Assembly (NCBI RefSeq): GCF_039541115.1
Contig: NZ_BAABFP010000002.1
Span: 620,001 to 684,000, forward strand
Reading direction: 5' to 3'
DNA: 64,000 nt
Source of the DNA: Angustibacter luteus
GTDB lineage: Bacteria; Actinomycetota; Actinomycetes; Actinomycetales; Angustibacteraceae
This document shows, piece after piece, positions 1 through 64,000 of the stretch. Every line of letters starts with the position of its first letter. The stretch's first letter is position 1. The position numbers were made by a program, and so were the translations under genes. The notes beneath the pieces are model-generated. The model was given only the letters and a program-made list of their open reading frames with translations. It made no database searches and was not told the DNA's origin.

Positions 1-1359
1 CGCGCGGTCGGCGGCCTCGACGTTCAGCCGCAGCAGGGGCTCGGTGTTGCTGGCCCGCAGGTTCAGCGACCACGAGAGCCGGCCGTCAGGCCCGTCGCAG
101 GTGAGCGTGAGGCCGTCGAGGTGGTCCTCGACGACGTCGCCGGCGAAGGCGAGCCGCACGTCCTCGGTGCGCGCGGCGGCGTCCGTGACCGTGCTGTTGA
201 GCTCGCCGGAGGAGGCGTAGCGCTCGTAGTCCACGGCCAGCTCGGACAGCGGCAGCGGCTGCTCACCCAGCGCGGCGAGCACGTGCATCGCGGCCAGCAT
301 GCCGGTGTCGGCGAACCAGAAGTCGCGGAAGTAGTAGTGCGCGGAGTGCTCGCCGCCGAAGATCGCGTCGTGCTCGGCCATCTGCGCCTTGATGAACGAG
401 TGACCCACCCGGGTGCGCACCGACCGCGCCCCCAGCTCGGCGACCAGCTCCGGGACGGCGCGTGAGGTGATCAGGTTGTGGATCACGGTGGGGTTGCCCC
501 CGCGGGCCTGGTCCACGGCGATCTCGCGGGCGGCCACCAGTGCGGTGACGGCGCTCGGGCTGACCGGTGCCCCGCGCTCGTCGACCACGAAGCAGCGGTC
601 GGCGTCGCCGTCGAAGGCCAGGCCCAGGTCGGCGCCGTGCTCGACGACGGCGGCCTGCAGGTCCACCAGGTTGGCGGGCTCGAGCGGGTTGGCCTCGTGG
701 TTCGGGAAGGACCCGTCGAGCTCGAAGTACAGCGGGACGACCTCCAGCGGCAGCGGGTCCAGTCCGGCGTCGGTGCCGAGCACCGCTGGGGCGGTCAGAC
801 CGGCCATGCCGTTGCCGGCGTCCACCACGACCTTGAGCGGGCGGATGGCGGCCAGGTCGACGAGCCCGCGCAGGTGCCGGCCGTAGTCGGCGAGCACGTC
901 GCGGTGGCTGAGCGCGCCGGTGACCTCGGCGGGACTCGCGTCGCCGTCCAGCAACTCCTCGGCGAACCGGCGGACGTCGTCCAGGCCGGAGTCCTGCCCG
1001 ACCGGTCGCGCGCCGGCCCGGCACAGCTTCACGCCGTTGTACTGGGCCGGGTTGTGGCTGGCGGTGAACATCGCGCCGGGCGCGTCGAGGGCGCCGGACG
1101 CGTAGTACAGCGCGTCGGTGGACACGAGCCCGACCAGGACGACGTCCCGGCCGGTCGTGCGGAGCCCGTCGGCGAACGCGGCGGCCAGGCCCGGCGAGGA
1201 GTCGCGCATGTCGTGGCCGACCACGGCGGTGCCGGACGGGTCGTCGGCGACCACCTGCCCGAACGCGCGACCCAGCGCGCGGGCCACGTCCTCGTCGAGC
1301 TGGTCGGGGACCAGCCCCCGGACGTCGTAGGCCTTGACGATGGACGCGAGGCTGGGCAT
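1..1359 (-). CDS. manB: Phosphomannomutase/phosphoglucomutase, 3' end cut by window edge
   Basis: Cytoplasmic alpha-D-phosphohexomutase that interconverts hexose 6- and 1-phosphates and feeds sugar-nucleotide synthesis. 453 codons are visible and the frame is still open at base 1, so a short C-terminus is missing. The family signatures are in order: phosphoserine loop TASHNP with Ser101, metal-binding loop DGDADR near residue 245, sugar-binding GGEHSAHYYF, and the phosphate-binding RASNTEP of domain 4 close to the edge. The ATG at 1359 is favoured because a TAGGCT -10 box ends exactly six bases upstream, so the mRNA is probably leaderless. Mannose versus glucose preference cannot be read from sequence. 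It leads a set of minus-strand genes often found together in actinobacteria. Confidence 0.95.
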   Translation of the reverse strand, partial: MPSLASIVKAYDVRGLVPDQLDEDVARALGRAFGQVVADDPSGTAVVGHDMRDSSPGLAAAFADGLRTTGRDVVLVGLVSTDALYYASGALDAPGAMFTASHNPAQYNGVKLCRAGARPVGQDSGLDDVRRFAEELLDGDASPAEVTGALSHRDVLADYGRHLRGLVDLAAIRPLKVVVDAGNGMAGLTAPAVLGTDAGLDPLPLEVVPLYFELDGSFPNHEANPLEPANLVDLQAAVVEHGADLGLAFDGDADRCFVVDERGAPVSPSAVTALVAAREIAVDQARGGNPTVIHNLITSRAVPELVAELGARSVRTRVGHSFIKAQMAEHDAIFGGEHSAHYYFRDFWFADTGMLAAMHVLAALGEQPLPLSELAVDYERYASSGELNSTVTDAAARTEDVRLAFAGDVVEDHLDGLTLTCDGPDGRLSWSLNLRASNTEPLLRLNVEAADRA

Positions 1360-1365
1360 CCGGCA

Positions 1366-1371
1366 AGCCTA
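1366..1371 (-). promoter_or_regulatory. -10 element of manB (leaderless)
   Basis: TAGGCT on the minus strand, six bases before the manB ATG, which places +1 on the A of the start codon. No Shine-Dalgarno sequence is possible in this arrangement. Confidence 0.6.
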
Positions 1372-1391
1372 GCCGGGTGCCCAGGTGCGGG

Positions 1392-1637
1392 TCAGGAGAC
1401 CTTGCGGGTCCGCTCGATGACGTCGCTCACGGTGAGCTCGACGCCCTCGTGGCTCCAGCTCTTGTGGCCACAGACGCGGCACGAGGTGAAGTCGACCGGG
1501 GTGCCGTCCGTCAGGTTCATCGACAGCGAGGTGACGCGCGGGGACGAGCAGTCGAAGCAGGACGACGCGGTGCGGGCGTCGCGCTGGGTCAGCGAGCCCA
1601 GCGGGAGGGACGGGCGGGCAGCGGCGGAGCGGGGCAT
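1392..1637 (-). CDS. Small zinc-ribbon-like protein, 81 aa
   Basis: I do not recognise a named family. The 81-residue product has two CxxC knuckles, CFDC (Cys27, Cys30) and CRVC (Cys53, Cys56) with a following GHKSW, as expected for a zinc ribbon. The rest is a basic, Ser/Ala-rich N-terminus and an acidic helix-forming C-terminus ending in basic residues. The ATG at 1637 is chosen because GGAAGG lies eight bases upstream. A longer reading in the same frame exists but has no ribosome binding site. It sits between manB and DUF3499, which is itself a Cys/His-rich small protein. A role in RNA or protein binding is only a guess from the fold. Confidence 0.7.
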   Translation of the reverse strand: MPRSAAARPSLPLGSLTQRDARTASSCFDCSSPRVTSLSMNLTDGTPVDFTSCRVCGHKSWSHEGVELTVSDVIERTRKVS

Positions 1638-1759
1638 CAGGGGAACCTTCCGAGCGACGTTGCGGGCAGGTCGCCGTGGGAGCGCGACCACCATGACTTC
1701 GTCCACGACTCGAAAGAACTTGAGCACCCGGCGTGTCCCGACAAATCGGACACTGCTTC

Positions 1760-2122
1760 TCAGGCCTGGTCGAGGTCGCGCAGCACCCGCAGGTGGCCTC
1801 GCCGTCCCACCTCGACGGTGCCGCTCGTCGGCACGGCCGTCGGCGCGACCGGCCGGGCGGCCTCGCGCACCGCGTTCGCCAGCGCGAGCAGGTCGTCGTC
1901 GCTCGGACCGATCGCCTCGACCTGCGGGGCGAGGCGCATGACCTCCCACCCCCGCGGAGCCGTCAGCCGCTCGGCGTGCTCGCTGCACAGGTCGTAGCAG
2001 TGCGGCTCGGCGTACGTCGCCAGGGGCCCGAGCACGGCAGTGGAGTCGGCGTACACGTACGTCAGGGTCGCCACCGCGGTGCGGGTGCACGCAGGGCGGG
2101 TGCACCGACGCATGGGGTTCAC
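1760..2122 (-). CDS. DUF3499 family protein
   Basis: 120-residue conserved actinobacterial protein of unknown function. It starts with a CxxxxC knuckle (CTRPAC) and has the family core TLTYVYADSTAVLGPL, then HCYDLCSEHAERL, so four Cys plus His could bind zinc. The GTG at 2122 is used: a TAGCGT -10 box ends eight bases upstream, giving a leaderless or nearly leaderless mRNA. The neighbourhood, with manB on one side and a divergent metallopeptidase-like gene on the other, is the usual one for this family. The cytoplasmic location is inferred from the lack of any signal peptide. Confidence 0.9.
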   Translation of the reverse strand: MNPMRRCTRPACTRTAVATLTYVYADSTAVLGPLATYAEPHCYDLCSEHAERLTAPRGWEVMRLAPQVEAIGPSDDDLLALANAVREAARPVAPTAVPTSGTVEVGRRGHLRVLRDLDQA

Positions 2123-2130
2123 GAGACTCG

Positions 2131-2136
2131 ACGCTA
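2131..2136 (-). promoter_or_regulatory. -10 element of the DUF3499 gene
   Basis: TAGCGT on the minus strand, eight bases before the GTG start. Confidence 0.5.
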
Positions 2137-2201
2137 CCCGCTCGCGCCGACCGGACCGGGGATTGCCCGACGTGCCGGCGCCGTGTCGTCGTCCCGCCGC
2201 C

Positions 2202-2207
2202 TAGACT
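2202..2207 (+). promoter_or_regulatory. -10 element of the metallopeptidase-like gene (leaderless)
   Basis: TAGACT followed by exactly six bases and the GTG start at 2214. It decides that start over internal alternatives. Confidence 0.6.
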
Positions 2208-2213
2208 GACCAG

Positions 2214-2666
2214 GTGCTGCGCCGGCCCTCCCCCGCCGACGACCCGCCGCGTCCCGCGCCTCGCCGCCGGGACCGCCGTGGGCGCGGGCTCCGCGGACCG
2301 CTCGCCCCGACCGACCTCCCGGCCCACCGCACTCGCCGCACCCAGTTCGACGACCTGGTGCTGGACGCCGCCGAACGCCTCGAGCAGCGCTGGGGACGCG
2401 AGCTGGACGGCGTCGAGTTCGCGGTCGAGGACGTCCCGCCGAGCGACCCGGCGCCGTGGGAGCGGGGCGAGGTCCCACTCGGCCGGCTCTTCCCGGCCCA
2501 GGGCTCGCTGCCGCCCCGCGTGGTGGTCTACCGCCGGCCGCTGGAGACCCGGGCCCCCGACCGGTCGCTGCTCGCCGCCCTGGTGCACGAGGTGGTCGTC
2601 GAGCAGGTGGCGCACCTGCTCGACCTCGACCCCGGCCAGATCGACCCCGGCCTGGCCGACGACTGA
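2214..2666 (+). CDS. Metallopeptidase family protein lacking a standard HExxH
   Basis: 150-residue member of the small zincin-like family (PF06262 type) that is usually next to DUF3499. After an Arg/Pro-rich N-terminus of about 40 residues comes the family region (FDDLVLDAAERLEQRW, then VVVYRRPLE) and a C-terminal helix reading HEVVVEQVAHLLDLDP. The helix that normally carries HExxH here has His-Glu but valine where the second His should be, with another His eight residues later. Protease activity is therefore doubtful. The GTG at 2214 is set by the leaderless -10 box. The gene runs divergently from DUF3499 and converges on the DUF5719 gene. Confidence 0.85.
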   Translation: MLRRPSPADDPPRPAPRRRDRRGRGLRGPLAPTDLPAHRTRRTQFDDLVLDAAERLEQRWGRELDGVEFAVEDVPPSDPAPWERGEVPLGRLFPAQGSLPPRVVVYRRPLETRAPDRSLLAALVHEVVVEQVAHLLDLDPGQIDPGLADD

Positions 2667-2709
2667 GCCAGGGGGTTCGGTCCTGCTGGTGGGGTCCGGC
2701 GGCTCAGTC
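2661..2709. terminator. Possible bidirectional terminator between convergent genes
   Basis: GACTGAGCC (2661-2669) and GGCTCAGTC (2701-2709) form a perfect 9-bp inverted repeat around a 31-base loop that spans both stop codons. The long loop makes it a weak candidate. Confidence 0.3.
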
Positions 2710-4191
2710 GGCCGCGGCGGCGACGTCGGCGGGCACCCGGGTCAGCGGCGCGAGCTGGCGCAGCGGGGCCGAGCTCACCAGCTCGATCCCAGGCATCCGC
2801 ACGATGGTGGAGCGGGCCGCGTACCAGGGCCCGCTGCCCGCCTTGGCCTTCAGCCAGACGCTCGTGCCGGCGACCGGGACCACCCGCGTCGTGCCGGCCG
2901 TGACGTCCACGGGCGTACTGACGGCGCTGCCGTCCGCCTGCACCGTGACGACGTCCAGCGAGGCGGCCTTGTCCGGGGCGCTGAGGACCACGTCGACGGT
3001 CCAGCCCGGCGCCGACACCGCGTGCGCGATGCCGGTCAACGAGGTCACCGCGTCGCTGGAGGCCGACCAGACGAGGTCCCCGCCCGCGGGTGACAGCGAG
3101 GAGTGCACCATCGCACCGGCCAGCACGGGTTCGTCCGCGTCGACCTGGATCGCGTAGGCGCCGGACGGCACCTTCGACAGGTCGATGTCGTGCGACGAGC
3201 CGCCCGCGACCCGCACCACACCGGCGTCACCGAGGTCGACGGCACCCTTCTCGCCGATCAGGTGCACCTGGGCCACAGCCTCCGCCGCGCCGGGCACCGC
3301 GATCCGCAGGACCGCGCCCAGCCCGAGCCGCACGCCCGGTACGACGACCTTCTCGGCCGGCGGCAGCGCCGCGACGACGTCGTCCGAGCCCAGCGCGGTC
3401 AGGCCGTCCAGCCAGGAGTCGTTCAGCACGGCGGCCACCGAGCCACCGCTGCTGCGCACGTGCACCACCGGGGACGTGACCCCGGGAGCCAGCGCGTCGA
3501 GCAGCAGCACCGTGCGGGCGTGCGGAGCGAGGGCGACGGTGCTGCCCGGCGTCCTGGCCACGGGTCCGTCCGCGCCGAGCACGTCGACGCTGACCTCGGT
3601 CGTGGCGTCGTGCGGGTTGGACAGGACGAGACGGCCGCGGCGGCCCTGCTCGGACCCACCGCCCACCAGCCACACGTCGTCCGCGGGGACCGTGCAGGGC
3701 GCGGTGCTCAGACCGCGCAGGTCACCCTGCGGGACCGCCGTCAGCTGGTCGGCGATGACCCCCGGAGCCGCCGCACCACGGGCCTGCACCACCGGGGACG
3801 CGGGCGCGGTCTGGCCGGCCGCCAGCGAGGTGCCCGCATCGGCGCCGAGCTGGGTGGTGGCCAGCTGCTTCGTGCCAGCGGTGATCGTCAGCGACCCGGA
3901 CGACGACCCGCGGCCGGGCTCGGGCAGCAGGGACGACGGGGGCACTGCGGCGAAGACCTGCGAGGGCGCCGGGGCCTGGGCCGGGTCGGCGCCGCGCACG
4001 CCGATCGTCTCCGGACCTGGGCAGACCAGGTCGACGGCGTCGACCGGGACGGCCTGCGGGGTGCGCGTTCGGGCCGGGCCGGGCTGGCTGGCCACGGCGG
4101 CGGGCACGATCAGGGCCGTCGCCACGACGCCCACCGCGAGCACCGGGACGGCCACCTTGGCGGCCAGCGCCGCCCAGCGGCCGGGCCTCAT
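2704..4191 (-). CDS. DUF5719 family membrane-anchored extracellular protein
   Basis: 495-residue protein with one N-terminal hydrophobic segment (about residues 8-33) that acts as signal or anchor. A long extracellular part of beta-rich, Ala/Val/Gly-rich sequence follows. It matches the actinobacterial DUF5719 family, which is regularly encoded immediately after a giant GT2 glycosyltransferase. Here the ATG overlaps that gene's stop codon as ATGA, a sign of translational coupling. The function is unknown. Co-occurrence suggests an envelope-glycan partner or cell-surface adaptor for the upstream enzyme. No catalytic motif is visible. Confidence 0.85.
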   Translation of the reverse strand: MRPGRWAALAAKVAVPVLAVGVVATALIVPAAVASQPGPARTRTPQAVPVDAVDLVCPGPETIGVRGADPAQAPAPSQVFAAVPPSSLLPEPGRGSSSGSLTITAGTKQLATTQLGADAGTSLAAGQTAPASPVVQARGAAAPGVIADQLTAVPQGDLRGLSTAPCTVPADDVWLVGGGSEQGRRGRLVLSNPHDATTEVSVDVLGADGPVARTPGSTVALAPHARTVLLLDALAPGVTSPVVHVRSSGGSVAAVLNDSWLDGLTALGSDDVVAALPPAEKVVVPGVRLGLGAVLRIAVPGAAEAVAQVHLIGEKGAVDLGDAGVVRVAGGSSHDIDLSKVPSGAYAIQVDADEPVLAGAMVHSSLSPAGGDLVWSASSDAVTSLTGIAHAVSAPGWTVDVVLSAPDKAASLDVVTVQADGSAVSTPVDVTAGTTRVVPVAGTSVWLKAKAGSGPWYAARSTIVRMPGIELVSSAPLRQLAPLTRVPADVAAAAD

Positions 4192-7100
4192 CGCAGCTCC
4201 CCGTTCGGACGACGGACCGGCAGGGCGAGCAGGCCGACGAGCAGCACGAGAGCGAGTTCGGCCCACCGCCAGCGGGTCACCGTCTGGTCGTCGGCCCGCA
4301 CCACCAGGTGCCCGCCGTGGGTCGGCAGGACGTACGCCTGACGCCAGCCGGTCACGGCGCTGGCACCGGCCACCCGCAGCGGGATGCCGTTCAGCTCGGC
4401 GTGCCGCAGGTCGGACGGCGCCTCGGACAGCACCAGGAGCCGCCCCGCGCGACCCGCGGGGATCGTCGTGTCGACCGCCGCGTGCGGCCCGGACGTCGGC
4501 ACCGCCGCCAGCGAGGCGCCGGCCGCGGAGACCAGCTGGGCGCGAGCGGTGGAGTCCAGGCCGCCGGAGCCGACCCGGTAGAGCTGGCCGTCGGTCGAGC
4601 GACCGATCCGGGCCAGCCCGGCGGTGGCGTCCAGGCGTTCCGTGAGCTGCGCCGGGGCCGGGTCGCGCACGAGCAGGAAGCCGACGGCGAGCTGGCGCAG
4701 CGACGCCACCGTGCCCGGACCGGGCAGCGCGGTGTCGGGGTTGGCCAGGGCGGCCGCCACGGGCCGCACCGGGTCCGCCGTGGCGCGCTCGTCCGCTCCG
4801 GCCCGGGCGCGGACGTCCCGCGCGACGGCACCGGGTTCGCCGCCGTCCAGCCGGTAGGTGATCTGCCCGTCCTCCGCGGCGAGCACGAGGGTGCGGACGG
4901 CGAGCGGGCCGTAGGCGGCGTCCGCGGCCACCGCGGGCAGGCCGGTGCCTCTCGTGGTCTGCAGCGGACCGTCGGCGCCCTCCCAGGCCCACGCCCCGAC
5001 GGCGACCACCGGCGCGAGGACCGCGACCAGCACGACGGGGCCGAGCAGCAGCTGCCGCCAGCCGAAGCCGTAGCGGGCCAGCCGGGACTGCAGCCCGTCG
5101 GCCGCCACCAGCGGTGCGGCCAGCAGCGCGAGCAGGGCGAGCAGGGCGCCGGTCCCGGACCAGCCGGTCAGGACCTGCTGCCCGGGCCGGCTCACCTGCA
5201 CCCACGGTGCCAGCACCGCGAGCGCGAGCCCGAGCACCGCGAGCCAGCCCAGCGCCGCGACCGCCCAACCGCGACGTCCGCCGCGCAGCAGCGAGAGCGT
5301 GGCCAGCACAGTCAGCGGGCCGAGCCACAGGGCCACCGTCCACAGCGGCCAACCCTGGTGCAGGCGCAGGACGTCCGTCCACGCCTGCCAGATGTTCAGC
5401 CCGTCCCCCACCTGCGACACCGGGGCGGGGTCGGCGACCGCGCCCGGGCCGGCCAGCAGCAGGCGCGGGTCGGCGACGATCTCGGTGACCCAGGGCCCCA
5501 GCAGGGCCACCGGCAGCACGGCGACCAGCAGGGCGCGCCAGCGCGCACCCCGGGCGAGCAGCACGCCCAGCAGCCCGATGCCCACCCCGACCGCACCCAG
5601 CAGCGGAACGGCGGAACCGACCACCGCGATGCCGAGCGCCGCGGCGAAGGTGGCGGTCAGCCGGCCGGGCTTGTCCGGGGACAGCGCTCGGGCCAGCGCG
5701 GCGGCCACCAGCGGCAGCACGATCGTGATGGCTACCGGCCCGACGCGCCCCTGGGTGACGGCGGCGGTGAGCAGCGGTGCCGCGCCCCAGGCGAGCGCCG
5801 CCCAGGCCCGCAGCCAGCGCGAGCGGGTCGCGATCCCGGCCGCGACGTACGCGGCGATCGCGGCCAGCACCGGCGCGGCCGCCAGCAGGAGGGTCAGCGA
5901 GCGAGCGGGTGCCGCGGCACCGGCGACCGTCTCGACGAGCCGGATCCAGCCGGCGTCCAGGACGGCGGCCGGTGAGCCGAGCTGCTCGGTGCCCAGGCCC
6001 GGACCGCGCACCGCGTCCAGCCCGGCATGCCAGTGCTGGACGGCGCCGGCCGGGCTCGGCCGCAGCTCGCCGCCGGTGAGCGTGGCCGAGCCGAGCAGCG
6101 CGTCGCCGAGCCGTCGCCAGGCGACGGCCGTCGCGGCGACCAGGGCCAGCACGACCCAGGTGAGCGGGTGCCGCACCACGCGGCTCGGCCAGGTGAGCGG
6201 CGCAAGGTCCGCCGGGTCGGCCACCTCGTCGATGACGGTGTGCAGTCCGGCGTCCGGACCAGCGTGCGTGCTGACCGGCGGCTCCGTGGCGGCCCAGGCG
6301 CTGACCACGTCACCGGCCCGACGCAGCGGCGCGGAGCGGGGCGTCAGCAGGCTGGACAGGCTGTGGCCGGGCACCCGGCGACGTCCGCGCGAGCGCCAGC
6401 GCGAGCCGAGCCAGCGCCACGGCGCGATCAGCACCACGCCGGTCGCCAGCACCTCGTCGAAGGCCCGTCGCGGCGACTTCGCAGCCAGCAGCGCGATGGC
6501 CCGGCCGGCCGAGAGGAGCACGAGCCAGCACAGCAGGAACGGCACGGCCCACCAGCTGCAGCGGGCCAGCGCCACGTGCTGGCCGTGCCGGAGGTCGACC
6601 CGGCGCAGCGCGCCGGCCTCGGCGTGCACCTCGCGCAGCCCGTTCGTCGCCGCCTGCGCGTCGGCCACCACGGCGTTCGGCGCGAGCAGCACCCGGTGCC
6701 CGGCCAGCTGGGCGCGCCAGCACAGGTCGATGTCGTCGCGCATCAGCTTCAGGGCCGGGTCGAAGCCCTCGAGCTCGTCCCAGACGTCGCGGCGCACCAG
6801 CATGCCGGCCGACGGCACGGCGAGCACGTCGCCGCGGTGGTCGTGCTGGCCCTGGTCGCGTTCGATGCCGTCGACGCCCGTGTCGCGCCGGCCACCACGG
6901 CCGACCGTGAGCCCGACCTCGACCAGCCGGTTCGCGTCGTCCCAGTCGACCAGCTTCGCGCCGACGACACCGACGGACGCCGACGTGCCGGCCGCCGCGA
7001 GCAGCTGCTCGAGCGCCCGCGGCTGGGCGGCGCTGTCGTCGTGCAGCAGCCAGATCCAGCCCACGCCATCCAGGTCGCCGCGCTGCTGCGCGTGCTCGAG

Positions 7101-7304
7101 CGCACGGCCCACGGCGTCGCCGAAGCCCGTGTCCCGCGCCGCCGTGACGACCTGGGCGTCGTCGAAGGCGGCGCCCAGCAGGGCCGGCGAGCCGTCCGTG
7201 GAGCCCGTGTCGACCGCGACGACCAGGTCGGGCGGGCGGGTCTGCTCGTCCAGCGCGGCCAGGACGCGTGGCAGCCACGGTGCGCCGTCGTGCACGACGA
7301 GCAC
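4188..7304 (-). CDS. Giant membrane GT2 glycosyltransferase, 1038 aa
   Basis: The N-terminal GT-A domain (about residues 1-230) has VAVDTGSTDGS and LLHDDSA as nucleotide/metal-binding motifs and a later acidic segment (MRDDIDLCWRAQ). A hydrophobic hairpin follows near 250-290, then a large polytopic region (about residues 370-830) and a C-terminal extracellular part with one last membrane helix. It probably transfers a sugar to a lipid-linked or wall glycan at the membrane. GTG 7304 is the only usual start close to the first beta strand and lacks a good ribosome site. The frame stays open upstream toward 7392, so the true N-terminus may be a little longer. It is coupled to DUF5719 and lies downstream of whiB. 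Confidence 0.85.
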   Translation of the reverse strand: MLVVHDGAPWLPRVLAALDEQTRPPDLVVAVDTGSTDGSPALLGAAFDDAQVVTAARDTGFGDAVGRALEHAQQRGDLDGVGWIWLLHDDSAAQPRALEQLLAAAGTSASVGVVGAKLVDWDDANRLVEVGLTVGRGGRRDTGVDGIERDQGQHDHRGDVLAVPSAGMLVRRDVWDELEGFDPALKLMRDDIDLCWRAQLAGHRVLLAPNAVVADAQAATNGLREVHAEAGALRRVDLRHGQHVALARCSWWAVPFLLCWLVLLSAGRAIALLAAKSPRRAFDEVLATGVVLIAPWRWLGSRWRSRGRRRVPGHSLSSLLTPRSAPLRRAGDVVSAWAATEPPVSTHAGPDAGLHTVIDEVADPADLAPLTWPSRVVRHPLTWVVLALVAATAVAWRRLGDALLGSATLTGGELRPSPAGAVQHWHAGLDAVRGPGLGTEQLGSPAAVLDAGWIRLVETVAGAAAPARSLTLLLAAAPVLAAIAAYVAAGIATRSRWLRAWAALAWGAAPLLTAAVTQGRVGPVAITIVLPLVAAALARALSPDKPGRLTATFAAALGIAVVGSAVPLLGAVGVGIGLLGVLLARGARWRALLVAVLPVALLGPWVTEIVADPRLLLAGPGAVADPAPVSQVGDGLNIWQAWTDVLRLHQGWPLWTVALWLGPLTVLATLSLLRGGRRGWAVAALGWLAVLGLALAVLAPWVQVSRPGQQVLTGWSGTGALLALLALLAAPLVAADGLQSRLARYGFGWRQLLLGPVVLVAVLAPVVAVGAWAWEGADGPLQTTRGTGLPAVAADAAYGPLAVRTLVLAAEDGQITYRLDGGEPGAVARDVRARAGADERATADPVRPVAAALANPDTALPGPGTVASLRQLAVGFLLVRDPAPAQLTERLDATAGLARIGRSTDGQLYRVGSGGLDSTARAQLVSAAGASLAAVPTSGPHAAVDTTIPAGRAGRLLVLSEAPSDLRHAELNGIPLRVAGASAVTGWRQAYVLPTHGGHLVVRADDQTVTRWRWAELALVLLVGLLALPVRRPNGELR

Positions 7305-7390
7305 CGCCAGGACGCGGCCCAGCCCCGGCGCTGCTGCCGGCCGGGCGAGGGTGGCAGCGCCGTCGGGTCGAGCAGGCGAGGTGAGAGTGA

Positions 7391-7816
7391 TCAGACCGCC
7401 TGCTTCTTCAACCGCCGACGCTCACGCTCCGACAACCCGCCCCAGATGCCGAACCGCTCGTCGTGGGCGAGCGCGTACTCGAGGCACTCCGAACGCACCT
7501 CGCAGGACACGCAGACCTTCTTGGCCTCGCGCGTCGAGCCGCCCTTCTCGGGGAAGAACGCCTCCGGATCCGTCTGCGCGCAGAGCGCGCGCTCCTGCCA
7601 GGACAGCTCGGCGTCGCCACCATCGGCGAGCTCGAGCAGGTTCGGCATCTCCAACGAGCCCAAGGTCACCGGAGCGACCGGTACGACCGAGGCCTCGCGA
7701 CGCAGGAACGCGTCGAAGTCCTCGCCCGCGGGCGGGTGGTCGATACCGGGGAAGTCCTCCGTGCCACGCTGCCGTCCGATGACGCTGGGTGCAGTCGCTG
7801 CGTTCAGCTGGTTCAC
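7391..7816 (-). CDS. whiB: WhiB-family iron-sulfur transcription regulator (WhiB2/WhmD type)
   Basis: 141-residue WhiB-like protein. The four cluster cysteines are Cys79, Cys102, Cys105 and Cys111 (spacing C-x22-C-x2-C-x5-C). They are followed by the GIWGG turn and a basic C-terminal DNA-binding stretch (RERRRLKKQ). Proteins of this type bind a [4Fe-4S] cluster and the primary sigma factor, and WhiB2/WhmD acts in septation and cell division. About 55 extra residues precede the conserved core. GTG 7816 has AGGAGG just upstream, but a shorter form from Met57 is possible. The gene has its own promoter in the 188-bp gap shared with divergent cofD. Confidence 0.93.
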   Translation of the reverse strand: MNQLNAATAPSVIGRQRGTEDFPGIDHPPAGEDFDAFLRREASVVPVAPVTLGSLEMPNLLELADGGDAELSWQERALCAQTDPEAFFPEKGGSTREAKKVCVSCEVRSECLEYALAHDERFGIWGGLSERERRRLKKQAV

Positions 7817-7878
7817 GGCCCCTCCTCGACCCTCGATGCCTGCCGCCCCCTCCCCGAGGGCACCATGACATGCCTGGA

Positions 7879-7908
7879 ATTACACGCGTGTCATACCCCT
7901 CTCGTCAA
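7879..7908 (-). promoter_or_regulatory. Candidate whiB promoter with internal palindrome
   Basis: On the minus strand TTGACG (7908-7903) and TGTAAT (7884-7879) are separated by 18 bases. The perfect 10-bp palindrome ACACGCGTGT (7882-7891) overlaps the upstream edge of the -10 box and could be an operator. This leaves a leader of about 55-60 bases before the whiB GTG. Confidence 0.45.
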
Positions 7909-7992
7909 GCCGGTCGGTGATATTCAGCGTTTGGTCCGCAGATACGCCCGAACGGGTGAACGGGCCGCTGCGACACCTGTCCGGCCGGCTGA

Positions 7993-7998
7993 GACACT
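7993..7998 (+). promoter_or_regulatory. -10-like element of cofD (leaderless)
   Basis: GACACT ends six bases before the cofD ATG. The same hexamer at the same distance precedes rmlD and the AlkA-like gene. Confidence 0.45.
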
Positions 7999-8004
7999 TC
8001 GCGC

Positions 8005-8997
8005 ATGCGCATCACAGCCATCGCCGGCGGGGTCGGCGGCGCCCGCTTCGTCCGCGGCCTGCTCGCCCACCTGCACTCCTCACCGGACGCCGACCGGCGC
8101 TCGACCGAGGTCACCGTGATCGGCAACACCGGCGACGACATCACCCTGTTCGGGCTGCGGGTCTGCCCGGACCTGGACACCGTCATGTACACCCTCGGCG
8201 GCGGCATCGACGACGCGCAGGGCTGGGGTCGGGAGGGCGAGACGCACACCGTGCAGGGCGAGCTCGCCGCCTACGGTGCGCAGCCGCAGTGGTTCGGGCT
8301 CGGCGACCGCGACTTCGCCACGCACATCGCGCGCAGCCAGCTGCTCGGGCTCGGGATGCCGCTGTCCCAGGTGACCGAGGTGCTGTGCGCCCGCTGGGGA
8401 CTGCCCGAGCAGGGTGTGCGGCTGCTGCCGATGACCGACCAGTCGGTGGAGACGCACGTGGTGATCGAGGACGACGAGGGCCGACGGGCCATCCACTTCC
8501 AGGAGTGGTGGGTGCGCCACCAGGCGGCCATCGCGGCCCAGCAGATCGTCGCCGTCGGTATGGAGCGGGCGGTGGCCGGACCCGGTGTGCTGGAGGCGAT
8601 CCGGGACGCCGACGTCGTCCTGCTGCCGCCGAGCAACCCGGTGGTCTCGATCGGCATCGTGCTCGGCGTCCCGGGGGTACGCGACGCCGTTCGCGGCACC
8701 CGCGCTCCGGTCGTCGGGGTGTCCCCGCTGATCGGCGGTCGGCCCGTGCGCGGGCACGCCGACGCCTGCCTGGCCGCGATCGGCGTCGACACCACGGCGC
8801 TCGCCGTGGCCGGGCTGTACGAGGACTTCCTGGACGGCTGGCTGGTGGACACCGCGGACGCCGAGGCCGCCTGGCCGGCCCGCCTCGCGGTGCGCTCGCG
8901 TCCGCTGCTCATGTCGGACGTCGACGCCGCCGCGGCGATCGCCGGTGCGGCGCTCGACCTGGCGGTCGAGCTGCAAGGCGACCGTGCCAGCGCGTGA
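8005..8997 (+). CDS. cofD: 2-phospho-L-lactate (phosphoenolpyruvyl) transferase of F420 synthesis
   Basis: 330-residue CofD/FbiA, full length for the family. It joins the activated three-carbon phospho-acid (LPPG or EPPG) to the deazaflavin FO, giving F420-0 or dehydro-F420-0. Visible signatures are the N-terminal AGGVGGARFVRGL, the IGNTGDD nucleotide/metal motif, PDLDTVMYTL, FGLGDRDFATH, and LLPPSNPVVSIG. The product is cytoplasmic. It overlaps cofE by 14 bases if cofE starts at 8984, so the two are one operon. The FO synthase (fbiC) and the guanylyltransferase (cofC/fbiD) are not in this window. Confidence 0.95.
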   Translation: MRITAIAGGVGGARFVRGLLAHLHSSPDADRRSTEVTVIGNTGDDITLFGLRVCPDLDTVMYTLGGGIDDAQGWGREGETHTVQGELAAYGAQPQWFGLGDRDFATHIARSQLLGLGMPLSQVTEVLCARWGLPEQGVRLLPMTDQSVETHVVIEDDEGRRAIHFQEWWVRHQAAIAAQQIVAVGMERAVAGPGVLEAIRDADVVLLPPSNPVVSIGIVLGVPGVRDAVRGTRAPVVGVSPLIGGRPVRGHADACLAAIGVDTTALAVAGLYEDFLDGWLVDTADAEAAWPARLAVRSRPLLMSDVDAAAAIAGAALDLAVELQGDRASA

Positions 8998-10027
8998 CGG
9001 CGCGCTGACTCCCGCGGAGCTGTCCGTCCGGGCCCTACCCGGGCTGCCCGAGATCGCTGCCGGGGACGACCTGGCCGGCCTGCTGCTCGCTGCCGCCGGT
9101 GACCTGGCCGACGGGGACGTGCTGGTGGTGTCGTCGAAGATCGTCTCGAAGGCCCTCGGGCTGGTGGCCGACGCCGCGGACCGCGAGGACGTCGTCCGGG
9201 CGCAGTCGGTGCGGGTGGTGGCCGGACGGCGGACCCCGCGCGGGTTCGCCCAGGTGGTCGAGTCCGTTGCGGGTCCGGTGATGGCGGCCGCCGGGGTGGA
9301 CGCGTCGAACACCGCGCCGGGCACCGTGCTGCTGCTGCCCGCCGACGCCGACGGCGAGGCCCGGCGGCTGCGGCGCGCGCTGCGGGCCGCCGGGGCGCCG
9401 CGGATCGCCGTCGTGGTCAGCGACACCGCCGGCCGGGCCTGGCGCACGGGCCAGACCGACTTCGCCCTCGGCGCCGCCGGCCTGGTGGTGGTGGACGACC
9501 TGCGCGGCAGCCTCGACGCCGGTGGCCAACCGCTGGAGGTCACCGAGCGGGCCGTCGCGGACGAGGTCGCCGCCGCCGCCGACCTGGTCAAGGGCAAGGC
9601 GTCCGGGGTCCCGGCGGCCGTCGTCCGCGGGTTGGCGGCCTTCGTCACGGACGACGAGGGGCCGGGCGCCTCGATCCTGTTGCGGGACAGCGGGTCGGAC
9701 TGGTTCCGCTACGGCCACGTCGAGGCCGTGCAGGCCGCGCTGGGGGTGCCGCCCGGGTCGGTCGAGCCGCCGTCGGTGCTGCCCGAACCGTTGTCGCACC
9801 GGGTGCGGCGTGCCGTGCAGGTCGCGCTGGTCGGCGGTTTCCGGGTGCAGGTGGACGTCGCCGCGGACGGCGCAGGGTGCACCCTGCACGGGGACGCCTT
9901 CGCCTGCGGCGCAGTCGGTCAGCGCCTGCTGGTCGCGCTGTGGGCTGAGGACCTGCGCGGCGAGCTCGCGGCCGACGGGTACCGCGACGGTCGTCTCGAG
10001 GCGACCGTCGTCACGGCGCCGGGCTGA
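8984..10027 (+). CDS. cofE: Coenzyme F420-0:L-glutamate ligase without nitroreductase domain
   Basis: 347 residues from GTG 8984, which has AAGG five bases upstream and overlaps the end of cofD. The first ~250 residues are CofE: LPGLPEI, VVSSKIVSKALG, VSDTAGRAWRTGQTDFALG and the DLVKGKASG segment. CofE adds glutamates to F420-0 with GTP. In mycobacterial FbiB this domain is fused to an FMN-binding nitroreductase domain of about 200 residues that reduces dehydro-F420-0. Here only about 95 unfamiliar residues follow, too short for that fold. If the cell makes dehydro-F420-0, the reductase must be encoded elsewhere. The 3' end overlaps the convergent next gene by 17 bases. Confidence 0.92.
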   Translation: MPARDGALTPAELSVRALPGLPEIAAGDDLAGLLLAAAGDLADGDVLVVSSKIVSKALGLVADAADREDVVRAQSVRVVAGRRTPRGFAQVVESVAGPVMAAAGVDASNTAPGTVLLLPADADGEARRLRRALRAAGAPRIAVVVSDTAGRAWRTGQTDFALGAAGLVVVDDLRGSLDAGGQPLEVTERAVADEVAAAADLVKGKASGVPAAVVRGLAAFVTDDEGPGASILLRDSGSDWFRYGHVEAVQAALGVPPGSVEPPSVLPEPLSHRVRRAVQVALVGGFRVQVDVAADGAGCTLHGDAFACGAVGQRLLVALWAEDLRGELAADGYRDGRLEATVVTAPG

Positions 10028-11114
10028 CCGCGCGTCCGGCCATCACCAGGTCCGCCACCCGCTGCGCAGCGAGGCCGTCCTCGTGCGCGCAGTACCGCTC
10101 GCGGAATCGCGCGTACGGCTCGGACCACCTGTGCCGCAGCAGGTCCAGGTCGCCCAGGGCCGTGAGCACCTCCGCACTGGTGCGCAGCATCGGGCCGGGC
10201 GCGTCCGGTCGCGGGTCGAAGTAGAAGCCGCGGACCTCATCGCGGTAGTGCTCCAGGTCGTAGGTGAAGAACACGATGGGCCGACCGGTCACGGCGAAGT
10301 CGAACATGACCGAGGAGTAGTCCGTGACCAGCGCGTCGGCCGCCAGGTACAGGTCGCTGACCTGCGGGTGGAACGACACGTCGCGCACGTCGGGGTCGTC
10401 CGCCGGCACGATCCCGGCCAGGCGGCCCGACACGAACGGGTGCAGCCGGACCAGCAGCACCGCGTCCCCGGCCAGGCGCCGGCGGAAGGCGTCGAGGTCG
10501 AGCTGGAACGCGAAGTCGAAGTCGCCGTCACTGCCGACCTGGTCGTCGCGCCACGTCGGCGCGTAGAGCACCGCAGTCCGGTCGTCCCCGAGACCGAGCT
10601 GACCGCGCACCCGCGCCCGGACCTCGTCAGCCTGCGGCCCGACCAGGACGTCGTTGCGCGGCGACCCGGTCGTCAGCACCTGGCCGCCGAACCGGAAGGC
10701 ACCGGCCAGCAGCTCGCTGCTCGCCTCGTTGGGGTTGGTCAGCACGTCCCAGAGCGCGACGTCCCGGTCGAACTGCTCGATCAGCCGACGCAGCGGCGGC
10801 GAGGGGTGCTCGATGTCGGCGTGCACCCGCTTCAGCGGCGTGCCGTGCCAGGTCTGCAGGTACCGGCAGCCGGCCGCCTTCGTCCACGGGGTGGTGATGT
10901 GGTGGTTCGAGATCACCGCATCGGCCTCCCCGAGCGCCGCGCTCGCCTCGTCGCTGCCGGTCAGGACGGTGCGCACGTCAGCCGGGAACCCGTCCGCGTG
11001 GGCCGGGTCGAGGATCCAGGTGTGGGTGAGCCCGGGGCGCGTCCTGAGCTGCTCGTAGACGGCCAGCGGGTTGTCGCTGAACCGACCGTTGAACGAGCAG
11101 TAGACGACGCGCAC
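10011..11114 (-). CDS. CDP-glycerol glycerophosphotransferase family protein (TagF-like)
   Basis: 367-residue single-domain member of the CDP-glycerol:glycerophosphotransferase family, which builds poly(glycerol phosphate) or related phosphodiester chains of teichoic acids at the cytoplasmic face of the membrane. Family signatures are YLQTWHGTPLKRV, GSPRNDVL, AVLYAPTWRDD, VLLVRLHPF and the diagnostic VTDYSSVMFDF. There is no membrane segment. GTG 11114 starts the family's first beta strand (VYCSFNGR), and a CAGGAT -10-like hexamer ends six bases upstream. It stands alone, 27 kb from the larger phosphoglycan locus that holds a double version of the same domain. Confidence 0.93.
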   Translation of the reverse strand: MRVVYCSFNGRFSDNPLAVYEQLRTRPGLTHTWILDPAHADGFPADVRTVLTGSDEASAALGEADAVISNHHITTPWTKAAGCRYLQTWHGTPLKRVHADIEHPSPPLRRLIEQFDRDVALWDVLTNPNEASSELLAGAFRFGGQVLTTGSPRNDVLVGPQADEVRARVRGQLGLGDDRTAVLYAPTWRDDQVGSDGDFDFAFQLDLDAFRRRLAGDAVLLVRLHPFVSGRLAGIVPADDPDVRDVSFHPQVSDLYLAADALVTDYSSVMFDFAVTGRPIVFFTYDLEHYRDEVRGFYFDPRPDAPGPMLRTSAEVLTALGDLDLLRHRWSEPYARFRERYCAHEDGLAAQRVADLVMAGRAVSPAP

Positions 11115-11120
11115 CAGCGC

Positions 11121-11126
11121 ATCCTG
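11121..11126 (-). promoter_or_regulatory. -10-like element of the TagF-like gene
   Basis: CAGGAT on the minus strand six bases before GTG 11114. It departs from TANNNT at the first base only. Confidence 0.35.
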
Positions 11127-11153
11127 GCAGCCCCGCCGCGCTTCGTCCTGCCG

Positions 11154-12077
11154 TCAGCGCACGGGCAGGTGGAAGCGCGGGGTGGGCCGGGGGGCCCGGC
11201 GGCCCCGGCGCGGCGCCTCGAGCTGCAGCAGGCGCTGCACCCGGTAGCGGTGCGGGCGGTAGGGCTCCAGGAGCTCGGCCAGCCCGTCGTCGTCCACCCG
11301 GTTGCCGGTGAGCGCCAGCCCGATCTCGCCGGGCACGTGGAAGTCGCCGAAGCTCACCGCGTCGGCGTCGCCGTGCGCACGCTGGCGGACCTCGGCCGCC
11401 GTCCAGACACCGACTCCCGGGACGGCGCGCAGCCGTCGTTCAGCATCCGCGGTGGACAGGTCCAGCGTCTGCTCGAGCCGGCCGGCCACCCGGGCGGCGC
11501 GCACCACCGTGGCCGACCGCGCGCCGTCCACGCCCGCCTGCAGCCACGCCCAGGACGGCACCGCGGCCCACTGCGCCGCCGACGGCGGCACCCTCATGCC
11601 TGCCTCCCCCGCCGGCCCGGGCGCGACCTCGCCGAACCGCAGCAGCATCCGCCGCCAGCCCGCGAAGGCCTCCTGGCCCGTCACCTTCTGCTCGAACGCG
11701 GCAGGCGCGAGGGCCTCCATCACGAGTCGGGTGCGCGGCACCCGCCAGCCTGGGCGCCGTCGCAGGGCCTGGACCAGCACGTCGTGCTGCGGCTCGAACC
11801 CCCTCGCGTCGTCGCTGGCACCGAGCAGGTCGGGCACGCCGTCCACTGCCCAGCCGGCCCCCGCCCCCCAGGCGTGGGCCTCGACGTCCCCCGCACGCAC
11901 CCGCAGGTGCAACGTCGCCGCACCCTGCGGCGTGCGGCAGACGCGCCACAGTTGGCCGTCCGCCGTGAGCCGGTGGCTCGGGTCCGCGCCCCCGCGGACC
12001 AGGACGCTCAGCGTGGCCAGCAGGTCGACCGGTCGACCCGGCCGCCAGGTGCTCTCGACGTCCGGTGCGCTGACCAC
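11154..12077 (-). CDS. DNA-3-methyladenine glycosylase II-like protein (HhH-GPD)
   Basis: 307-residue AlkA-type base-excision enzyme. The helix-hairpin-helix reads LRAVPGVGVWTA (about 216-227) and is followed by GDADAVSFGDFHVP, where Asp245 is the catalytic residue. The N-terminal half corresponds to the AlkA mixed beta domain, and FEQKVTGQEA is the start of the helical core. It would excise alkylated purines from DNA in the cytoplasm. The C-terminus is basic and Pro-rich. GTG 12077 is preceded at six bases by GACACT, a leaderless arrangement. It is monocistronic and unrelated to the glycan genes around it. Confidence 0.92.
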   Translation of the reverse strand: MVSAPDVESTWRPGRPVDLLATLSVLVRGGADPSHRLTADGQLWRVCRTPQGAATLHLRVRAGDVEAHAWGAGAGWAVDGVPDLLGASDDARGFEPQHDVLVQALRRRPGWRVPRTRLVMEALAPAAFEQKVTGQEAFAGWRRMLLRFGEVAPGPAGEAGMRVPPSAAQWAAVPSWAWLQAGVDGARSATVVRAARVAGRLEQTLDLSTADAERRLRAVPGVGVWTAAEVRQRAHGDADAVSFGDFHVPGEIGLALTGNRVDDDGLAELLEPYRPHRYRVQRLLQLEAPRRGRRAPRPTPRFHLPVR

Positions 12078-12083
12078 GGCAAG

Positions 12084-12089
12084 AGTGTC
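12084..12089 (-). promoter_or_regulatory. -10-like element of the AlkA-like gene
   Basis: GACACT on the minus strand six bases before GTG 12077. Confidence 0.4.
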
Positions 12090-12132
12090 CCACCCGTGAC
12101 CGACAGCGTCCCCCGCACTCAGGTCCGCCGTT

Positions 12133-12138
12133 TAGAAT
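12133..12138 (+). promoter_or_regulatory. -10 element of the DUF3105 gene
   Basis: TAGAAT about 86 bases before the GTG start. Unlike its neighbours this gene has a leader and a Shine-Dalgarno sequence. Confidence 0.45.
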
Positions 12139-12224
12139 GGTCGCCGAATCACGAGCCGGTGCGCACCGCCCACCGCTCCACCGGTGCGGCGCCCTTCGTC
12201 GCGCCCCGACCCGCGAGGACGAAC

Positions 12225-12962
12225 GTGGCTGCCAAGAAGGCCGACCAGGACCGCAAGGCACGCATCGCCCAGATGCAGCGCGAGGCGAAGGCAGCAGAGC
12301 GTCGTCGCTCGCTGATCATCGTCGGGGTGGCCGTGGTCGCCGTCCTGGCGATCGCCGGGGCCGTCACGTTCTCGATCGTCACCGACGACTCGCGGGTGCC
12401 CGGCGGCGAGCTCAAGTCGCTCGGCGTCTCGGCGTCCGCGGCGTCCTGCAACGCGATCACCGACGACCCCACCACGGGCAGCGGCAGCCACGTCGGCCCG
12501 GGCACCGACAAGCCCGACGTGACCAGCGTGAAGTACGCGACGGTGCCGCCGACGTCGGGCGAGCACTTCGTCACCCCGGAGTACCCGGCGCGGCAGTTCT
12601 ACACGGCCGACGACCGGCCGGCGATGGAGACGCTCGTGCACAACCTCGAGCACGGCTACACGATCCTCTGGTACGACGACACGGTGAGCGAGAAGCAGGT
12701 CTCGGACCTCAAGGCCATCAGCCGCGAGGCGAACGACCAGCCGCAGGCGCAGCAGAAGTTCATCGTCAGCGCCTGGGACCCGGCCTACGGCGCCTTCCCG
12801 TCGGGCAAGCACTTCGGCCTGTCGCACTGGTCCGCGGACGCCAAGGACAACACCAAGCAGACCGGCCACCGCCAGCTGTGCGGCAACGTGTCCGGCGAGG
12901 TGGTCGCGACGTTCATCGACGCCCACCCGCGCACCGAGGCTCCGGAGCCGAACGCGCAGTGA
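12225..12962 (+). CDS. DUF3105 family membrane-anchored protein
   Basis: 245 residues. A charged, coiled-coil-prone N-terminus (about 1-35, Lys/Arg/Glu/Gln) precedes one transmembrane helix (about 38-60), and the rest is extracytoplasmic. The DUF3105 core has VPPTSGEHF, ETLVHNLEHGYTILWY and LCGNVSGE. The paired His residues and the Tyr/Trp cluster suggest a metal site, but the function is unknown. GTG 12225 has GAGGAC about eight bases upstream. The last codons overlap the following acetyltransferase gene as GTGA, so the two are translationally coupled. Confidence 0.9.
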   Translation: MAAKKADQDRKARIAQMQREAKAAERRRSLIIVGVAVVAVLAIAGAVTFSIVTDDSRVPGGELKSLGVSASAASCNAITDDPTTGSGSHVGPGTDKPDVTSVKYATVPPTSGEHFVTPEYPARQFYTADDRPAMETLVHNLEHGYTILWYDDTVSEKQVSDLKAISREANDQPQAQQKFIVSAWDPAYGAFPSGKHFGLSHWSADAKDNTKQTGHRQLCGNVSGEVVATFIDAHPRTEAPEPNAQ

Positions 12963-13471
12963 CGTCGTCCGGCGACGTCATCCTGCGGGAGGCGACCGAG
13001 GCGGACTGGCCGGCGATCTGGCCCTTCGTCGCCGCCGTCGTCGCCGACGGTGAGACCTACGCCTACCCGCTCGACCTGACGTCGGAAGAGGCGCGCGGGT
13101 GGTGGCTGGAGTCCCCGCCGGGGCGCTGCGTGGTCGCCGTCGACGGGTCCGGCGCGGTGCTCGGGTCAGCCAAGATGGGGCCGAACCGGCCCGGTCGCGG
13201 CGCGCACATCGGGACGGCGAGCTTCATGGTGGACGCCGCCGCGCGCGGTCGCGGCGTGGGTCGGGCGCTGGCGGTGGACGCCGTGGAGTGGTTGCGGGAC
13301 AGTGGCTTTCGGGGGATCCAGTTCAACGCGGTGGTCTCGACGAACGTGCCGGCCGTGCGCCTGTGGCAGTCGTTGGGGTTCTCGATCATCGGCACCGTGC
13401 CGGAGGCGTTCGACTCGCGCACGCACGGGCTCGTCGGCCTGCACGTGATGTACCTCGACCTCAGCAGCTGA
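12959..13471 (+). CDS. GNAT-family N-acetyltransferase
   Basis: 170-residue single-domain acetyltransferase. The acetyl-CoA loop reads ARGRGVGRAL (family pattern R/Q-x-x-G-x-G/A). Earlier strands (VILREATEADW, GSAKMGPN) and the late FNAVVSTNVPAVRLWQSLGF match the fold. The substrate cannot be told; a small-molecule amine is more likely than a protein from the general similarity to phosphinothricin-type members. The GTG start shares bases with the TGA of the DUF3105 gene. The product is cytoplasmic. Confidence 0.9.
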   Translation: MTSSGDVILREATEADWPAIWPFVAAVVADGETYAYPLDLTSEEARGWWLESPPGRCVVAVDGSGAVLGSAKMGPNRPGRGAHIGTASFMVDAAARGRGVGRALAVDAVEWLRDSGFRGIQFNAVVSTNVPAVRLWQSLGFSIIGTVPEAFDSRTHGLVGLHVMYLDLSS

Positions 13472-13489
13472 ACGCGGTCATCCGGCGGG

Positions 13490-13498
13490 TTGTCCACA
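13490..13498 (+). other. Single DnaA-box-like nonamer
   Basis: TTGTCCACA differs from the consensus TTATCCACA at one base. It is isolated, 52 bases before the DUF222-HNH gene, so it is not evidence of an origin. Confidence 0.2.
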
Positions 13499-13537
13499 GA
13501 TCCGTTGCGGCACAGTCGCTCTGTCGGTGGCCACCGC

Positions 13538-13543
13538 TAGGGT
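13538..13543 (+). promoter_or_regulatory. -10 element of the DUF222-HNH gene (leaderless)
   Basis: TAGGGT followed by exactly six bases and ATG 13550. Confidence 0.6.
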
Positions 13544-13549
13544 TGACGC

Positions 13550-14941
13550 ATGACAGCAGGTCCGCGTGCACCGATCAGCGAGGCGTCCAGCGCCCTCGCG
13601 CAGGTCGTCGCGGGGCTGGAGCGGCTCGCCGCGGTGCCGGGGTGGCAGGCCGGCGAGGGTGAGCTGAGCGAGGCGCTGGCCGGCCTGGACCAGGTGGGAC
13701 GGTTGGCGCAGGCGCAGTCCACCCGGCTCCTGGCCGAGGTGTCCTCGCGCGGTCTTCCCGGTCAGCAGGGCCATGCGCGCCTCGAGCACTGGCTGCGCGC
13801 TCAGGTGCCGACGACCAGCCCTCGCGCGGCATCGGCCCTGGCCCGTCGGGCGGAGCGGCTGTACACGAGTGCGGTCGCCGCCGAGCTGGCGCCGACTCGC
13901 GAGGCCATGCTGTCCGCGCGGATCACTCCCGACCAGGTCGACGTCGTGTCGACCACCATCGAGGCGCTGAGCCCGCCCAGCTGCCCGGCTGAGGTGGTGG
14001 ACGCCGACACGCTGGCCGAGGCGCAGCAGGTGCTGCTGGAGCAGGCGGGGTCGTTCGACGCGCCGCGGCTGCGCACCATCGCCGGGTACCTGCGCGACCG
14101 GCTGGACCCAAACGCCGACCAGCGGCTGGCTCGGGACGAGGACGCTCGGCTGCGCGCTCGAACCTTCGCCGTCGGGACAGATCCGTCCGGCATGGTGCAC
14201 GTCGCGGGCGCGCTCACCCCCGAGGCCGGTGCGGCCCTGTCCACCGCTCTGGATGCGTGGTCGGCGCCGAGGGCCGCCGCCGACGGCACGCCGGACTCAC
14301 GCACACCGGGCCAGCGCCGACACGACGCCCTGCAGCACCTCGCCGAGTCAGCGGTGGCCGACCCGACCCTGCTGCCCACGACGCGCGGCAGTCCGTACCG
14401 GATCGCCGTCCAGGTGCCGTTCCAGACCTTCGCCCACGCGCTCGGGGGCGGGCTCGAGCCGGGTGACGCGCCGGCCACGCTGGTCGACCGGACGGCGCTC
14501 TCGTCCGTCGCGACGCAGCTGATCGCGTGCGCGGCCGAGGTGCTGCCGGTGCTGATCGACGACCTCGGCAACCCGCTCGACGTCGGCGACGCCCAGTACT
14601 CGTTCACCCCGAAGCAGCGAGCCGCGGTCTCCCTACGGGACGGCGGCTGCACCTGGCCCGGGTGCGGGGCTCCCCCAGCGTGGTGTCACGTCCACCACCT
14701 GGTGCCGTTCGGCCGGGGCGGGCCGACGTCGGTCGCGAACGCCGGCCTGCTCTGCGGCCGGCACCATCGCCACGCCCACGCGATCGGGGCAGTGGCGACC
14801 CTGCGCGACGGTCAGGTGGTCTGGGACCTCGCTCGACCACCCGATCCACCGGGAGCCCAGCTCACGACCCAGCCACCTCCCAAGGCGACGAAGGTCATCG
14901 ACGCCTTGGTCCGGCGATGGCGCACGCGCCAGGAACAGTGA
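13550..14941 (+). CDS. DUF222 domain-containing HNH endonuclease (13E12 type)
   Basis: 463 residues. The N-terminal ~300 residues are the helical DUF222 domain with the typical ITPDQVDVVSTTIEAL and LTPEAGAALSTALDAW segments. The C-terminal HNH nuclease reads CTWPGCGAPPAWCHVHHL, then NAGLLCGRHHRHAH, so both zinc knuckles and the catalytic His-His are present and the enzyme looks intact. This actinobacterial family is multicopy and is often found in mobile or recently acquired DNA, but its biological role is poorly known. It lies at the start of a short accessory-looking stretch reaching to about 16.3 kb. Transcription is probably leaderless. Confidence 0.93.
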   Translation: MTAGPRAPISEASSALAQVVAGLERLAAVPGWQAGEGELSEALAGLDQVGRLAQAQSTRLLAEVSSRGLPGQQGHARLEHWLRAQVPTTSPRAASALARRAERLYTSAVAAELAPTREAMLSARITPDQVDVVSTTIEALSPPSCPAEVVDADTLAEAQQVLLEQAGSFDAPRLRTIAGYLRDRLDPNADQRLARDEDARLRARTFAVGTDPSGMVHVAGALTPEAGAALSTALDAWSAPRAAADGTPDSRTPGQRRHDALQHLAESAVADPTLLPTTRGSPYRIAVQVPFQTFAHALGGGLEPGDAPATLVDRTALSSVATQLIACAAEVLPVLIDDLGNPLDVGDAQYSFTPKQRAAVSLRDGGCTWPGCGAPPAWCHVHHLVPFGRGGPTSVANAGLLCGRHHRHAHAIGAVATLRDGQVVWDLARPPDPPGAQLTTQPPPKATKVIDALVRRWRTRQEQ

Positions 14942-15005
14942 GGTTCTACCGGGATCACGGGTCTCGCCGACGTATTCGCCTTGACGGGTGCTGGATGCTC
15001 GGAGC

Positions 15006-15512
15006 GTGGACGAGAGCGGAGCTGCCGAGCCGTGCCTCCCGACGTGGACGGTGGGGCTGCTGGCCGACTTCCCCGCCTCGATGCGAGCAGTGGCAGACAT
15101 GCGCTGGCAGGAATGGGGGCACCCGCCTGAGTCGGAGGATCCAGCCTGGTGGCTCGAGACCACGATCCGTGAAGCCGGGCGCACGGATCTGCCGGTGACC
15201 CTCGTTGCCCATGATGCGGCAGGCGCGGTCCTGGGAGCGGTCGGCCTGGATGTCTACGACCTCGACGAGAGGCGAGAGACCAGTCCGTGGGTGACCGGCA
15301 TGATCGTCCGGCGAGATCACCGCGGTGAGGGTGTCGGCAGAGCTTTGATGGACTCCCTGGAGCGCTGGGCTGCCGACCACCACATCGCCGAAGCCTGGGT
15401 CGGCACCGACCTGGCCCAGGGCTTCTACGAGCAGTGCGGATGGAACCTGATCGAGGTGTTCACGGACTCCACCGGCCAGGACATGGCCGTCCTCCATCGG
15501 CGGCTTCGGTAG
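15006..15512 (+). CDS. GNAT-family N-acetyltransferase
   Basis: 168 residues from GTG 15006; an in-frame GTG at 14988 would add six residues. The acetyl-CoA-binding loop is RRDHRGEGVGRALM, followed by the late GTDLAQGFYEQCGW strand-loop typical of the fold, so the domain is complete. The substrate is unknown. GTG 15006 is preferred because GATGCT, a weak -10-like hexamer, ends six bases upstream, the spacing seen at other genes here; no ribosome site favours either start. By eye the base composition is less GC-extreme than in the surrounding glycan genes, like that of the next gene. Confidence 0.85.
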   Translation: MDESGAAEPCLPTWTVGLLADFPASMRAVADMRWQEWGHPPESEDPAWWLETTIREAGRTDLPVTLVAHDAAGAVLGAVGLDVYDLDERRETSPWVTGMIVRRDHRGEGVGRALMDSLERWAADHHIAEAWVGTDLAQGFYEQCGWNLIEVFTDSTGQDMAVLHRRLR

Positions 15513-15554
15513 CTGTCTCAGCGACCCTGCGGTCCCGGTGTCGTCTCGCTGGGG

Positions 15555-16202
15555 TCAACCCACGTTCGTGATGAGCAGGCCGTCAACAGCCCGCATGCCA
15601 TCGAGGACCTGTTGCGTGTCCGTGTCCTGCATGACCTTCCAGTCGTGCTCCGTCACAGCGACGAATTGCAGGAACTGCACGAGGCCGTTGGGAGTGCTGA
15701 TCCGCCTGAGGGTCGGATCCTCCACGAGCGCGATGACGGTGAGCGGCGTGTCCGGGCCGCCAGTATCGGGATGTCCGGTGACCGGACCCCCAAGCGGGAG
15801 CCGGACGTGCGGGTCCAGCAGCAACGGCTTCTCGCTCGCCCACTGAGCGATCCTCTGCAGGATCGTGAAGGGCCAGGCCGGGGCCGCGCCCGGCTCGGCG
15901 CTGTCGTCTCGGACACGCCAGGTGAGCTCGTAGCCCCAGCCACTGAGCCCTTCGTTATCGCCTTCGTCATCGTCGAAGATGTTGCTCAGGCCATAGGTCA
16001 CGTAGTGCCAGTAGTCGTCTACCCGATAGGCGCTGCACCCCTGGAGGGCGCTTCCAAAGTCCCGGCCCGGGAAGTAGCCCACGTGCTTGGGGACCTGGTC
16101 GCCGTACAGGCCGCGGCAGGCTGCATCGACAGCATCCCATCCGCGCGTCGATGGCTCGACGACGTCGCCGGTCGGATCAGGGTCCCGCTGACGCCGAAAC
16201 AT
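15555..16202 (-). CDS. Suppressor-of-fused (SUFU) domain protein
   Basis: 215-residue bacterial SUFU-domain protein. Recognisable landmarks are HYVTYGLSN, the acidic DDDEGDNEGLSGWGYELTWR strand pair, FTILQRIAQWA and LTVIALVEDP. In bacteria these proteins are often immunity proteins of polymorphic toxin systems or stand alone with unknown role. No toxin gene is seen next to it, so immunity is only a possibility. The ATG at 16202 is supported by a TAGCCT -10 box six bases upstream. Composition is less GC-rich than the neighbouring methyltransferase gene. Confidence 0.88.
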   Translation of the reverse strand: MFRRQRDPDPTGDVVEPSTRGWDAVDAACRGLYGDQVPKHVGYFPGRDFGSALQGCSAYRVDDYWHYVTYGLSNIFDDDEGDNEGLSGWGYELTWRVRDDSAEPGAAPAWPFTILQRIAQWASEKPLLLDPHVRLPLGGPVTGHPDTGGPDTPLTVIALVEDPTLRRISTPNGLVQFLQFVAVTEHDWKVMQDTDTQQVLDGMRAVDGLLITNVG

Positions 16203-16208
16203 GGGGTG

Positions 16209-16214
16209 AGGCTA
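16209..16214 (-). promoter_or_regulatory. -10 element of the SUFU gene (leaderless)
   Basis: TAGCCT on the minus strand with exactly six bases before ATG 16202. Confidence 0.6.
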
Positions 16215-16279
16215 CGGCAGCCTGAGGTAGAGAACGGGCCGGCAGGTCCGACATTCGCTTGGGACTGCGTGCCGTTACT

Positions 16280-16297
16280 CCACTAGGCGCGTAGTGG
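16280..16297. repeat. Short inverted repeat in the 16203-16337 gap
   Basis: CCACTA and TAGTGG flank a 6-base GGCGCG loop. It lies downstream of the methyltransferase gene on the minus strand and could be a weak terminator or an operator of the SUFU gene. Confidence 0.3.
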
Positions 16298-16337
16298 CGT
16301 TGCGCCGCGACACTCACGAGGGTCGGCCGGCGGGTGG

Positions 16338-17153
16338 TCAGACGGGGCGCGGGGGGACGCGCAGGGCCGGGCCGCGCGCGGTCAGCGGCGACGGCGACGC
16401 GACCCACAGGTACGTCGGCAGCAGCGGCAGCATGGCGGCCAACGCCTTCTCGGGCAGGCGAGTCACCGGCCCGGGCACCTGGCCGTCGTCCGCGAACTCG
16501 TCCGGCGCCGCGAGCACCGGCAGCGTGTAGTCGAGCACCGACCAGTCGGCCATCATCGTCCGCAGGCCCGGCCGGGTGCGGTACTGCTCGTAGTAGTGGT
16601 CGGCCCGCCCGAACGCGCGCACGTACCGGTCGGCGGCCCCCTGCGGCAGGTACGACAGGAACGGCAGCCTGTAGTGCGGTTCGATGATGCCGAGCCGGTT
16701 GCCCAGCCCCAGGTACAGCACGCCGTCCGGCTTCAGTACCCGCCGCACGTCGGCCAGCACGGCGTCCGGGTCCACCACGTGCTCGTAGATGTGGTTGAAC
16801 ACGGCGACGTCCACCGACTGATCGGCCAGCGGCAACGCCTCCCCCGCCGCGCAGACGAACCGCACCCGCTCGCCGAACCGCGCCTGCGCGACCGTGAGCC
16901 CGGGCACGTCGATGTCGACCCCGTACGTCGTCGCGGCACCGGCGCCGGCCAGCTCGTCCGCGATGAAGCCCTGCGAGCAGCCCACGTCGACGACGCTCAG
17001 CCCGGTCAGCCCCTGCGACTCGGTGCGCCCCAGCACGTGCCGCAGCACCGCCAGGATCTTGGCGGCCTTGCGACGGCGCTTCTCCTCGTCGCGCATCGCC
17101 GCCATCTGCTCGGAGTAGGCGAGCTGGGCGGAGCGCTGTGGGGTCCTCGGCAC
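16338..17153 (-). CDS. Class I SAM-dependent methyltransferase
   Basis: 271 residues from GTG 17153. SAM-binding motif I is VVDVGCSQGFIADEL, with the acidic loop GVDIDVPG after beta-2 and the post-motif VFNHIYEHVVDPDAVL, all typical of methyltransferase type 11/25 proteins in polysaccharide clusters. The C-terminal ~80 residues carry hydrophobic patches. It probably methylates a sugar or lipid carrier in envelope synthesis. An upstream GTG at 17192 is possible but would overlap the preceding gene. A TAGGCT box seven bases before 17153 supports the shorter form. It lies 10 bases after the flippase-like gene in the same direction. Confidence 0.88.
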   Translation of the reverse strand: MPRTPQRSAQLAYSEQMAAMRDEEKRRRKAAKILAVLRHVLGRTESQGLTGLSVVDVGCSQGFIADELAGAGAATTYGVDIDVPGLTVAQARFGERVRFVCAAGEALPLADQSVDVAVFNHIYEHVVDPDAVLADVRRVLKPDGVLYLGLGNRLGIIEPHYRLPFLSYLPQGAADRYVRAFGRADHYYEQYRTRPGLRTMMADWSVLDYTLPVLAAPDEFADDGQVPGPVTRLPEKALAAMLPLLPTYLWVASPSPLTARGPALRVPPRPV

Positions 17154-17160
17154 GGTCGTC

Positions 17161-17166
17161 AGCCTA
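17161..17166 (-). promoter_or_regulatory. -10-like element of the methyltransferase gene
   Basis: TAGGCT on the minus strand, seven bases before GTG 17153, overlapping the stop codon of the preceding gene. Confidence 0.35.
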
Positions 17167-18129
17167 GGGCGCGGGAGGGGGCGGCTGGTCACCGGCGGCA
17201 GCGTCGCGCCGCGCCTTCATGAGGTGGTGGCTGCGGTCGTAGAGCCAGCCGACGGCCGCCGCGACGACGTCCGAGCCGGTGATGATGAACCGCGACAGCA
17301 GGACGACGGCACCGGCGGCGGACTTGTTCAGCGGCCCCGTCAGCAGCAGCACCAGCACCGCCTCGCGCAGGCCGATCCCGGCGGGCAGCAGCACGACGAC
17401 CATGCCGATCGCAGCGGCGAGGGCGTAGCCGAACACGGCCGGCACGATGGACTGCCCGGGTGAGCCGCCCAGGTCCACGACCAGGGTGAACACGTGCAGG
17501 CCCAGGCAGAGCCACGCCGCCAGGAACGCGGCCATCGTCACCGTGATCGCCTTGCCGGACAACGGGTGCTCGAGCTCGGGACGACGGAACCGGCGCAGCA
17601 CCCGGGCGATGATCGCGTTCAGCACCCGGGGGTGCAGCACGGCCAACCCGAGCGGCACGACGAGCAGGACCAGCAGGTAGCTGGAGTCCCCGCCCGACGA
17701 CAGCAGGGCGGGCAGCGCGATGATGCCGATCCCTAGCCCTGCCAGCGCACTCAGCACCACCGAGAGCAGCCCGGCCACCGCCGTCCGCTGCCGCGGGACA
17801 CCCAACGCGCTGGCCACCTCGGCCTGCACCACCACGGTCCACACGCTGCCCGGCACGTACTTGCCCAGCTGACCGATGAACAGCACCCCGGACGCCGGGC
17901 CCAGCGGCAGCGGCGAGCCGAGGTCCGCCATCAGCGCCCGCCAACCGATCAGCGTGAACACCAACGACAGCAACGCCAACGCGGACGAGAGGGCGAGCGC
18001 CCCGGCCGAGACGCGCGCGATGTCCGCGCTCACCGCGTCCCAGTTCCGGACGACCGCGACCACCACGGCCGCCAGCACGAGCAGACCCACCACGACCCGT
18101 ACCACCACCAGCCAGCGACCCCGCGTCAC
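17164..18129 (-). CDS. Lysylphosphatidylglycerol synthase TM-region / UPF0104 flippase-like protein
   Basis: 321 residues from GTG 18129, which shares bases with the stop of the upstream glycosyltransferase (GTGA). About eight transmembrane helices are visible. Family marks are the FIGQLGKYVPGSVW motif (G-x-x-x-P-G), the long intracellular basic segment RVLRRFRRPELEHP, and LLPAGIGLREAVLVLLL. Stand-alone members of this family act in lipid or lipid-linked sugar translocation or as polysaccharide-cluster membrane proteins. The fused aminoacyl-transferase domain of MprF is absent. Its place between a glycosyltransferase and a methyltransferase supports a glycolipid role. Confidence 0.88.
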   Translation of the reverse strand: MTRGRWLVVVRVVVGLLVLAAVVVAVVRNWDAVSADIARVSAGALALSSALALLSLVFTLIGWRALMADLGSPLPLGPASGVLFIGQLGKYVPGSVWTVVVQAEVASALGVPRQRTAVAGLLSVVLSALAGLGIGIIALPALLSSGGDSSYLLVLLVVPLGLAVLHPRVLNAIIARVLRRFRRPELEHPLSGKAITVTMAAFLAAWLCLGLHVFTLVVDLGGSPGQSIVPAVFGYALAAAIGMVVVLLPAGIGLREAVLVLLLTGPLNKSAAGAVVLLSRFIITGSDVVAAAVGWLYDRSHHLMKARRDAAAGDQPPPPAP

Positions 18130-19265
18130 GGCGTGTCCAGCCCGTCGCCCAGCGCAGCGTCCAGATACTGCTTCCACGGAGTGTCCAGGTCGGGCGCCCG
18201 CACCCCCGCCCGCAGCTGGTCGAGCACACCGGGCGCCGCCAGCCGGGCGACGGCCTGGGCCAGCGCGCCCACGTCGTCCGGCGGCACGAGCAGACCGTCG
18301 ACCCCGTCCCGGACGTCGTCGGCGAAGGTCCCGGTGCGGGTGGCCAGCACCGGCAGGCCGTGCGCAAACCCGAGCAGCGCGTTCTGCGACGCTGTCGCGG
18401 ACCGGTACGGCAGGGCGAGCACGTCGTGCTCGGCGAGCAGCCCGGCCAGCGCGGGCGCGGGCACGTACCCGGCGCGCAGCCCGACGACGTCCGTCGAGCC
18501 GACCTCCGCCGACCCCTGCTGCGCCGCCAGCTCGCGCACCCGATCACCGGCGCTCCCCCACAGCTCGCCGGCCACCGTCAGCCGCACGTCGACCCCGCCG
18601 GCAACGGCCCGCTGCACGGCTTCGATGAGCAGGTCGGTGCCCTTGTACTCGCGGACCATGCCGAGCGCCAGCAGCCGCACCGGCGGGTCGTGCGGCGTCC
18701 GCGGCAGCGCAGCACCGCCAGGCAGGTGCGGCGGCAACGGCACCTGGCGCACCGCGCGCGCCCCCAGCGAGCGGGCCAGCTGGGCCTGCTCGGCGGAGTG
18801 CACCAGGACGGCGTCCGCCCGGCGCAGCAGCGCCCGGACCAGCTGCACCGCACCGGGATGCGGCTCGTGCGGCAGCACGTTGTGCGCGACCACGGTGACC
18901 GGCGTCCCCCGCCCGAGAGCGCGCAGCAGCGCCAGGTGAGCGGGCACGACCGCGGGCACCACGTGCACCAGGACGACGTGGTCGACGCCGATCGGATCGC
19001 TGGCACGCAAGGAGCGCCCGACCCGCCACCACGAACCCGGCCGGTCCCAGGCCAGCGGCCGCGAGGTCGCCGGGAACGGTGCGAGGTCGGGGACGCCCTG
19101 CGGCACCGCCTGCTCGCCCGGGTACAGCGCCTTCGGGTAGAGCCGGGACCACGACACGAGCCGGGTCTGGTGCCCGGCCTGCTCGAGCCGGTGGGCCAGC
19201 TCGGTGGTGTGGGCGGCCACGCCACCCTTCAGCGGGTACGTCGGACCGACGACGGCTACTCGCAT
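18126..19265 (-). CDS. GT4-type glycosyltransferase
   Basis: 379 residues with the GT-B fold. The N-terminal acceptor domain opens with VVGPTYPLKGGVAAHT, the glycine-rich loop of GT4 enzymes. The C-terminal donor domain has LLALGMVREYKGTDLLIEA and ends with the DVLALPYRSATASQNALLGFAHGLPVLA donor-binding region. It probably adds a sugar to a lipid-linked glycan at the cytoplasmic membrane face. It begins 40 bases after the GT2 gene and is coupled to the flippase-like gene by a 4-base overlap. Donor and acceptor are unknown. Confidence 0.9.
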   Translation of the reverse strand: MRVAVVGPTYPLKGGVAAHTTELAHRLEQAGHQTRLVSWSRLYPKALYPGEQAVPQGVPDLAPFPATSRPLAWDRPGSWWRVGRSLRASDPIGVDHVVLVHVVPAVVPAHLALLRALGRGTPVTVVAHNVLPHEPHPGAVQLVRALLRRADAVLVHSAEQAQLARSLGARAVRQVPLPPHLPGGAALPRTPHDPPVRLLALGMVREYKGTDLLIEAVQRAVAGGVDVRLTVAGELWGSAGDRVRELAAQQGSAEVGSTDVVGLRAGYVPAPALAGLLAEHDVLALPYRSATASQNALLGFAHGLPVLATRTGTFADDVRDGVDGLLVPPDDVGALAQAVARLAAPGVLDQLRAGVRAPDLDTPWKQYLDAALGDGLDTP

Positions 19266-19279
19266 GCGCGCCGTCGCAC

Positions 19280-19315
19280 CCTCACACGCCGTCTCACACG
19301 CCGTCTCACACGCCG
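19280..19315. repeat. Three 12-bp tandem units over a gene end
   Basis: CTCACACGCCGT is repeated three times. On the minus strand each unit reads GACGGCGTGTGA, so it encodes Asp-Gly-Val-stop in the frame of the GT2 gene and supplies three successive in-frame stop codons. Confidence 0.8.
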
Positions 19316-20271
19316 TCTCGGGACCGGACGACGAGGTCGGACAGCAGCGCGAGCGAGCCGATCATCAGGCCGCTGACCACCAGCAGCACGGTGCTCGCCG
19401 GGAAGTAGAACGGGTGCCGGACCATGTCCACGACGCCCTTGAGCAGCCCGATCCCGGCCAGCCACAGCGCCAGCGGCATCAGGACCTTGAGCGGGTCGAA
19501 GTACATGACCATCCGCAGCACCTGCAGGATGTAGCGGTACGCATCGCGCACGAAGTGGAACTTCGAGACGCCGGCCCGCTTGGCGTAGTGGATCTCCACG
19601 TACTTGATGTCGTGCTGGTTCTGCAGGAACGCCAACGTGATCGTGGTGACGCAGCTGAAGCCGGGGGGCAGCAGCCGCAGGTACGGCAGCGCGACCTCGC
19701 GGCGGAACGCCCGCAGACCCGAGTTCAGGTCCGGGATCTTCTGGTTGCTGAGCCGCTCGGCGACCTTGCGGATCAACCACTTCGCCGGCACCCGCAGGAT
19801 CTTGTGGGTGCCCTCCTCCGTCGTCCGGGCGCCCACGACCTGGTCGTACGACGGGTCGTCGCGCAGGATCCGGACCAGCTCGGGGATCCGCTCGTTCGGG
19901 TACGTCATGTCCGCGTCGGTCCAGACCACGACCTGACCGCGGGCCATGGTGGTCCCGATCCGCCGAGCCGTGCCGGACCCGCCGTTGCGCCGGAACGGCA
20001 CGACCTTGACGGACGGGAACCGCTGCGCGGCCTCGTGCAGGACGGCGAGGGTGCCGTCGGTGCTCGCGTCGTCGATGGCGAGCACCTCGTAGCTGAACTC
20101 GCTGGCGTCCAGCGACTCACAGATCCGCTCGACCTCCGCCATCACGTGGTCCTGCTCGTTGAACGCGGGCAGCACGACCGTGACGTACGGCTTGGGCTGG
20201 GGCGCCTCGAGCTCGGACGTTGCGGGGGCGTCGGACGTCGGGATGACCTGGGTGGCCGGGTGCTCTGTCAT
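19306..20271 (-). CDS. GT2 polyprenyl-phosphate sugar transferase (DPM-synthase-like)
   Basis: 321 residues. The GT-A domain shows VTVVLPAFNEQDHV, AIDDASTDGT, FRRNGGSGTARRIG and the DxD-like TDADMTYP, all typical of dolichol-phosphate mannose synthase-like enzymes. Two hydrophobic helices at the C-terminus (about 255-275 and 285-310) anchor it in the membrane. The expected role is transfer of a sugar from a nucleotide to polyprenyl phosphate for later use outside the membrane, possibly by the large membrane protein encoded just upstream. The first ~25 residues are acidic and disordered. A 12-bp repeat covers its stop codon. Confidence 0.9.
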   Translation of the reverse strand: MTEHPATQVIPTSDAPATSELEAPQPKPYVTVVLPAFNEQDHVMAEVERICESLDASEFSYEVLAIDDASTDGTLAVLHEAAQRFPSVKVVPFRRNGGSGTARRIGTTMARGQVVVWTDADMTYPNERIPELVRILRDDPSYDQVVGARTTEEGTHKILRVPAKWLIRKVAERLSNQKIPDLNSGLRAFRREVALPYLRLLPPGFSCVTTITLAFLQNQHDIKYVEIHYAKRAGVSKFHFVRDAYRYILQVLRMVMYFDPLKVLMPLALWLAGIGLLKGVVDMVRHPFYFPASTVLLVVSGLMIGSLALLSDLVVRSRDGV

Positions 20272-20310
20272 GTCGGCGATGAGCGTACCTGGACTGCCAG
20301 GCAGGGTCGC

Positions 20311-22350
20311 TCAGGTGGCGGGCGCCAGCCACAGGTCGACCGACAGCGGCGCATCGCCGTCCGGACGTCGGGTCAGCAGCCGCTGGTCCTCGACCGTGCC
20401 CACCCGCACGACCTGGCTGGGAGCCGCACCGAGCCGGCGCAGCGCATCCGGCGACCCGGCGCTGACCACGACCGGACGGCGACCCGCGCCCAGGACCGCC
20501 TGGGAGACCGCCACCACGGTGGCCAGGTCGGCCGGTTTCGCGGACGACGAGGCCACCACGACCGTGGGGACGTCGCAGACTCCGCGCAGCACCTGCGTCC
20601 ACTCGTTGGCGGCCCGGCTGTCGACCAGGACGGCGGTGTCGTCCGGTCCGAAGGCGTCGCAGGCCCGCGCCACGGCGGCCGGCTCACCGCGCTCGGTCCG
20701 CTGGCCGGCCAGCGGCCAGGTGGCCAGCAGGCCCGGCACCACGATGGCGAGCGCCGCGGCGGCGACCAGCACCGGCCGGACGGCGGCCGCGGTCCAGCGC
20801 GCAGCGGCCAGCGCCGCCAGCCCGCGGGCCCCGGCGACTGCGAGCAGCAGCACGGTGGGCAGCACGACCGGGACGAGCCGGCGGTCGGCCCACGGGTGGT
20901 CCGGCGTGATGCCGGGGCGGTAGAGGGTCAGGACCGTCGACCCCAGGGCCGCGACGAGCAGCACCGTCCAGGCCGGCAGCTCGTCGTCGTCCGCCCAGGC
21001 CCGAGCGACCCGCCGGGCCGCGCCGACGGCCCCGACCAGGGCGAGCAGCAGGGCGGGGAGTCCCACCCACCAGGCCACCCACTGCAGGCTGTGCTCCGCG
21101 TAGGTGCGGCCACCGTCCACCGGCAGCCCCTGGGCGACCTGCAGGGCCGCGACCACCCGTGACCCGGAGTCGGCCGCGCTCTGCCGGACCGTCTGCCACA
21201 GCGGCCGGCTGGCCAGCAGCACCGCGACCAGGGCGACCGCGGCGGGCAGCAGCCACGGCAGCCGGCTGCGCACCCCGTCAGGCAACCGGACGCCACGACC
21301 GGCCAGCAGCACCACCGCCGCCGAGCCGACCGCGAACAGCACTGCCAGCGCGGCGAGCGGCACCAGGGAGGCCGAGATGGAGGCCAGGTAGGGCCGGCTG
21401 AGCAGTGCGGCCGACGCGGCCGCGGCGAGCGTCGCGACCAGCAGCCCCAGGACGAACCGTCCCGCGACCGATCGCTCGAGCCGGCCCCGGGTGGCCAGCA
21501 GCGCGGCGGCGGGCAGCAGCATCGCGGTCTCGCGCACCGCGTCGACGCGGACCAGCGCGGTGCCACCGATCAGCAGCCCGGCCAGCAGCGCCAGCCGGGG
21601 CGAGAGCGCGCGGCAGGCGGCCACCAGCAACCCGGCCCCGGCGCACGCGACGAGCAGTGCGAACGGCTCCGAGTACGTCGCCCGACCGGCGTGCAGCACC
21701 GGCTGGCAGACGGCCAGGGCGGTGGTCGCGAGCAGGCCCCACCACCCCCCGACGAGCCGGACGGCGAGGGCGCCGAAGGCCAGGACGGCGGCGCCCAGCG
21801 CGACCGCGGGGACCAGCAGGAGGCCGGTCCAGCCGCCCAGCCACCAGCCGACGGACAGCCAGAGCGGGGTGGCCACCAGGAACTGCGGGACGACGTGCGT
21901 GCCGGTACCGCTGCCCTGCTCGTAGAAGCCGGGAGACCCCACCCCGACCCCGGGCAGCGCCAGGACCTTCGCACCACCGAGGTCGTCGACCGACACGTCG
22001 ACCCGGCCCTGGTGCGTCGTCGCCAGGTGCTGGCCGAACAACGCGTAGGTGCCGGCGTCCCGGCGGAGCACCGTGTGCTCGGCGTGCGTCGCACCGGCCC
22101 ACACCCCGGCGCCGACCGCGACGGCCAGCACCAGGGCCGCCGCGGGGGCCCCCACGTCGGCCACCGGCACCCGCCGGGCCAGCAGCACGGCCGGCAGCGC
22201 GCCGACCAGCAGCACCACCGCGGCCACGGGTGGCACCCAGGCCCCGACGGCGACCAGCGGGACGGCCAGCACGGTCACGGCCAGTACCCACGTGGCCAGC
22301 CCGCACCCGGTCCTGCTCAGCGCGGCGGCCAGCCGGCCGCGCTCAGGCAT
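20311..22350 (-). CDS. Large polytopic membrane protein (possible GT-C glycosyltransferase)
   Basis: 679 residues with about 12-14 transmembrane helices and a soluble C-terminal tail of ~150 residues. An early extracytoplasmic loop contains RRDAGTYALFGQHLA. That pattern of acidic residues after the first helices is seen in GT-C glycosyltransferases that use polyprenyl-phosphate sugars, but I cannot assign a family. The adjacent GT2 gene could provide its lipid-linked donor. It overlaps the end of rmlB by eight bases, so it is probably expressed with rmlB. Confidence 0.8.
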   Translation of the reverse strand: MPERGRLAAALSRTGCGLATWVLAVTVLAVPLVAVGAWVPPVAAVVLLVGALPAVLLARRVPVADVGAPAAALVLAVAVGAGVWAGATHAEHTVLRRDAGTYALFGQHLATTHQGRVDVSVDDLGGAKVLALPGVGVGSPGFYEQGSGTGTHVVPQFLVATPLWLSVGWWLGGWTGLLLVPAVALGAAVLAFGALAVRLVGGWWGLLATTALAVCQPVLHAGRATYSEPFALLVACAGAGLLVAACRALSPRLALLAGLLIGGTALVRVDAVRETAMLLPAAALLATRGRLERSVAGRFVLGLLVATLAAAASAALLSRPYLASISASLVPLAALAVLFAVGSAAVVLLAGRGVRLPDGVRSRLPWLLPAAVALVAVLLASRPLWQTVRQSAADSGSRVVAALQVAQGLPVDGGRTYAEHSLQWVAWWVGLPALLLALVGAVGAARRVARAWADDDELPAWTVLLVAALGSTVLTLYRPGITPDHPWADRRLVPVVLPTVLLLAVAGARGLAALAAARWTAAAVRPVLVAAAALAIVVPGLLATWPLAGQRTERGEPAAVARACDAFGPDDTAVLVDSRAANEWTQVLRGVCDVPTVVVASSSAKPADLATVVAVSQAVLGAGRRPVVVSAGSPDALRRLGAAPSQVVRVGTVEDQRLLTRRPDGDAPLSVDLWLAPAT

Positions 22351-23317
22351 GCCGCAGCGGCTGCCACCACTCGCGGTGGTCGTGGTACCACGCGACGGTG
22401 GCCGCCAGGCCCTCGTCGAACGGCACGGCCGGCGCGTACCCGAGCTCGGCGGAGATCTTGCTGATGTCCACGCTGTAGCGACGGTCGTGGCCCTTGCGGT
22501 CCTCCACCGGGCGCACGCTGCTCCAGTCCTTGCCGGCCGCGGCGACCAGCCGCTCCGTCAGCTCCCGGTTGGTCAGCTCCGTGCCGCCGCCGATGTTGTA
22601 GATCTCGCCGGGGCGTCCACCGTCCCGGACGAGCTCGATGCCCCGGCAGTGGTCGTCGACGTGCAGCCAGTCCCGCACGTTGAGCCCGTCGCCGTACAGC
22701 GGCACCTGCTCGCCGTCCATCAGGTTGGTCACGAACAGCGGGATGACCTTCTCGGGGAACTGGTACGGGCCGTAGTTGTTGGAGCAGCGGGTGATGTTCA
22801 CCGGGAGGTGGTGGGTCCGGTGGTAGGCGCGGGCCAGCAGGTCGCTGGACGCCTTGCTCGCCGAGTACGGCGAGTTCGGCAGCAACGGCTCGTCCTCCGT
22901 CCAGGACCCCTCGTCGATCGAGCCGTACACCTCATCCGTGGACACGTGCACGAACTTCTCGATGCCGTGCCGGATCGCGCCGTCCAAGAGGGTCTGGGTG
23001 CCGACGACGTTGGTCTCGACGAACGCGGCCGCACCGGCGATCGAGCGGTCCACGTGCGACTCGGCGGCGAAGTGCACGACCTCGTCGACCTCGGACATCA
23101 GCTCGTCGACCAGCCCGGCGTCGCAGATGTCGCCGTGCACGAAGCGCAGCCGCGGCGAGTCGGCGACCGGGTCGAGGTTCGCCCGCACCCCCGCGTACGT
23201 GAGCTTGTCCAGGACGACGACGTGCGCGTCAGCCAGCGCGGGGTAAGCACCGCCGACCGCCTGCCGCACGTAGTGGGAGCCGATGAAGCCGGCACCTCCG
23301 GTGACAAGAACCTTCAC
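22343..23317 (-). CDS. rmlB: dTDP-glucose 4,6-dehydratase
   Basis: 324-residue short-chain dehydrogenase fold enzyme, the second step of dTDP-L-rhamnose synthesis. Landmarks are the NAD-binding VTGGAGFIGSH, HFAAESHVDRS, the catalytic STDEVYG (Thr-Asp-Glu) and YSASKASSD (Tyr-x3-Lys), then NNYGPYQFPEK and RDWLHVDDHC. GTG 23317 is chosen because GGGAGG lies nine bases upstream; GTG 23323 is only three bases from it and would add two residues. It is transcribed divergently from rmlA. Confidence 0.96.
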   Translation of the reverse strand: MKVLVTGGAGFIGSHYVRQAVGGAYPALADAHVVVLDKLTYAGVRANLDPVADSPRLRFVHGDICDAGLVDELMSEVDEVVHFAAESHVDRSIAGAAAFVETNVVGTQTLLDGAIRHGIEKFVHVSTDEVYGSIDEGSWTEDEPLLPNSPYSASKASSDLLARAYHRTHHLPVNITRCSNNYGPYQFPEKVIPLFVTNLMDGEQVPLYGDGLNVRDWLHVDDHCRGIELVRDGGRPGEIYNIGGGTELTNRELTERLVAAAGKDWSSVRPVEDRKGHDRRYSVDISKISAELGYAPAVPFDEGLAATVAWYHDHREWWQPLRHA

Positions 23318-23336
23318 GGTCACGAACCTCCCAGTA

Positions 23337-23354
23337 GACGGCTAGGGTCTGCGC
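23337..23354. promoter_or_regulatory. Bidirectional promoter core between rmlB and rmlA
   Basis: On the plus strand TAGGGT (23343-23348) ends six bases before the rmlA ATG (leaderless). The overlapping reverse hexamer GACCCT (23349-23344) would start rmlB transcription near 23337, leaving a leader of about 14-20 bases that contains GGGAGG. Confidence 0.5.
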
Positions 23355-24227
23355 ATGCGCGGGATCATCTTGGCAGGCGGTTCGGGGACTCGACTGCACC
23401 CTGTGACGATCGGCGTCAGCAAGCAGCTCGTCCCGGTCTACGACAAGCCGATGATCTACTACCCGCTGTCGATGCTGATCATGGCCGGGATCCGCGACGT
23501 CCTGGTGATCACCACCCCGCACGACGCGGCCCAGTTCGAGCGGCTCCTGGGTGACGGGTCGCAGTTCGGCATCAGCATCACGTTCGCCCAGCAGCCCAGC
23601 CCGGACGGCCTGGCCCAGGCGTTCATCATCGGCCGTGAGTTCGTCGGCACCGACACGGTGGCCCTCGTGCTGGGCGACAACATCTTCTACGGGCCGGGCC
23701 TGGGCACCCAGCTGCGCAAGAACGTCGACCTGGAGGGCGGCCTGGTGTACGCCTACCAGGTCGGCGACCCACAGGCGTACGGCGTCGTGGAGTTCGACTC
23801 CGCCGGGCGCGCGATCTCGTTGGAGGAGAAGCCGGCCGAGCCGCGCAGCGACTACGCCGTGCCGGGGCTGTACTTCTACGACAACGACGTGCTCGACATC
23901 GCCGCTGCCCTCGAGCCGTCGCCCCGCGGCGAGCTCGAGATCACCGACGTGAACCGCGTCTACCTCGAGCAGGGCCGGCTGGCCGTCGAGGTGCTGCCCC
24001 GCGGCACGGCGTGGCTCGACACCGGCACCTTCGAGTCCCTGATGAGCGCCAGCGAGTTCGTCCGGGTCATCGAGAGCCGCCAGGGCCTGAAGATCGGCTG
24101 CCCGGAGGAAGTGGCCTGGCGCAGTGGCTTCCTGGACGACGACCAGCTGCGCGCCGCCGGCGAGGCGCTCGCGAAGTCGGGCTACGGCTCGTACCTGCTC
24201 GGCCTGTTGCGCAACGGCAAGGACTGA
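23355..24227 (+). CDS. rmlA: Glucose-1-phosphate thymidylyltransferase
   Basis: 290 residues, the usual length. It makes dTDP-glucose from dTTP and glucose 1-phosphate, the first step of the rhamnose pathway. Signature motifs are [13 protein letters not shown], the sugar-binding [13 protein letters not shown], the metal site [17 protein letters not shown], and the C-terminal [11 protein letters not shown]. It is leaderless according to the -10 box six bases before the ATG. It converges on rmlD with a 31-bp gap. All four rml genes are present here, so the strain can make its own dTDP-L-rhamnose. Confidence 0.97.
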
Positions 24228-24258
24228 CGGGCCCGCGACTGACCCCGCGGCCGACAGG

Positions 24259-25122
24259 TCAGGCCAGCACGGTCGGCGCGGCGGCCGCGAACCGCTCGCG
24301 CCAGTCGCCGATCGGTTCGACGCCGGCGCGGACCAGCGCGCCGTGGCCCAGCACGGAGAAGGCCGGCCGCGGTGCCGGGCGGACGAAGGCCGCGGACGTG
24401 GTCGGGCGCACCCGCTGCGGGTCGGCACCCGCCGCCCGGGCGACCTCCTGGGCGAACTCGTGCCAGGAGCCGCGACCGGACGACGTGGCGTGGTAGGTGC
24501 CGGCCGGGGCCTCGTGGGTCAGCAGGTCGACGACGACGCGCGCGACGTCCACCGTCCACGTGGGCTGCCCGACCTGGTCGGCGACGACGTCCAGGGTGTC
24601 CCGCTGGGTGAGCGCCCCCGCGATCGTCTTCGGGAAGCAGCGCCCGGCGGCGCCGTACAGCCAGGCGGTCCGGACCACCAGGACGTCCGCGTGCTCGGCC
24701 CGGGCGGCCCACTCCCCGGCCCCCTTGGTCCGCCCGTAGGCCGAGCGCGGCGCCATCGGCGCGTCCTCGGCGTAGGGCTCGCTCGCCGTCCCGTCGAACA
24801 CGTAGTCGGTCGAGACCTGCACGAGCCGGGCGCCACTGCGGCGGCAGGCGATGCCCAGGTGCGCCGCGCCGAGCGCGTTCACCGCGAAGGCCGGACCCTC
24901 CTGGGTCTCGGCGTCGTCCACGGCCGTCCAGGCCGCGCAGTTCACCACCACGTCGTGGCCCGCGACCTGCTCGACGCACGCAGCGGCGTCCGTCACGTCG
25001 AGCTCGCGACTGCCGACCGAGGTCACCGTCCGACCGCTCGCGGTGAGAGCGGCGACCACGTCCGTCCCGAGCATCCCCGCGGCCCCGACGACGAGCCAGC
25101 GGTCCGTTGCACCATCAGCCAT
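24259..25122 (-). CDS. rmlD: dTDP-4-dehydrorhamnose reductase
   Basis: 287 residues. It performs the last, NAD(P)H-dependent step of dTDP-L-rhamnose synthesis. Motifs are VVGAAGMLGTDV (nucleotide binding), NCAAWTAVDDAE, VSTDYVFDG, and YGRTKGAGE with the catalytic Tyr-x3-Lys. The ATG at 25122 lies 18 bp from the divergent rmlC ATG, and both appear leaderless from a shared element. Its 3' end faces rmlA. Confidence 0.95.
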   Translation of the reverse strand: MADGATDRWLVVGAAGMLGTDVVAALTASGRTVTSVGSRELDVTDAAACVEQVAGHDVVVNCAAWTAVDDAETQEGPAFAVNALGAAHLGIACRRSGARLVQVSTDYVFDGTASEPYAEDAPMAPRSAYGRTKGAGEWAARAEHADVLVVRTAWLYGAAGRCFPKTIAGALTQRDTLDVVADQVGQPTWTVDVARVVVDLLTHEAPAGTYHATSSGRGSWHEFAQEVARAAGADPQRVRPTTSAAFVRPAPRPAFSVLGHGALVRAGVEPIGDWRERFAAAAPTVLA

Positions 25123-25139
25123 CCGGCTAGTGTCGCAGC
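25123..25139. promoter_or_regulatory. Shared bidirectional leaderless promoter of rmlD and rmlC
   Basis: The entire 17-bp gap. Plus strand: TAGTGT (25128-25133), six bases, ATG of rmlC. Minus strand: GACACT (25134-25129), six bases, ATG of rmlD. The two hexamers overlap by five bases and put the two +1 positions on the start codons, 18 bp apart. Confidence 0.6.
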
Positions 25140-25757
25140 ATGCAGATCACGCCGCTGACCATCGAGGGCGCCTGGAAGATCGTGCCGCGCCAGCACTCCG
25201 ACGACCGCGGGGTCTTCCTCGAGTGGTTCGCCGAGGCGGCGTTCGCCGAGGCGACCGGGCAGCGCTTGAACCTCGCCCAGGCCAACATCTCGACGTCCTC
25301 GGCGGGCGTCGTGCGCGGGATCCACTTCGCGCAGCTCCCGCCCAGCCAGGCCAAGTACGTCACCTGCCCGTCCGGGGCGGTGCTCGACGTCGTCGTGGAC
25401 ATCCGGGTCGGGTCACCGACCTTCGGGCAGTACGAGACGGTCGTGCTGGACGACGTCGAGCGGGCCGCGCTGTACCTGAGCGAGGGCCTGGGACACGGGT
25501 ACATGGCCCTGCGGGACGGCTCCGTGTTCGCCTACCTGTGCTCCGCGCCCTACGCACCCGGCCGCGAGCACGGCGTGAGCCCGATGTGCCCCGAGCTGGC
25601 GATCGAGTGGCCGACCACGGCCCCGGACGGCACCGCGCTAACCCCGCTCATGTCCCCGAAGGACCTGGCGGCGCCCACGCTGTCGCAGGCCCGGGAGCAG
25701 GGGCTGCTGCCGACCTACGCGCAGGTGCAGGACTTCCGCGCCACGCTGCGCAGATGA
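25140..25757 (+). CDS. rmlC: dTDP-4-dehydrorhamnose 3,5-epimerase
   Basis: 205-residue cupin-fold epimerase, third step of the rhamnose pathway. It has DDRGVFLEWF, the catalytic His in VVRGIHFAQLP, the barrel strand LDVVVDIRVGSPTFGQ, GLGHGYMAL and the conserved Tyr region AYLCSAPY. The C-terminus is normal in length. Transcription is probably leaderless. The stop codon overlaps the next start as ATGA, so the TIGR03089 gene is co-translated with it. Confidence 0.95.
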   Translation: MQITPLTIEGAWKIVPRQHSDDRGVFLEWFAEAAFAEATGQRLNLAQANISTSSAGVVRGIHFAQLPPSQAKYVTCPSGAVLDVVVDIRVGSPTFGQYETVVLDDVERAALYLSEGLGHGYMALRDGSVFAYLCSAPYAPGREHGVSPMCPELAIEWPTTAPDGTALTPLMSPKDLAAPTLSQAREQGLLPTYAQVQDFRATLRR

Positions 25758-26569
25758 GCGCGAGCACGCCCGCCCACCTGCTCGCCGAGCTCGTCGCGCA
25801 GGACGGGACCCGCCCCCGGCTGACCTGGTACGACGACGCCGACGGCCCGACCCGCGGCGAACGGATCGAGCTGTCCGCACGGGTGCTGGCCACCTGGACG
25901 GCCAAGGCCGCGAACCTGCTCGTCGACGACCTCGGGGTCGAGCGCGGCGACGTCGTGGCGCTCGACCTGCCCGCCCACTGGCGGACCACCTACTGGGCCC
26001 TCGCCGTGTGGCGGGTGGGCGCCGTGGTGTCCCTGGGCGACGACCCGGCCGCCGCGGTCCGGGTCACCGCCACGCCCACCGCACCCACCGGGCTCGCCGG
26101 GACCACGGCCGCGCAGCAGGTGGCCGTGTCGCTGCCCGCACTGGCGCGGCGCTGGACGCCGACGGACCGAGGTCCGGCGGACCTGCCGGCTGGAGTGGTC
26201 GACGAGGCCGCCGACCTCGCGTCGCACCCGGACGTGTTCGTGCCCTACGACGAGCCCGAGCCGGACGACCCGGCCCTGCGGCACGCCGGCGGGGAGTGGG
26301 CGGCCGGTGGGCTGGTGGACGCGGCCCGGGGGCTGGCGACGGAGCGAGGCTGGCCACCGGGCGCGCGGGTCGCGGTCACCGCCCAGGACGTGGACGACGT
26401 CCTGCTGGCGCTGCTCGCGGCCTGGAGCACCGGCGGTTCGGCGGTCCTGGTCCGCCCCTCGTCGGATGCGGCGACGATCCCCGAACCCGTTGCGCTGCAG
26501 GCACGGTGGGACGCCGAGCGGGTCACCAGCGCTTACGGCCCACCGGGTAGACCTGCTTCTCGACCGTGA
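25754..26569 (+). CDS. TIGR03089 family protein
   Basis: 271 residues. This actinobacterial family resembles the N-terminal part of AMP-binding (acyl-CoA synthetase-like) enzymes but lacks the core ATP-binding and C-terminal domains, so adenylation is unlikely. The family pattern is visible in TPAHLLAELVAQDGTRPRLTWYDD, VERGDVVALDLPAHW and LLALLAAWSTGGSAVLV. Its function is unknown. It is coupled to rmlC by ATGA. The last ~15 codons run into the 3' end of the convergent wall-protein gene, an overlap of 47 bases; the conserved part ends before this. Confidence 0.88.
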   Translation: MSASTPAHLLAELVAQDGTRPRLTWYDDADGPTRGERIELSARVLATWTAKAANLLVDDLGVERGDVVALDLPAHWRTTYWALAVWRVGAVVSLGDDPAAAVRVTATPTAPTGLAGTTAAQQVAVSLPALARRWTPTDRGPADLPAGVVDEAADLASHPDVFVPYDEPEPDDPALRHAGGEWAAGGLVDAARGLATERGWPPGARVAVTAQDVDDVLLALLAAWSTGGSAVLVRPSSDAATIPEPVALQARWDAERVTSAYGPPGRPASRP

Positions 26570-28553
26570 CCCAGGTGAGGGTGGCGACCGTGCCGGTCGC
26601 CGCGATCTTGCCGGCCTTCTGGGCCGCCTTGACGGCTGCGGCCGTCTTCGGCCCGAACTCGCCGTCCGCCGTCACCTTGAGAGCCTTCTGCAGCGCCTTC
26701 ACCGCGGCACCGGTCGAGCCCTGGCGCAGCACGGTCGTGCGGTACGGCAGCAACGGGTGCGCGACCAGCTCGACGGCGTCCCACGTGCGGCGGTCCACGA
26801 CCCCGGTCACCGGGACCTTCTTGACCTTCTGGAACGCCTTGACGGTGCCGGCGGTACCGGGACCGAACACGCCGTCGACCTCCGACATGCCCAGCGCCTT
26901 CTGCAGCGCCTTGACCGCGGCACCCTTGGCGCCCTGGCGCAGCGTCTGGCCCTTGTAGGCGGAGACGGTGGTCGTCCGGGCGAGCACGTTGGCGGACGTC
27001 GCGGGAGGTGTCGGCGTCGTGGTGGGCGGCTTCGGCGTCGGCGTCGGCTTCGGGGTCGGGGTCGGGGTCGGCGTCGTCGTGACCGGGACCAGCACCCGCC
27101 CCAGCGGGTAGGCCTGCTGCTCGAGCGCGATCCAGGTGGCGACGTCCGTGGACCCGGTCTGCGGCAGCTTGCCCCTGACCTGCGCCGCCTTCAGCGCGGC
27201 CAGCGTCTTGGCCCCGAACGCGCCGTCCGCCGTGACCTTGAGCGCCGTCTGCAGGACCGTCACGGTCGCGCCCTTGGACCCCGACCGGACCACGGTGCGA
27301 CGGTAGGCCAGCAGCGGGTAGGCCGCCTTCTCGAGCGCGTTCCAGGTCGCGGCGTCGACGACACCGGTCGCGGGCAGCTTCTTGGCCGTCTGGAACCTCG
27401 CCACGGTCGTGGCGGTGCCGGTGCCGTAGACCGCGTCGACCTTCAGCCCGAGCGCGTGCTGCAGGGCGCTGACGCCGGCCCCGCGCGAGCCGGTTCGCAG
27501 CACCAGGGCCTTGAACGGGGTGAGCGTCGTCGTGGTCGCCGCGGACGCCGGCAGGGTCACGGGCTTCGGCGCCGGCGTCGGGGTCGGGGTCGGCTTGGGG
27601 GTCGGCTTCGGCGTGGGGGTCGTGCTGGCCGTGGCCGGCACGAGCTTCGCCCAGGTCGGCTTGTCCAGGACGCCGGTCACCGGGACCTTCACGCCCCGCT
27701 GCCAGCCCATCAGCTTGGTGCGGGTGCCCGAGCCGAACACACCGTCGGTGGACAGGCCCAGCTTCTGCTGGGCCACCTTGACGGCCGAGCCGACCTGACC
27801 GGGCCAGATGATCCCGTAGGCGGACTTGGGTGCCGCCGGGAGGCTCGACGGGCAGGCCGTCGTGCGCCGCACGCCCGTGTAGACGGGGGCCGGCTGGCCG
27901 CTGTAGACCCGGCACGGCCCGCGGTCGTCGTTCGTGGTGACCGAGCCGTCCCACCAGGAGGTGCGCTCCTCGGCGCCGTCCCAGGTGAAGCTCGTGTGCA
28001 CGTGGTCGGTGTGCGAGCTCGCGCCGCTGTACGGCCGCCAGCCGTCGCCCATTCGGTAGGTGCTCCAGATGTGGCGGTTCCAGATCACGTACATGACGCC
28101 CAGGCGCCGGGCGTTGCCGCCGACCACGCCGTGCGCGTCCTTGCCGGTGAGCCACTTGGTCAGCGCGTCTCCGGCGGCCTTCTCGGCGGGCTTGTTGACG
28201 CTGACCATCCAGTCGAACGCCCGGCCCTCCTTGTGCTCGCTGGTGGCGCCGATGCCGCAGCCCCGCACGATCCCGCCCGAGTGGCCCTGCCGGTACGTCG
28301 TCAGCACCATCCGCGCGTACGCCTCGACGCCGGGCTTGGCCGCCGGGTCGCAGCTGCGCTGGTCCTGGTACGTCGGGACCACGTCGGTCTTGGTGGGCAG
28401 CGTCTTGGTCGGCTGGGGCACCGGTGTGCCCGCGGCGTGCGCGGTCTCGGCGAGCACCGGCTGGGCGAGCAGCGCCACCGCGGTCGCCGTCAGCGCCAGG
28501 CGGGCCGGAGCCCCGGTCTGACGAGGTGCGGGTACGCGGTGACGGCCCGACAT
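26523..28553 (-). CDS. Secreted protein with peptidase-like domain and five peptidoglycan-binding domains
   Basis: 676 residues. A signal peptide (about 1-40) ends near AETAHA. A domain at about 60-240 has HKEGRAFDWMVS and SSHTDHVHTS; this His/Asp layout resembles a metal-dependent M15-like D-Ala-D-Ala peptidase, with activity unproven. Five PG_binding_1 domains follow (repeated LQxALG...DGxFGxxTxxAVxxFQ pattern), separated by two Pro-Thr/Lys linkers near residues 325 and 505. It should act in the cell wall as a hydrolase or binding protein. AAGGGAG eight bases before ATG 28553 decides the start; an upstream in-frame extension has no signal sequence. Confidence 0.9.
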   Translation of the reverse strand: MSGRHRVPAPRQTGAPARLALTATAVALLAQPVLAETAHAAGTPVPQPTKTLPTKTDVVPTYQDQRSCDPAAKPGVEAYARMVLTTYRQGHSGGIVRGCGIGATSEHKEGRAFDWMVSVNKPAEKAAGDALTKWLTGKDAHGVVGGNARRLGVMYVIWNRHIWSTYRMGDGWRPYSGASSHTDHVHTSFTWDGAEERTSWWDGSVTTNDDRGPCRVYSGQPAPVYTGVRRTTACPSSLPAAPKSAYGIIWPGQVGSAVKVAQQKLGLSTDGVFGSGTRTKLMGWQRGVKVPVTGVLDKPTWAKLVPATASTTPTPKPTPKPTPTPTPAPKPVTLPASAATTTTLTPFKALVLRTGSRGAGVSALQHALGLKVDAVYGTGTATTVARFQTAKKLPATGVVDAATWNALEKAAYPLLAYRRTVVRSGSKGATVTVLQTALKVTADGAFGAKTLAALKAAQVRGKLPQTGSTDVATWIALEQQAYPLGRVLVPVTTTPTPTPTPKPTPTPKPPTTTPTPPATSANVLARTTTVSAYKGQTLRQGAKGAAVKALQKALGMSEVDGVFGPGTAGTVKAFQKVKKVPVTGVVDRRTWDAVELVAHPLLPYRTTVLRQGSTGAAVKALQKALKVTADGEFGPKTAAAVKAAQKAGKIAATGTVATLTWVTVEKQVYPVGRKRW

Positions 28554-28613
28554 GGTGGCACTCCCTTGCAGAAGAACGATGTGACGATCCCCTCGACCGT
28601 CTCGGCGTGTCCC

Positions 28614-28641
28614 TTGACACAGATGCTCAAATTGATACGGC
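28614..28641 (+). promoter_or_regulatory. Possible promoter in the 28554-28833 gap
   Basis: TTGACA (28614-28619) is followed after 16 bases by TACGGC. The -35 match is perfect but the -10 is poor. The gap between the two divergent wall-protein genes is less GC-rich than the flanks. Confidence 0.3.
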
Positions 28642-28769
28642 TGTGACGCGTGGGGCATGTGTGAGTGTGCCGGTTCGGCGACGAACCGTCTACGTGTTCA
28701 CCCGATCAGCCGAAGAGTTCGAAATACCAGCCCGCAGCAACTCAACGCCGCTGCCGGGCCCGCCGAATG

Positions 28770-28793
28770 CCACAGTGGTGAGACCACAGTGGT
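28770..28793. promoter_or_regulatory. Two tandem palindromic boxes, operator-like
   Basis: CCACAGTGGT occurs at 28770-28779 and again at 28784-28793, each an inverted repeat of CCAC and GTGG around a central A, with start-to-start spacing of 14 bp. They lie 41-64 bases before the SpoIID-like start. Confidence 0.45.
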
Positions 28794-28833
28794 CACGGGA
28801 GTCCGACGGGACTCCACCGACGAAGGGACCTCC

Positions 28834-30834
28834 ATGCGCCGTCCGGCACTCGCGCTCGCCCTGACCGGGGCCCTCGTGGCCGGGCTGTTCGCGGCGACGC
28901 CCGCGCAGGCCGCCTCGGCCACCTGGGCGTGGCCCTCCTCCGGCTCGCTGGCCGTCGACGGGTACGGGTGGGGACACGGGCACGGCATGTCCCAGTACGG
29001 CGCGTACGGTGCGGCCAAGAAGGGCCTGACCTACCAGCAGATCATGGCCTTCTACTACCCCGGCACCACGCTGGCCACGCAGACCGAGCCGACGATGCGC
29101 GTGCTGGTCGACGCCGACTCGGACGACGTCGTCGAGGTGGCCCGGTCCTCCGGCCTCGGCGCGGTGACCGACCACGGCACGATCGCGGACCTGCCCCCCA
29201 GCATCGGCGGGGCGACGGTGACCCGGTGGCGCGCGGTGCGCACCGCGAGCGGCACGAGGCTGCAGTACCTGACCGGCACCTGGAAGACCGCCACCGTCGG
29301 CGGGGCCACCGACCACTCGTTCGTGCAGTTCAGCCCGGGCACCTCGGGCACGGTCCTGCTGGTGCTGGGCGGCGCGCTCCGCGAGTACCGCGGCAGCATC
29401 CGGGCCGTCCAGACCGGCAGCTCACCCAACCAGCTCACCGTCGTCTACTCCACGACGACCAACTACCTGCGCTCCGTCGTCCCCTCCGAGATGCCCTCGT
29501 CCTGGAGCACGGAGGCGCTCCGCAGCCAGGCCGTCGCAGCGCGCAGCTACGCGCTCAACGACCGCGCGAGCAAGCCCGCCGGCGCGCTGTACGACACCTG
29601 CAGCACGACCAGCTGCCAGGTGTTCAGCGGCGTCGCCGCCTACACCCTGGGCGGCACGTTGACCCGCGGCTACGAGGCGGCGACCAGCAACTCCGCGGTC
29701 AGCGCGACCGCGGGGCGGGTGGTGACCTACGGCGGCAAGCCCGCGTTCACCCAGTTCAGCGCCTCCAACGGCGGCTGGACGACGGCCGGCAGCGCCTCGA
29801 CCCCGTACCTGAAGGCGTTCGCCGACCCCTACGACGGCGCCGGCACCTCCGGCGACCCGCACCACTGGACCGACACGATCACCGCCTCCGCCCTCCAGGC
29901 GAACTACCCCGCGATCGGCACCCTGCGCTCGGTCACGGTGACCCGCGACGGGCACGGCACCGGTGGTGGCCGGGTCACCCAGGTCGTGCTCATCGGCAGC
30001 AGCTCGTCGAAGACGCTCACCGGCTCGCAGTTCGCCAGCGCCGCCGGCCTGAAGTCGGTCTGGTGGGTCCCGTCGAACGGCGGCTGGAGCACCTACAACG
30101 CGATCGTCGGGCCCGGCCACTGGAACGCCGGGACCACGGACGACGTCCTGGCCCGCGACACCAGCGGTCGGCTGTGGCTGCACGCCGGCAACGGTGCGGG
30201 TGGCTACGACCCGAGGACCGTGGTGGGCACCGGCTTCCAGGTCTTCAACGGCCTCGTCGCGCCTGGGGACTGGGACGGCGACGGGCACCCCGACCTGCTC
30301 ACCCGGCGCACCGACGGCAGCCTGTGGCTCTACTCCGGCAACGGCACCGGCGGGTTCAAGGCGTGGCGGAAGGTCGGTACGGGCTGGGGCTCGTTCAACC
30401 TGATCCTGGGCGTCGGCGACTGGGATGGCAACGGCCACCGCGACCTGGTGACCCGGCGCACCGACGGCAGCCTGTGGCTCTACTCCGGCAACGGCACCGG
30501 CGGGTTCACCGGCTGGCGCCGGATCGGCACCGGCTTCGGCGCGTTCAACGCGATCGTCGCCCCGGGAGCGTGGGACGCGGACAGCCACCCGGACCTGCTC
30601 ACCCGGCGCACCGACGGCAGCCTGTGGCTCTACTCCGGCAACGGTACCGGCGGGTTCACCGGCTGGCGCCAGGTCGGCACCGGCTGGACCGGCTACGCGA
30701 TCTCCGCCGCCGGCGACGCCACCGGCGACGGCAAGGCCGACCTGGTCGGACGCTCCAGCGGCGGTTCGGCCTGGCTGTACCCGGGCACCGGGACCGGCGG
30801 GTTCAGGGCCCGGATCACCATCGGGACGCCCTGA
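28834..30834 (+). CDS. Secreted SpoIID/LytB-domain protein with VCBS/FG-GAP propeller
   Basis: 666 residues from ATG 28834, which has GAAGGGA six bases upstream. A signal peptide (about 1-27, ending PAQAA) is followed by GYGWGHGHGMSQYGAYG and the SpoIID domain (core LRSVVPSEMPSSWSTEALRS, about 210-240), as in peptidoglycan transglycosylase SpoIID and amidase enhancer LytB. The C-terminal ~240 residues are about five 50-residue FG-GAP/VCBS repeats (GDWDGDGHPDLLTRRTDGSL), probably a calcium-binding beta propeller. Three of the repeats are nearly identical at DNA level. It likely acts on or binds wall glycan. Confidence 0.92.
   Translation: MRRPALALALTGALVAGLFAATPAQAASATWAWPSSGSLAVDGYGWGHGHGMSQYGAYGAAKKGLTYQQIMAFYYPGTTLATQTEPTMRVLVDADSDDVVEVARSSGLGAVTDHGTIADLPPSIGGATVTRWRAVRTASGTRLQYLTGTWKTATVGGATDHSFVQFSPGTSGTVLLVLGGALREYRGSIRAVQTGSSPNQLTVVYSTTTNYLRSVVPSEMPSSWSTEALRSQAVAARSYALNDRASKPAGALYDTCSTTSCQVFSGVAAYTLGGTLTRGYEAATSNSAVSATAGRVVTYGGKPAFTQFSASNGGWTTAGSASTPYLKAFADPYDGAGTSGDPHHWTDTITASALQANYPAIGTLRSVTVTRDGHGTGGGRVTQVVLIGSSSSKTLTGSQFASAAGLKSVWWVPSNGGWSTYNAIVGPGHWNAGTTDDVLARDTSGRLWLHAGNGAGGYDPRTVVGTGFQVFNGLVAPGDWDGDGHPDLLTRRTDGSLWLYSGNGTGGFKAWRKVGTGWGSFNLILGVGDWDGNGHRDLVTRRTDGSLWLYSGNGTGGFTGWRRIGTGFGAFNAIVAPGAWDADSHPDLLTRRTDGSLWLYSGNGTGGFTGWRQVGTGWTGYAISAAGDATGDGKADLVGRSSGGSAWLYPGTGTGGFRARITIGTP
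30301..30660 (+). repeat. Three near-identical ~58-bp segments at 150-bp period
   Basis: The segments at 30301, 30451 and 30601 (about 57-58 bases each) are identical except for one base in the third copy. They encode the TRRTDGSLWLYSGNGTGGF part of successive propeller repeats, which points to recent duplication or gene conversion. Confidence 0.85.
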
Positions 30835-30847
30835 CCGGGACTCCAGG

Positions 30848-31732
30848 TCACACCACCGGCGGGCGTCCGAGCCGGGTCATCCGCCAGACCGTGCGCCAGC
30901 GCATCGGTCGGCGCGGCCCTGGGTCCGAGCGCCAGCCCTCGACGAAGCCCCGACCCCACACCCGCAGGGAGCGCAGATCGCGCACCCGGACGACGGTCAG
31001 CGCGGTCCACACGCCCAGGTAGGCCACGACGAGCGGGGCGGGCAGCCGGCGCCGCGCCAGCCACACCCGGTTGCGCGCGTTCAGCCGGTAGTAGGTCTCG
31101 TGCCGGGCCGGCGTGGTCGTCGGGTGCCCGGCGACGGCGTCCGCGTCGTACCGGATCGTCCAGCCGGCGTCCAGCGCCGCCCAGGCCAGGTCGGTCTCCT
31201 CGTGGCCGTACCAGAACGCCGACGGTAGGCCGCCGCACTGATCGAGCACCGCGCGCCGCATGACGTTGGCACCGCCCAGGAAGGTGGTGACGTCCGACGA
31301 CCGCTCCGGGTCCGATGCGCGCAGGCGAGGCACGTGCCGGCGTGAGGACAGCCCGGTCTCGGGGTCGATGATGCGCATCGAGACGATGCCCAGCCGCTGG
31401 TCCGCGGCGAAGGCCGCCCGGACCCGGCCCAGGACGTCGTCCGAGAGCAGCCAGGCGTCGTCGTCCAGGAAGAGCACCAGCTCGTCGTCCAGCTCGCGCC
31501 AGCCGAGGTCGCGGCCGCCCACGATGCCGAGGTTCTCCGGGGTCGCCAGGGTGCGGACGCCGTCCGGCACGGGGGGCGCCTGGACACCGTTGGCGATCAC
31601 CAGGATCTCGGCCCGCGGGCCGGTCTGGTCCAGCACGCTGCGCAGCGCCCGGGTGAGCTCGACCGGGCGGTCCCCCATGGTCAGGACGACGACGCCGACG
31701 CCCAGGTCGTCCGGACCCGCCTGCGCCGCCAT
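30848..31732 (-). CDS. GT2 glycosyltransferase (rhamnosyltransferase-like)
   Basis: 294 residues. The GT-A core shows VGVVVLTMGDRP, NLGIVGGRDLGW, the metal-binding LFLDDDAWL and the late acidic GHEETDLAWAAL, as in rhamnosyl- and galactofuranosyltransferase-like enzymes. A weak hydrophobic segment near 225-245 may attach it to the membrane. ATG 31732 overlaps the stop codon of the upstream CDP-alcohol phosphotransferase gene by one base (TGATG). It is the last gene of a five-gene operon that also holds an ABC exporter, so it probably modifies the exported phosphoglycan. Confidence 0.9.
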   Translation of the reverse strand: MAAQAGPDDLGVGVVVLTMGDRPVELTRALRSVLDQTGPRAEILVIANGVQAPPVPDGVRTLATPENLGIVGGRDLGWRELDDELVLFLDDDAWLLSDDVLGRVRAAFAADQRLGIVSMRIIDPETGLSSRRHVPRLRASDPERSSDVTTFLGGANVMRRAVLDQCGGLPSAFWYGHEETDLAWAALDAGWTIRYDADAVAGHPTTTPARHETYYRLNARNRVWLARRRLPAPLVVAYLGVWTALTVVRVRDLRSLRVWGRGFVEGWRSDPGPRRPMRWRTVWRMTRLGRPPVV

Positions 31733-32508
31733 CAGTCCAGCCGGTGCGACAGCAGGATGGACGCCAGGTGCAGCACCGTCATCACCGCGGCGATGGCAGC
31801 GAGCGCGACCAGCAGCACCTGGGTGCCGTGCAGGGTTCCGGTGGCGGCGTCCACCACGGCGGCGACGACCAGCAGCAGGGACGACTCCAGGGCACCGGTC
31901 AGCTGGTGCACCTTGAGCACCTGGGCCGCCTTGCGCGCCCGTCCCAGCACGGCGCTCTTGAGCTCGACCGACGCCTCGCTGGCCACGGTGTGGCCCGACC
32001 GGGTGCGGGCCACGTCCACCAGGTCCGTCTCGGCCTTGACCAGCACCACCAGCAGGCCGGCCGCGACGCCCAGCGTCGTCCAGCCCCCGAGCTCCTGCCC
32101 ACCGGCCCGGAACCCGTAGGCGGTCAGCACGGCGGCCTCGACCAGGTAGTGGCCGACCCGGTCCAGGTAGACGCCGGTCACGCTGGTCTTGCGGTGCCAG
32201 CGCGCGACCTCGCCGTCGCACAGGTCGAGCAGGAAGTAGACCCAGATGGCGACCACCCCGACCAGCGCCGTGACCAGGCCGGACAGTCCGAGCGGGATCG
32301 CGGCGAGCAGGCCGACGACGATCATCAGCCCGGTGAGCTGGTTCGCCGTCACGGGCGTGCGGATGAGGACCCGGGTGACCCGCAACGAGACGTCCCGCAG
32401 GAACCAGCGGGCCATCCAGTGCTCGGCGTTGCGCCGGTCCATCGTGGACGCCGGCTGGGTGATGGCGCGCAGCTCGTCCAGGCTGGGCGGCGGGGGCTGT
32501 GTCGTCAC
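31732..32508 (-). CDS. CDP-alcohol phosphatidyltransferase family protein with altered active site
   Basis: 258-residue polytopic protein with about six membrane helices. Members transfer a phospho-alcohol from a CDP-alcohol to an acceptor alcohol within the membrane. The signature is D-x2-D-G-x2-A-R-x8-G-x3-D-x3-D; here it reads DLCDGEVARW, then GVYLDRVGH, so the last aspartate, the proposed catalytic base, is histidine. Either this is a subfamily with a different mechanism or acceptor, or it is inactive. GTG 32508 overlaps the stop of the next CDP-alcohol gene as GTGA. The two paralogs may form a pair. Confidence 0.88.
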   Translation of the reverse strand: MTTQPPPPSLDELRAITQPASTMDRRNAEHWMARWFLRDVSLRVTRVLIRTPVTANQLTGLMIVVGLLAAIPLGLSGLVTALVGVVAIWVYFLLDLCDGEVARWHRKTSVTGVYLDRVGHYLVEAAVLTAYGFRAGGQELGGWTTLGVAAGLLVVLVKAETDLVDVARTRSGHTVASEASVELKSAVLGRARKAAQVLKVHQLTGALESSLLLVVAAVVDAATGTLHGTQVLLVALAAIAAVMTVLHLASILLSHRLD

Positions 32509-34199
32509 GGCGTCGAGGGTACCCAGCGCGACCAGTAGGCCCGGCTGGACGCCAGCACCGAGCCGCCCAGCAGCACCGCGCCGATGCCGAAGACCCAGCC
32601 CGCGACGTCCGGCGCCAACGCGGCCACGACCAGCACCGCGGCCAGCCGCAGGGGCCAGCCGAGCACCGTGAGCGGGCCGGTCGCCGCCGTCGCGCCGGTC
32701 AGCCGACCCCGGTACGTCACGTCGTACTCGGCGATCGCGACCACGGCCAGCCAGCCGAACAGGCCGGGCAGCGCGGCAGGTGCCAGCCAGTCGACCAGCA
32801 GCAGCGCGCCGAACTGCTCGAGCGCGCGCGAGCCCGCCGGGATCAGCCAGCCCAGCGGTCCGCCCACCCGCCAGCCGTGCAGCGGCAGCGGTCGGCCGTC
32901 CACCTGCACGGCGAGCTGGGCCCGCGCCGACTCGGACGGCCGCACCCGGCTGGCCAGTGCCCGGCCGAGCCGCCCGGCCGTCGTCCAGCCGGCCGCGACG
33001 ACGCCCAGGGCGAGCAGCACCACGAACGTCCACCGCACCCCGACCGTCGGCGCCAGCACCGCCAGCAGGATCGTGCGCTCCCCCACCGGGGCGATCACCG
33101 CCCGCTTCGCGTACCGGACGGCGGGGCGGGCGTCAGTGCGGGCGGACCAGCTCCCGACCGCCCCCTCGGCGGCGGTCGTCGCTGCGCTGCCTCCCACCTG
33201 GCGGGCCGCGAAACCGAAGTCGACGAAGTGCCGGGTCACCAGCAGGCCCAGGCTGGCCAGGGCCAGCAGCCACTGCTCGTGCCCGGCACCGACCACGCCC
33301 GCAGCCAGCGCGCCGTACACCGCGTACTCCTTGATCCGGTCCGCAGCGACGTCCAGCCACGCGCCGCGTGCCGACGTCGTGCGGGTGTAGCGGGCGAGCT
33401 CGCCGTCCACGCAGTCCACGACCAGCGAGGTGAGCAGCAGCACCGAACCCACGACCAGCCAGACCCGCGAGCCGCCCGCGTAGGCGAGCGCCGACAGCAG
33501 GCCGAGCAGCAGGGCCACCGCGGTCACCTGCGCCGGCGCCAGACCAGCGCCGACTGCGCGCCGGGTGAGGGGGCGGGACAGCGGTCGGACCAGGAAGGTG
33601 GACAGGAACCCGTCGTCCGAACGGGATGCCCGGCGCAGGCGCAGCGCGGCCTCGTCGACAGCGCCGACCCGCTCGTCCGCGCCCACCGCCTCGTCCGGGG
33701 TCTGCGCCAGGGTGGCCAGGAACGAGCCGGGGGTGAGCTCGCGCCCGGCGCCGCCCAGGTCCACCGCGACGTCGGCCACGGCGTCCAGCAGCCGGCGCGG
33801 CGGCCAGCCGCTCGCCGCCCGCTCGAGTGCCTGCGCGAGGTCCTCGCGGGCTCCCGCTGCCACCCGCAGGGCCAGGACCTGACCACGGTCGTCACGCAGG
33901 ATCCGGCCGAGCCCGTCGGGCTCGGCCACGACGTCGCCGAGCAGCGTCGGGCCGGCGACCAGGGCGCCGTCGACCAGCGCCAGCGGCGCGCTCGTCGAGT
34001 CGCGCAGAGCAGCGACCAGCTGGTCCACGGCCGAGGTCATCGAGTCGGCCGCCAACCGGCCCCGCAGGACGCCGGCCTCGTGGGTGGCGCGTTCGCCGAC
34101 GACGTCGGCGAGCAGCTCACCCTCGGGCAGGTGCGTCAGCGCAGCGCCCGGCGCGACCTGGTCGACCACGACCAGCACCTCGGTCGTGGCCGGCCTCAC
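32505..34199 (-). CDS. CDP-alcohol phosphotransferase with N-terminal soluble domain (DUF5941-like)
   Basis: 564 residues from GTG 34199. The first ~200 residues are soluble and resemble a degenerate nucleotidyltransferase, as in the IPCT-DIPPS fusions. The membrane CDP-alcohol phosphotransferase domain follows, with an intact signature VDCVDGELARYT then GAWLDVAAD (all four Asp present). A C-terminal region of about 200 residues has further helices. Residues DDGFLSTFLVRPLSRPLT mark the domain junction seen in such fusions. It probably makes or transfers a phospho-polyol unit. It overlaps the ABC ATPase gene as GTGA. Confidence 0.85.
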   Translation of the reverse strand: MRPATTEVLVVVDQVAPGAALTHLPEGELLADVVGERATHEAGVLRGRLAADSMTSAVDQLVAALRDSTSAPLALVDGALVAGPTLLGDVVAEPDGLGRILRDDRGQVLALRVAAGAREDLAQALERAASGWPPRRLLDAVADVAVDLGGAGRELTPGSFLATLAQTPDEAVGADERVGAVDEAALRLRRASRSDDGFLSTFLVRPLSRPLTRRAVGAGLAPAQVTAVALLLGLLSALAYAGGSRVWLVVGSVLLLTSLVVDCVDGELARYTRTTSARGAWLDVAADRIKEYAVYGALAAGVVGAGHEQWLLALASLGLLVTRHFVDFGFAARQVGGSAATTAAEGAVGSWSARTDARPAVRYAKRAVIAPVGERTILLAVLAPTVGVRWTFVVLLALGVVAAGWTTAGRLGRALASRVRPSESARAQLAVQVDGRPLPLHGWRVGGPLGWLIPAGSRALEQFGALLLVDWLAPAALPGLFGWLAVVAIAEYDVTYRGRLTGATAATGPLTVLGWPLRLAAVLVVAALAPDVAGWVFGIGAVLLGGSVLASSRAYWSRWVPSTP

Positions 34200-34933
34200 T
34201 TCCGGCGCCCCTGGTCCTCGTTGTAGGTCTCGATCGCCTCCTCGACCGGGCCGTCCACCTTCATCCGGCCGCCGTCGAGGTAGATGCCGCGCGAGCAGAA
34301 GCGCTTGAGGTCGTTCTCGCTGTGCGACACCAGGAACAGCGTGCGGTCGGTGTGCACGATCTGGTCGATCCGGTCGTAGCACTTGGCCCGGAACCGCTTG
34401 TCACCGACCGCCAGGACCTCGTCCACCAGGATGATGGGCTCGTCCAGCGTGGTGATCACCGAGAAGCCGAGCCGGACCTGCATCCCGCTGGAGAAGTGCC
34501 GGAACGGGGTGTCCAGGAAGTCGCCGATCTCGGCGAAGCTGACGATGTCGTCGAACCGCTCCTCGATCTGCTCCTTGCGCAGCCCGTGCAGGCCGGCGGT
34601 GAGCCAGATGTTCTCCCGGGCGGTGAGGTCCCCGACGAAGCCACCGGTCAGCTCGATCAACGGCGCGACACCGGCGTTGACCTGCACCCGGCCCTCGTCC
34701 GGCATCAGCACGCCGGCGATGATCTTGAGCAGCGTGCTCTTGCCCTGACCGTTCGCACCGACCAGCCCGACGGCCTCGCCGGCGCCGACCTTGAAGCTGA
34801 TGTCCCGCAACGCCCAGAAGGTGCCCTTCGGCGTCGTGGACTTGCCCTTCAGCAGCATCTCGCGCAGGGACAGCCGGTACCTTCGGTTGCGCAGGAACTC
34901 GATCCCGACGCCCTCGACCTCGATCATCGTCAC
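34196..34933 (-). CDS. ABC transporter ATP-binding protein, polysaccharide/teichoic acid exporter
   Basis: 245 residues. Walker A is GANGQGKST (59-67), the signature is HFSSGMQVRLGFS (an SSGM variant typical of TagH/Wzt-type exporters), Walker B is IILVDEVLAVGD (168-179) and the switch His is in FLVSHSEND. It lacks the long C-terminal glycan-recognition domain of some Wzt proteins, so export is probably not gated by a terminal sugar. Starts at GTG 34933 or ATG 34927 are both possible. Its permease partner is encoded four bases upstream. Confidence 0.94.
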   Translation of the reverse strand: MTMIEVEGVGIEFLRNRRYRLSLREMLLKGKSTTPKGTFWALRDISFKVGAGEAVGLVGANGQGKSTLLKIIAGVLMPDEGRVQVNAGVAPLIELTGGFVGDLTARENIWLTAGLHGLRKEQIEERFDDIVSFAEIGDFLDTPFRHFSSGMQVRLGFSVITTLDEPIILVDEVLAVGDKRFRAKCYDRIDQIVHTDRTLFLVSHSENDLKRFCSRGIYLDGGRMKVDGPVEEAIETYNEDQGRRK

Positions 34934-34937
34934 AGGC

Positions 34938-35732
34938 TCAGAGCTCCTTCAGCACGGCGCTCTCGAGGCGCTTGAAGACCCAGGCACCGAAGAACAGGCT
35001 GCCGACGCAGATGGCCGCCGACACGCCCACGATCTTCCACCCCGCGAAGACGGCCGGGAACAGGGCCGACCGGAACAGCTCGATGATGCCGGTGAGCGGG
35101 TTCAGCGCGAACAGCTTGCGGACGGCCTCGATGTCGATCCGCTGGATCGAGTAGATCACCGGTGACAGGTAGAACATCACCCGCAGCCCGATCCGGACGA
35201 CGCGTTGCAGGTCGCGCACCAGCACGGTGGCCGCGGCCAGGGCCAGCCCGATCCCGGTCAGCAGCACGGCCTCCATCACGATGGCGAGCGGGAAGAGCAG
35301 CACCTCGATGGCCGGCGGCTTGCGGTAGGCGATCATGAAGATCACCACGACCGGCAGCGAGAAGAGGAACTCCAACCCCTTGGAGCCGACCACCTTCAGC
35401 ACCCAGATCTCGCGCGGCAACCGGGTGGAGCGCACCAGGCGCGACTCGGAGGTCAGCGCCCGCGAGGTCTCGGTCACGCTGCTGGAGAACCACTGCCAGG
35501 ACAGCAGGCCCAGGACCAGGAAGAGGATGTACGGCTCCTCGCCGATCGAGCCTCGGGTGAACACGACCGTGAACACGAACCAGTACACGCCGGTCATCAG
35601 CAGCGGGTCCAGGATGGTCCAGAAGTAGCCGAGCACCGAGCCGGCGTAGCGGACCTTGAGGTCCCGCATGATGAGCAGCCCGAGAACGCGTCGGTGCTGC
35701 CACAGGGCACGAGCCCGGCCGGCCAGGCCCAT
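34938..35732 (-). CDS. ABC-2 type permease of polysaccharide/teichoic acid exporter
   Basis: 264 residues with about six membrane helices. The opening IMRDLKVRYAGSVLGYFWTILDPL is the characteristic N-terminal amphipathic region of TagG/Wzm/RfbA-type permeases, and LNPLTGIIELFRSALFP is conserved near the end. With the ATPase it would move an undecaprenyl-linked polymer across the membrane. ATG 35732 is chosen because AGGAGGT sits four bases upstream; GTG 35753 lies before that ribosome site. A TAGGCT -10 box at 35776-35771 gives a leader of about 30 bases. It is divergent from the nucleotidyltransferase gene. Confidence 0.94.
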   Translation of the reverse strand: MGLAGRARALWQHRRVLGLLIMRDLKVRYAGSVLGYFWTILDPLLMTGVYWFVFTVVFTRGSIGEEPYILFLVLGLLSWQWFSSSVTETSRALTSESRLVRSTRLPREIWVLKVVGSKGLEFLFSLPVVVIFMIAYRKPPAIEVLLFPLAIVMEAVLLTGIGLALAAATVLVRDLQRVVRIGLRVMFYLSPVIYSIQRIDIEAVRKLFALNPLTGIIELFRSALFPAVFAGWKIVGVSAAICVGSLFFGAWVFKRLESAVLKEL

Positions 35733-35770
35733 CCCCACCTCCTGCTCGAACACGCGACCAATCGGCGGAC

Positions 35771-35776
35771 AGCCTA
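35771..35776 (-). promoter_or_regulatory. -10 element of the exporter operon
   Basis: TAGGCT on the minus strand, 38 bases before the permease ATG. An identical hexamer faces the opposite way at 35813-35818. Confidence 0.45.
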
Positions 35777-35812
35777 CGCGACCGCTGTGGCTCGGCTGCT
35801 ATCGCCACTCGG

Positions 35813-35818
35813 TAGGCT
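35813..35818 (+). promoter_or_regulatory. -10 element of the nucleotidyltransferase-Stealth-TagF operon
   Basis: TAGGCT on the plus strand, 33 bases before the GTG start, with AGGGA six bases before that start. It makes a divergent pair with the exporter promoter, 36 bp apart. Confidence 0.45.
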
Positions 35819-35851
35819 GCCCACACGCCGACGAAGAGAGCAGGGAACGAC

Positions 35852-36568
35852 GTGGACGCGGTTCAGGCGACGATTCTCGCCGCAGGCATGGGGACCAGGC
35901 TCGGTCGACCCTTCCCGAAACCGTTGACCCCACTCGAGGACGGCCGCAGCATCCTGGCCCAGCAGCTGGCGAACCTGACCGCCGTGTTCGGCGACCGCCT
36001 CCGACTCACGGTCGTCGTCGGTTTCAAGCACGAGTCCGTCATGGAGGCCGTCCCGGACGTCCTGTTCGCGTACAACGAGAACTTCGACCGGACCAACACG
36101 TGCAAGAGCCTGCTGAAGGCCCTCCGCAGCTCGCACGACGGACCGGTCCTGTGGATGAACGGCGACGTCGTGTTCGACCCCGAGGTGCTGCGCCGGCTGC
36201 AGCCCTACCTGGACGGTGACCACTCGGCGATCGCGGTCAACACCTCCGCCGTGGCCGACGAGGAGGTCAAGTACACCCTCGACGACGAGGGCTTCGTGAA
36301 GGAGCTCTCCAAGACGGTCGTCGGCGGCCTGGGCGAGTCCGTGGGCATCAACGTGATCGCCGGGGTGGACAAGCCGGCGCTGCTGCGTGGCCTCGAGGAC
36401 TGCGACGACCAGGACTACTTCGAGCGCGGCATCCAGCTCGCCGTCGAGCGCGACGGCGTGCGGGTGGCCGCTGTCGACATCTCGGACCTGTTCGCGGTCG
36501 AGGTGGACTTCGAGGAGGACCTGACCCGAGCGAACGCGGCACGCAGGGCCGACCCCACCGCGCAGTGA
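35852..36568 (+). CDS. NTP-transferase domain protein (sugar/alcohol-phosphate nucleotidyltransferase)
   Basis: 238 residues. The nucleotide-binding loop is ILAAGMGTRLGRPFPKPL, with the metal Asp in WMNGDVVF and a late EVDFEEDL. The fold is that of LicC, TarI and IspD-like cytidylyltransferases. In this setting it probably makes a CDP-activated unit for the Stealth or TagF-like enzymes encoded right after it; the activated compound cannot be told from sequence. It overlaps the Stealth gene as GTGA and is first of at least three coupled genes. Confidence 0.88.
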   Translation: MDAVQATILAAGMGTRLGRPFPKPLTPLEDGRSILAQQLANLTAVFGDRLRLTVVVGFKHESVMEAVPDVLFAYNENFDRTNTCKSLLKALRSSHDGPVLWMNGDVVFDPEVLRRLQPYLDGDHSAIAVNTSAVADEEVKYTLDDEGFVKELSKTVVGGLGESVGINVIAGVDKPALLRGLEDCDDQDYFERGIQLAVERDGVRVAAVDISDLFAVEVDFEEDLTRANAARRADPTAQ

Positions 36569-38208
36569 GCCCGACGATGATCCGGCGGGCCCGGCGCGCG
36601 GTCCGCCAGCTGGTGGCGTCGGCGCCCCCCTCGCTGCTGGTTCGCGCCTCCGCGGTGCGGCACGGCGAGCTGCGGGGACCGTCCGGGCCGGCTGGCGCCG
36701 CGCCCGGTCCGGGCGAGTCGCTCAGCGGCGTGCGGGCCCTGGACGACCACCTGCACGTGGTGCTGGACGCGCTCGCCGCCGGTGCGGTCCCGGCCGCGGT
36801 GCTCGAGGCCGGCACGATGCGGCGCCGGGTCGTCGTGGTCACGGGTGACCACGCCCCGGCCGCGCGTCGGGCGCTGGCGGCGACGACGGCGACGACGGCT
36901 ACGGGTGGCGGTCTGCTGGTGGCGGCGGTGGCGGCCGACGGCTCCCTCGGCGCCGCGCACCCGATCGCATCCCTCGCGCAGACCCGCTCGACCCGGGAGG
37001 CGCGTGTCCTGAGGGTGCACTCGGGACAGCAGCGGCTGGGCTGCGACGTCGAGTTCTGGGCGCTGAGCGATGACCGCCAGCCCCGCCCGGACGGCAGCCA
37101 CTACCCCGCCGGTACCGCCCTGGCCCCTCGCCCCAACCGCTGGACCCGGAGCCTGGAGCCCGACCAACGTCGGCCCGTCACCGGGGAGGTCGCCGGTCGC
37201 CCCGTGCCCACCTACCCCGGGCTGCTGCGCCCGCACCTGCTCGACGTCCGTTTCCCGATCGACGTCGTCTACACCTGGGTGGACGGCAGCGACCCCGCGT
37301 GGCGCCAGCGCAAGGACGACGCCTGGGCCGCGTCCCACCACGGCGAGCACCACCCCTCGGCCTCGGCCGGCTCGCGGTTCGACTCCCACGACGAGCTGCG
37401 CTACTCGCTGCGCTCGTTGGAGGCCAACGCCGACTGGGTGCGCCAGGTCTTCGTGGTGACCGACGAGCAGACCCCGTCCTGGCTGCGCACCGACCACCCG
37501 CGGCTGCGGGTGGTCAGCCACCGCGAGCTGTTCGGCGGGACCGGCACGCTGCCGACCTTCAACTCGCACGCGATCGAGTCGCGGCTGCACCACATCGACG
37601 GGCTGGCCGAGCACTTCCTGTACCTCAACGACGACGTGTTCTTCGGGCGACCGGTCACCCCCGAGGTCTTCTACGAGGGCAACGGCCTGGCCCGGTTCTT
37701 CCTGACCGACGCGACGATCGACCTGGGCGAGCCGGGCGCTCGCGACCTGCCGGTCGCCAGTGCCGCCAAGCAGACCCGGGCCGCGGTGGCCGAGCTCTAC
37801 GGCGCGAGCGTCACGCAACGGTTCCAGCACGTCGCGCACCCGCAGCGTCGTAGCGTCCTGGCGGACGTCGAGGAGCTGCTGCCGGACCAGGTCCGGCGCA
37901 CGGGGTCGGCTCAGTTCCGCAGCCCGCACGACCTGTCCGTCCCGGCGTCGCTGGCGCACTACGTCGGCTACGCCACCGGACGAGCCGTCCCCGGCACCCT
38001 GTCGTACGCCTACTGCGACGTGACGGAGCGGCGCGCGCCGATCAAGCTCCAGCGGATCGCCCGCGACCGGGCGACGGACGTGTTCTGCCTGAACGAGACC
38101 GACGCCCCGGGCGAGCACGCCGGGCACCGGCTGATGGCCGACTTCCTGGCGGCCTACTTCCCGCGTCCCAGCTCGTTCGAGCGGCCGGCCCAGGCGGACG
38201 CCCGGTGA
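36565..38208 (+). CDS. Stealth-family sugar-phosphotransferase
   Basis: 547 residues. After a variable N-terminal domain of about 230 residues, all conserved Stealth regions are present: CR1 IDVVYTWVDGSDP, CR2 DELRYSLRSLEAN then VFVVTDEQTP, CR3 LPTFNSHAIESRLHHI and LYLNDDVFFG, and a CR4-like region after about 490. Stealth proteins are hexose-1-phosphoryltransferases that make capsule or wall polymers with sugar-phosphate backbones, related to GlcNAc-1-phosphotransferase. Its coupling to a nucleotidyltransferase upstream and a double TagF-like gene downstream (both GTGA overlaps) fits a phosphodiester-linked glycan. Confidence 0.93.
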   Translation: MSPTMIRRARRAVRQLVASAPPSLLVRASAVRHGELRGPSGPAGAAPGPGESLSGVRALDDHLHVVLDALAAGAVPAAVLEAGTMRRRVVVVTGDHAPAARRALAATTATTATGGGLLVAAVAADGSLGAAHPIASLAQTRSTREARVLRVHSGQQRLGCDVEFWALSDDRQPRPDGSHYPAGTALAPRPNRWTRSLEPDQRRPVTGEVAGRPVPTYPGLLRPHLLDVRFPIDVVYTWVDGSDPAWRQRKDDAWAASHHGEHHPSASAGSRFDSHDELRYSLRSLEANADWVRQVFVVTDEQTPSWLRTDHPRLRVVSHRELFGGTGTLPTFNSHAIESRLHHIDGLAEHFLYLNDDVFFGRPVTPEVFYEGNGLARFFLTDATIDLGEPGARDLPVASAAKQTRAAVAELYGASVTQRFQHVAHPQRRSVLADVEELLPDQVRRTGSAQFRSPHDLSVPASLAHYVGYATGRAVPGTLSYAYCDVTERRAPIKLQRIARDRATDVFCLNETDAPGEHAGHRLMADFLAAYFPRPSSFERPAQADAR

Positions 38209-41200
38209 GCCGGCTGCACGCCCTGCGCCGGCGGCTCCCCGGCGCCTCGACCGCTCACCGCGAACCGAGCGCGGTGGCGCAGCACCTGGCCATCACCCAG
38301 CGCGGCTCGGTGGTGTCGCTGACCCTGCGGCTGCGCGAGGACGTCGCCGTCCACGGTCTGTGGTGCCACATCCCGGCGGCCGACCTCTGGTGGCCGCTTC
38401 CCGACCCGCAGCCGCGCGCCGACGGTGCGTTCAGCGTGCAGTTCGACCTGGTCGACCAGCCGGCCGAGTCCGACGCGGCGGCTGAGGCCGGTGCCGGCGA
38501 GGGCGCCACGGCGCACCTCTACCTGGACGTCACCCACGTGCTGCGCTCGGAGGAGGACCGGGAGCTGCGGGCGGCCGCACCCCCGGTAGCCGACGAGGAC
38601 CCGGCGCCACCGGGCAGTCCCGCTGACGCGGTGCGCTACCGGCTCCGCCTCGGCCGCTTCGCGGACACCGAGAGCGAGCCGCTGCTGCCCGTGACCCGGC
38701 CGCTGGACCGCACGGCCGCCCTCTACATCAGCGCGGGTGGAAACCTCTCCCTGTTGCTGGACCGCCCGCTGAAGCCGTTCACGGACGTGCACGTACGGCG
38801 GATCAGCGTGCGCGACGGGCAGCTGCGGCTGGCCGGCCGGCTGGCCTCCCGGCACGAGGACCTGCAGGACGTGGAGGTGCTCCTCAAGGGACGCCTCAGC
38901 GGCCTGCGGATGGCCCGCCCGGTGACCTTCGCGCCCGACCCGGAGCGCACGCGGGAGTCGTTCGGCCTGCGCTGGTACACCTTCTCGTTCAGCGGCCACC
39001 TCGGCCAGCTGCTGGACGACGAGGCCTTCGTCGACGACGTGCTCGACATGTGGTTCGTGCTGAGCAGCAGCCAGCAGCCCGAGCCGTTCATGTCCAGGGT
39101 GGGCAAGACCCGGTTCCTCACGCGGCTGATGACGCGCCCCGGCTGGATGGCGACCAAGGACCACGCGGCGGCAGTCACGCCGTACTACACGTTCAAGGCC
39201 CGCAACACCTCGCTCCAGTTCGACCGGTTCGAGCCCGCGACCCTGCGCTACATGCGTCGCCAGCTGCGCTGGCGGCACGTGCTGCGAGCGGGTCGGGCGA
39301 TCCGTCCAGGTCGACGACCGCTCTGGCTCGTCGGCGAGCGCCCCAACAAGGCGCAGGACACGGGACTGGCGTTCTTCCGGTACCTGCGGGAGAACCACCC
39401 CGAGATCGACAGCTACTACGTGATGGACCCGTCCTCCCCGGACTACCGCAACGTGGCGCCGCTCGGCAACGTGCTGGAGTACCGGTCCCTCGAGCACGTG
39501 CGCGCCGCGCTGCGCGCCGACCGGGTGCTCGGCTCGCACCACCCGGACTTCGTGTACCCCTTGCGCACCAAGCGATTCAGCCGAGCGGTCCGGGCCACCC
39601 GGATCTTCCTGCAGCACGGTGTGATGGGCACCAAGTGGATGGTGCCCAACTACGGCAAGGGCGCCGGGGACTTCGTCACGGACACGTTCGTGGTGAGCAG
39701 CGAGCGGGAGAAGCAGTACATCGTCGAGGACTTCGGGTACAACGAGGACGAGGTCGCGGTCACCGGCCTGTCCCGCTTCGACACCCTGCTGGCCGCCGAC
39801 GTCGAACCGTCCCGCCAGCTGCTGATCCTGCCGACCTGGCGGGACTGGTTGCAGGACGACGACACCTACCCGGACTCGGAGTACCACCGCCGCTGGTCCG
39901 AGCTGCTGCACCACCCGCGGCTGCACGAGCTGGCCGAGACGTTCGGGTTCGAGGTCGTGTTCTGCCTGCACCCCAACATGCAGCAGTTCGTCGGACTGTT
40001 CGACGACGCGCCCGCCCGGGTGGTGAGCTTCGGTGAGGTCGACGTCCAGGACCTGCTCAAGCACAGCGCGATGCTCGTGACCGACTACTCCAGCGTCGGC
40101 TTCGACTTCAGCTTCCTGCACCGCCCCGTCGTCTACTACCAGTTCGACCAGGAGCAGTTCCTCGGACCGCGCGGATCGCACCTGGACCTGGACGCCGAGC
40201 TCCCCGGCCCCATCGTCTTCCAGGCGCAGCCCCTGCTGGACCAGGTGGCCGCCTCCGCGGCCGGTGACTTCGTGATGGCGCCGGAGTTCGTGCAGCGCTC
40301 CGAACGGTTCCTCACGCACCGCGACCGCAACAACAGCGCCCGCATCTTCGACGTCGCCTCGTCCGCGCACCGGGCCCGCGCACCGTGGCGGCGGATCGCG
40401 TGGCGCCGTCGCTGGCGCACCTCGGACCAGCGGCTGAACCGACAGCGGTACTGGTTCCCGTTGATGCGGCTGCTGTTCCGGATCGCGAAGCGGCTGCCTG
40501 CGGACCCCCGCCTGGTGGTCTTCGAGGCGGGCGTGGGGCGGCAGTACGCCGACAGCCCGCGCTACCTCTACGAGGAGCTGGTCGCCCGGGGGACGGACGT
40601 CAAGGCGGTCTGGGCCTACAACGGGAAGCTGCACGGGGGCGGGCCGCGCACGACGGTGGTGGACCGCCTGTCGCCGGCGTACTTCTGGTCGCTCGGCCGC
40701 GCCCGGTACTGGGTGAACAACCAGAACTTCCCGCACTACGTGCGCCGGCGCGAGGACGGCGTGTACCTGCAGACCTGGCACGGCACCCCGCTGAAGCGCA
40801 TGCTCCACGACCTGGACGTGGTGCACGGGCGGGACGCCGGCTACGTCGACCGGGTGACCACCGCCTCCCAGCAGTGGACGTCCCTGCTCTCGCCCAGCCC
40901 GTTCGCCACCTCCGCCCTGCGCAGCGCGTTCCGCTACCAGGGCGAGGTGCTCGAGCTGGGCTACCCGCGCAACGACCTGTTCTTCGCCGAGCAGCGGAAT
41001 GTCGTGTCGACCGCCGTGCGGCGCCGGCTGGGCATCGCACCGGAGAAGACCGTCGTCCTGTACGCGCCGACCTTCCGGGACAACCAGTCGGCTGGCGCCG
41101 GCTTCCAGTTCAGCCTGCCGTTCGACCTGGAGGCGTTCCACGAGGCCCTCGGGCCGGACGTCGTGCTGCTGCTGCGCATGCACCTGCTCGTGAAGGGGCA

Positions 41201-41609
41201 GTTCGAGATCCCGGCACACCTGTCCGAGCACGTCATCGACGCGTCCGGCTACCCCGAGATCCAGGAGCTCTACCTGGCCAGCGACGTGCTGGTCACCGAC
41301 TACTCCTCCGTGTTCTTCGACTTCGCGGCGCTGCGCCGACCGATGGTGTTCTACGCCTACGACCTCGAGTCCTACCGGGACACGCTGCGCGGGTTCTACC
41401 TCGACTACGCGGCGACGGTGCCGGGGCCCGTGGTGACCACCCAGGACGAGCTGCTGGGCGAGCTGGGGGACCTCGACGGGCTCCGCGCCCGGTACGCCGA
41501 CCGCTACGACGCCTTCGTCGAGCAGTTCGCACCGCGGGACGACGGCTCGGCTGCCGCCCGGGTGGTCGACGCGGTGTTCGGCGACTTCCTGGCACCGCCG
41601 CCGGTATAG
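38205..41609 (+). CDS. Double CDP-glycerol:glycerophosphotransferase (TagF-like) fusion
   Basis: 1134 residues. An N-terminal beta-rich region of ~330 residues precedes two successive TagF-like GT-B modules. The first (about 360-700) has FLQHGVMGTKWMVPNYGKG, LSRFDTLL, ILPTWRDW and VTDYSSVGFDF. The second (about 755-1125) has YLQTWHGTPLKRML, GYPRNDLFF, VLYAPTFRDN and VTDYSSVFFDF. The first differs in having QHGVMG where the second has WHGTPL, so the modules probably do different steps such as priming and elongation. No transmembrane helix is evident. It is translationally coupled to the Stealth gene. Confidence 0.93.
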   Translation: MSRLHALRRRLPGASTAHREPSAVAQHLAITQRGSVVSLTLRLREDVAVHGLWCHIPAADLWWPLPDPQPRADGAFSVQFDLVDQPAESDAAAEAGAGEGATAHLYLDVTHVLRSEEDRELRAAAPPVADEDPAPPGSPADAVRYRLRLGRFADTESEPLLPVTRPLDRTAALYISAGGNLSLLLDRPLKPFTDVHVRRISVRDGQLRLAGRLASRHEDLQDVEVLLKGRLSGLRMARPVTFAPDPERTRESFGLRWYTFSFSGHLGQLLDDEAFVDDVLDMWFVLSSSQQPEPFMSRVGKTRFLTRLMTRPGWMATKDHAAAVTPYYTFKARNTSLQFDRFEPATLRYMRRQLRWRHVLRAGRAIRPGRRPLWLVGERPNKAQDTGLAFFRYLRENHPEIDSYYVMDPSSPDYRNVAPLGNVLEYRSLEHVRAALRADRVLGSHHPDFVYPLRTKRFSRAVRATRIFLQHGVMGTKWMVPNYGKGAGDFVTDTFVVSSEREKQYIVEDFGYNEDEVAVTGLSRFDTLLAADVEPSRQLLILPTWRDWLQDDDTYPDSEYHRRWSELLHHPRLHELAETFGFEVVFCLHPNMQQFVGLFDDAPARVVSFGEVDVQDLLKHSAMLVTDYSSVGFDFSFLHRPVVYYQFDQEQFLGPRGSHLDLDAELPGPIVFQAQPLLDQVAASAAGDFVMAPEFVQRSERFLTHRDRNNSARIFDVASSAHRARAPWRRIAWRRRWRTSDQRLNRQRYWFPLMRLLFRIAKRLPADPRLVVFEAGVGRQYADSPRYLYEELVARGTDVKAVWAYNGKLHGGGPRTTVVDRLSPAYFWSLGRARYWVNNQNFPHYVRRREDGVYLQTWHGTPLKRMLHDLDVVHGRDAGYVDRVTTASQQWTSLLSPSPFATSALRSAFRYQGEVLELGYPRNDLFFAEQRNVVSTAVRRRLGIAPEKTVVLYAPTFRDNQSAGAGFQFSLPFDLEAFHEALGPDVVLLLRMHLLVKGQFEIPAHLSEHVIDASGYPEIQELYLASDVLVTDYSSVFFDFAALRRPMVFYAYDLESYRDTLRGFYLDYAATVPGPVVTTQDELLGELGDLDGLRARYADRYDAFVEQFAPRDDGSAAARVVDAVFGDFLAPPPV

Positions 41610-41612
41610 GCT
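41607..41612 (+). promoter_or_regulatory. -10 element of the 41.6 kb glycosyltransferase gene
   Basis: TAGGCT, overlapping the stop codon of the TagF-like gene, about 35 bases before the coding start. Confidence 0.4.
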
Positions 41613-41632
41613 GTTCGGCGGCCATCGAGAGC

Positions 41633-41639
41633 AAAGGAG
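41633..41639 (+). promoter_or_regulatory. Ribosome binding site facing a non-standard start
   Basis: AAAGGAG lies seven bases before ATC 41647 and two bases before GTG 41642, which is out of frame with the glycosyltransferase. Confidence 0.6.
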
Positions 41640-41646
41640 CCGTGTC

Positions 41647-43554
41647 ATCGACGTCACGGTCATCGTCGCGACGTACAACACCGGCGCCGCGATCGACACC
41701 CTGATCGCGAGCCTGGACCGTCAGACCATGCCGGCCACGAACTTCGAGGTCGTCCTCGTCGACGACGGTTCGACCGACGACACGCTCGACCGGCTCCGGT
41801 CCGCGGCCGCGGACCGCCCCCACCTGCACGTCGAGTCGATCGCCAACTCGGGCTGGCCCGGCCGCCCCCGCAACGTCGGGCTCTCCCGCGCACAGGGCGA
41901 CTACGTGTTCTTCGCCGACCACGACGACGAGTTCTACCCCCGCGCGCTCGAGCGGATGCACGCGACGGCGGTGGCGAACGACGCCGACGTCGTCTACGGG
42001 AAGCTGGTGCGGACCGGGCGACCGACTCCCTACTGGCCGATCGCCACCCGTGACGTCGCGGTCGCCGACCTGGCCGGCGACGTGCTGCTGTCCCGGACGG
42101 TCCACAAGCTCTACCGCCGGGCCTTCCTCGAGGCTCACGACATCCGGTTCCTCGAGGGTCGCGTGCGGCTCGAGGACCACCACTTCATGGCGCAGGTGCT
42201 CCCGCGCGCCCGGGTGATCTCGGTGCTGGCGAGCGAGCCGTGCTACCGCTGGATCCACCGGTCGGACGGCACCAACACCTCCGACACCAAGGTCGACCCC
42301 GAGGTCTACTGGCCCTGGTACGCCAAGCAGCTCGAGGTGTGGCGGGACGTGGCCGGTCCGGGACCCCAGCTCGACGCGGCTCGGCTCGTCACGATCTCGC
42401 AGGCGTTCTCCCGCTTCGTCCCCGGCCCCTTCATGGCGCTCGAGCGCGTGGAGCGGACCAGGGTGTTCGACGCCGTGCGCGCGATCGTGCTCGAGCACGT
42501 CCCGCCCGAGCTGGACGAGCGGCTCGCCGTCCTGAAGCGCCTGCGGGTGATGGCCCTGCGCGACGGCGACCAGGACGCCTTCGAGGCGGTGCAGAGCCTG
42601 CGCAGCACCATCACCTTCACCCCCGCGGTGTCGGCCGTGGCCTGGGACGGCGGCACGCTCTCCTTGACGGTCCAGATGAGCCTGACGACGACCGGCGGAC
42701 GGCCCTTCGAGCTCGACCGCGACGGGGAGCACCTGGTCCTCAAGGAGTCCAGCTGCCCGCAGGGGACCTCGCCCGCCGCGCGCCGGCTGCTGCCCTCCGA
42801 TGCCGGCACCCTCGCGATCACCGTGTGCGAGCGGGCGTCCGGGATGGAGTGGCCGGTGCACTCCGTGAGCCAGTTGCACGTCGAGCCGTGCCGGGGCGGC
42901 GTGGCGGTGCGGGTCACCTGCACGGCGACCATCGACCTGGAGCGGGCCGCCTTCGGCCGACCGTTGGGGCCCGGGTCCTGGGACCTGATGGCGCGCGTCC
43001 AGTTCCTCGGTGAACAGCTGCGGCGGCGGGTGCGGGTGGACGACCCCGAGACCCTTCCCACGGATCCGACTGCGGCGCACGGCTTCCGGCTCGTCGCGGT
43101 GGGCCAGCGGCACAACCTCACCCTGACCACCCTGCCACCGGGCGCCGAGCGCATCCGCGCCACGGCCGTGCGCTGGCGCGGCGAGCAGCTCGAGCTCCGG
43201 CTCGAACCGGCGCCGGTGGCCGGGGACCAGGTGCTCGCCATCCGGCGGTCGGACTCGGTCACCGTGCGGACGGACGTCACGACGACGTCACCCCGCGCCG
43301 TCCGGGTCGCCATCCCGTCCCTGCAGCCCGGCGAGATCGTCGACGTGTCGGTGCAGTCCGCGGCCGCCGGCCTGTGCCGGATCGGCTACGCGGGGGCCGA
43401 CGACTGGTCGCGGCGCCCGGTGCGCATCTACGCGACCGCCAACGACAGCCTGTCGGTGAAGTACGAGCGGGGCGCGGCGGCCAAGGCCGGGCAGTCCCGC
43501 CTGCGGCGGCGGGTCTCGTCGACGGCTCACGCACTGCTGCGCCGTCGGGGCTGA
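41647..43554 (+). CDS. GT2 glycosyltransferase with C-terminal unknown domain; no standard start codon
   Basis: About 635 residues. The GT-A domain has VTVIVATYNTG, VLVDDGSTDDT, NSGWPGRPRNVGLSRAQGDY and the metal site FFADHDDEF, like TarS-type teichoic acid glycosyltransferases. The last ~380 residues are beta-rich and of unknown function. The first beta strand is encoded from about 41650, yet the first in-frame ATG is at 41728, inside the domain. AAAGGAG is well placed for ATC 41647. Either a rare AUC start is used or the sequence has a 2-base error or frameshift just after GTG 41642. It is paralogous to the gene at 45780. Confidence 0.82.
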   Translation: MDVTVIVATYNTGAAIDTLIASLDRQTMPATNFEVVLVDDGSTDDTLDRLRSAAADRPHLHVESIANSGWPGRPRNVGLSRAQGDYVFFADHDDEFYPRALERMHATAVANDADVVYGKLVRTGRPTPYWPIATRDVAVADLAGDVLLSRTVHKLYRRAFLEAHDIRFLEGRVRLEDHHFMAQVLPRARVISVLASEPCYRWIHRSDGTNTSDTKVDPEVYWPWYAKQLEVWRDVAGPGPQLDAARLVTISQAFSRFVPGPFMALERVERTRVFDAVRAIVLEHVPPELDERLAVLKRLRVMALRDGDQDAFEAVQSLRSTITFTPAVSAVAWDGGTLSLTVQMSLTTTGGRPFELDRDGEHLVLKESSCPQGTSPAARRLLPSDAGTLAITVCERASGMEWPVHSVSQLHVEPCRGGVAVRVTCTATIDLERAAFGRPLGPGSWDLMARVQFLGEQLRRRVRVDDPETLPTDPTAAHGFRLVAVGQRHNLTLTTLPPGAERIRATAVRWRGEQLELRLEPAPVAGDQVLAIRRSDSVTVRTDVTTTSPRAVRVAIPSLQPGEIVDVSVQSAAAGLCRIGYAGADDWSRRPVRIYATANDSLSVKYERGAAAKAGQSRLRRRVSSTAHALLRRRG

Positions 43555-43555
43555 C

Positions 43556-45571
43556 TCAGGTCGCGCAGTCCGGGACGCTCCACAGGGTGAACGGACCTTC
43601 CTTCGCCACCACCCGGAAGCCCCCGTCGGTGCTGACGCTGTCGATACCGGGGTAGCTCTTCCAAGCGCTCTCGCTCAGCTTCGCCCACGGTCGACCACCG
43701 GTGATGACGTAGCGCACGTCCTGACGCTTCATGGCCGCACACACGTCGGGCCGGCTGGCCGCGGCGGCCAGGTCCGAGGCCAGGAGCGCGCGGTCACCGG
43801 CCGCGAGCGACTTCTCCGTCGGCAGGAGCAGTCGCCGCCCGCTCACCAGGGACAGGTAGGTGGCGCCGTCCCAGGGGTTCGCCGCGACGACACCGTCCGG
43901 GCCCATCCGGCCGGCCAACGAGCGCAGTGCGGCGAGCTCCTCGGGACTGGCCCAGGTGCGGTCGACCGATGGCCTGAAGTAGCGCTCGATGAAGCCCTGG
44001 TCCGCGCTCAGGTAGGCACCGCCGGTCACCAGCACGAACACCGCGGGGGCCAGCAGCGCGGCCACCCACGCCTCGGGCCACCGCAGGTCGGCCCCGTCGC
44101 GCCGGCGGCGTCGCCGAGCCGTCCACCAGCGACCGGGCAGCGAGAGCCCGGCTGCTGCGACGACGGCGGCCGGGATGACCACCAGGGCGGCGAACCGGGG
44201 GGTGTTGTTGTACCAGGGCCAGGTGAACCACCGGGTGCGCTGGGTGTCGTATCCGGCGATCAGCACGTACAGCGCCCACGTCATCAGCAGGGAACCGACC
44301 ACCCAACGGCCGCCGCGACGCGCCAGCAGCACCACCAGACCGAGGGCCACGACGGCGGTCAGCACCCGCAGGTGCGGGCCCCCGCGCGAGGCGAAGGTGA
44401 CCGCCTCGAGCGCAGCATGGCGGACGGCCTCCTCCGAGCCGAGCGGGTTGGAGGCACGCAGACCGGTGGCCCGGGTGGTGAGCACCGCCCAGGCGGCGGC
44501 GAGCAGGGCCAGACCCGCGACCAGCGCCGCAACGAGCAGGGCGCACGCGCGCACCCGACCCGCCCGGCCAGCGGTGACCGCCCCTTCGACGACTCGCTCG
44601 CCCACCGCCATCGCGGCCATCGGCAGGATCAGGATGAGGGCGCCGGGATGGGCCAACGCGACGCCGGGCAGCATCACCAGGAAGGTGATCGCCGCCCGGG
44701 CGCGCGACACGCCGGCCCGCTCGGGCCGCAGGAACGCGACGAGTGCGGCGAGGGCGGCCGGAACCAGCGCGAGGCCCAGCAGCAGGGGCCACAGCACGCC
44801 GTAACCGAACAACCACGTGGGGAACGCGACGAACGACGCGGACGTCACGCCCGCCGCGATCGCGGTGGACCGGCTCGCTCCGGCCACGAGCCGGGCCAGC
44901 ACGATCACCCCGGCCGGCCACACCAGGGCGGACGAGACCAGTGCGAGCACCGACGCCGCCACGACGGCGCTGGTGCCGGTCAGCTGGCACACCGTCACCG
45001 CGATTCCGTGGAAGGCGGCCGGGTAGAAGCCGCCACCGGTGACGGACGAGAAGCCGTTGCCGTGCAGGGAGGACGCATCGCCGGTGGACAGCATCCAGCG
45101 GATGGTGCCGAGGTGGTAGATCGTGTCCGGTTGTTGCGGGAAGGCGCTCGCCGTGCGGATGACCGACACGTAGACGACGGCGATCAGCGCGGCGGCGATC
45201 GCGAGCCCCAGCCACGACGCCGCCGCCGAACCCTTCGCCGAACCCTTCGCCGAACCTTTCGCCGAGTCCGCCGCCGAGTCCTTCGGCTCGGTCCACCGGC
45301 GCAGACCCCGCGACAGCCCCCACGCCAGCCCGCAGGCCAGCAGCACGCAGGCGAGGAACGCCGGGACGGACCAGTGGACCCCGACCAGGGTGGCCAGTAC
45401 CGCGCCGCAGGAGATGACGGTGGTCGTGACGACGGGGGCCCAGGCCACCGCCAGGAACCCGCGCACGCCCAGCAGGCGCAGGGCCAGTCCGCCGGGCAGG
45501 AGCAGGACGGCGATCGTCGCCAGGATGACGGGGAGCGCCGCGAACCAGGTCGTCGGCTCCGCTGGGCTCAT
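43556..45571 (-). CDS. DUF6541-like polytopic membrane protein
   Basis: 671 residues with about 13-15 membrane helices and a soluble C-terminal domain of ~130 residues. An extracytoplasmic loop after the third or fourth helix reads FPQQPDTIYHLGTIRWML, an acidic/His pattern as in GT-C-like enzymes, and I associate the whole with the DUF6541 family of glycan loci. A charged Ser-Ala-Lys-Gly linker near residue 105 is encoded by a 12-bp tandem repeat. ATG 45571 overlaps the stop of a 31-codon leader ORF (ATGA), so its translation is probably coupled to that ORF. It converges with the glycosyltransferase gene ending at 43554. Confidence 0.82.
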   Translation of the reverse strand: MSPAEPTTWFAALPVILATIAVLLLPGGLALRLLGVRGFLAVAWAPVVTTTVISCGAVLATLVGVHWSVPAFLACVLLACGLAWGLSRGLRRWTEPKDSAADSAKGSAKGSAKGSAAASWLGLAIAAALIAVVYVSVIRTASAFPQQPDTIYHLGTIRWMLSTGDASSLHGNGFSSVTGGGFYPAAFHGIAVTVCQLTGTSAVVAASVLALVSSALVWPAGVIVLARLVAGASRSTAIAAGVTSASFVAFPTWLFGYGVLWPLLLGLALVPAALAALVAFLRPERAGVSRARAAITFLVMLPGVALAHPGALILILPMAAMAVGERVVEGAVTAGRAGRVRACALLVAALVAGLALLAAAWAVLTTRATGLRASNPLGSEEAVRHAALEAVTFASRGGPHLRVLTAVVALGLVVLLARRGGRWVVGSLLMTWALYVLIAGYDTQRTRWFTWPWYNNTPRFAALVVIPAAVVAAAGLSLPGRWWTARRRRRRDGADLRWPEAWVAALLAPAVFVLVTGGAYLSADQGFIERYFRPSVDRTWASPEELAALRSLAGRMGPDGVVAANPWDGATYLSLVSGRRLLLPTEKSLAAGDRALLASDLAAAASRPDVCAAMKRQDVRYVITGGRPWAKLSESAWKSYPGIDSVSTDGGFRVVAKEGPFTLWSVPDCAT
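45225..45284. repeat. 12-bp tandem repeat inside the DUF6541-like gene
   Basis: GCCGAACCCTTC twice, then one copy with a single change, then two degenerate units. On the coding strand it gives repeated Ala-Lys-Gly-Ser after the third or fourth membrane segment. Copy number changes would stay in frame. Confidence 0.75.
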
Positions 45572-45663
45572 CGCTGGTTCGGTCGGCGGGTCATCACCAG
45601 GGACGTTCTCGGGGTGGCGCCCTCGTGGTCGTCGCTCAGCCCGTACCGGTGGAAATCGCTCAC
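45568..45663 (-). CDS. 31-aa leader ORF resembling the start of an acyl-CoA dehydrogenase
   Basis: GTG 45663 to TGA 45568. The product begins VSDFHRYGLSDDHEG, against VSDFDLYRLSEDHEG at the start of the acyl-CoA dehydrogenase encoded at 56536; the first 45 bases match at 39 positions. A TAGGAT -10 box eight bases upstream also matches that gene's TAGCAT, and 10 of the 14 bases before it agree. After residue 15 the similarity ends. The stop overlaps the ATG of the DUF6541-like gene. It is probably a remnant that carries a promoter and a start codon, and its translation may drive the gene behind it. Confidence 0.6.
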   Translation of the reverse strand: MSDFHRYGLSDDHEGATPRTSLVMTRRPNQR

Positions 45664-45671
45664 GAGCCGCG

Positions 45672-45677
45672 ATCCTA
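45672..45677 (-). promoter_or_regulatory. -10 element of the leader ORF and DUF6541-like gene
   Basis: TAGGAT on the minus strand, eight bases before GTG 45663. Confidence 0.5.
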
Positions 45678-45721
45678 TCGGCCAGTCAGGTCGAATCCGA
45701 CGCGCCGTGGGAGTCGGCGTG

Positions 45722-45727
45722 GCTAGC
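45722..45727 (+). promoter_or_regulatory. -10 element of the 45.8 kb glycosyltransferase gene
   Basis: CTAGCATG contains TAGCAT (from about 45724). It precedes the GTG start by about 50 bases, and GAGAGG lies five bases before that start. Confidence 0.35.
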
Positions 45728-45779
45728 ATGAGCGCGCCTCACGGTCGGCGTGCGGCGAGGAGGCGGTCGAGAGGCCACT

Positions 45780-47696
45780 GTGGTCAAAGTCAGTGTCATC
45801 GTGCCGGTGTACAACCCCGGGCCGCACCTGGACCGGCTGCTCACCTCGCTGGACGCCCAGAGCATGCGCGTGGAGGACCTCGAGCTGGTCTTCGTGGACG
45901 ACGGGTCGACCGACGACTCTCCGGCCCGCCTGCACGCCTACGCCGACCGCCGGGCCAACACCGTGGTGCGCACGATCCCCAACTCGGGCTGGCCGGGCAC
46001 GCCGCGCAACCTCGGGACGGACCTCGCGCAGGGCGAGTACGTCTTCTTCGCCGACCACGACGACGAGTTCTTCCCCGAGTCGCTGGTGCGGATGTACGCG
46101 AGCGCCCGCGACAACGGCGCCGACATCGTCTACGGCAAGGTCGTCACCGAGGGGATGACCACCCCGTTCTGGCCGCTGTCGTACCGCAACGTCGCTGACG
46201 GGGACCTGGTCGACGACCACCTCCTCATCAGCCGGATGACCCACAAGCTCTTCCGTCGCGCCTTCCTGGTCGAGCACGACATCCGCTTCCCGGAGCGGCA
46301 GGTGCGGCTGGAGGACCACTTCTTCATGGCCCGGGCGATGCCCTTGGCCCGGGTGATCTCGGTCGTCGCCGACTACCCCTGCTACCGCTGGGTCCTGCGC
46401 AACGACGGCACCAACAACAGCGCGAACCAGCAGAAGTTCCCGCACTACTGGGACAACCTGGCGGAGACGGTCCAGACCTTCAGCGACACCGTCGGACCGG
46501 GCCGGGTCAACGACGCCGCCCTCGCCTGGTCCGGCCGCCGCATGCTGCTGCACGCGCGGCCGGCGGAGTACCTGGCGTCGTCCGAGGAGGAGCAGGCGGC
46601 GGTGGTGGCCCCGCTGTACGACCTGGTGCCGCGGCTGCTCCCGGCGGACGTCGAGCCCCTTGTCCCGGTGCTGGCCCGCTGGCGGCTGAACGCGCTGCGG
46701 CGACAGGACCGGACGCGGTTCGACCAGGCGCAGGAGTTCAGCCGCGACCTGACGATGCCCGTGCGGCTCGAGGACGTCCGGTGGGTCGGGTCGAGCCTGG
46801 AGCTGAGCGCGAGCGCCCGCCTCCTGGACGCCACCGGCGAGCCCGTGCGCCTCCTCCGGGACGGTGACGACCTGCTCCTGGACGTGGACGACCCGAGCCA
46901 GCGCTGGCGTCTGCTCCCGCCGGACCTCGGCGAGCTCGAGCTGACGGTCCGGCACCGCCCGTCGAGCATCGAGTGGCCGCTGCCGGGCCGCAGCGTGCTC
47001 GAGCTCGGTGACGAGGACGGCCGGCCGACCCCCACCGTCCGGTGGACCGGCCGGGTCGACCCCTGGTCCGGTGTCTTCCAGCAGCAGCTCGAGGACGGCC
47101 TCTGGGACGTGCTGGCGCGGGTGTCGTTCCTGGGCGAGCCGCGGGTCCAGCGGCTAGCCGTCGACGGCGACGTCGACCTCGAGGCGACCGTGGAGGATCC
47201 CGGCGGCACGCACCGAGCACACGCGTACGTGACCAAGGGCGGCACGCTCGCCCTCCGGCTGTCCGCCAAGCCCGCCCCGCGGCCCCGGGTGATCGGCACC
47301 GAGTGGCGGGAGGGCGTCCTCCGGCTGGTCCTCGCCGAGCCGGCGGACGGTGCCACGCGAGTGCTCGTGCGACGACGCAACGAACCTGAGCTCGCTCTCG
47401 CACCCCTGGTTCCCGACGGACGGTCGGTCACGATCAGCTTCCCCCCGTCCAGCGGGGGCCAGATCTTCGACCTCTGGCTGCGGTCCGGCGAGGAGGGGGC
47501 ACCCGAACGGCGGCTCGTGCACGACCTCGCGTACGGCGTGCCGTGCTGGCCACCGCTGGCCTGCTACCGGACCGAGCACGGCTCGTTCTCGGTCCGGGAC
47601 GAACGGCGGCCGGCGACGGCGCCCACCACCCGTCGACGCCCTCGCCCGAACCGTCGGGTCGCGCGCCGGATCTCCCAGCTGCTGGGTCGCGGCTAG
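45780..47696 (+). CDS. GT2 glycosyltransferase with C-terminal unknown domain
   Basis: 638 residues from GTG 45780, with GAGAGG five bases upstream. It is a close relative of the enzyme at 41647 over its whole length: VSVIVPVYNPG, FVDDGSTDDS, NSGWPGTPRNLGTDLAQGEY, FFADHDDEFFP and LEDHFFMARA in the GT-A domain, then ~380 beta-rich residues of unknown function. Such enzymes resemble the TarS glycosyltransferases that decorate teichoic acids. The two copies flank the DUF6541-like gene. The stop overlaps the convergent next gene by four bases. Confidence 0.9.
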   Translation: MVKVSVIVPVYNPGPHLDRLLTSLDAQSMRVEDLELVFVDDGSTDDSPARLHAYADRRANTVVRTIPNSGWPGTPRNLGTDLAQGEYVFFADHDDEFFPESLVRMYASARDNGADIVYGKVVTEGMTTPFWPLSYRNVADGDLVDDHLLISRMTHKLFRRAFLVEHDIRFPERQVRLEDHFFMARAMPLARVISVVADYPCYRWVLRNDGTNNSANQQKFPHYWDNLAETVQTFSDTVGPGRVNDAALAWSGRRMLLHARPAEYLASSEEEQAAVVAPLYDLVPRLLPADVEPLVPVLARWRLNALRRQDRTRFDQAQEFSRDLTMPVRLEDVRWVGSSLELSASARLLDATGEPVRLLRDGDDLLLDVDDPSQRWRLLPPDLGELELTVRHRPSSIEWPLPGRSVLELGDEDGRPTPTVRWTGRVDPWSGVFQQQLEDGLWDVLARVSFLGEPRVQRLAVDGDVDLEATVEDPGGTHRAHAYVTKGGTLALRLSAKPAPRPRVIGTEWREGVLRLVLAEPADGATRVLVRRRNEPELALAPLVPDGRSVTISFPPSSGGQIFDLWLRSGEEGAPERRLVHDLAYGVPCWPPLACYRTEHGSFSVRDERRPATAPTTRRRPRPNRRVARRISQLLGRG

Positions 47697-48703
47697 GACT
47701 CGTTCAGCGCCCGCGGGACGATCGAGCCGGGGCTGGTCAGGAAGCCCCATCCCCAGGACAGGTGCATGGTGGCCAGCACCGCGGGCAGCGTGGCGCGGAC
47801 GGCGATCGGCTCGGCGCGACCCACGACCAGCGACCCGAGCGTGATCACCGCGAGGTACCCGCCCGGCAGCACGAGCGCCCAGGCGGCCGCGGGCACCCCC
47901 GCCACGGCGCCGACGGCGGCCACGAGCGTCCCCAGGGCGACGCCCAGCACCGCCACCGGCGGGGCCAGGTAGCGCAGGTTGATCGTGCCGCGGTGCGTGC
48001 GGGAGACGACCCGACGCCAGCGACCGTAGTCCCGGTACTGCCGCGACAGCGCGCGGACGGTCGCGCGCGGGCGGTAGGACACCCGCAGCCGCGGTGAGAA
48101 CCAGACCAGCCCGCCGAGCTCGCGGATGCGGTGGTTCATCTCCCAGTCCTGGGCGCGGACGAACCGCTCGTCGTAGCCACCGACCCGGTCCAGCCACTCC
48201 CGGCGGAACACGCCCAGGTAGACGGTGTCGGCCGGTCCGTCGTCGCCGCCCACGTGGAACGCCGACGCCCCCACGCCCAGGACCGACGTCATCGCCGCGG
48301 CCACCGCACGCTCGAACGTCGTCGTGCCCTCGGCGGCCATCACCCCACCGACGTTCGCCGCGCCGGTGCGCTGCAGCAGCTCGACCGCGGTGCTCACGTA
48401 GTGCGACTCCAGCAGCGCGTGCCCGTCCACCCGGACCACGATCGGGTTGGCGCTGGCGGCGAGCGCCAGGTTGAGGGCCGCGGGCGTGCGGCCCGAGGGG
48501 TTGCGCACGGTCCGCACCCGCGGGTCGTCCGCGTGCAGTCGCGCCGCGACCTCGTCGGTGCCGTCGGTGCTGGGTCCGAGCGCGAGGACGACCTCGATCG
48601 CTCCCGGGTAGTCCTGGTCCAGCACAGCGGCCACGGCCTCGGCCAGGTGCCGCTCCTCGTTCAGGACCGGCATCACCACCGACACCGACAGCGGGGCGTT
48701 CAC
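47693..48703 (-). CDS. GT2 glycosyltransferase with C-terminal membrane helices
   Basis: 336 residues. The GT-A domain opens VSVVMPVLNEERHLAEAV and has LALGPSTDGTDE, NPSGRTPAALNLAL, the metal motif VRVDGHALL and later YDERFVRAQDWEMNHRI, the pattern of succinoglycan-type (ExoA-like) enzymes. Three or four C-terminal helices (about 245-330) anchor it. GTG 48703 begins just before the first strand. It probably works in the same glycan pathway as the neighbouring GT2 genes. The lipoprotein gene lies 60 bases upstream in the same direction. Confidence 0.9.
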   Translation of the reverse strand: MNAPLSVSVVMPVLNEERHLAEAVAAVLDQDYPGAIEVVLALGPSTDGTDEVAARLHADDPRVRTVRNPSGRTPAALNLALAASANPIVVRVDGHALLESHYVSTAVELLQRTGAANVGGVMAAEGTTTFERAVAAAMTSVLGVGASAFHVGGDDGPADTVYLGVFRREWLDRVGGYDERFVRAQDWEMNHRIRELGGLVWFSPRLRVSYRPRATVRALSRQYRDYGRWRRVVSRTHRGTINLRYLAPPVAVLGVALGTLVAAVGAVAGVPAAAWALVLPGGYLAVITLGSLVVGRAEPIAVRATLPAVLATMHLSWGWGFLTSPGSIVPRALNES

Positions 48704-48763
48704 GCCGTCGTGGGGGTGGTCTGCGAGCTCACCCGGTCACCATAGTCGGCCCGTCCGGCGCGC

Positions 48764-49147
48764 TCAGCCACCTGCCGTCACGGAGTCGACGACCAACGGG
48801 CGGCCCTGCTGGCAGTGCGACATGAGCTGCCGGTCGAGGTGCCCGCTCACGGTCACGGGCACGCCCTGGCCGAGCAGGGCCCGGTCGCCGCCGAGCAGGA
48901 GGTAGCCGTCCAGCAGCAGGCAGCCCTGCTCCACGCCCTGCTGCGGGATGCCGGCCACGCTGACCGGGCCGCCGTCGAACACGGGACCACCGTCGGTCGG
49001 CTTCGCCGTCGCGCTGGTCGACGCGCTGGGGCTCGGGGGTACCGCGGTCGCATCGGGTGGGCTCGTCGGTGTCGACCCACCGCACCCGGCCACCAGGACC
49101 AGCAGGGACGTCGCCCCCACCGTCGCCGCCCACCTGCGCACGCTCAT
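48764..49147 (-). CDS. Small lipoprotein
   Basis: 127 residues. The N-terminus MSVRRWAATVGATSLLVLV is followed by the lipobox VAGC, so Cys of AGCGGS should be lipidated and the protein anchored outside the membrane. A Thr/Ser/Pro-rich linker (about 25-60) precedes a small domain of ~65 residues with two further Cys (CLLLDGYLLLGG and SHCQQG). I recognise no family. ATG 49147 is chosen because a longer reading would run through the terminator hairpin of the upstream gene and hide the signal peptide. Confidence 0.8.
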   Translation of the reverse strand: MSVRRWAATVGATSLLVLVAGCGGSTPTSPPDATAVPPSPSASTSATAKPTDGGPVFDGGPVSVAGIPQQGVEQGCLLLDGYLLLGGDRALLGQGVPVTVSGHLDRQLMSHCQQGRPLVVDSVTAGG

Positions 49148-49206
49148 GTCGGTACGACGCGCGGGGACGTCGTCCGGTTCCAGCCGCTCCCACCGCCGGG
49201 ACGACT

Positions 49207-49240
49207 GCGGGCCCACCCCCCGGTGTGGGGGTGGGCCCGC
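49207..49240 (-). terminator. Strong hairpin terminator of the subtilase gene
   Basis: Perfect 14-bp inverted repeat: GCGGGCCCACCCCC (49207-49220), a 6-base loop, then the complement (49227-49240). It starts 45 bases after the subtilase stop on the minus strand. There is no T tract, as is common in actinobacteria. Confidence 0.75.
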
Positions 49241-49284
49241 GATCGCTCGTGCGACAGGCTCACTCAGCTCACGGCTCACTCACC

Positions 49285-52200
49285 TCACGGAGCGGTGACT
49301 GCGCCGATCTGCACCGAACCTCGCCCGACCACGGCGCCGAGGTCGGTGAGCACGACGAGCTCACCGAACAGCTGGCGTCCCGCGGCCGGTGCGCTGTTCG
49401 CCGTGACCGAGCCGGTCAGCGACGCCGTCTGGCCGTTGGCCAGGGCCAGCGTCCCGGCGGGTGCGGAGAGCGTGCCGAGCGCCGGCGAGTAGAACACGTC
49501 GCGGTAGTCGTACTCCGTGCTGCCTGCGGGCACGGAGTACCCGTCGACCACCACGGTGTACGTCCCCGCCGCCGGGTTCGCCAGCGACACCGACTCCTCC
49601 GAGTCACCGTCCGCCGACTGACCGACCAGGGCACCCGCCGCGTTGTACACGGACAGGTCGAGGTCGGCGCCGAGGTCGCTCGTGTTGCCGATCGCGACGT
49701 CCAGCCGGGTAGCCCCGGCCGGGACCACGACCTCACTGACGTTCTGGCCCAGGTCGTCGATGCTCGGCCGCTCGACGAGCGCGCTCCCGAGCGGTCCGCC
49801 CTGACCCTTGACGTTCACCGGGCCCCAATCGTTGCGCAGGGACCACGTCACCGGGGTCGCCACCCCTTCGGTGACACTCGGCAGGGTGACCGTCTCCGGG
49901 TCCACCGTGACGCCCTGGATCGCCGCCTTGAGCTCGTACGGGTTGTTCAGCGACGGGGACGTGCGACGGGCCTCGACCTCGATCTCCCACACGCCCGGCA
50001 GCGGGTTGTCGTACGACCGCTCGTCGGGCTTGCAGGTGTTGGCCGGGTTGACGTAGTTCAGGTAGCAGTTCGGCGTGGACGTCGGGTCCGCCGGGACGCC
50101 GTACGGGTTGATCGCGATGAACCGCACCTGCGAGCCCGTCGCGATGCCACCGATCTTGACCTGCAAGGACTTGGCGCCCTCGGGAACGGTGACGAAGTAC
50201 GACGTGGTGTGGTTGCGGTCCACCGTGCCCGAACGGGTCATCGAGTACGACGGCTTGGTGGTGTCCGTCGACGCGACCACCGAGTTCATCACCGCGAAGT
50301 CGACACCCGCCGTCGCCGCGTCGTCCAGCCGCATGATGGCGGTGTGCGCGCCAGCGCCGGGACGGGCGGTGACCGGGATGCTGACGGTCTTGTTCAGCGG
50401 CAGCACGACCGAGCGCGCCGAGCTGTACGTGCCGTCGTTGCCGACCCAGACGACCTGGTGGGTGCGGTTGCCGGCCGGACCGCTGGTCCGGGTGACCTTG
50501 ACGTTGTAGGTCTTGGTCTGGCCGGGCTTGAAGCCACCCGCGTTCGCCGCGCACCGGTTGTAGATCCCCTCGCCCTGGTTGGGCGTGGCGAGGAAGTCCG
50601 AGATCGGCGTGCAGACCGGCGCGGTCGAGGTGTAGCTGCGGGTCTCGAGGTCCGTCTTCAGCAGCTTCCACGCCGCCGGGACGTCCAGGAACCCGTTGCC
50701 CTGGGCCGCCGCCGAGATGTCGCTCTCGAAGTCAGCCGAGGAGTACATCGCCTGCCGCAGCTGGGCCGGCGTGACGCCGAGGTCCTTGTCCCGGGCCGCG
50801 GACAGCAGCAGGGCTGCAGCACCGGCGGTCTGCGGAGAGGCCATCGACGTGCCCTGGAGCATGGCGTACCCCGGCGGCAGGTCGTAGCCGGCCTCGGCCA
50901 CCGGTGCACCCGGCAGCCACAGCTGGACCGTGGAGATGGCCGCGCCAGGTGCGGTGATGTTCGGCTTGAACCCACCGGCCTCGCTCGGGCCGCGCGAGCT
51001 GAACGGCATGACGTCCAGCTTGTCCTTGACCACCGAGCCGTAGTTCGACAGCCAGGTGTCCTTGCTGATGCTGGCCGCCACGGCGACGACGTCGGTCGCC
51101 ACCGCCGGGTCACCGATCGTGTTCAGACCGGATCCGGAGTTGCCCGCGGAGATCACGAGCTGCACGCCGTAGTCGTGGATCAGCGTGTTGTAGAGGGTGG
51201 CGCGCGCGTTGTTGCCGTCGTTCAGGGCGGGCAGCCCGCCGATCGACATGTTGACGACGTCCACGTGCCGGTTGACGACCAGGTCGATCATGCCGTCGGT
51301 CAGCGCGGCCGCGGTGCAGCCACCGCCCCAGCTGCAGGCGCGGGCCGAGACGATCTTCGCCCCGGGCGCCTGGCCGTCGTAGTTCGCGTTGCCGAACATG
51401 TCGTTACCGGCCGCGATGCCGGCGACGTGCGAGCCGTGCTCGTCCTCGATGATGCCGATGTTGACGTAGTCGAGCAGGCCGGGGCCGCCCACCGGGGTGG
51501 TGTCGACGTTCGTCCGGTACTCGACGACGAACGGCACCTGCTCGCGCACGGCGGTCGACGGGTTGTCGGTGCCGAAGTGGCCCACGTCGTAGTTCTGGTT
51601 GTAGGGGCGCATGACCGGGTTGTTGGTGAGGTCGGCGTCGTTGTCGGAGTCGACCCAGATGTTGTGCGTCGCCGGGTCGTACAGGACGCCGAACCGGTCG
51701 GTGGTGTCGCCGTCCCGGTTGACGTCGCCGCCGTACTGGTCGGCCGCGGTGATCGACTCGCTGAACAGGGCGAACTTGTAGGTGCCGGCCGGGACGGTCC
51801 AGGTGCGGCCGGCGGCGGTGAACGTCGGGCCGGTGACGCTGGTGATCATCGGGCGCCAGGTTCCGTCGCCGTCGGTCAGCGGGTCCGTGGCGGTGACCCA
51901 GTCGACGATCTTGCGCTGACCCGTGGAGGTGGTCTGCAGGGCCGGGTTGTCCAGGTCCACGCCGGAGTCCATGATGCCGATCGTGGTGCCGCGGCCGTCC
52001 CAGGTCGGGTGGTCCTTCTTGAACTTGACCGAGCCGGTCTCGTTCGTCGGCATGTAGGGGTTCGACGCCGGGGTGCTCGCGCCGGGGGCCGGGTAGAGCG
52101 CCGCCTTGGCGGCCGAGCCCTTCGAGGTGTCGGGACGGCTGTCGTACAGCGGGATCGTCTCGTTGAGGTCCACCGCGGCGACGCCCGGCAGCTTGGCGGT

Positions 52201-52593
52201 GCGGGTCACCTTGGCGGTGGGCACCAGAGCCTTGACGTAGCCGACCTTGTCGACCTGGTTGGTCACCGCGCCGCCGAGGGCCTCGACCTGCTTGGCCACC
52301 GCGGCCGTCTTGCCCTTGTCGGTCGCGATGAGGAGGGTGACCTGCTTCTGCTTCTTCGCCTCGGCCTGCGCGAGCAGCTGCCGGTCGTGGCTGCCGAGCT
52401 TGTCGGCCGTGCCGGTCGGGCTGTCCTTCGCGGCCCCGCCGGAGGTCGTGGTGGGGGCGGGCACCGGGGTGATGCCGCCCGTCGTGGCGGCGGCTCCGGC
52501 CGACAGTGTTCCTGTCGCCATCGCCGCGATGGTCACCCCTGATGCCAGGGCCGCGGCGAGGGTTCGCCGGCCGCGTGCCGAGATGTCTCTCAC
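49285..52593 (-). CDS. Secreted S8 (subtilisin-like) serine protease
   Basis: 1102 residues. A signal peptide (about 1-36) is followed by an I9-like propeptide region (about 80-150) and the peptidase S8 domain with catalytic Asp209 (IGIMDSGVD), His386 (EDEHGSHVAG), oxyanion Asn485 (ISAGNSG) and Ser583 (GTSMASPQTAG), so it appears active. A ~75-residue insert with DVNRDGDTTD and DSDNDADLTNN, possibly calcium-binding, lies between Asp and His. The last ~450 residues are beta-sandwich-like repeats. GTG 52593 has GAAAGGA eight bases upstream. A strong hairpin follows the gene. Confidence 0.95.
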   Translation of the reverse strand: MRDISARGRRTLAAALASGVTIAAMATGTLSAGAAATTGGITPVPAPTTTSGGAAKDSPTGTADKLGSHDRQLLAQAEAKKQKQVTLLIATDKGKTAAVAKQVEALGGAVTNQVDKVGYVKALVPTAKVTRTAKLPGVAAVDLNETIPLYDSRPDTSKGSAAKAALYPAPGASTPASNPYMPTNETGSVKFKKDHPTWDGRGTTIGIMDSGVDLDNPALQTTSTGQRKIVDWVTATDPLTDGDGTWRPMITSVTGPTFTAAGRTWTVPAGTYKFALFSESITAADQYGGDVNRDGDTTDRFGVLYDPATHNIWVDSDNDADLTNNPVMRPYNQNYDVGHFGTDNPSTAVREQVPFVVEYRTNVDTTPVGGPGLLDYVNIGIIEDEHGSHVAGIAAGNDMFGNANYDGQAPGAKIVSARACSWGGGCTAAALTDGMIDLVVNRHVDVVNMSIGGLPALNDGNNARATLYNTLIHDYGVQLVISAGNSGSGLNTIGDPAVATDVVAVAASISKDTWLSNYGSVVKDKLDVMPFSSRGPSEAGGFKPNITAPGAAISTVQLWLPGAPVAEAGYDLPPGYAMLQGTSMASPQTAGAAALLLSAARDKDLGVTPAQLRQAMYSSADFESDISAAAQGNGFLDVPAAWKLLKTDLETRSYTSTAPVCTPISDFLATPNQGEGIYNRCAANAGGFKPGQTKTYNVKVTRTSGPAGNRTHQVVWVGNDGTYSSARSVVLPLNKTVSIPVTARPGAGAHTAIMRLDDAATAGVDFAVMNSVVASTDTTKPSYSMTRSGTVDRNHTTSYFVTVPEGAKSLQVKIGGIATGSQVRFIAINPYGVPADPTSTPNCYLNYVNPANTCKPDERSYDNPLPGVWEIEVEARRTSPSLNNPYELKAAIQGVTVDPETVTLPSVTEGVATPVTWSLRNDWGPVNVKGQGGPLGSALVERPSIDDLGQNVSEVVVPAGATRLDVAIGNTSDLGADLDLSVYNAAGALVGQSADGDSEESVSLANPAAGTYTVVVDGYSVPAGSTEYDYRDVFYSPALGTLSAPAGTLALANGQTASLTGSVTANSAPAAGRQLFGELVVLTDLGAVVGRGSVQIGAVTAP

Positions 52594-52674
52594 AAGCAGG
52601 TCCTTTCAGCGTCGGCCCCCGCGACGGACCGCGAGTGCACGTCTGTGGCGCATCCTTTGGCCGGAAGCCGGTAC

Positions 52675-52681
52675 TTGTCAC
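52675..52681 (-). promoter_or_regulatory. Possible -10 element of the subtilase gene
   Basis: TAGCGT on the minus strand in the 249-bp gap, giving a leader of about 80 bases. The gap holds no gene; the opposing promoter for the repeat-protein gene lies at its other end. Confidence 0.35.
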
Positions 52682-52792
52682 GCTATGCGTCCATGATCGT
52701 GACCTGTTCGTAACTCGATCACTCTCAAGACCGGACGTTTGCGACCCGAACGCCTTGTCGCGGAAGTCCCGGTGGGCGACGGGGCGCCTGGT

Positions 52793-52798
52793 TAGACT
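52793..52798 (+). promoter_or_regulatory. -10 element of the repeat-protein/RDD operon
   Basis: TAGACT, 44 bases before ATG 52843. Confidence 0.4.
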
Positions 52799-52842
52799 CG
52801 GCCACAGCGGGTCGAGGACCCGGGGCGGGACGTGAGCACGGC

Positions 52843-53559
52843 ATGAGTGCAGCGGACGACGAGGTCAGCGGCCCCGTAGTGAACCCCGTGATGAGCCACG
52901 TCGTGACGCACGTGGTGATCCCACCGCGGGAGCCGATGTCCGGCGCCGTGGCGCTGGTCGCCGACGTGACCGTGCTGACGACGGTGGCCGCCTTCCGGGT
53001 GGGGCGAGGCGGACTGCGCCTGGCCGGTGCGATCGGCCGCGCCCTGCCGGCCCCGCCACTGACCACCGGTCCCCGATCGGTCCGGGCGCGGGACGACCTC
53101 ACGGTGCGGGCCCGGGCCACCCGTCAGTCGATCGAGCAGGCAGTGTCCACGGTCCTCGATCGTGTGGTGCCCATGACACTGTCCGCCGTCCTGGACCGGG
53201 TGGACCTGACCCAGGTCGTCCGGGACCGGGTGGACATCGACCAGCTCGTCGCCGTCGTCGACCTCGACGGCGCCGTCTCGCGGGTGGACCTCGACGCGAT
53301 CGCCAAGCGGCTCGACATCGAGGCGATCATCGGGCGGCTCGACCTGGTCGCGCTCACCGAGGAGATCATGAACGCGCTGGACATCCCCGAGATCATCCGC
53401 GAGTCCACGACGTCCGTGGCCTCCGGCAGCGTCACGGAGGTGCGGCTGCAGAGCATCTCCGCCGACGAGGCCGTCGCCCGGGTGGTCGACCGGTTCCGGT
53501 TGCGCCGGCGTCCCCGCTCGACCAACGCCCTGCCGCCTCCCCCGGGCACCCCGACATGA
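52843..53559 (+). CDS. Nonapeptide-repeat protein of unknown function
   Basis: 238 residues with no family I can name for certain. Residues 131-175 are five uninterrupted 9-residue repeats of the form D-[IL]-x-x-h-h-x-x-h (DIDQLVAVV, DLDGAVSRV, DLDAIAKRL, DIEAIIGRL, DLVALTEEI), with looser copies before and after. The N-terminal third has a hydrophobic stretch (about 34-52) that may touch the membrane, and the C-terminus is basic then Pro-rich. I recall similar VD-repeat segments fused to RDD domains in other actinobacteria; here the RDD protein is the next gene, coupled by ATGA, so the two products probably work together. Confidence 0.8.
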   Translation: MSAADDEVSGPVVNPVMSHVVTHVVIPPREPMSGAVALVADVTVLTTVAAFRVGRGGLRLAGAIGRALPAPPLTTGPRSVRARDDLTVRARATRQSIEQAVSTVLDRVVPMTLSAVLDRVDLTQVVRDRVDIDQLVAVVDLDGAVSRVDLDAIAKRLDIEAIIGRLDLVALTEEIMNALDIPEIIRESTTSVASGSVTEVRLQSISADEAVARVVDRFRLRRRPRSTNALPPPPGTPT

Positions 53560-54140
53560 GCGCCGCGGGCTCCATCTCGCCGATCCCCCGCGAGGCCAGG
53601 CCCTTCCAGGGCCAGCGGGCCGGACTCGTCACCCGGGTCATCGCCAACACCGTGGACGGCCTGCTGGTCGGCGTCATCACCCTGGCGATCTGGGGTGGCG
53701 TCGCCGTGGCCCGGTTCCTGTTCCACCCCCGCAGCTTCAGCATGCCGCAGCTGCCCTTCCTGCTGCAGACGACGTGCGTGCTGACCCTGCTCATCGGCTA
53801 CCTCACCATCGGCTGGGCGGTGAGCGGGCGCACCTACGGGTGCCACCTCATGGGGCTGCGTGTGGTCAACTTCCGCGGCGGCCGGCTGCGTCCGGTGACG
53901 TCCTTGCTGCGCGCGGTGTTCTGCGTGTTCTTCCCCATCGGGCTGCTCTGGTGCGCGGCCAGCCGGCAGAACCGCTCCCTGCAGGACACGGTGCTGCGCT
54001 CCTCGGTGATCTACGACTGGAGCCCGCGGGCGCCCTGGCGCCAGGAGCGGGCGCTCCCGCCGGTCACCGAGGAGCCGCTCCCCGTAGCCCTGCCCGGCGC
54101 CCTGCCCGGTGCACCGACCCCGACGGAGGGCTCGCCCTAG
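53556..54140 (+). CDS. RDD family membrane protein
   Basis: 194 residues. The RDD domain has ARG-initiated helix 1 (RAGLVTRVIANTVDGLLVG, where the family Arg and Asp are seen), a second helix with TIGWAVSGRTYGCHLMGLRV, and a third with SLLRAVFCVFFPIGLLW followed by RSLQDTVLRSSVIYDW. Some RDD proteins act as Na+/H+ or compatible-solute transporters, but the usual role is unknown. The N-terminal 20 and C-terminal 45 residues are cytoplasmic-type and Pro-rich. It is coupled to the nonapeptide-repeat gene and converges with the beta-helix gene with a 4-base overlap. Confidence 0.9.
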   Translation: MSAAGSISPIPREARPFQGQRAGLVTRVIANTVDGLLVGVITLAIWGGVAVARFLFHPRSFSMPQLPFLLQTTCVLTLLIGYLTIGWAVSGRTYGCHLMGLRVVNFRGGRLRPVTSLLRAVFCVFFPIGLLWCAASRQNRSLQDTVLRSSVIYDWSPRAPWRQERALPPVTEEPLPVALPGALPGAPTPTEGSP

Positions 54141-55234
54141 CAGGCGACTCCTACGCACTGGGGTGACGTCCCGTTGCCGAAGGCGATGTTGCCGCCGAGG
54201 TCAGTGGCGTGCGGCGCGTAGATGCCCCGGTGCGTGTTGTCGATCGCCACGTTCTTGCGCAGGCTGGTGCGGTCGTTGCTCGTGACGAGCCCGTCACCGT
54301 TGCGCAGGAACAGGTTGCGGTCGAGCAGCGCCGAGCGGTGGTCGGTGGACGGGTCGTCCGCGTCGGCGGTGTAGCCGGTCGTGTTCCGCTCGATGACGTT
54401 CTTGCGCAACGTCACCGTGCTGAACTCGCCGACCGAGACGCCGATCCGGTTCCGCACGAGGTGGTTGCCGGTCAGCGTGCTGCCGCCGAACGCCCCGAAC
54501 GTGACGAAGGCGACGTCGCTGCCGGTCACGGTGTTGCCGGTGAGGTCTGCCCCGAAGACCGCCGCCGTGACACCGACGACGTTGCCCCTGAGCGTGTTGT
54601 ACCGCAGTGAGCAGAACGACTCGTCGCAGCTGAAAGCCGTCTGGCTGCGGGTCACCGTCGAGTGGCTGACCCGCAGGCTGCCGGTGATCACGCGCACCCC
54701 CGCGCCGTTGTCGCTGAGCGTGGCGGCGGTCACCGAGGCGAAGCCCGCGACCGCTGACAGCGCGGTGGTGTTGTGCGTGAAGCTGGAACGTGCCACCACG
54801 TACCGCGGCGCCGGCAGGTACGTGCCGATGATGTCGGAGAAGTCGAGGCCCGTCTGGTTGCGGGAGAAGGCGATCCCGCTCACGCTCACCGTGCCGGTCC
54901 CAGGGTTGTCGAGGTCGCGACTGCCGGACAGCCCCGTGCCCCAGTGCTCGATGCGGCCATTGCGCACCACGACGTCGGCCACGTCGGTGACCTTGATCGC
55001 CGTGCCTCGGGGGTCGCCGTCGCCGCGCAGCCGGTGTCCACGCAGGTCGAGCGTGACGTGACCGTCGAGCACGATGCCCTGGTCGTAGGCGCACGTGAGG
55101 TCGTGGGTCAGGTGGGCGTCGGCGTGCAGCGTCTCGCCGCACTGGACGCCGGACGCTGCCTGGGCAGCGGATGGCGACGCCACGACGGATGCCGCGACAA
55201 CCGTGAGCGCGGTCAGGACAGGTGCGATGCGCAT
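54137..55234 (-). CDS. Secreted right-handed beta-helix (NosD-like) protein
   Basis: 365 residues from ATG 55234, preceded at five bases by GAGGGGG. A signal peptide (about 1-27, ending AAQAAS) is followed by a single beta-helix domain: a leading CGETLHADAHLTHDLTC segment and about ten parallel beta-helix turns with Asn/Gly-rich rungs (such as LTGNTVTGSDVAF, LRKNVIERNTTGY). The fold is shared by pectate-lyase-like and NosD-like proteins, so carbohydrate binding or cleavage is plausible but no catalytic residues can be named. It ends in two Cys residues that may form a disulfide. Confidence 0.88.
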   Translation of the reverse strand: MRIAPVLTALTVVAASVVASPSAAQAASGVQCGETLHADAHLTHDLTCAYDQGIVLDGHVTLDLRGHRLRGDGDPRGTAIKVTDVADVVVRNGRIEHWGTGLSGSRDLDNPGTGTVSVSGIAFSRNQTGLDFSDIIGTYLPAPRYVVARSSFTHNTTALSAVAGFASVTAATLSDNGAGVRVITGSLRVSHSTVTRSQTAFSCDESFCSLRYNTLRGNVVGVTAAVFGADLTGNTVTGSDVAFVTFGAFGGSTLTGNHLVRNRIGVSVGEFSTVTLRKNVIERNTTGYTADADDPSTDHRSALLDRNLFLRNGDGLVTSNDRTSLRKNVAIDNTHRGIYAPHATDLGGNIAFGNGTSPQCVGVAC

Positions 55235-55352
55235 GGGACCCCCTCGAGCCAACGGCCTGCCCCCTGCGGCCAGGCCACCTCACCACTGTGCTCGCCCGGG
55301 TCCGTCCGCGTCAGCCGCTCGACGTCATTGCTCTGCGGCTGGAGAGGGCGTC

Positions 55353-55375
55353 CCGCGTCGGAGCACGAGACGCGG
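55353..55375 (-). terminator. Weak hairpin downstream of the acyl-CoA dehydrogenase gene
   Basis: CCGCGTC and GACGCGG around a 9-base loop, a few bases after the stop codon on the minus strand. Confidence 0.35.
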
Positions 55376-55381
55376 TCGCTG

Positions 55382-56536
55382 CTACCTCAGCAGCTGGCGG
55401 GCCATCACCAACCGCTGGATCTGGTTGGTGCCCTCGTAGATCTGGGTGATCTTGGCGTCCCGCATCATCCGCTCCAGCGGGAAGTCCTTGACGTAGCCGG
55501 CGCCGCCGAGCAGCTGGACGGCGTCCGTGGTGACCTCCATGGCGACGTCCGAGGCGTAGCACTTGGCCGCCGCCCCGAAGAACGGCAGGTCGGGGTCGTT
55601 CCGCTCGCTCTTGGCCGCGGCGACGTAGACCATCTGCCGGGCCGCCTCGAGCTTCATCGCCATGTCCGCGAGCATGAACTGCACGCCCTGGAACTCGGCG
55701 ACCGCCTTGCCGAACTGCTTGCGGTCCTTGACGTACGCGAGCGCGTGGTCCAGCGCGCCCTGGGCGATCCCGACGGCCTGCGCGCCGATGGTCACCCGGG
55801 TGTGGTCCAGCGTGCGCAGGGCGATCTTCAGGCCCTCGCCGCGCTCGCCGACCATCCGGTCCGCGGGGATCCGGCAGTTGTCGAAGTGCAGCTCGCGGGT
55901 GGGGCTGCCCTTGATGCCAAGCTTGCGCTCGGGCTCGCCGAACGTGAAGCCCTCGTCGGACTTCTCCACCACGAACGCCGTGACGCCGCGGCCGCGCGGC
56001 GCATCGGGGTCGGTGACCGCGAGCACCGTGTAGTACTCGCTGATGCCGGCGTTGGTGATCCACGACTTCTGGCCGTTCAGTACGAACTCGTCGCCGTCCG
56101 GGGTGGCCTTGCAGCGCATGCTCGCGGTGTCGCTGCCGGCCTCGCGCTCGGACAGCCCGTAGCTGAACATCGCCTCGCCACTGGCCACCGGCGGCAGGTA
56201 CCTCGCCTTGACCTCGTCGCTGGCGGCGAGCAGCAGCGGCATGGTGCCGAGCTTGTTGACCGCGGGGATCAGCGAGGACGACGCGCAGCCGCGGGCCACC
56301 TCCTCGATGACCAGGCAGGTGGCGAGGGCGTCGGCCCCGACACCGTCGTACTGCTCGGGGATGTGCGGGGCGTGGAAGTCCGCGGCCCGCAAGGCCTCGA
56401 AGGCCTGCTGCGGGAAGGCGCTCTTGTCGTCCACCTCGGCGGCGTGCGGCGCCACCTTGGCCTGGACGACGGCTCGCACCGCCTCCCGCAGCCCCTCGTG
56501 GTCCTCGCTCAGCCGGTACAGGTCGAAGTCGCTCAC
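55382..56536 (-). CDS. Acyl-CoA dehydrogenase
   Basis: 384 residues from GTG 56536, a full-length FAD-dependent acyl-CoA dehydrogenase. Visible are the FAD/substrate segment YGLSEREAGSDTASM, WITNAG, the RKLGIKGSPT loop, the YVKDRKQFGKAV helix and the C-terminal QIYEGTNQIQRLVMAR with the Glu of the family's catalytic position (EGTNQIQ). It oxidises an acyl-CoA to the enoyl-CoA; chain length is not readable. A TTG at 56545 would add three residues, but a TAGCAT -10 box eight bases before GTG 56536 supports the shorter form. Its promoter and first 15 codons reappear at 45568-45677. Confidence 0.95.
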   Translation of the reverse strand: MSDFDLYRLSEDHEGLREAVRAVVQAKVAPHAAEVDDKSAFPQQAFEALRAADFHAPHIPEQYDGVGADALATCLVIEEVARGCASSSLIPAVNKLGTMPLLLAASDEVKARYLPPVASGEAMFSYGLSEREAGSDTASMRCKATPDGDEFVLNGQKSWITNAGISEYYTVLAVTDPDAPRGRGVTAFVVEKSDEGFTFGEPERKLGIKGSPTRELHFDNCRIPADRMVGERGEGLKIALRTLDHTRVTIGAQAVGIAQGALDHALAYVKDRKQFGKAVAEFQGVQFMLADMAMKLEAARQMVYVAAAKSERNDPDLPFFGAAAKCYASDVAMEVTTDAVQLLGGAGYVKDFPLERMMRDAKITQIYEGTNQIQRLVMARQLLR

Positions 56537-56544
56537 GAACGTCA

Positions 56545-56550
56545 ATGCTA
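56545..56550 (-). promoter_or_regulatory. -10 element of the acyl-CoA dehydrogenase gene
   Basis: TAGCAT on the minus strand, eight bases before GTG 56536. Confidence 0.5.
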
Positions 56551-56584
56551 CCGGCCGGTCACTTCGCCTCGGACGAGGCGTTCG

Positions 56585-57889
56585 TCACTGCGGGCGCGAC
56601 GTGGGGGCACCGATCAGCACCCGGGTCACGGCCGTCCAGCGGGCCGGGTCAGTGATCCGCCGGCCGTCCACCAGCACCTGGACGCCGGGCAGGTCGGCCG
56701 GGGTGAGCTCGGCGTACTCCGCGTGGTCGGCCTGCACGACCGCAGCATCCACCGGGTCGCCCAGGTGGTGCACCGGCAAGCCCAGGGTCGTCAGCTCGTC
56801 GTCCGAGTACATCGGGTCGTGCACGCCGACGTCGGCTCCCCGGCCGCGCAGTGCGCCCACCGTGGCGAAGACCCCGGAGAACGCCGTCTCCTTCACCCCA
56901 CCGCGGTACGACGCACCGAGCACGGCCACCCGGCGGCCGGACAGGTCACCCAGCTCGGCCTCCAGCATCGCCACGGTGCGCTCCGGCATCTCGGCGTTGG
57001 CAGCCCTGGCCGTCGCCACGATGGACGCGTCCGGGTCGTTCCACAGGTAGAGCCTCGGGTACACCGGGATGCAGTGGCCGCCGACGGCGATGCCCGGGCG
57101 GTGGATGTGGCTGTAGGGCTGGGAGTTCGAGGCGTCGATCACCGCGTTGACGTCGATGCCGTGCTTGCCCGCGAACAGGGCGAACTGGTTGGCCAGACCG
57201 ATGTTCACGTCCCGGTAGGTCGTCTCGGCCAGCTTGGCCAGCTCGCTGGCCTCTGCCGAGCCGAGGTCCCACACCCCGTTCGGCCGTGCCAGGTCGGGTC
57301 GCTCGTCGAAGTCCAGGACCGACTCGTAGAACCCGATGGCCCGTTCGGCGCTGGCCTGGTCGACGCCGCCCACCAGCTTCGGGTACTTGCGCAGGTCGGC
57401 GAAGACCCGGCCGGTCAGCACCCGCTCGGGCGAGAACGCGACGAACAGGTCCTGCCCGACGGTCAGGCCCGACGTCCCCTCCAGCACCGGCAGGAACCGG
57501 CTGCGCGTGGTCCCCACCGGCAGGGTCGTCTCGTAGCTGACCAGCGTCCCGGGACGGAGCCCGGCCGCCACGGCGGCCGTCGCCGCGTCCATCGCCCGGA
57601 AGTCGGGCTTCGCGTCGTCGTCCACGAACAGCGGCACCACCAGGACGACGGCGTCGCTGCCGGCGACCGCGGCGGTGGTGTCCGTGGTTGCGGTCAGCCG
57701 CCCGGCGTCCACCACCTCGCGCAGCTTGTCAGCGAGGTGCGCCTCGCCGGGGAACGGCTCGACACCCGCGTTCACCTGATCGACCGTCTGCTGGTTGACG
57801 TCAGCCCCGACGACGCTGTGACCCTTGCTGGCGAACTGGACCGCGAGCGGCAGCCCGATCTTGCCGAGAGCGACGACGGTGATCTGCAT
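56585..57889 (-). CDS. Nucleotide-sugar 6-dehydrogenase (WbpA/WecC type)
   Basis: 434 residues. It oxidises C6 of a UDP-sugar to the uronate with NAD. The NAD site VVALGKIGLPLAVQFA, SYETTLPVGTT, AFSPERVLTG, KLAETTYRDVNIGLANQF and the catalytic Cys273 in VGGHCIPVYP are all present. The sequence is closer to UDP-N-acetyl-hexosamine dehydrogenases than to UDP-glucose dehydrogenase by general appearance. With the nearby oxidoreductase, aminotransferase, acetyltransferase and epimerase it fits step 1 of a diacetamido-uronate pathway. ATG 57889 has GAGGA about six bases upstream. Confidence 0.92.
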   Translation of the reverse strand: MQITVVALGKIGLPLAVQFASKGHSVVGADVNQQTVDQVNAGVEPFPGEAHLADKLREVVDAGRLTATTDTTAAVAGSDAVVLVVPLFVDDDAKPDFRAMDAATAAVAAGLRPGTLVSYETTLPVGTTRSRFLPVLEGTSGLTVGQDLFVAFSPERVLTGRVFADLRKYPKLVGGVDQASAERAIGFYESVLDFDERPDLARPNGVWDLGSAEASELAKLAETTYRDVNIGLANQFALFAGKHGIDVNAVIDASNSQPYSHIHRPGIAVGGHCIPVYPRLYLWNDPDASIVATARAANAEMPERTVAMLEAELGDLSGRRVAVLGASYRGGVKETAFSGVFATVGALRGRGADVGVHDPMYSDDELTTLGLPVHHLGDPVDAAVVQADHAEYAELTPADLPGVQVLVDGRRITDPARWTAVTRVLIGAPTSRPQ

Positions 57890-57939
57890 GAAGGGTCCTC
57901 CCGGAGCGGCGCGGAACGACCAGCAGCATAACGACGACA

Positions 57940-57945
57940 TAGGAT
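57940..57945 (+). promoter_or_regulatory. -10 element of the GT4 gene at 57954
   Basis: TAGGAT followed by eight bases and the ATG. A reverse TATGCT at 57930-57925 could serve the divergent dehydrogenase gene. Confidence 0.45.
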
Positions 57946-57953
57946 CGCCGATC

Positions 57954-59045
57954 ATGCGGATCCTCGCCGTCACCACCTGGTACCCGAGCGACGAGAACCC
58001 TGTTGTGGGCGTCTTCGTGCAGCGGCACCTGGCCGCCATCGCCGCCCGGCACGACGTCCGGGTCGCGCACGTCACCGGCTCCACGACGGGCGAGCCCGCC
58101 GGCTCACCGTCAACACCGCCGGTCCACAGGTACTCGAAGGTGCCCACCTCGCTGGTCGGCGACGCTCGGGCGTTGCGGGCACACGCGGCGCGATGGCGGC
58201 CCGACGTCGTGCACACGATGGCCTTCTCGTCACTGCCCTGGGGTGCCGTGGCCCGCGGGCCCAGCACCTGGGTGCACACCGAGCACTGGTCCGGTGTCAG
58301 CGACCCCGCCTCGGCCGGGCGGTACTGGTCGGCGCTGCGCGGGTCCCGCCACCTGCTCCGGTGGCCGCACCTGGTGACGTCGGTCAGCTCCTACCTCGAT
58401 GAGCGGGTTGCGCCCTTCACGCGGGACGGCGCGCACGTGGTCGTGCCGAACGTGGTCGCCGGCCCGGAGCAGCCGCTGCCGTGGCTCGCCCAGGCACCCG
58501 GAACGATGAACCTGCTCAGCGTCGGCGGCCTGAACGCCATCAAGAACCCGCTGCTCGCCGTCGAGACCCTGGCCGAGCTGCGGCGGCGTGGTCACCAGGC
58601 CTCGCTGCGCTGGGCCGGGAGCGGCGCCCTGCAGGTCGCCGTCCGCAGCCGTTCCGTCGAGCTGGGGGTGGGCGACCACCTGGAGCTGGTGGGCCAGGTG
58701 CCCCCCGACCAGCTCGCCCAGCACCACGGCTGGTCCACCTGCTTCCTGCTGCCGAGCGAGCACGAGACGTTCTGCGTCGCGGGCGCTGAAGCGCTGCTCC
58801 ACGGGCGACCCGTCGTCCTGGGCGGCACCGGCGGCCAGCGTGACTTCGTCACTGCCGACCTCGGCCGCCTCGTGGCCCAGCGCAGCCCGACGGCGTACGC
58901 CGACGCGGTCGAGGACGCCCACACCCGGCTGGTCGGCCGGGACCCTGAGACGTTCGCAGCACCCGTGCGAGCCAGGTTCAACCCGGTCGCCGTGGCCGAC
59001 GACTTCGACGAGGCGTACGCCGTGGCCCGGTCGCGGCGCGGATAG
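57954..59045 (+). CDS. GT4-type glycosyltransferase
   Basis: 363 residues. The N-terminal domain opens ILAVTTWYPSDENPVVGVFVQRH, the typical acceptor-site start of GT4 enzymes in polysaccharide clusters. The donor domain has LLSVGGLNAIKNPLLAVE and the E-x7-E-like region HETFCVAGAEALLHGRPVV. Another feature is HTEHWSGV, which recurs in this subfamily. It probably adds one sugar, perhaps the diacetamido-uronate made by the neighbouring genes. ATG 57954 follows a TAGGAT box by eight bases. Its stop codon lies 11 bases before the epimerase gene. Confidence 0.9.
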   Translation: MRILAVTTWYPSDENPVVGVFVQRHLAAIAARHDVRVAHVTGSTTGEPAGSPSTPPVHRYSKVPTSLVGDARALRAHAARWRPDVVHTMAFSSLPWGAVARGPSTWVHTEHWSGVSDPASAGRYWSALRGSRHLLRWPHLVTSVSSYLDERVAPFTRDGAHVVVPNVVAGPEQPLPWLAQAPGTMNLLSVGGLNAIKNPLLAVETLAELRRRGHQASLRWAGSGALQVAVRSRSVELGVGDHLELVGQVPPDQLAQHHGWSTCFLLPSEHETFCVAGAEALLHGRPVVLGGTGGQRDFVTADLGRLVAQRSPTAYADAVEDAHTRLVGRDPETFAAPVRARFNPVAVADDFDEAYAVARSRRG

Positions 59046-59048
59046 ACT
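59043..59048 (+). promoter_or_regulatory. -10-like element before the epimerase gene
   Basis: TAGACT, overlapping the upstream stop codon, eight bases before GTG 59057. It could also be chance, since co-transcription from 57940 is likely. Confidence 0.3.
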
Positions 59049-59056
59049 CCTGCGCC

Positions 59057-60130
59057 GTGAAGGTACTCAGCGTCGTCGGCGCCCGACCGCAGTTCGTCAA
59101 GCTCGCCCCGGTCGCCGAGGCGTTGGCCGGGCGCTGCGAGCACGTCATCGTGCACACCGGACAGCACTACGACGCACGGCTGTCCGACGTGTTCTTCGCC
59201 GACCTGAAGATCCCGGCGCCCGACGTGCACCTGGGGATCGGATCGGCGAGCCACGGCCACCAGACCGGCGCGATGCTCGCCGGGATCGAGGACGTCTTGC
59301 TGGCACAGCGGCCGGACTGGGTGCTCGTCTACGGCGACACCAACTCGACGCTGGCCGCCACCGTCGCCGCCGTGAAGCTGCACCAGAAGGTCGCCCACCT
59401 CGAGGCCGGTCTGCGCTCCTTCAACCGGCGGATGCCGGAGGAGCACAACCGGGTGCTCACCGACCACGCCGCCGACCTGTGCCTGGCGCCGACCGAGGTG
59501 GCGATGGGTCACCTGCGCGACGAGGGACTGGCCGCTCGCAGCACGATGGTCGGCGACGTGATGACGGACGTCTGCCTGCGGGTCGCGCAGGCGGTGCAGG
59601 ACGAGCCGCCGACGACGGCCGGGGTCGACCCCGAGCAGGGCTACTACCTGGCCACCATCCACCGCGCCGAGAACACCGACGACCCGCAGCGGCTGCACCG
59701 GGTGGTTGAGTCGCTGGCCGCGCTGGACCACCCCGTGCTCCTGCTGGCGCACCCGCGGCTGGTGGCCACTGCCGAACGCCAGGGGCTGCCCCTCGCCCAG
59801 GGATCCGTCGTCGTTGCCGAGCCGCAGCCCTACCCCGAGCTGATCAGGTTGGCGCTGCACTCCCGCGGCGTCGTCACCGACTCCGGTGGCCTGCAGAAGG
59901 AGGCGTTCCTGCTGCGGGTGCCGTGTACGACCCTGCGCACCGAGACCGAGTGGACCGAGACCGTCGACCTCGGCTGGAACGTCCTGGACGGTGACCTGGT
60001 CGACGTCGCGGCCGCTGCCGCCCGCCCCGAGCCACCCGCGACCGATGCAGCCCCGTACGGCGACGGGCACGCGGCACAGCGGGTAGCCGCGGTCCTGCTC
60101 GGTGAGACGGGGTCGACCTCGGAGAGCTAG
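59057..60130 (+). CDS. Non-hydrolysing UDP-GlcNAc-type 2-epimerase (WecB/WbpI family)
   Basis: 357 residues. The GT-B-like epimerase fold is marked by SVVGARPQFVKLAP, HTGQHYDARLSDVFF, YGDTNSTLA, HLEAGLRSFNRRMPEEHNR and DSGGLQKEAFLL. Enzymes of this family invert C2 of UDP-GlcNAc or, in WbpI, of UDP-2,3-diacetamido-glucuronate to give the mannuronate. The presence of all four other pathway classes in this cluster favours the WbpI role, which needs a biochemical test. It starts at GTG 59057 and converges with the following GT4 gene with a 4-base overlap. Confidence 0.93.
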   Translation: MKVLSVVGARPQFVKLAPVAEALAGRCEHVIVHTGQHYDARLSDVFFADLKIPAPDVHLGIGSASHGHQTGAMLAGIEDVLLAQRPDWVLVYGDTNSTLAATVAAVKLHQKVAHLEAGLRSFNRRMPEEHNRVLTDHAADLCLAPTEVAMGHLRDEGLAARSTMVGDVMTDVCLRVAQAVQDEPPTTAGVDPEQGYYLATIHRAENTDDPQRLHRVVESLAALDHPVLLLAHPRLVATAERQGLPLAQGSVVVAEPQPYPELIRLALHSRGVVTDSGGLQKEAFLLRVPCTTLRTETEWTETVDLGWNVLDGDLVDVAAAAARPEPPATDAAPYGDGHAAQRVAAVLLGETGSTSES

Positions 60131-61350
60131 CCGGGCAGCCCGATCGCCCGCAGCACGCCGGCCACAGCCTCTCGAGCGACCTGTCGCAGGCTCGCGTGCT
60201 CTCGCGTCCAGTCCGCCAGCCGCGCACGGCGCTCGTCGCTCGGCGGAGCGGCAAAGGCTCGGACCAGACCCTCGGCGACGGCACTCGCGTCGTGGTCCAC
60301 GGCCTCGCCGAGGGCCTCGCGCTCGACCTGCTCGGCAGCTGCGCCGACGCCGGCGTACAGCACCGGCGTCCCGGTTGCCGTGGCCGCCCAGATCTTCGTG
60401 GGTCGGGCGAAGTCGTAGCCCTGACCCGGGACGATGGAGACCAGTGCGCAGGTAGCGTGCCGCTGCCACCGTGCCGCGACCGGCGGCGGAACCACCCCGG
60501 GGAAGTCCACCCGGCCGGGGGCGAGCTCGTCGGCCGCGGCGCGGATCGACGGCAGCGCACTGCCCTGGCCGAGGAACACCAACCGGGCGTCCCGCGGCAG
60601 CCGGTCGAGCACCTGCGCGAAACCGCGCACGAACACGTCAGCACCCTGCCACTCCGACATCGTCCCCGCGTACGCCGCGTAGGGCTCCGGGATCGGCGCC
60701 CCCCGGACCTGAGACCCACCCTCGGGGACGTCGTCCGGGCCGAAGACGTCGGTGTCCACCCCGTTCCCGACGAGCTGTACCGTCTCGGGCCGGACGCCGA
60801 GCAGCAGCAACCGCTCGGTGACGCCCTCGTTGACCGACAGCACGTGCCGGGCTCCGGAGAGCACCCACGACTCAACCGCGCGGACCGCCCGGACGACCGG
60901 TCCGGGCGCGCCGGCGCTGGCCGCCCCGTCACTCCAGACGTCGGCCGCGAACCAGACGTAGGGCACCCGCCGCAGGGCGCACACCACCCGGACGACCAGC
61001 CCCGTCGTCGGCGGCGGCTCGCAGATCACGACGTCGGGACGACGCACGACCAGCAGTCGCAGGACGAGCGGCAGGTCGAAGCTCAGGTACTGCACGTACC
61101 CGCGCACCGTCTGCTGGGCGTCGCGCAGCACCGGCCAGCGGCGGACCCGCACGCCGTCCGGATCCGCGACGTCCGCCGTGCCGGTGGGCGGCCGGGTGGT
61201 CAGCACCTCGACGTCCCAGCCCGCCTCGGCGAAGGCCACCGTCAGGGCGCGCAGCCGGGCGGACGCGGCTGACACCTCCGGCGAGAACAGCCGCGTCACC
61301 ACGACGGCGCGGCGACGGGGCGGGCGCGGGGCTGGTGCGGTGTCGCTCAC
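60127..61350 (-). CDS. GT4-type glycosyltransferase (WbuB-like)
   Basis: 407 residues. VVVTRLFSPEVSAASARLRAL is the start typical of WbuB-like GT4 enzymes, followed by PDVVICEPPPTTGLV, WFAADVWSDGA, the donor-domain AYAGTMSEWQGADVFV and the PTKIWAATATGTPVLY donor-binding segment (a single Glu motif is not obvious). These enzymes often transfer amino-deoxy sugars. GTG 61350 shares bases with the stop of the oxidoreductase gene (GTGA), so it is co-translated with the diacetamido-uronate genes and is a candidate user of their product. Confidence 0.9.
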   Translation of the reverse strand: MSDTAPAPRPPRRRAVVVTRLFSPEVSAASARLRALTVAFAEAGWDVEVLTTRPPTGTADVADPDGVRVRRWPVLRDAQQTVRGYVQYLSFDLPLVLRLLVVRRPDVVICEPPPTTGLVVRVVCALRRVPYVWFAADVWSDGAASAGAPGPVVRAVRAVESWVLSGARHVLSVNEGVTERLLLLGVRPETVQLVGNGVDTDVFGPDDVPEGGSQVRGAPIPEPYAAYAGTMSEWQGADVFVRGFAQVLDRLPRDARLVFLGQGSALPSIRAAADELAPGRVDFPGVVPPPVAARWQRHATCALVSIVPGQGYDFARPTKIWAATATGTPVLYAGVGAAAEQVEREALGEAVDHDASAVAEGLVRAFAAPPSDERRARLADWTREHASLRQVAREAVAGVLRAIGLPG

Positions 61351-62339
61351 GCGAGCTGGACGACGGAGCCGTCGCGGGCCGAGGCAAGCATGGCCTCGGC
61401 CACCTCGACGGTGCGGAGGCCGTCAGCCATGGTCACGATCCCCGAAGGATCGCCGTTGACGGCGTCCCGGAAGGCCTCGTGCTCGACCCGAAGCGGCTCA
61501 CGCTTGGCGAAGGCGAACCGGATGACATCTCCCTCGGAGACGCCCCGGAAGCTGGACACCGAGGCCCACTCCGTCGGCACGGTTCCGTTCGCGTAGAACG
61601 TCAGGTCGGCGTTCAACGTGTCGGCCACGAACGAGCCGCGCTCCCCCGTGACCACGGTCATCCGCTCCTTGAACGGCGACAGCCAGTTCACGAGGTGGCT
61701 GGTCACGACCCCGTTGGCCAGTGACCCGACCGCCGCCACCAGGTCTTCGTGCTCGCGTCCGCTGCGGTGCGTGATCCGGGCGCCGACGCTGGTGAACGGG
61801 CTCTGCGCGACCCAGGCCGTGAGGTCGATGTCGTGGGTCGCGAGGTCCTTCACCACGCCCACGTCCGCGATCCGGGCCGGGAACGGACCCTGACGGCGCG
61901 TCACGATCTGGTAGACCTCGCCGAGCTCTCCGGCCTCGATCCTCGCCCGGGCCTCCTGCAGGGCCGGGTTGAAGCGCTCGATGTGTCCGACGCAGCCCAC
62001 GAGACCCTTCGCCTCGAACGCCTCGACGATCGAGCGCGCGGCCTCGGCGGTCGAGGCCAGCGGCTTCTCGATCATCACGTGCACGCCGGCGTCCGCCAGC
62101 TCGAGGGCGATCTCCTCGTGCAGGCCGGTGGGCGCCGCCACGACGGCGACGTCGATGCCGTGCGCGACCACCTCCGCCACGCTGGACACCAGCGGCAGAC
62201 CGCCGGCCACGGCGTGCGGGTCCCCACCCGGGTCGGCCACGGCGACGAGGTCGACGCCGTCCATCTCCCGCATCACGCGCACGTGGTGCCGGCCCATCAT
62301 CCCCAGCCCGACGACGGCGCCGCGCAAGGTGGCCGGCAT
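61347..62339 (-). CDS. Gfo/Idh/MocA oxidoreductase (WbpB/WlbA type)
   Basis: 330 residues. The N-terminal Rossmann fold has VVGLGMMGRHHVRVM, VVAAPTGLHEEIA and the family EKPLA lysine motif; the C-terminal domain has GHIERFNPAL and KDLATHDIDLTAW. WlbA/WbpB enzymes oxidise C3 of UDP-GlcNAc-uronate with NAD, giving the 3-keto sugar for transamination. The HIERFNP and HDIDL segments suit that group. ATG 62339 overlaps the aminotransferase stop by one base (TGATG), so translation is coupled to it. Confidence 0.92.
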   Translation of the reverse strand: MPATLRGAVVGLGMMGRHHVRVMREMDGVDLVAVADPGGDPHAVAGGLPLVSSVAEVVAHGIDVAVVAAPTGLHEEIALELADAGVHVMIEKPLASTAEAARSIVEAFEAKGLVGCVGHIERFNPALQEARARIEAGELGEVYQIVTRRQGPFPARIADVGVVKDLATHDIDLTAWVAQSPFTSVGARITHRSGREHEDLVAAVGSLANGVVTSHLVNWLSPFKERMTVVTGERGSFVADTLNADLTFYANGTVPTEWASVSSFRGVSEGDVIRFAFAKREPLRVEHEAFRDAVNGDPSGIVTMADGLRTVEVAEAMLASARDGSVVQLA

Positions 62340-63418
62340 CAGGCGCCGGCCCGGACGACGGTGTTGACCGCGGTGACGATGGTCTCGAGGTCGTCCTGGC
62401 TCAGCGAGGGGTGCACGGGCAGCGACAGCACCTCGCGCGCCGCCTGCTCGGTGACCGGCAGGTCCAGGTCGCGCTGGAAAGACGGCAACCGGTGGTTCGG
62501 GATCGGGTAGTAGACCCCGGTGCCGACGCCGTGCTCCTCGCGGAGCGCCTTCGCCGCACCGTCGCGGTCGTCGGCGACCCGGATCGTGTACTGGTGGTAG
62601 ACGTGCACGCAGTCCGCTGCGACCGGCGGGACCACGACCCCCTCGAGGTTGGCGTCGAAGAAGGCCGCGTTCTGCTGACGCTGAGCCGTCCACCCGTCCA
62701 GCTTGGTGAGCTGCACGCGGCCTATCGCGGCGTGGATGTCGGTCATCCGGTTGTTCAGCCCGACGAGCTCGTTCTCGTACTGCTTCTCCATGCCCTGGTT
62801 GCGCAGCAGCCGAACCCGCCGCTCGAGGTCGGCGTCCGCGCAGCTGACCATGCCGCCCTCACCCGACGTCATGTTCTTGGTCGGGTACAGGCTGAACATC
62901 GCGAAGTCACCGAACGTGCCGACGCGCCGACCGTGGTACGAGGCGGCGTGCGCCTGCGCGGCGTCCTCGTACAGGCCCAGGCCGTGGCGGTCGGCGACGG
63001 CCTGCAGGCCGTCCATGTCCGCCGGGTGGCCGTACAGGTGCACGGGCATGATCCCCTTGGTGCGCTCGGTGACCGCCGCCTCGACGGCGGCCGGGTCGAG
63101 GCAGAACTGGTCGAGCTCGATGTCGACGAAGACCGGCGTCGCACCGGTCAGCGCGACCGAGTTGGCGGTTGCCGCGAAGGTGAAGCTGGGCACGATCACC
63201 TCGTCACCCGGCCCCACGCCGGCGGCGAGCAGGCCGAGGTGCTGGCCCGACGTCCCGGAGTTGACGGCCACGCACGTGCGCCCCTCGACGACGTGCTCGG
63301 CGAACTCCTGCTCGAATGCGGCGACCTCAGGGCCCTGTGCCACCATCCCACTGCGTAGGACGCGGTCGACCGCGGCCCGCTCCTCGTCGCCGATGATCGG
63401 CTTGGCTGCGGGAATCAT
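62339..63418 (-). CDS. DegT/DnrJ/EryC1 aminotransferase (WbpE/WlbC type)
   Basis: 359 residues. PLP-dependent sugar aminotransferase with VNSGTSGQHLGLLA (phosphate loop), VPSFTFAATANSV, EDAAQAHAASYHG and the Schiff-base Lys181 in LYPTKNMTSGEGG. It would aminate the 3-keto-UDP-uronate using glutamate. Length and motifs are normal. ATG 63418 overlaps the acetyltransferase stop as ATGA. This makes a coupled chain of acetyltransferase, aminotransferase, oxidoreductase and glycosyltransferase running right to left. Confidence 0.94.
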   Translation of the reverse strand: MIPAAKPIIGDEERAAVDRVLRSGMVAQGPEVAAFEQEFAEHVVEGRTCVAVNSGTSGQHLGLLAAGVGPGDEVIVPSFTFAATANSVALTGATPVFVDIELDQFCLDPAAVEAAVTERTKGIMPVHLYGHPADMDGLQAVADRHGLGLYEDAAQAHAASYHGRRVGTFGDFAMFSLYPTKNMTSGEGGMVSCADADLERRVRLLRNQGMEKQYENELVGLNNRMTDIHAAIGRVQLTKLDGWTAQRQQNAAFFDANLEGVVVPPVAADCVHVYHQYTIRVADDRDGAAKALREEHGVGTGVYYPIPNHRLPSFQRDLDLPVTEQAAREVLSLPVHPSLSQDDLETIVTAVNTVVRAGA

Positions 63419-64000
63419 GCTTCGTCCTCTTCCAGGGTGTCGTCGAGCTCGTGAAAGGTCTGACCGGTCGTGGGGCAACGCCAACCCTCGCCGTGACGCT
63501 CCAGCGGGACACCTGCCGGGCCGACCCAGGCGATGCGCCGAGCCGGCACCCCGGCCACGAGGGCGTAGTCGGGGACGTCGCGGGTCACCACGGCACCCGC
63601 CGCGACGGTCGCCCACCGACCGATGGTGACCGGCGCGATGCAGACCGCACGTGCGCCGACTGCGGCACCGTCCCCGATCGTGACGCCGACCGCCTCCCAG
63701 TCGCTGGCCAGCTTCTGCGACAGGTCCGGGTTGACGGCGCGCGGGTACTGGTCGTTCGTCAGGACCGCGGCTGGGCCGATGAACACCCCGGCACCGAGCA
63801 CCGCCGGCTCGTACACCAGCGCGTAGTTCTGGACCTTGCAGTCGTCGCCCATCACCACACCCGTGCCGATGTACGCGCCGCGACCCACGATGCACCGAGC
63901 GCCCAGGTCGGCACCTTCGCGGACCTGCGACAGGTGCCAGATCTTGCTGTCCTCACCGATCTGCGCGGAGTCCGCGACATCGGCTCCGGGGGCGATGTGA
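63415..64000 (-). CDS. Hexapeptide-repeat N-acetyltransferase (WbpD/WlbB type), 5' end cut by window edge
   Basis: At least 194 codons; the frame is open at the right edge, so the start is missing. It is a left-handed beta-helix protein with the WbpD pattern: GEDSKIWHLSQVREGADLG, GTGVVMGDDCKVQNYALVY, then AAVLTNDQYPRAVN and a trimer-type VAAGAVVTRDVPDYALVAGVPAR end. It would acetylate the 3-amino group of the UDP-sugar with acetyl-CoA. A ~30-residue acidic tail with WRCPTTGQTFHEL follows the usual C-terminus. Upstream genes lie outside the window. Confidence 0.92.
   Translation of the reverse strand, partial: HIAPGADVADSAQIGEDSKIWHLSQVREGADLGARCIVGRGAYIGTGVVMGDDCKVQNYALVYEPAVLGAGVFIGPAAVLTNDQYPRAVNPDLSQKLASDWEAVGVTIGDGAAVGARAVCIAPVTIGRWATVAAGAVVTRDVPDYALVAGVPARRIAWVGPAGVPLERHGEGWRCPTTGQTFHELDDTLEEDEA

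Follow-up and report, generated by a model that had tools for sequence, protein, structure and literature searches.

How are two divergent genes of one pathway transcribed when only 17 bp separate their start codons? The question is raised by the window, the stretch of 64,000 nucleotides from Angustibacter luteus that was analysed here, in which rmlD and rmlC adjoin rmlA and rmlB and are read away from each other, rmlD from a start codon on the minus strand (CAT, 25120-25122) and rmlC from one on the plus strand (ATG, 25140). For comparison, this genome is termed G000, a second species of the genus G001, a member of another genus of the same family G002, and a member of a third genus G003. The elements of the junction are the following:

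24259..25122, minus strand: rmlD, dTDP-4-dehydrorhamnose reductase, 287 aa, ATG at 25122 (TIGR01214, 1.6e-81; PF04321, 3.5e-87)
25140..25757, plus strand: rmlC, dTDP-4-dehydrorhamnose 3,5-epimerase, 205 aa, ATG at 25140 (PF00908, 4.1e-55)
25123..25139, no strand: intergenic gap CCGGCTAGTGTCGCAGC, 17 bp, all the non-coding DNA between rmlD and rmlC; 25120-25142 reads CAT CCGGCTAGTGTCGCAGC ATG
25128..25133, plus strand: candidate -10 hexamer TAGTGT for rmlC, followed by CGCAGC (6 nt) and the ATG
25129..25134, minus strand, read from 25134 to 25129: candidate -10 hexamer GACACT for rmlD, followed by AGCCGG (6 nt) and the ATG
25135..25137, minus strand: candidate extended -10 TGC, before the rmlD hexamer, its TGn kept in G001 and G002
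25140, plus strand: predicted +1 of the rmlC transcript from the geometry, the A of the ATG, which pairs with the -18T of the rmlD promoter
25122, minus strand: predicted +1 of the rmlD transcript from the geometry, the A of the ATG, which pairs with the -18T of the rmlC promoter

RmlC also matches TIGR01221 (5.7e-42) with 143.5 bits, slightly under the curated cut-off of 155.75, and its N-terminus, MQITPL, is the same in G001, G002 and G003. Each of the two ATGs is the furthest upstream start in its open reading frame, that of rmlD being the sole possible in-frame start, and reading of both frames revealed no plausible in-frame start downstream of either; thus, the 17-bp gap does not depend on the choice of start codon. 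Direct reading found no Shine-Dalgarno sequence (SD) before rmlD or rmlC. At the other end of rmlC, the start of the following gene overlaps the rmlC stop codon (ATGA, 25754-25757), and the plus-strand transcript probably spans two genes or more.

Within the gap, the two hexamers overlap over the five bases 25129-25133, and the A's of the two ATGs lie 18 bp apart. The base pairs 25129 and 25133 correspond to -11A and -7T when read towards rmlC and to -7T and -11A when read towards rmlD, and direct reading finds a T at -18 both ways, on the plus strand at 25122 and on the minus strand at 25140. With a start-to-start distance of 18 bp, the A and the T on the second strand follow from the first -10, so that the two hexamers do not represent independent coincidences. 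The preliminary description had read this geometry exactly, including the 17-bp gap, the placement of TAGTGT and GACACT six bases from their ATGs, the five-base overlap and the 18 bp between the A's. The element that it called symmetric is only pseudo-symmetric, the plus hexamer being a full TANNNT and GACACT lacking the first T (-12T).

In our reading, the 17-bp gap is very probably a minimal bidirectional promoter of the 18-bp type, with both predicted start sites on start codons. The geometry, the absence of alternatives, the match to the leaderless promoters of the genome and the conservation are taken from the sequence, whereas the start sites, the sigma factor and the mutual exclusion of the two directions are what we infer. 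As the start codons would pin both +1 positions, the resulting predictions are exact and testable.

Leaderless promoters and conservation of the junction

Do the two hexamers stand where promoters of this genome usually stand? Contig stretches and the window, together 864 kb with 728 genes, were surveyed with a codon-usage gene caller whose start choice is blind to upstream sequence; it chooses starts imperfectly and missed one true divergent pair (C2:352258). The number of genes with a TANNNT before the start codon is 41 at -12, 26 at -13 and eight at -14, and about one at every other offset (background 1.2 per 728 genes, or about one in 600 start-proximal positions per register). An SD is absent in 71 of these 75 genes, among which no -35 preference is visible. 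The sharp peak at -12/-13 indicates that leaderless promoters in the register of rmlC are normal in this genome, and the low background per register argues against chance for the plus hexamer. Hexamers with a first base other than T are also used, as GANNNT occurs at -12 in 21 cases against 6.3 expected in the 864 kb; an extended -10 TGn accompanies six of these 21 hexamers versus one of the 41 TANNNT hexamers at -12, with a background of 5%. Both genes of the junction are in the leaderless register, rmlC with TAGTGT at -12 and rmlD with GACACT at -12, an ANNNT with TGn, its TGC-GACACT being of the TGn-GANNNT type.

The junction is conserved in two of the relatives. In G001, where RmlC is 79% and RmlD 76% identical, it reads CAT-GCGGATAGTGTCGCAGCC-ATG, and in G002 (70% and 72%) CAC-GCTCGCTAGTGTTCCAGC-ATG. 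The gaps in G000, G001 and G002 are 17, 18 and 18 bp; TAGTGT is identical in all three at six of six positions, with spacers of 6 or 7 nt on both sides. Also kept in G001 and G002 are the -11A/-7T base pairs shared by the two directions and the TGn ahead of the minus hexamer (TGC in G001, TGG in G002). At fourfold degenerate sites of rmlD and rmlC, only one of ten A/T bases of G000 survives in G001 and one of eight in G002, while about 57% of the G/C bases do. That a hexamer with four A/T bases stays unchanged while neutral A/T sites are nearly all lost argues for selection on TAGTGT. In G003, the compact junction is lost: about 2.7 kb including a PIN-domain gene separate rmlD and rmlC, and rmlC has a leaderless TAGGGT of its own. 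The PIN-domain (VapC-like) gene there lies directly upstream of rmlD (L127 1115-1519). In other families, rmlD and rmlC are often still divergent, with gaps mostly of 50-130 bp and frequently an SD before rmlC, and the compact form is confined to G000, G001 and G002.

Could TAGTGT nevertheless serve rmlC only? The promoter of rmlD would then lie inside rmlC, the 5' UTR made from it would be antisense to that gene, and symmetry would have produced GACACT as a by-product, a second hexamer that comes free once the gap is 17 bp. The lack of a -12T in GACACT fits such an arrangement, as do the larger gaps and SD-led rmlC genes of the other families. However, neither rmlD nor rmlC has a further TANNNT on its own strand within 300 bp upstream, rmlD has no SD, a plain sigma-70 scan found no two-box promoter of that type near the junction, and there is no terminator nearby; no -35 is recognisable. 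Moreover, the TGn before the minus hexamer is kept in all three genomes, the spacing of 6-7 nt to the rmlD start is constant though the N-terminal codons differ, and other gene pairs keep the same layout (see below). We therefore consider service of rmlC only unlikely. Under the preferred reading of one core for both genes, the service of rmlD could still be weak, given that the minus hexamer lacks the -12T and that symmetry makes a second-strand hexamer cheap.

The same layout at other gene pairs

The whole genome was searched for CAY and RTG codons that flank a gap of 17 or 18 bp and have a TANNNT in register; of the 28 sites returned, five are convincing divergent gene pairs. Besides rmlD/rmlC these are, with gene names assigned by reading the sequences:

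G000 C7:562410-562432 (L231), divergent: MFS transporter / aminotransferase, gap 17, core TAGTGTCG, spacing the same in G001
G000 C2:352258-352281 (L233), divergent: PhoD-like / zinc-type dehydrogenase, gap 18, core TAGGGTCG
G000 C2:1088703-1088726 (L245), divergent: menC/menB (menaquinone), gap 18, TATCCTCG with one TATCCT core, kept in G001
divergent: solute-binding protein (SBP) / S9 peptidase, gap 18

Gap and core are kept in G001 at rmlD/rmlC and at the three other pairs checked (MFS/aminotransferase, PhoD-like/dehydrogenase and menC/menB). The PhoD-like/dehydrogenase gap measures 18, 18 and 17 bp in three genomes, with ATG-17-ATG in G002, and the minus-strand -10 is extended by TGC in all three. 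The core before menB is common to menB and either menC or menD, at 19 bp, in two genomes of a different family. The layout is thus recurrent but rare, and not unique to rml. Two further candidates were set aside: purK/gtrA-like from the 864 kb, which has separate -10s for its two genes in relatives and an uncertain gtrA start in this genome, and the doubtful TfoX/methyltransferase pair (L244), whose TfoX-like protein probably starts downstream. Divergent membrane-protein genes at G000 C2:614948-614976 (DUF95-like and RDD-like by eye) carry two back-to-back leaderless -10s (ACCCTA-TGGCC-TAGCCT), and their junction is an uncollapsed version of the shared-core idea.

A related arrangement is found beside the junction itself, between rmlB (minus strand) and rmlA (plus strand), which are divergent with a gap of 31 bp (window 23321-23357):

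23343..23349, no strand: core TAGGGTC between rmlB and rmlA, also in G001

Here, TAGGGT is followed by six bases and the ATG of rmlA at 23355, so that rmlA is leaderless by sequence, while the short leader of rmlB contains the SD GGGAGG, and the overlapping GACCCT possibly serves rmlB. The core resembles that of rmlD/rmlC (GGCTAGGGTC versus GGCTAGTGTC), and the pair may be a half-leaderless form of the same design, with weaker sharing than at rmlD/rmlC. In many other actinobacteria, too, rmlA is apparently leaderless. Elsewhere in the window, the longest open reading frames of a peptidoglycan-binding-repeat protein (minus strand) and a SpoIID/FG-GAP protein (plus strand) start on overlapping bases (28657-28658), both starts being putative.

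Might the genes merely abut by chance, the hexamers being, for one direction at least, without any function beyond that of ordinary AT-rich promoter remnants? Divergent pairs in the 864-kb sample show no excess of gaps of 16-19 bp over neighbouring sizes, so there is no general pull towards this spacing. Of the fully symmetric CAT...ATG sites in 149 genomes of the order, 22 were readable, and most of these mark the leaderless start of one gene, with one doubtful site that has two open reading frames; a count of symmetric CAT-N5-TANNNTA-N5-ATG sites in these genomes against a swapped-base control was discarded, since codon patterns raise the control and the numbers are not comparable. Both results would suit a coincidence, but against it stand the retention of the core amid the loss of neutral A/T sites, an exact register in both directions and the same conserved layout at four pairs, and we hold mere abutment to be highly improbable. 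It is hardly credible that the gap doubles as an operator for a dedicated rhamnose-synthesis regulator and owes its conservation to protein binding, not to a promoter core: the short conserved pseudo-palindrome CTAGTGTCG could bind a regulator, but the core recurs at the unrelated MFS/aminotransferase and PhoD-like/dehydrogenase pairs, and what these sites share is the -10 consensus placed in the leaderless register.

The preliminary description had proposed one shared -10 for two leaderless transcripts and an alignment of the gap across relatives as a check. This alignment, with TAGTGT unchanged and gaps of 17, 18 and 18 bp wherever the compact junction is present, agrees with the proposal, as does a leaderless register that is the norm of the genome; the element itself lacks full symmetry and its layout occurs beyond rml.

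Proposed mechanism and comparison with known systems

In the mechanism that we propose for the shared core, the primary sigma factor would read one -10 either way, as TAGTGT towards rmlC and as TGC-GACACT, an extended -10, towards rmlD, with the two most important base pairs, 25129 and 25133, used by both directions. Melting in one orientation would lead to a start on the A of the rmlC ATG, and in the other to a start on the A of the rmlD ATG, 18 bp away. Both mRNAs would be leaderless, with ribosomes binding the 5'-terminal AUG. RNA polymerase would occupy one orientation at a time, and the RmlC:RmlD ratio would be set by the strength of each direction, a full TANNNT versus TGn-GANNNT. That the unit fixes this ratio, as had been suggested at the outset, is unsupported: in the bidirectional promoters tested in Escherichia coli, basal activity is too low for competition between the directions (PMC12825309), and a fixed ratio thus does not follow.

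Beyond this locus, it seems reasonably probable that leaderless-rich Actinobacteria have a recurrent, selected class of promoters with one -10 and two start codons. In such a class, divergent genes would lie 17-19 bp apart with one shared core as their whole regulatory DNA, both transcription and translation starts and the mutual exclusion of RNA polymerase would be contained within 23 bp, the genes would sometimes belong to the same pathway (rmlD/rmlC, menC/menB), and the promoters would be recognisable from sequence alone. If the starts are confirmed, the junction would be close to the smallest possible control unit for two genes, with 17 bp, no leaders and no separate promoters. It would also offer a natural setting for the choice of orientation by RNA polymerase, and for a possible competition that couples two enzymes of the same pathway. 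A mutated start codon of either gene would then also change the -18 contact of the promoter facing the other way.

How does this compare with known systems? In the 18-bp bidirectional promoters described by Warman, Grainger and colleagues, one pseudo-symmetric -10 is used in two orientations, with divergent +1s 18 bp apart, reciprocally paired -7T and -11A, and a T at -18 opposite each +1A (PMC10268837, PMC12825309). The preliminary description had given the 18-bp rule for divergent starts in agreement with this published geometry, and the rmlD/rmlC core, with its predicted +1 positions, shows all the sequence features tested; unlike in those promoters, no -35 can be recognised here, and both predicted +1s fall on start codons, which would yield two leaderless mRNAs for enzymes of one pathway. 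Actinobacterial leaderless genes, in turn, carry a TANNNT some 12 bp upstream of the start codon (PMC3160421, PMC3898074, PMC4633059, PMC6448022). The junction resembles them in the register of its TANNNT/ANNNT, the absence of an SD, ATG or GTG at the predicted +1 and the lack of a clear -35, but the published cases have one gene per promoter, whereas here one -10 would serve two. The nearest mapped case is the divergent pair Rv1129c/prpD of Mycobacterium tuberculosis, both leaderless, with mapped starts at 1254510 and 1254630 (PMC3898074); these are 120 bp apart and imply two separate promoters, unlike at rmlD/rmlC. The same divergent pair occurs in Nocardioides and related genomes (L037, L050), where both rmlD and rmlC are apparently leaderless and the junctions have two back-to-back -10s, not one shared core. 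In the literature searched, of which coverage is incomplete, we found no earlier account of a single -10 common to two leaderless genes. Judged by its sequence, the rmlD/rmlC junction would thus join two kinds of promoter that are each already known, its new part being the combination of an 18-bp bidirectional promoter with two leaderless genes.
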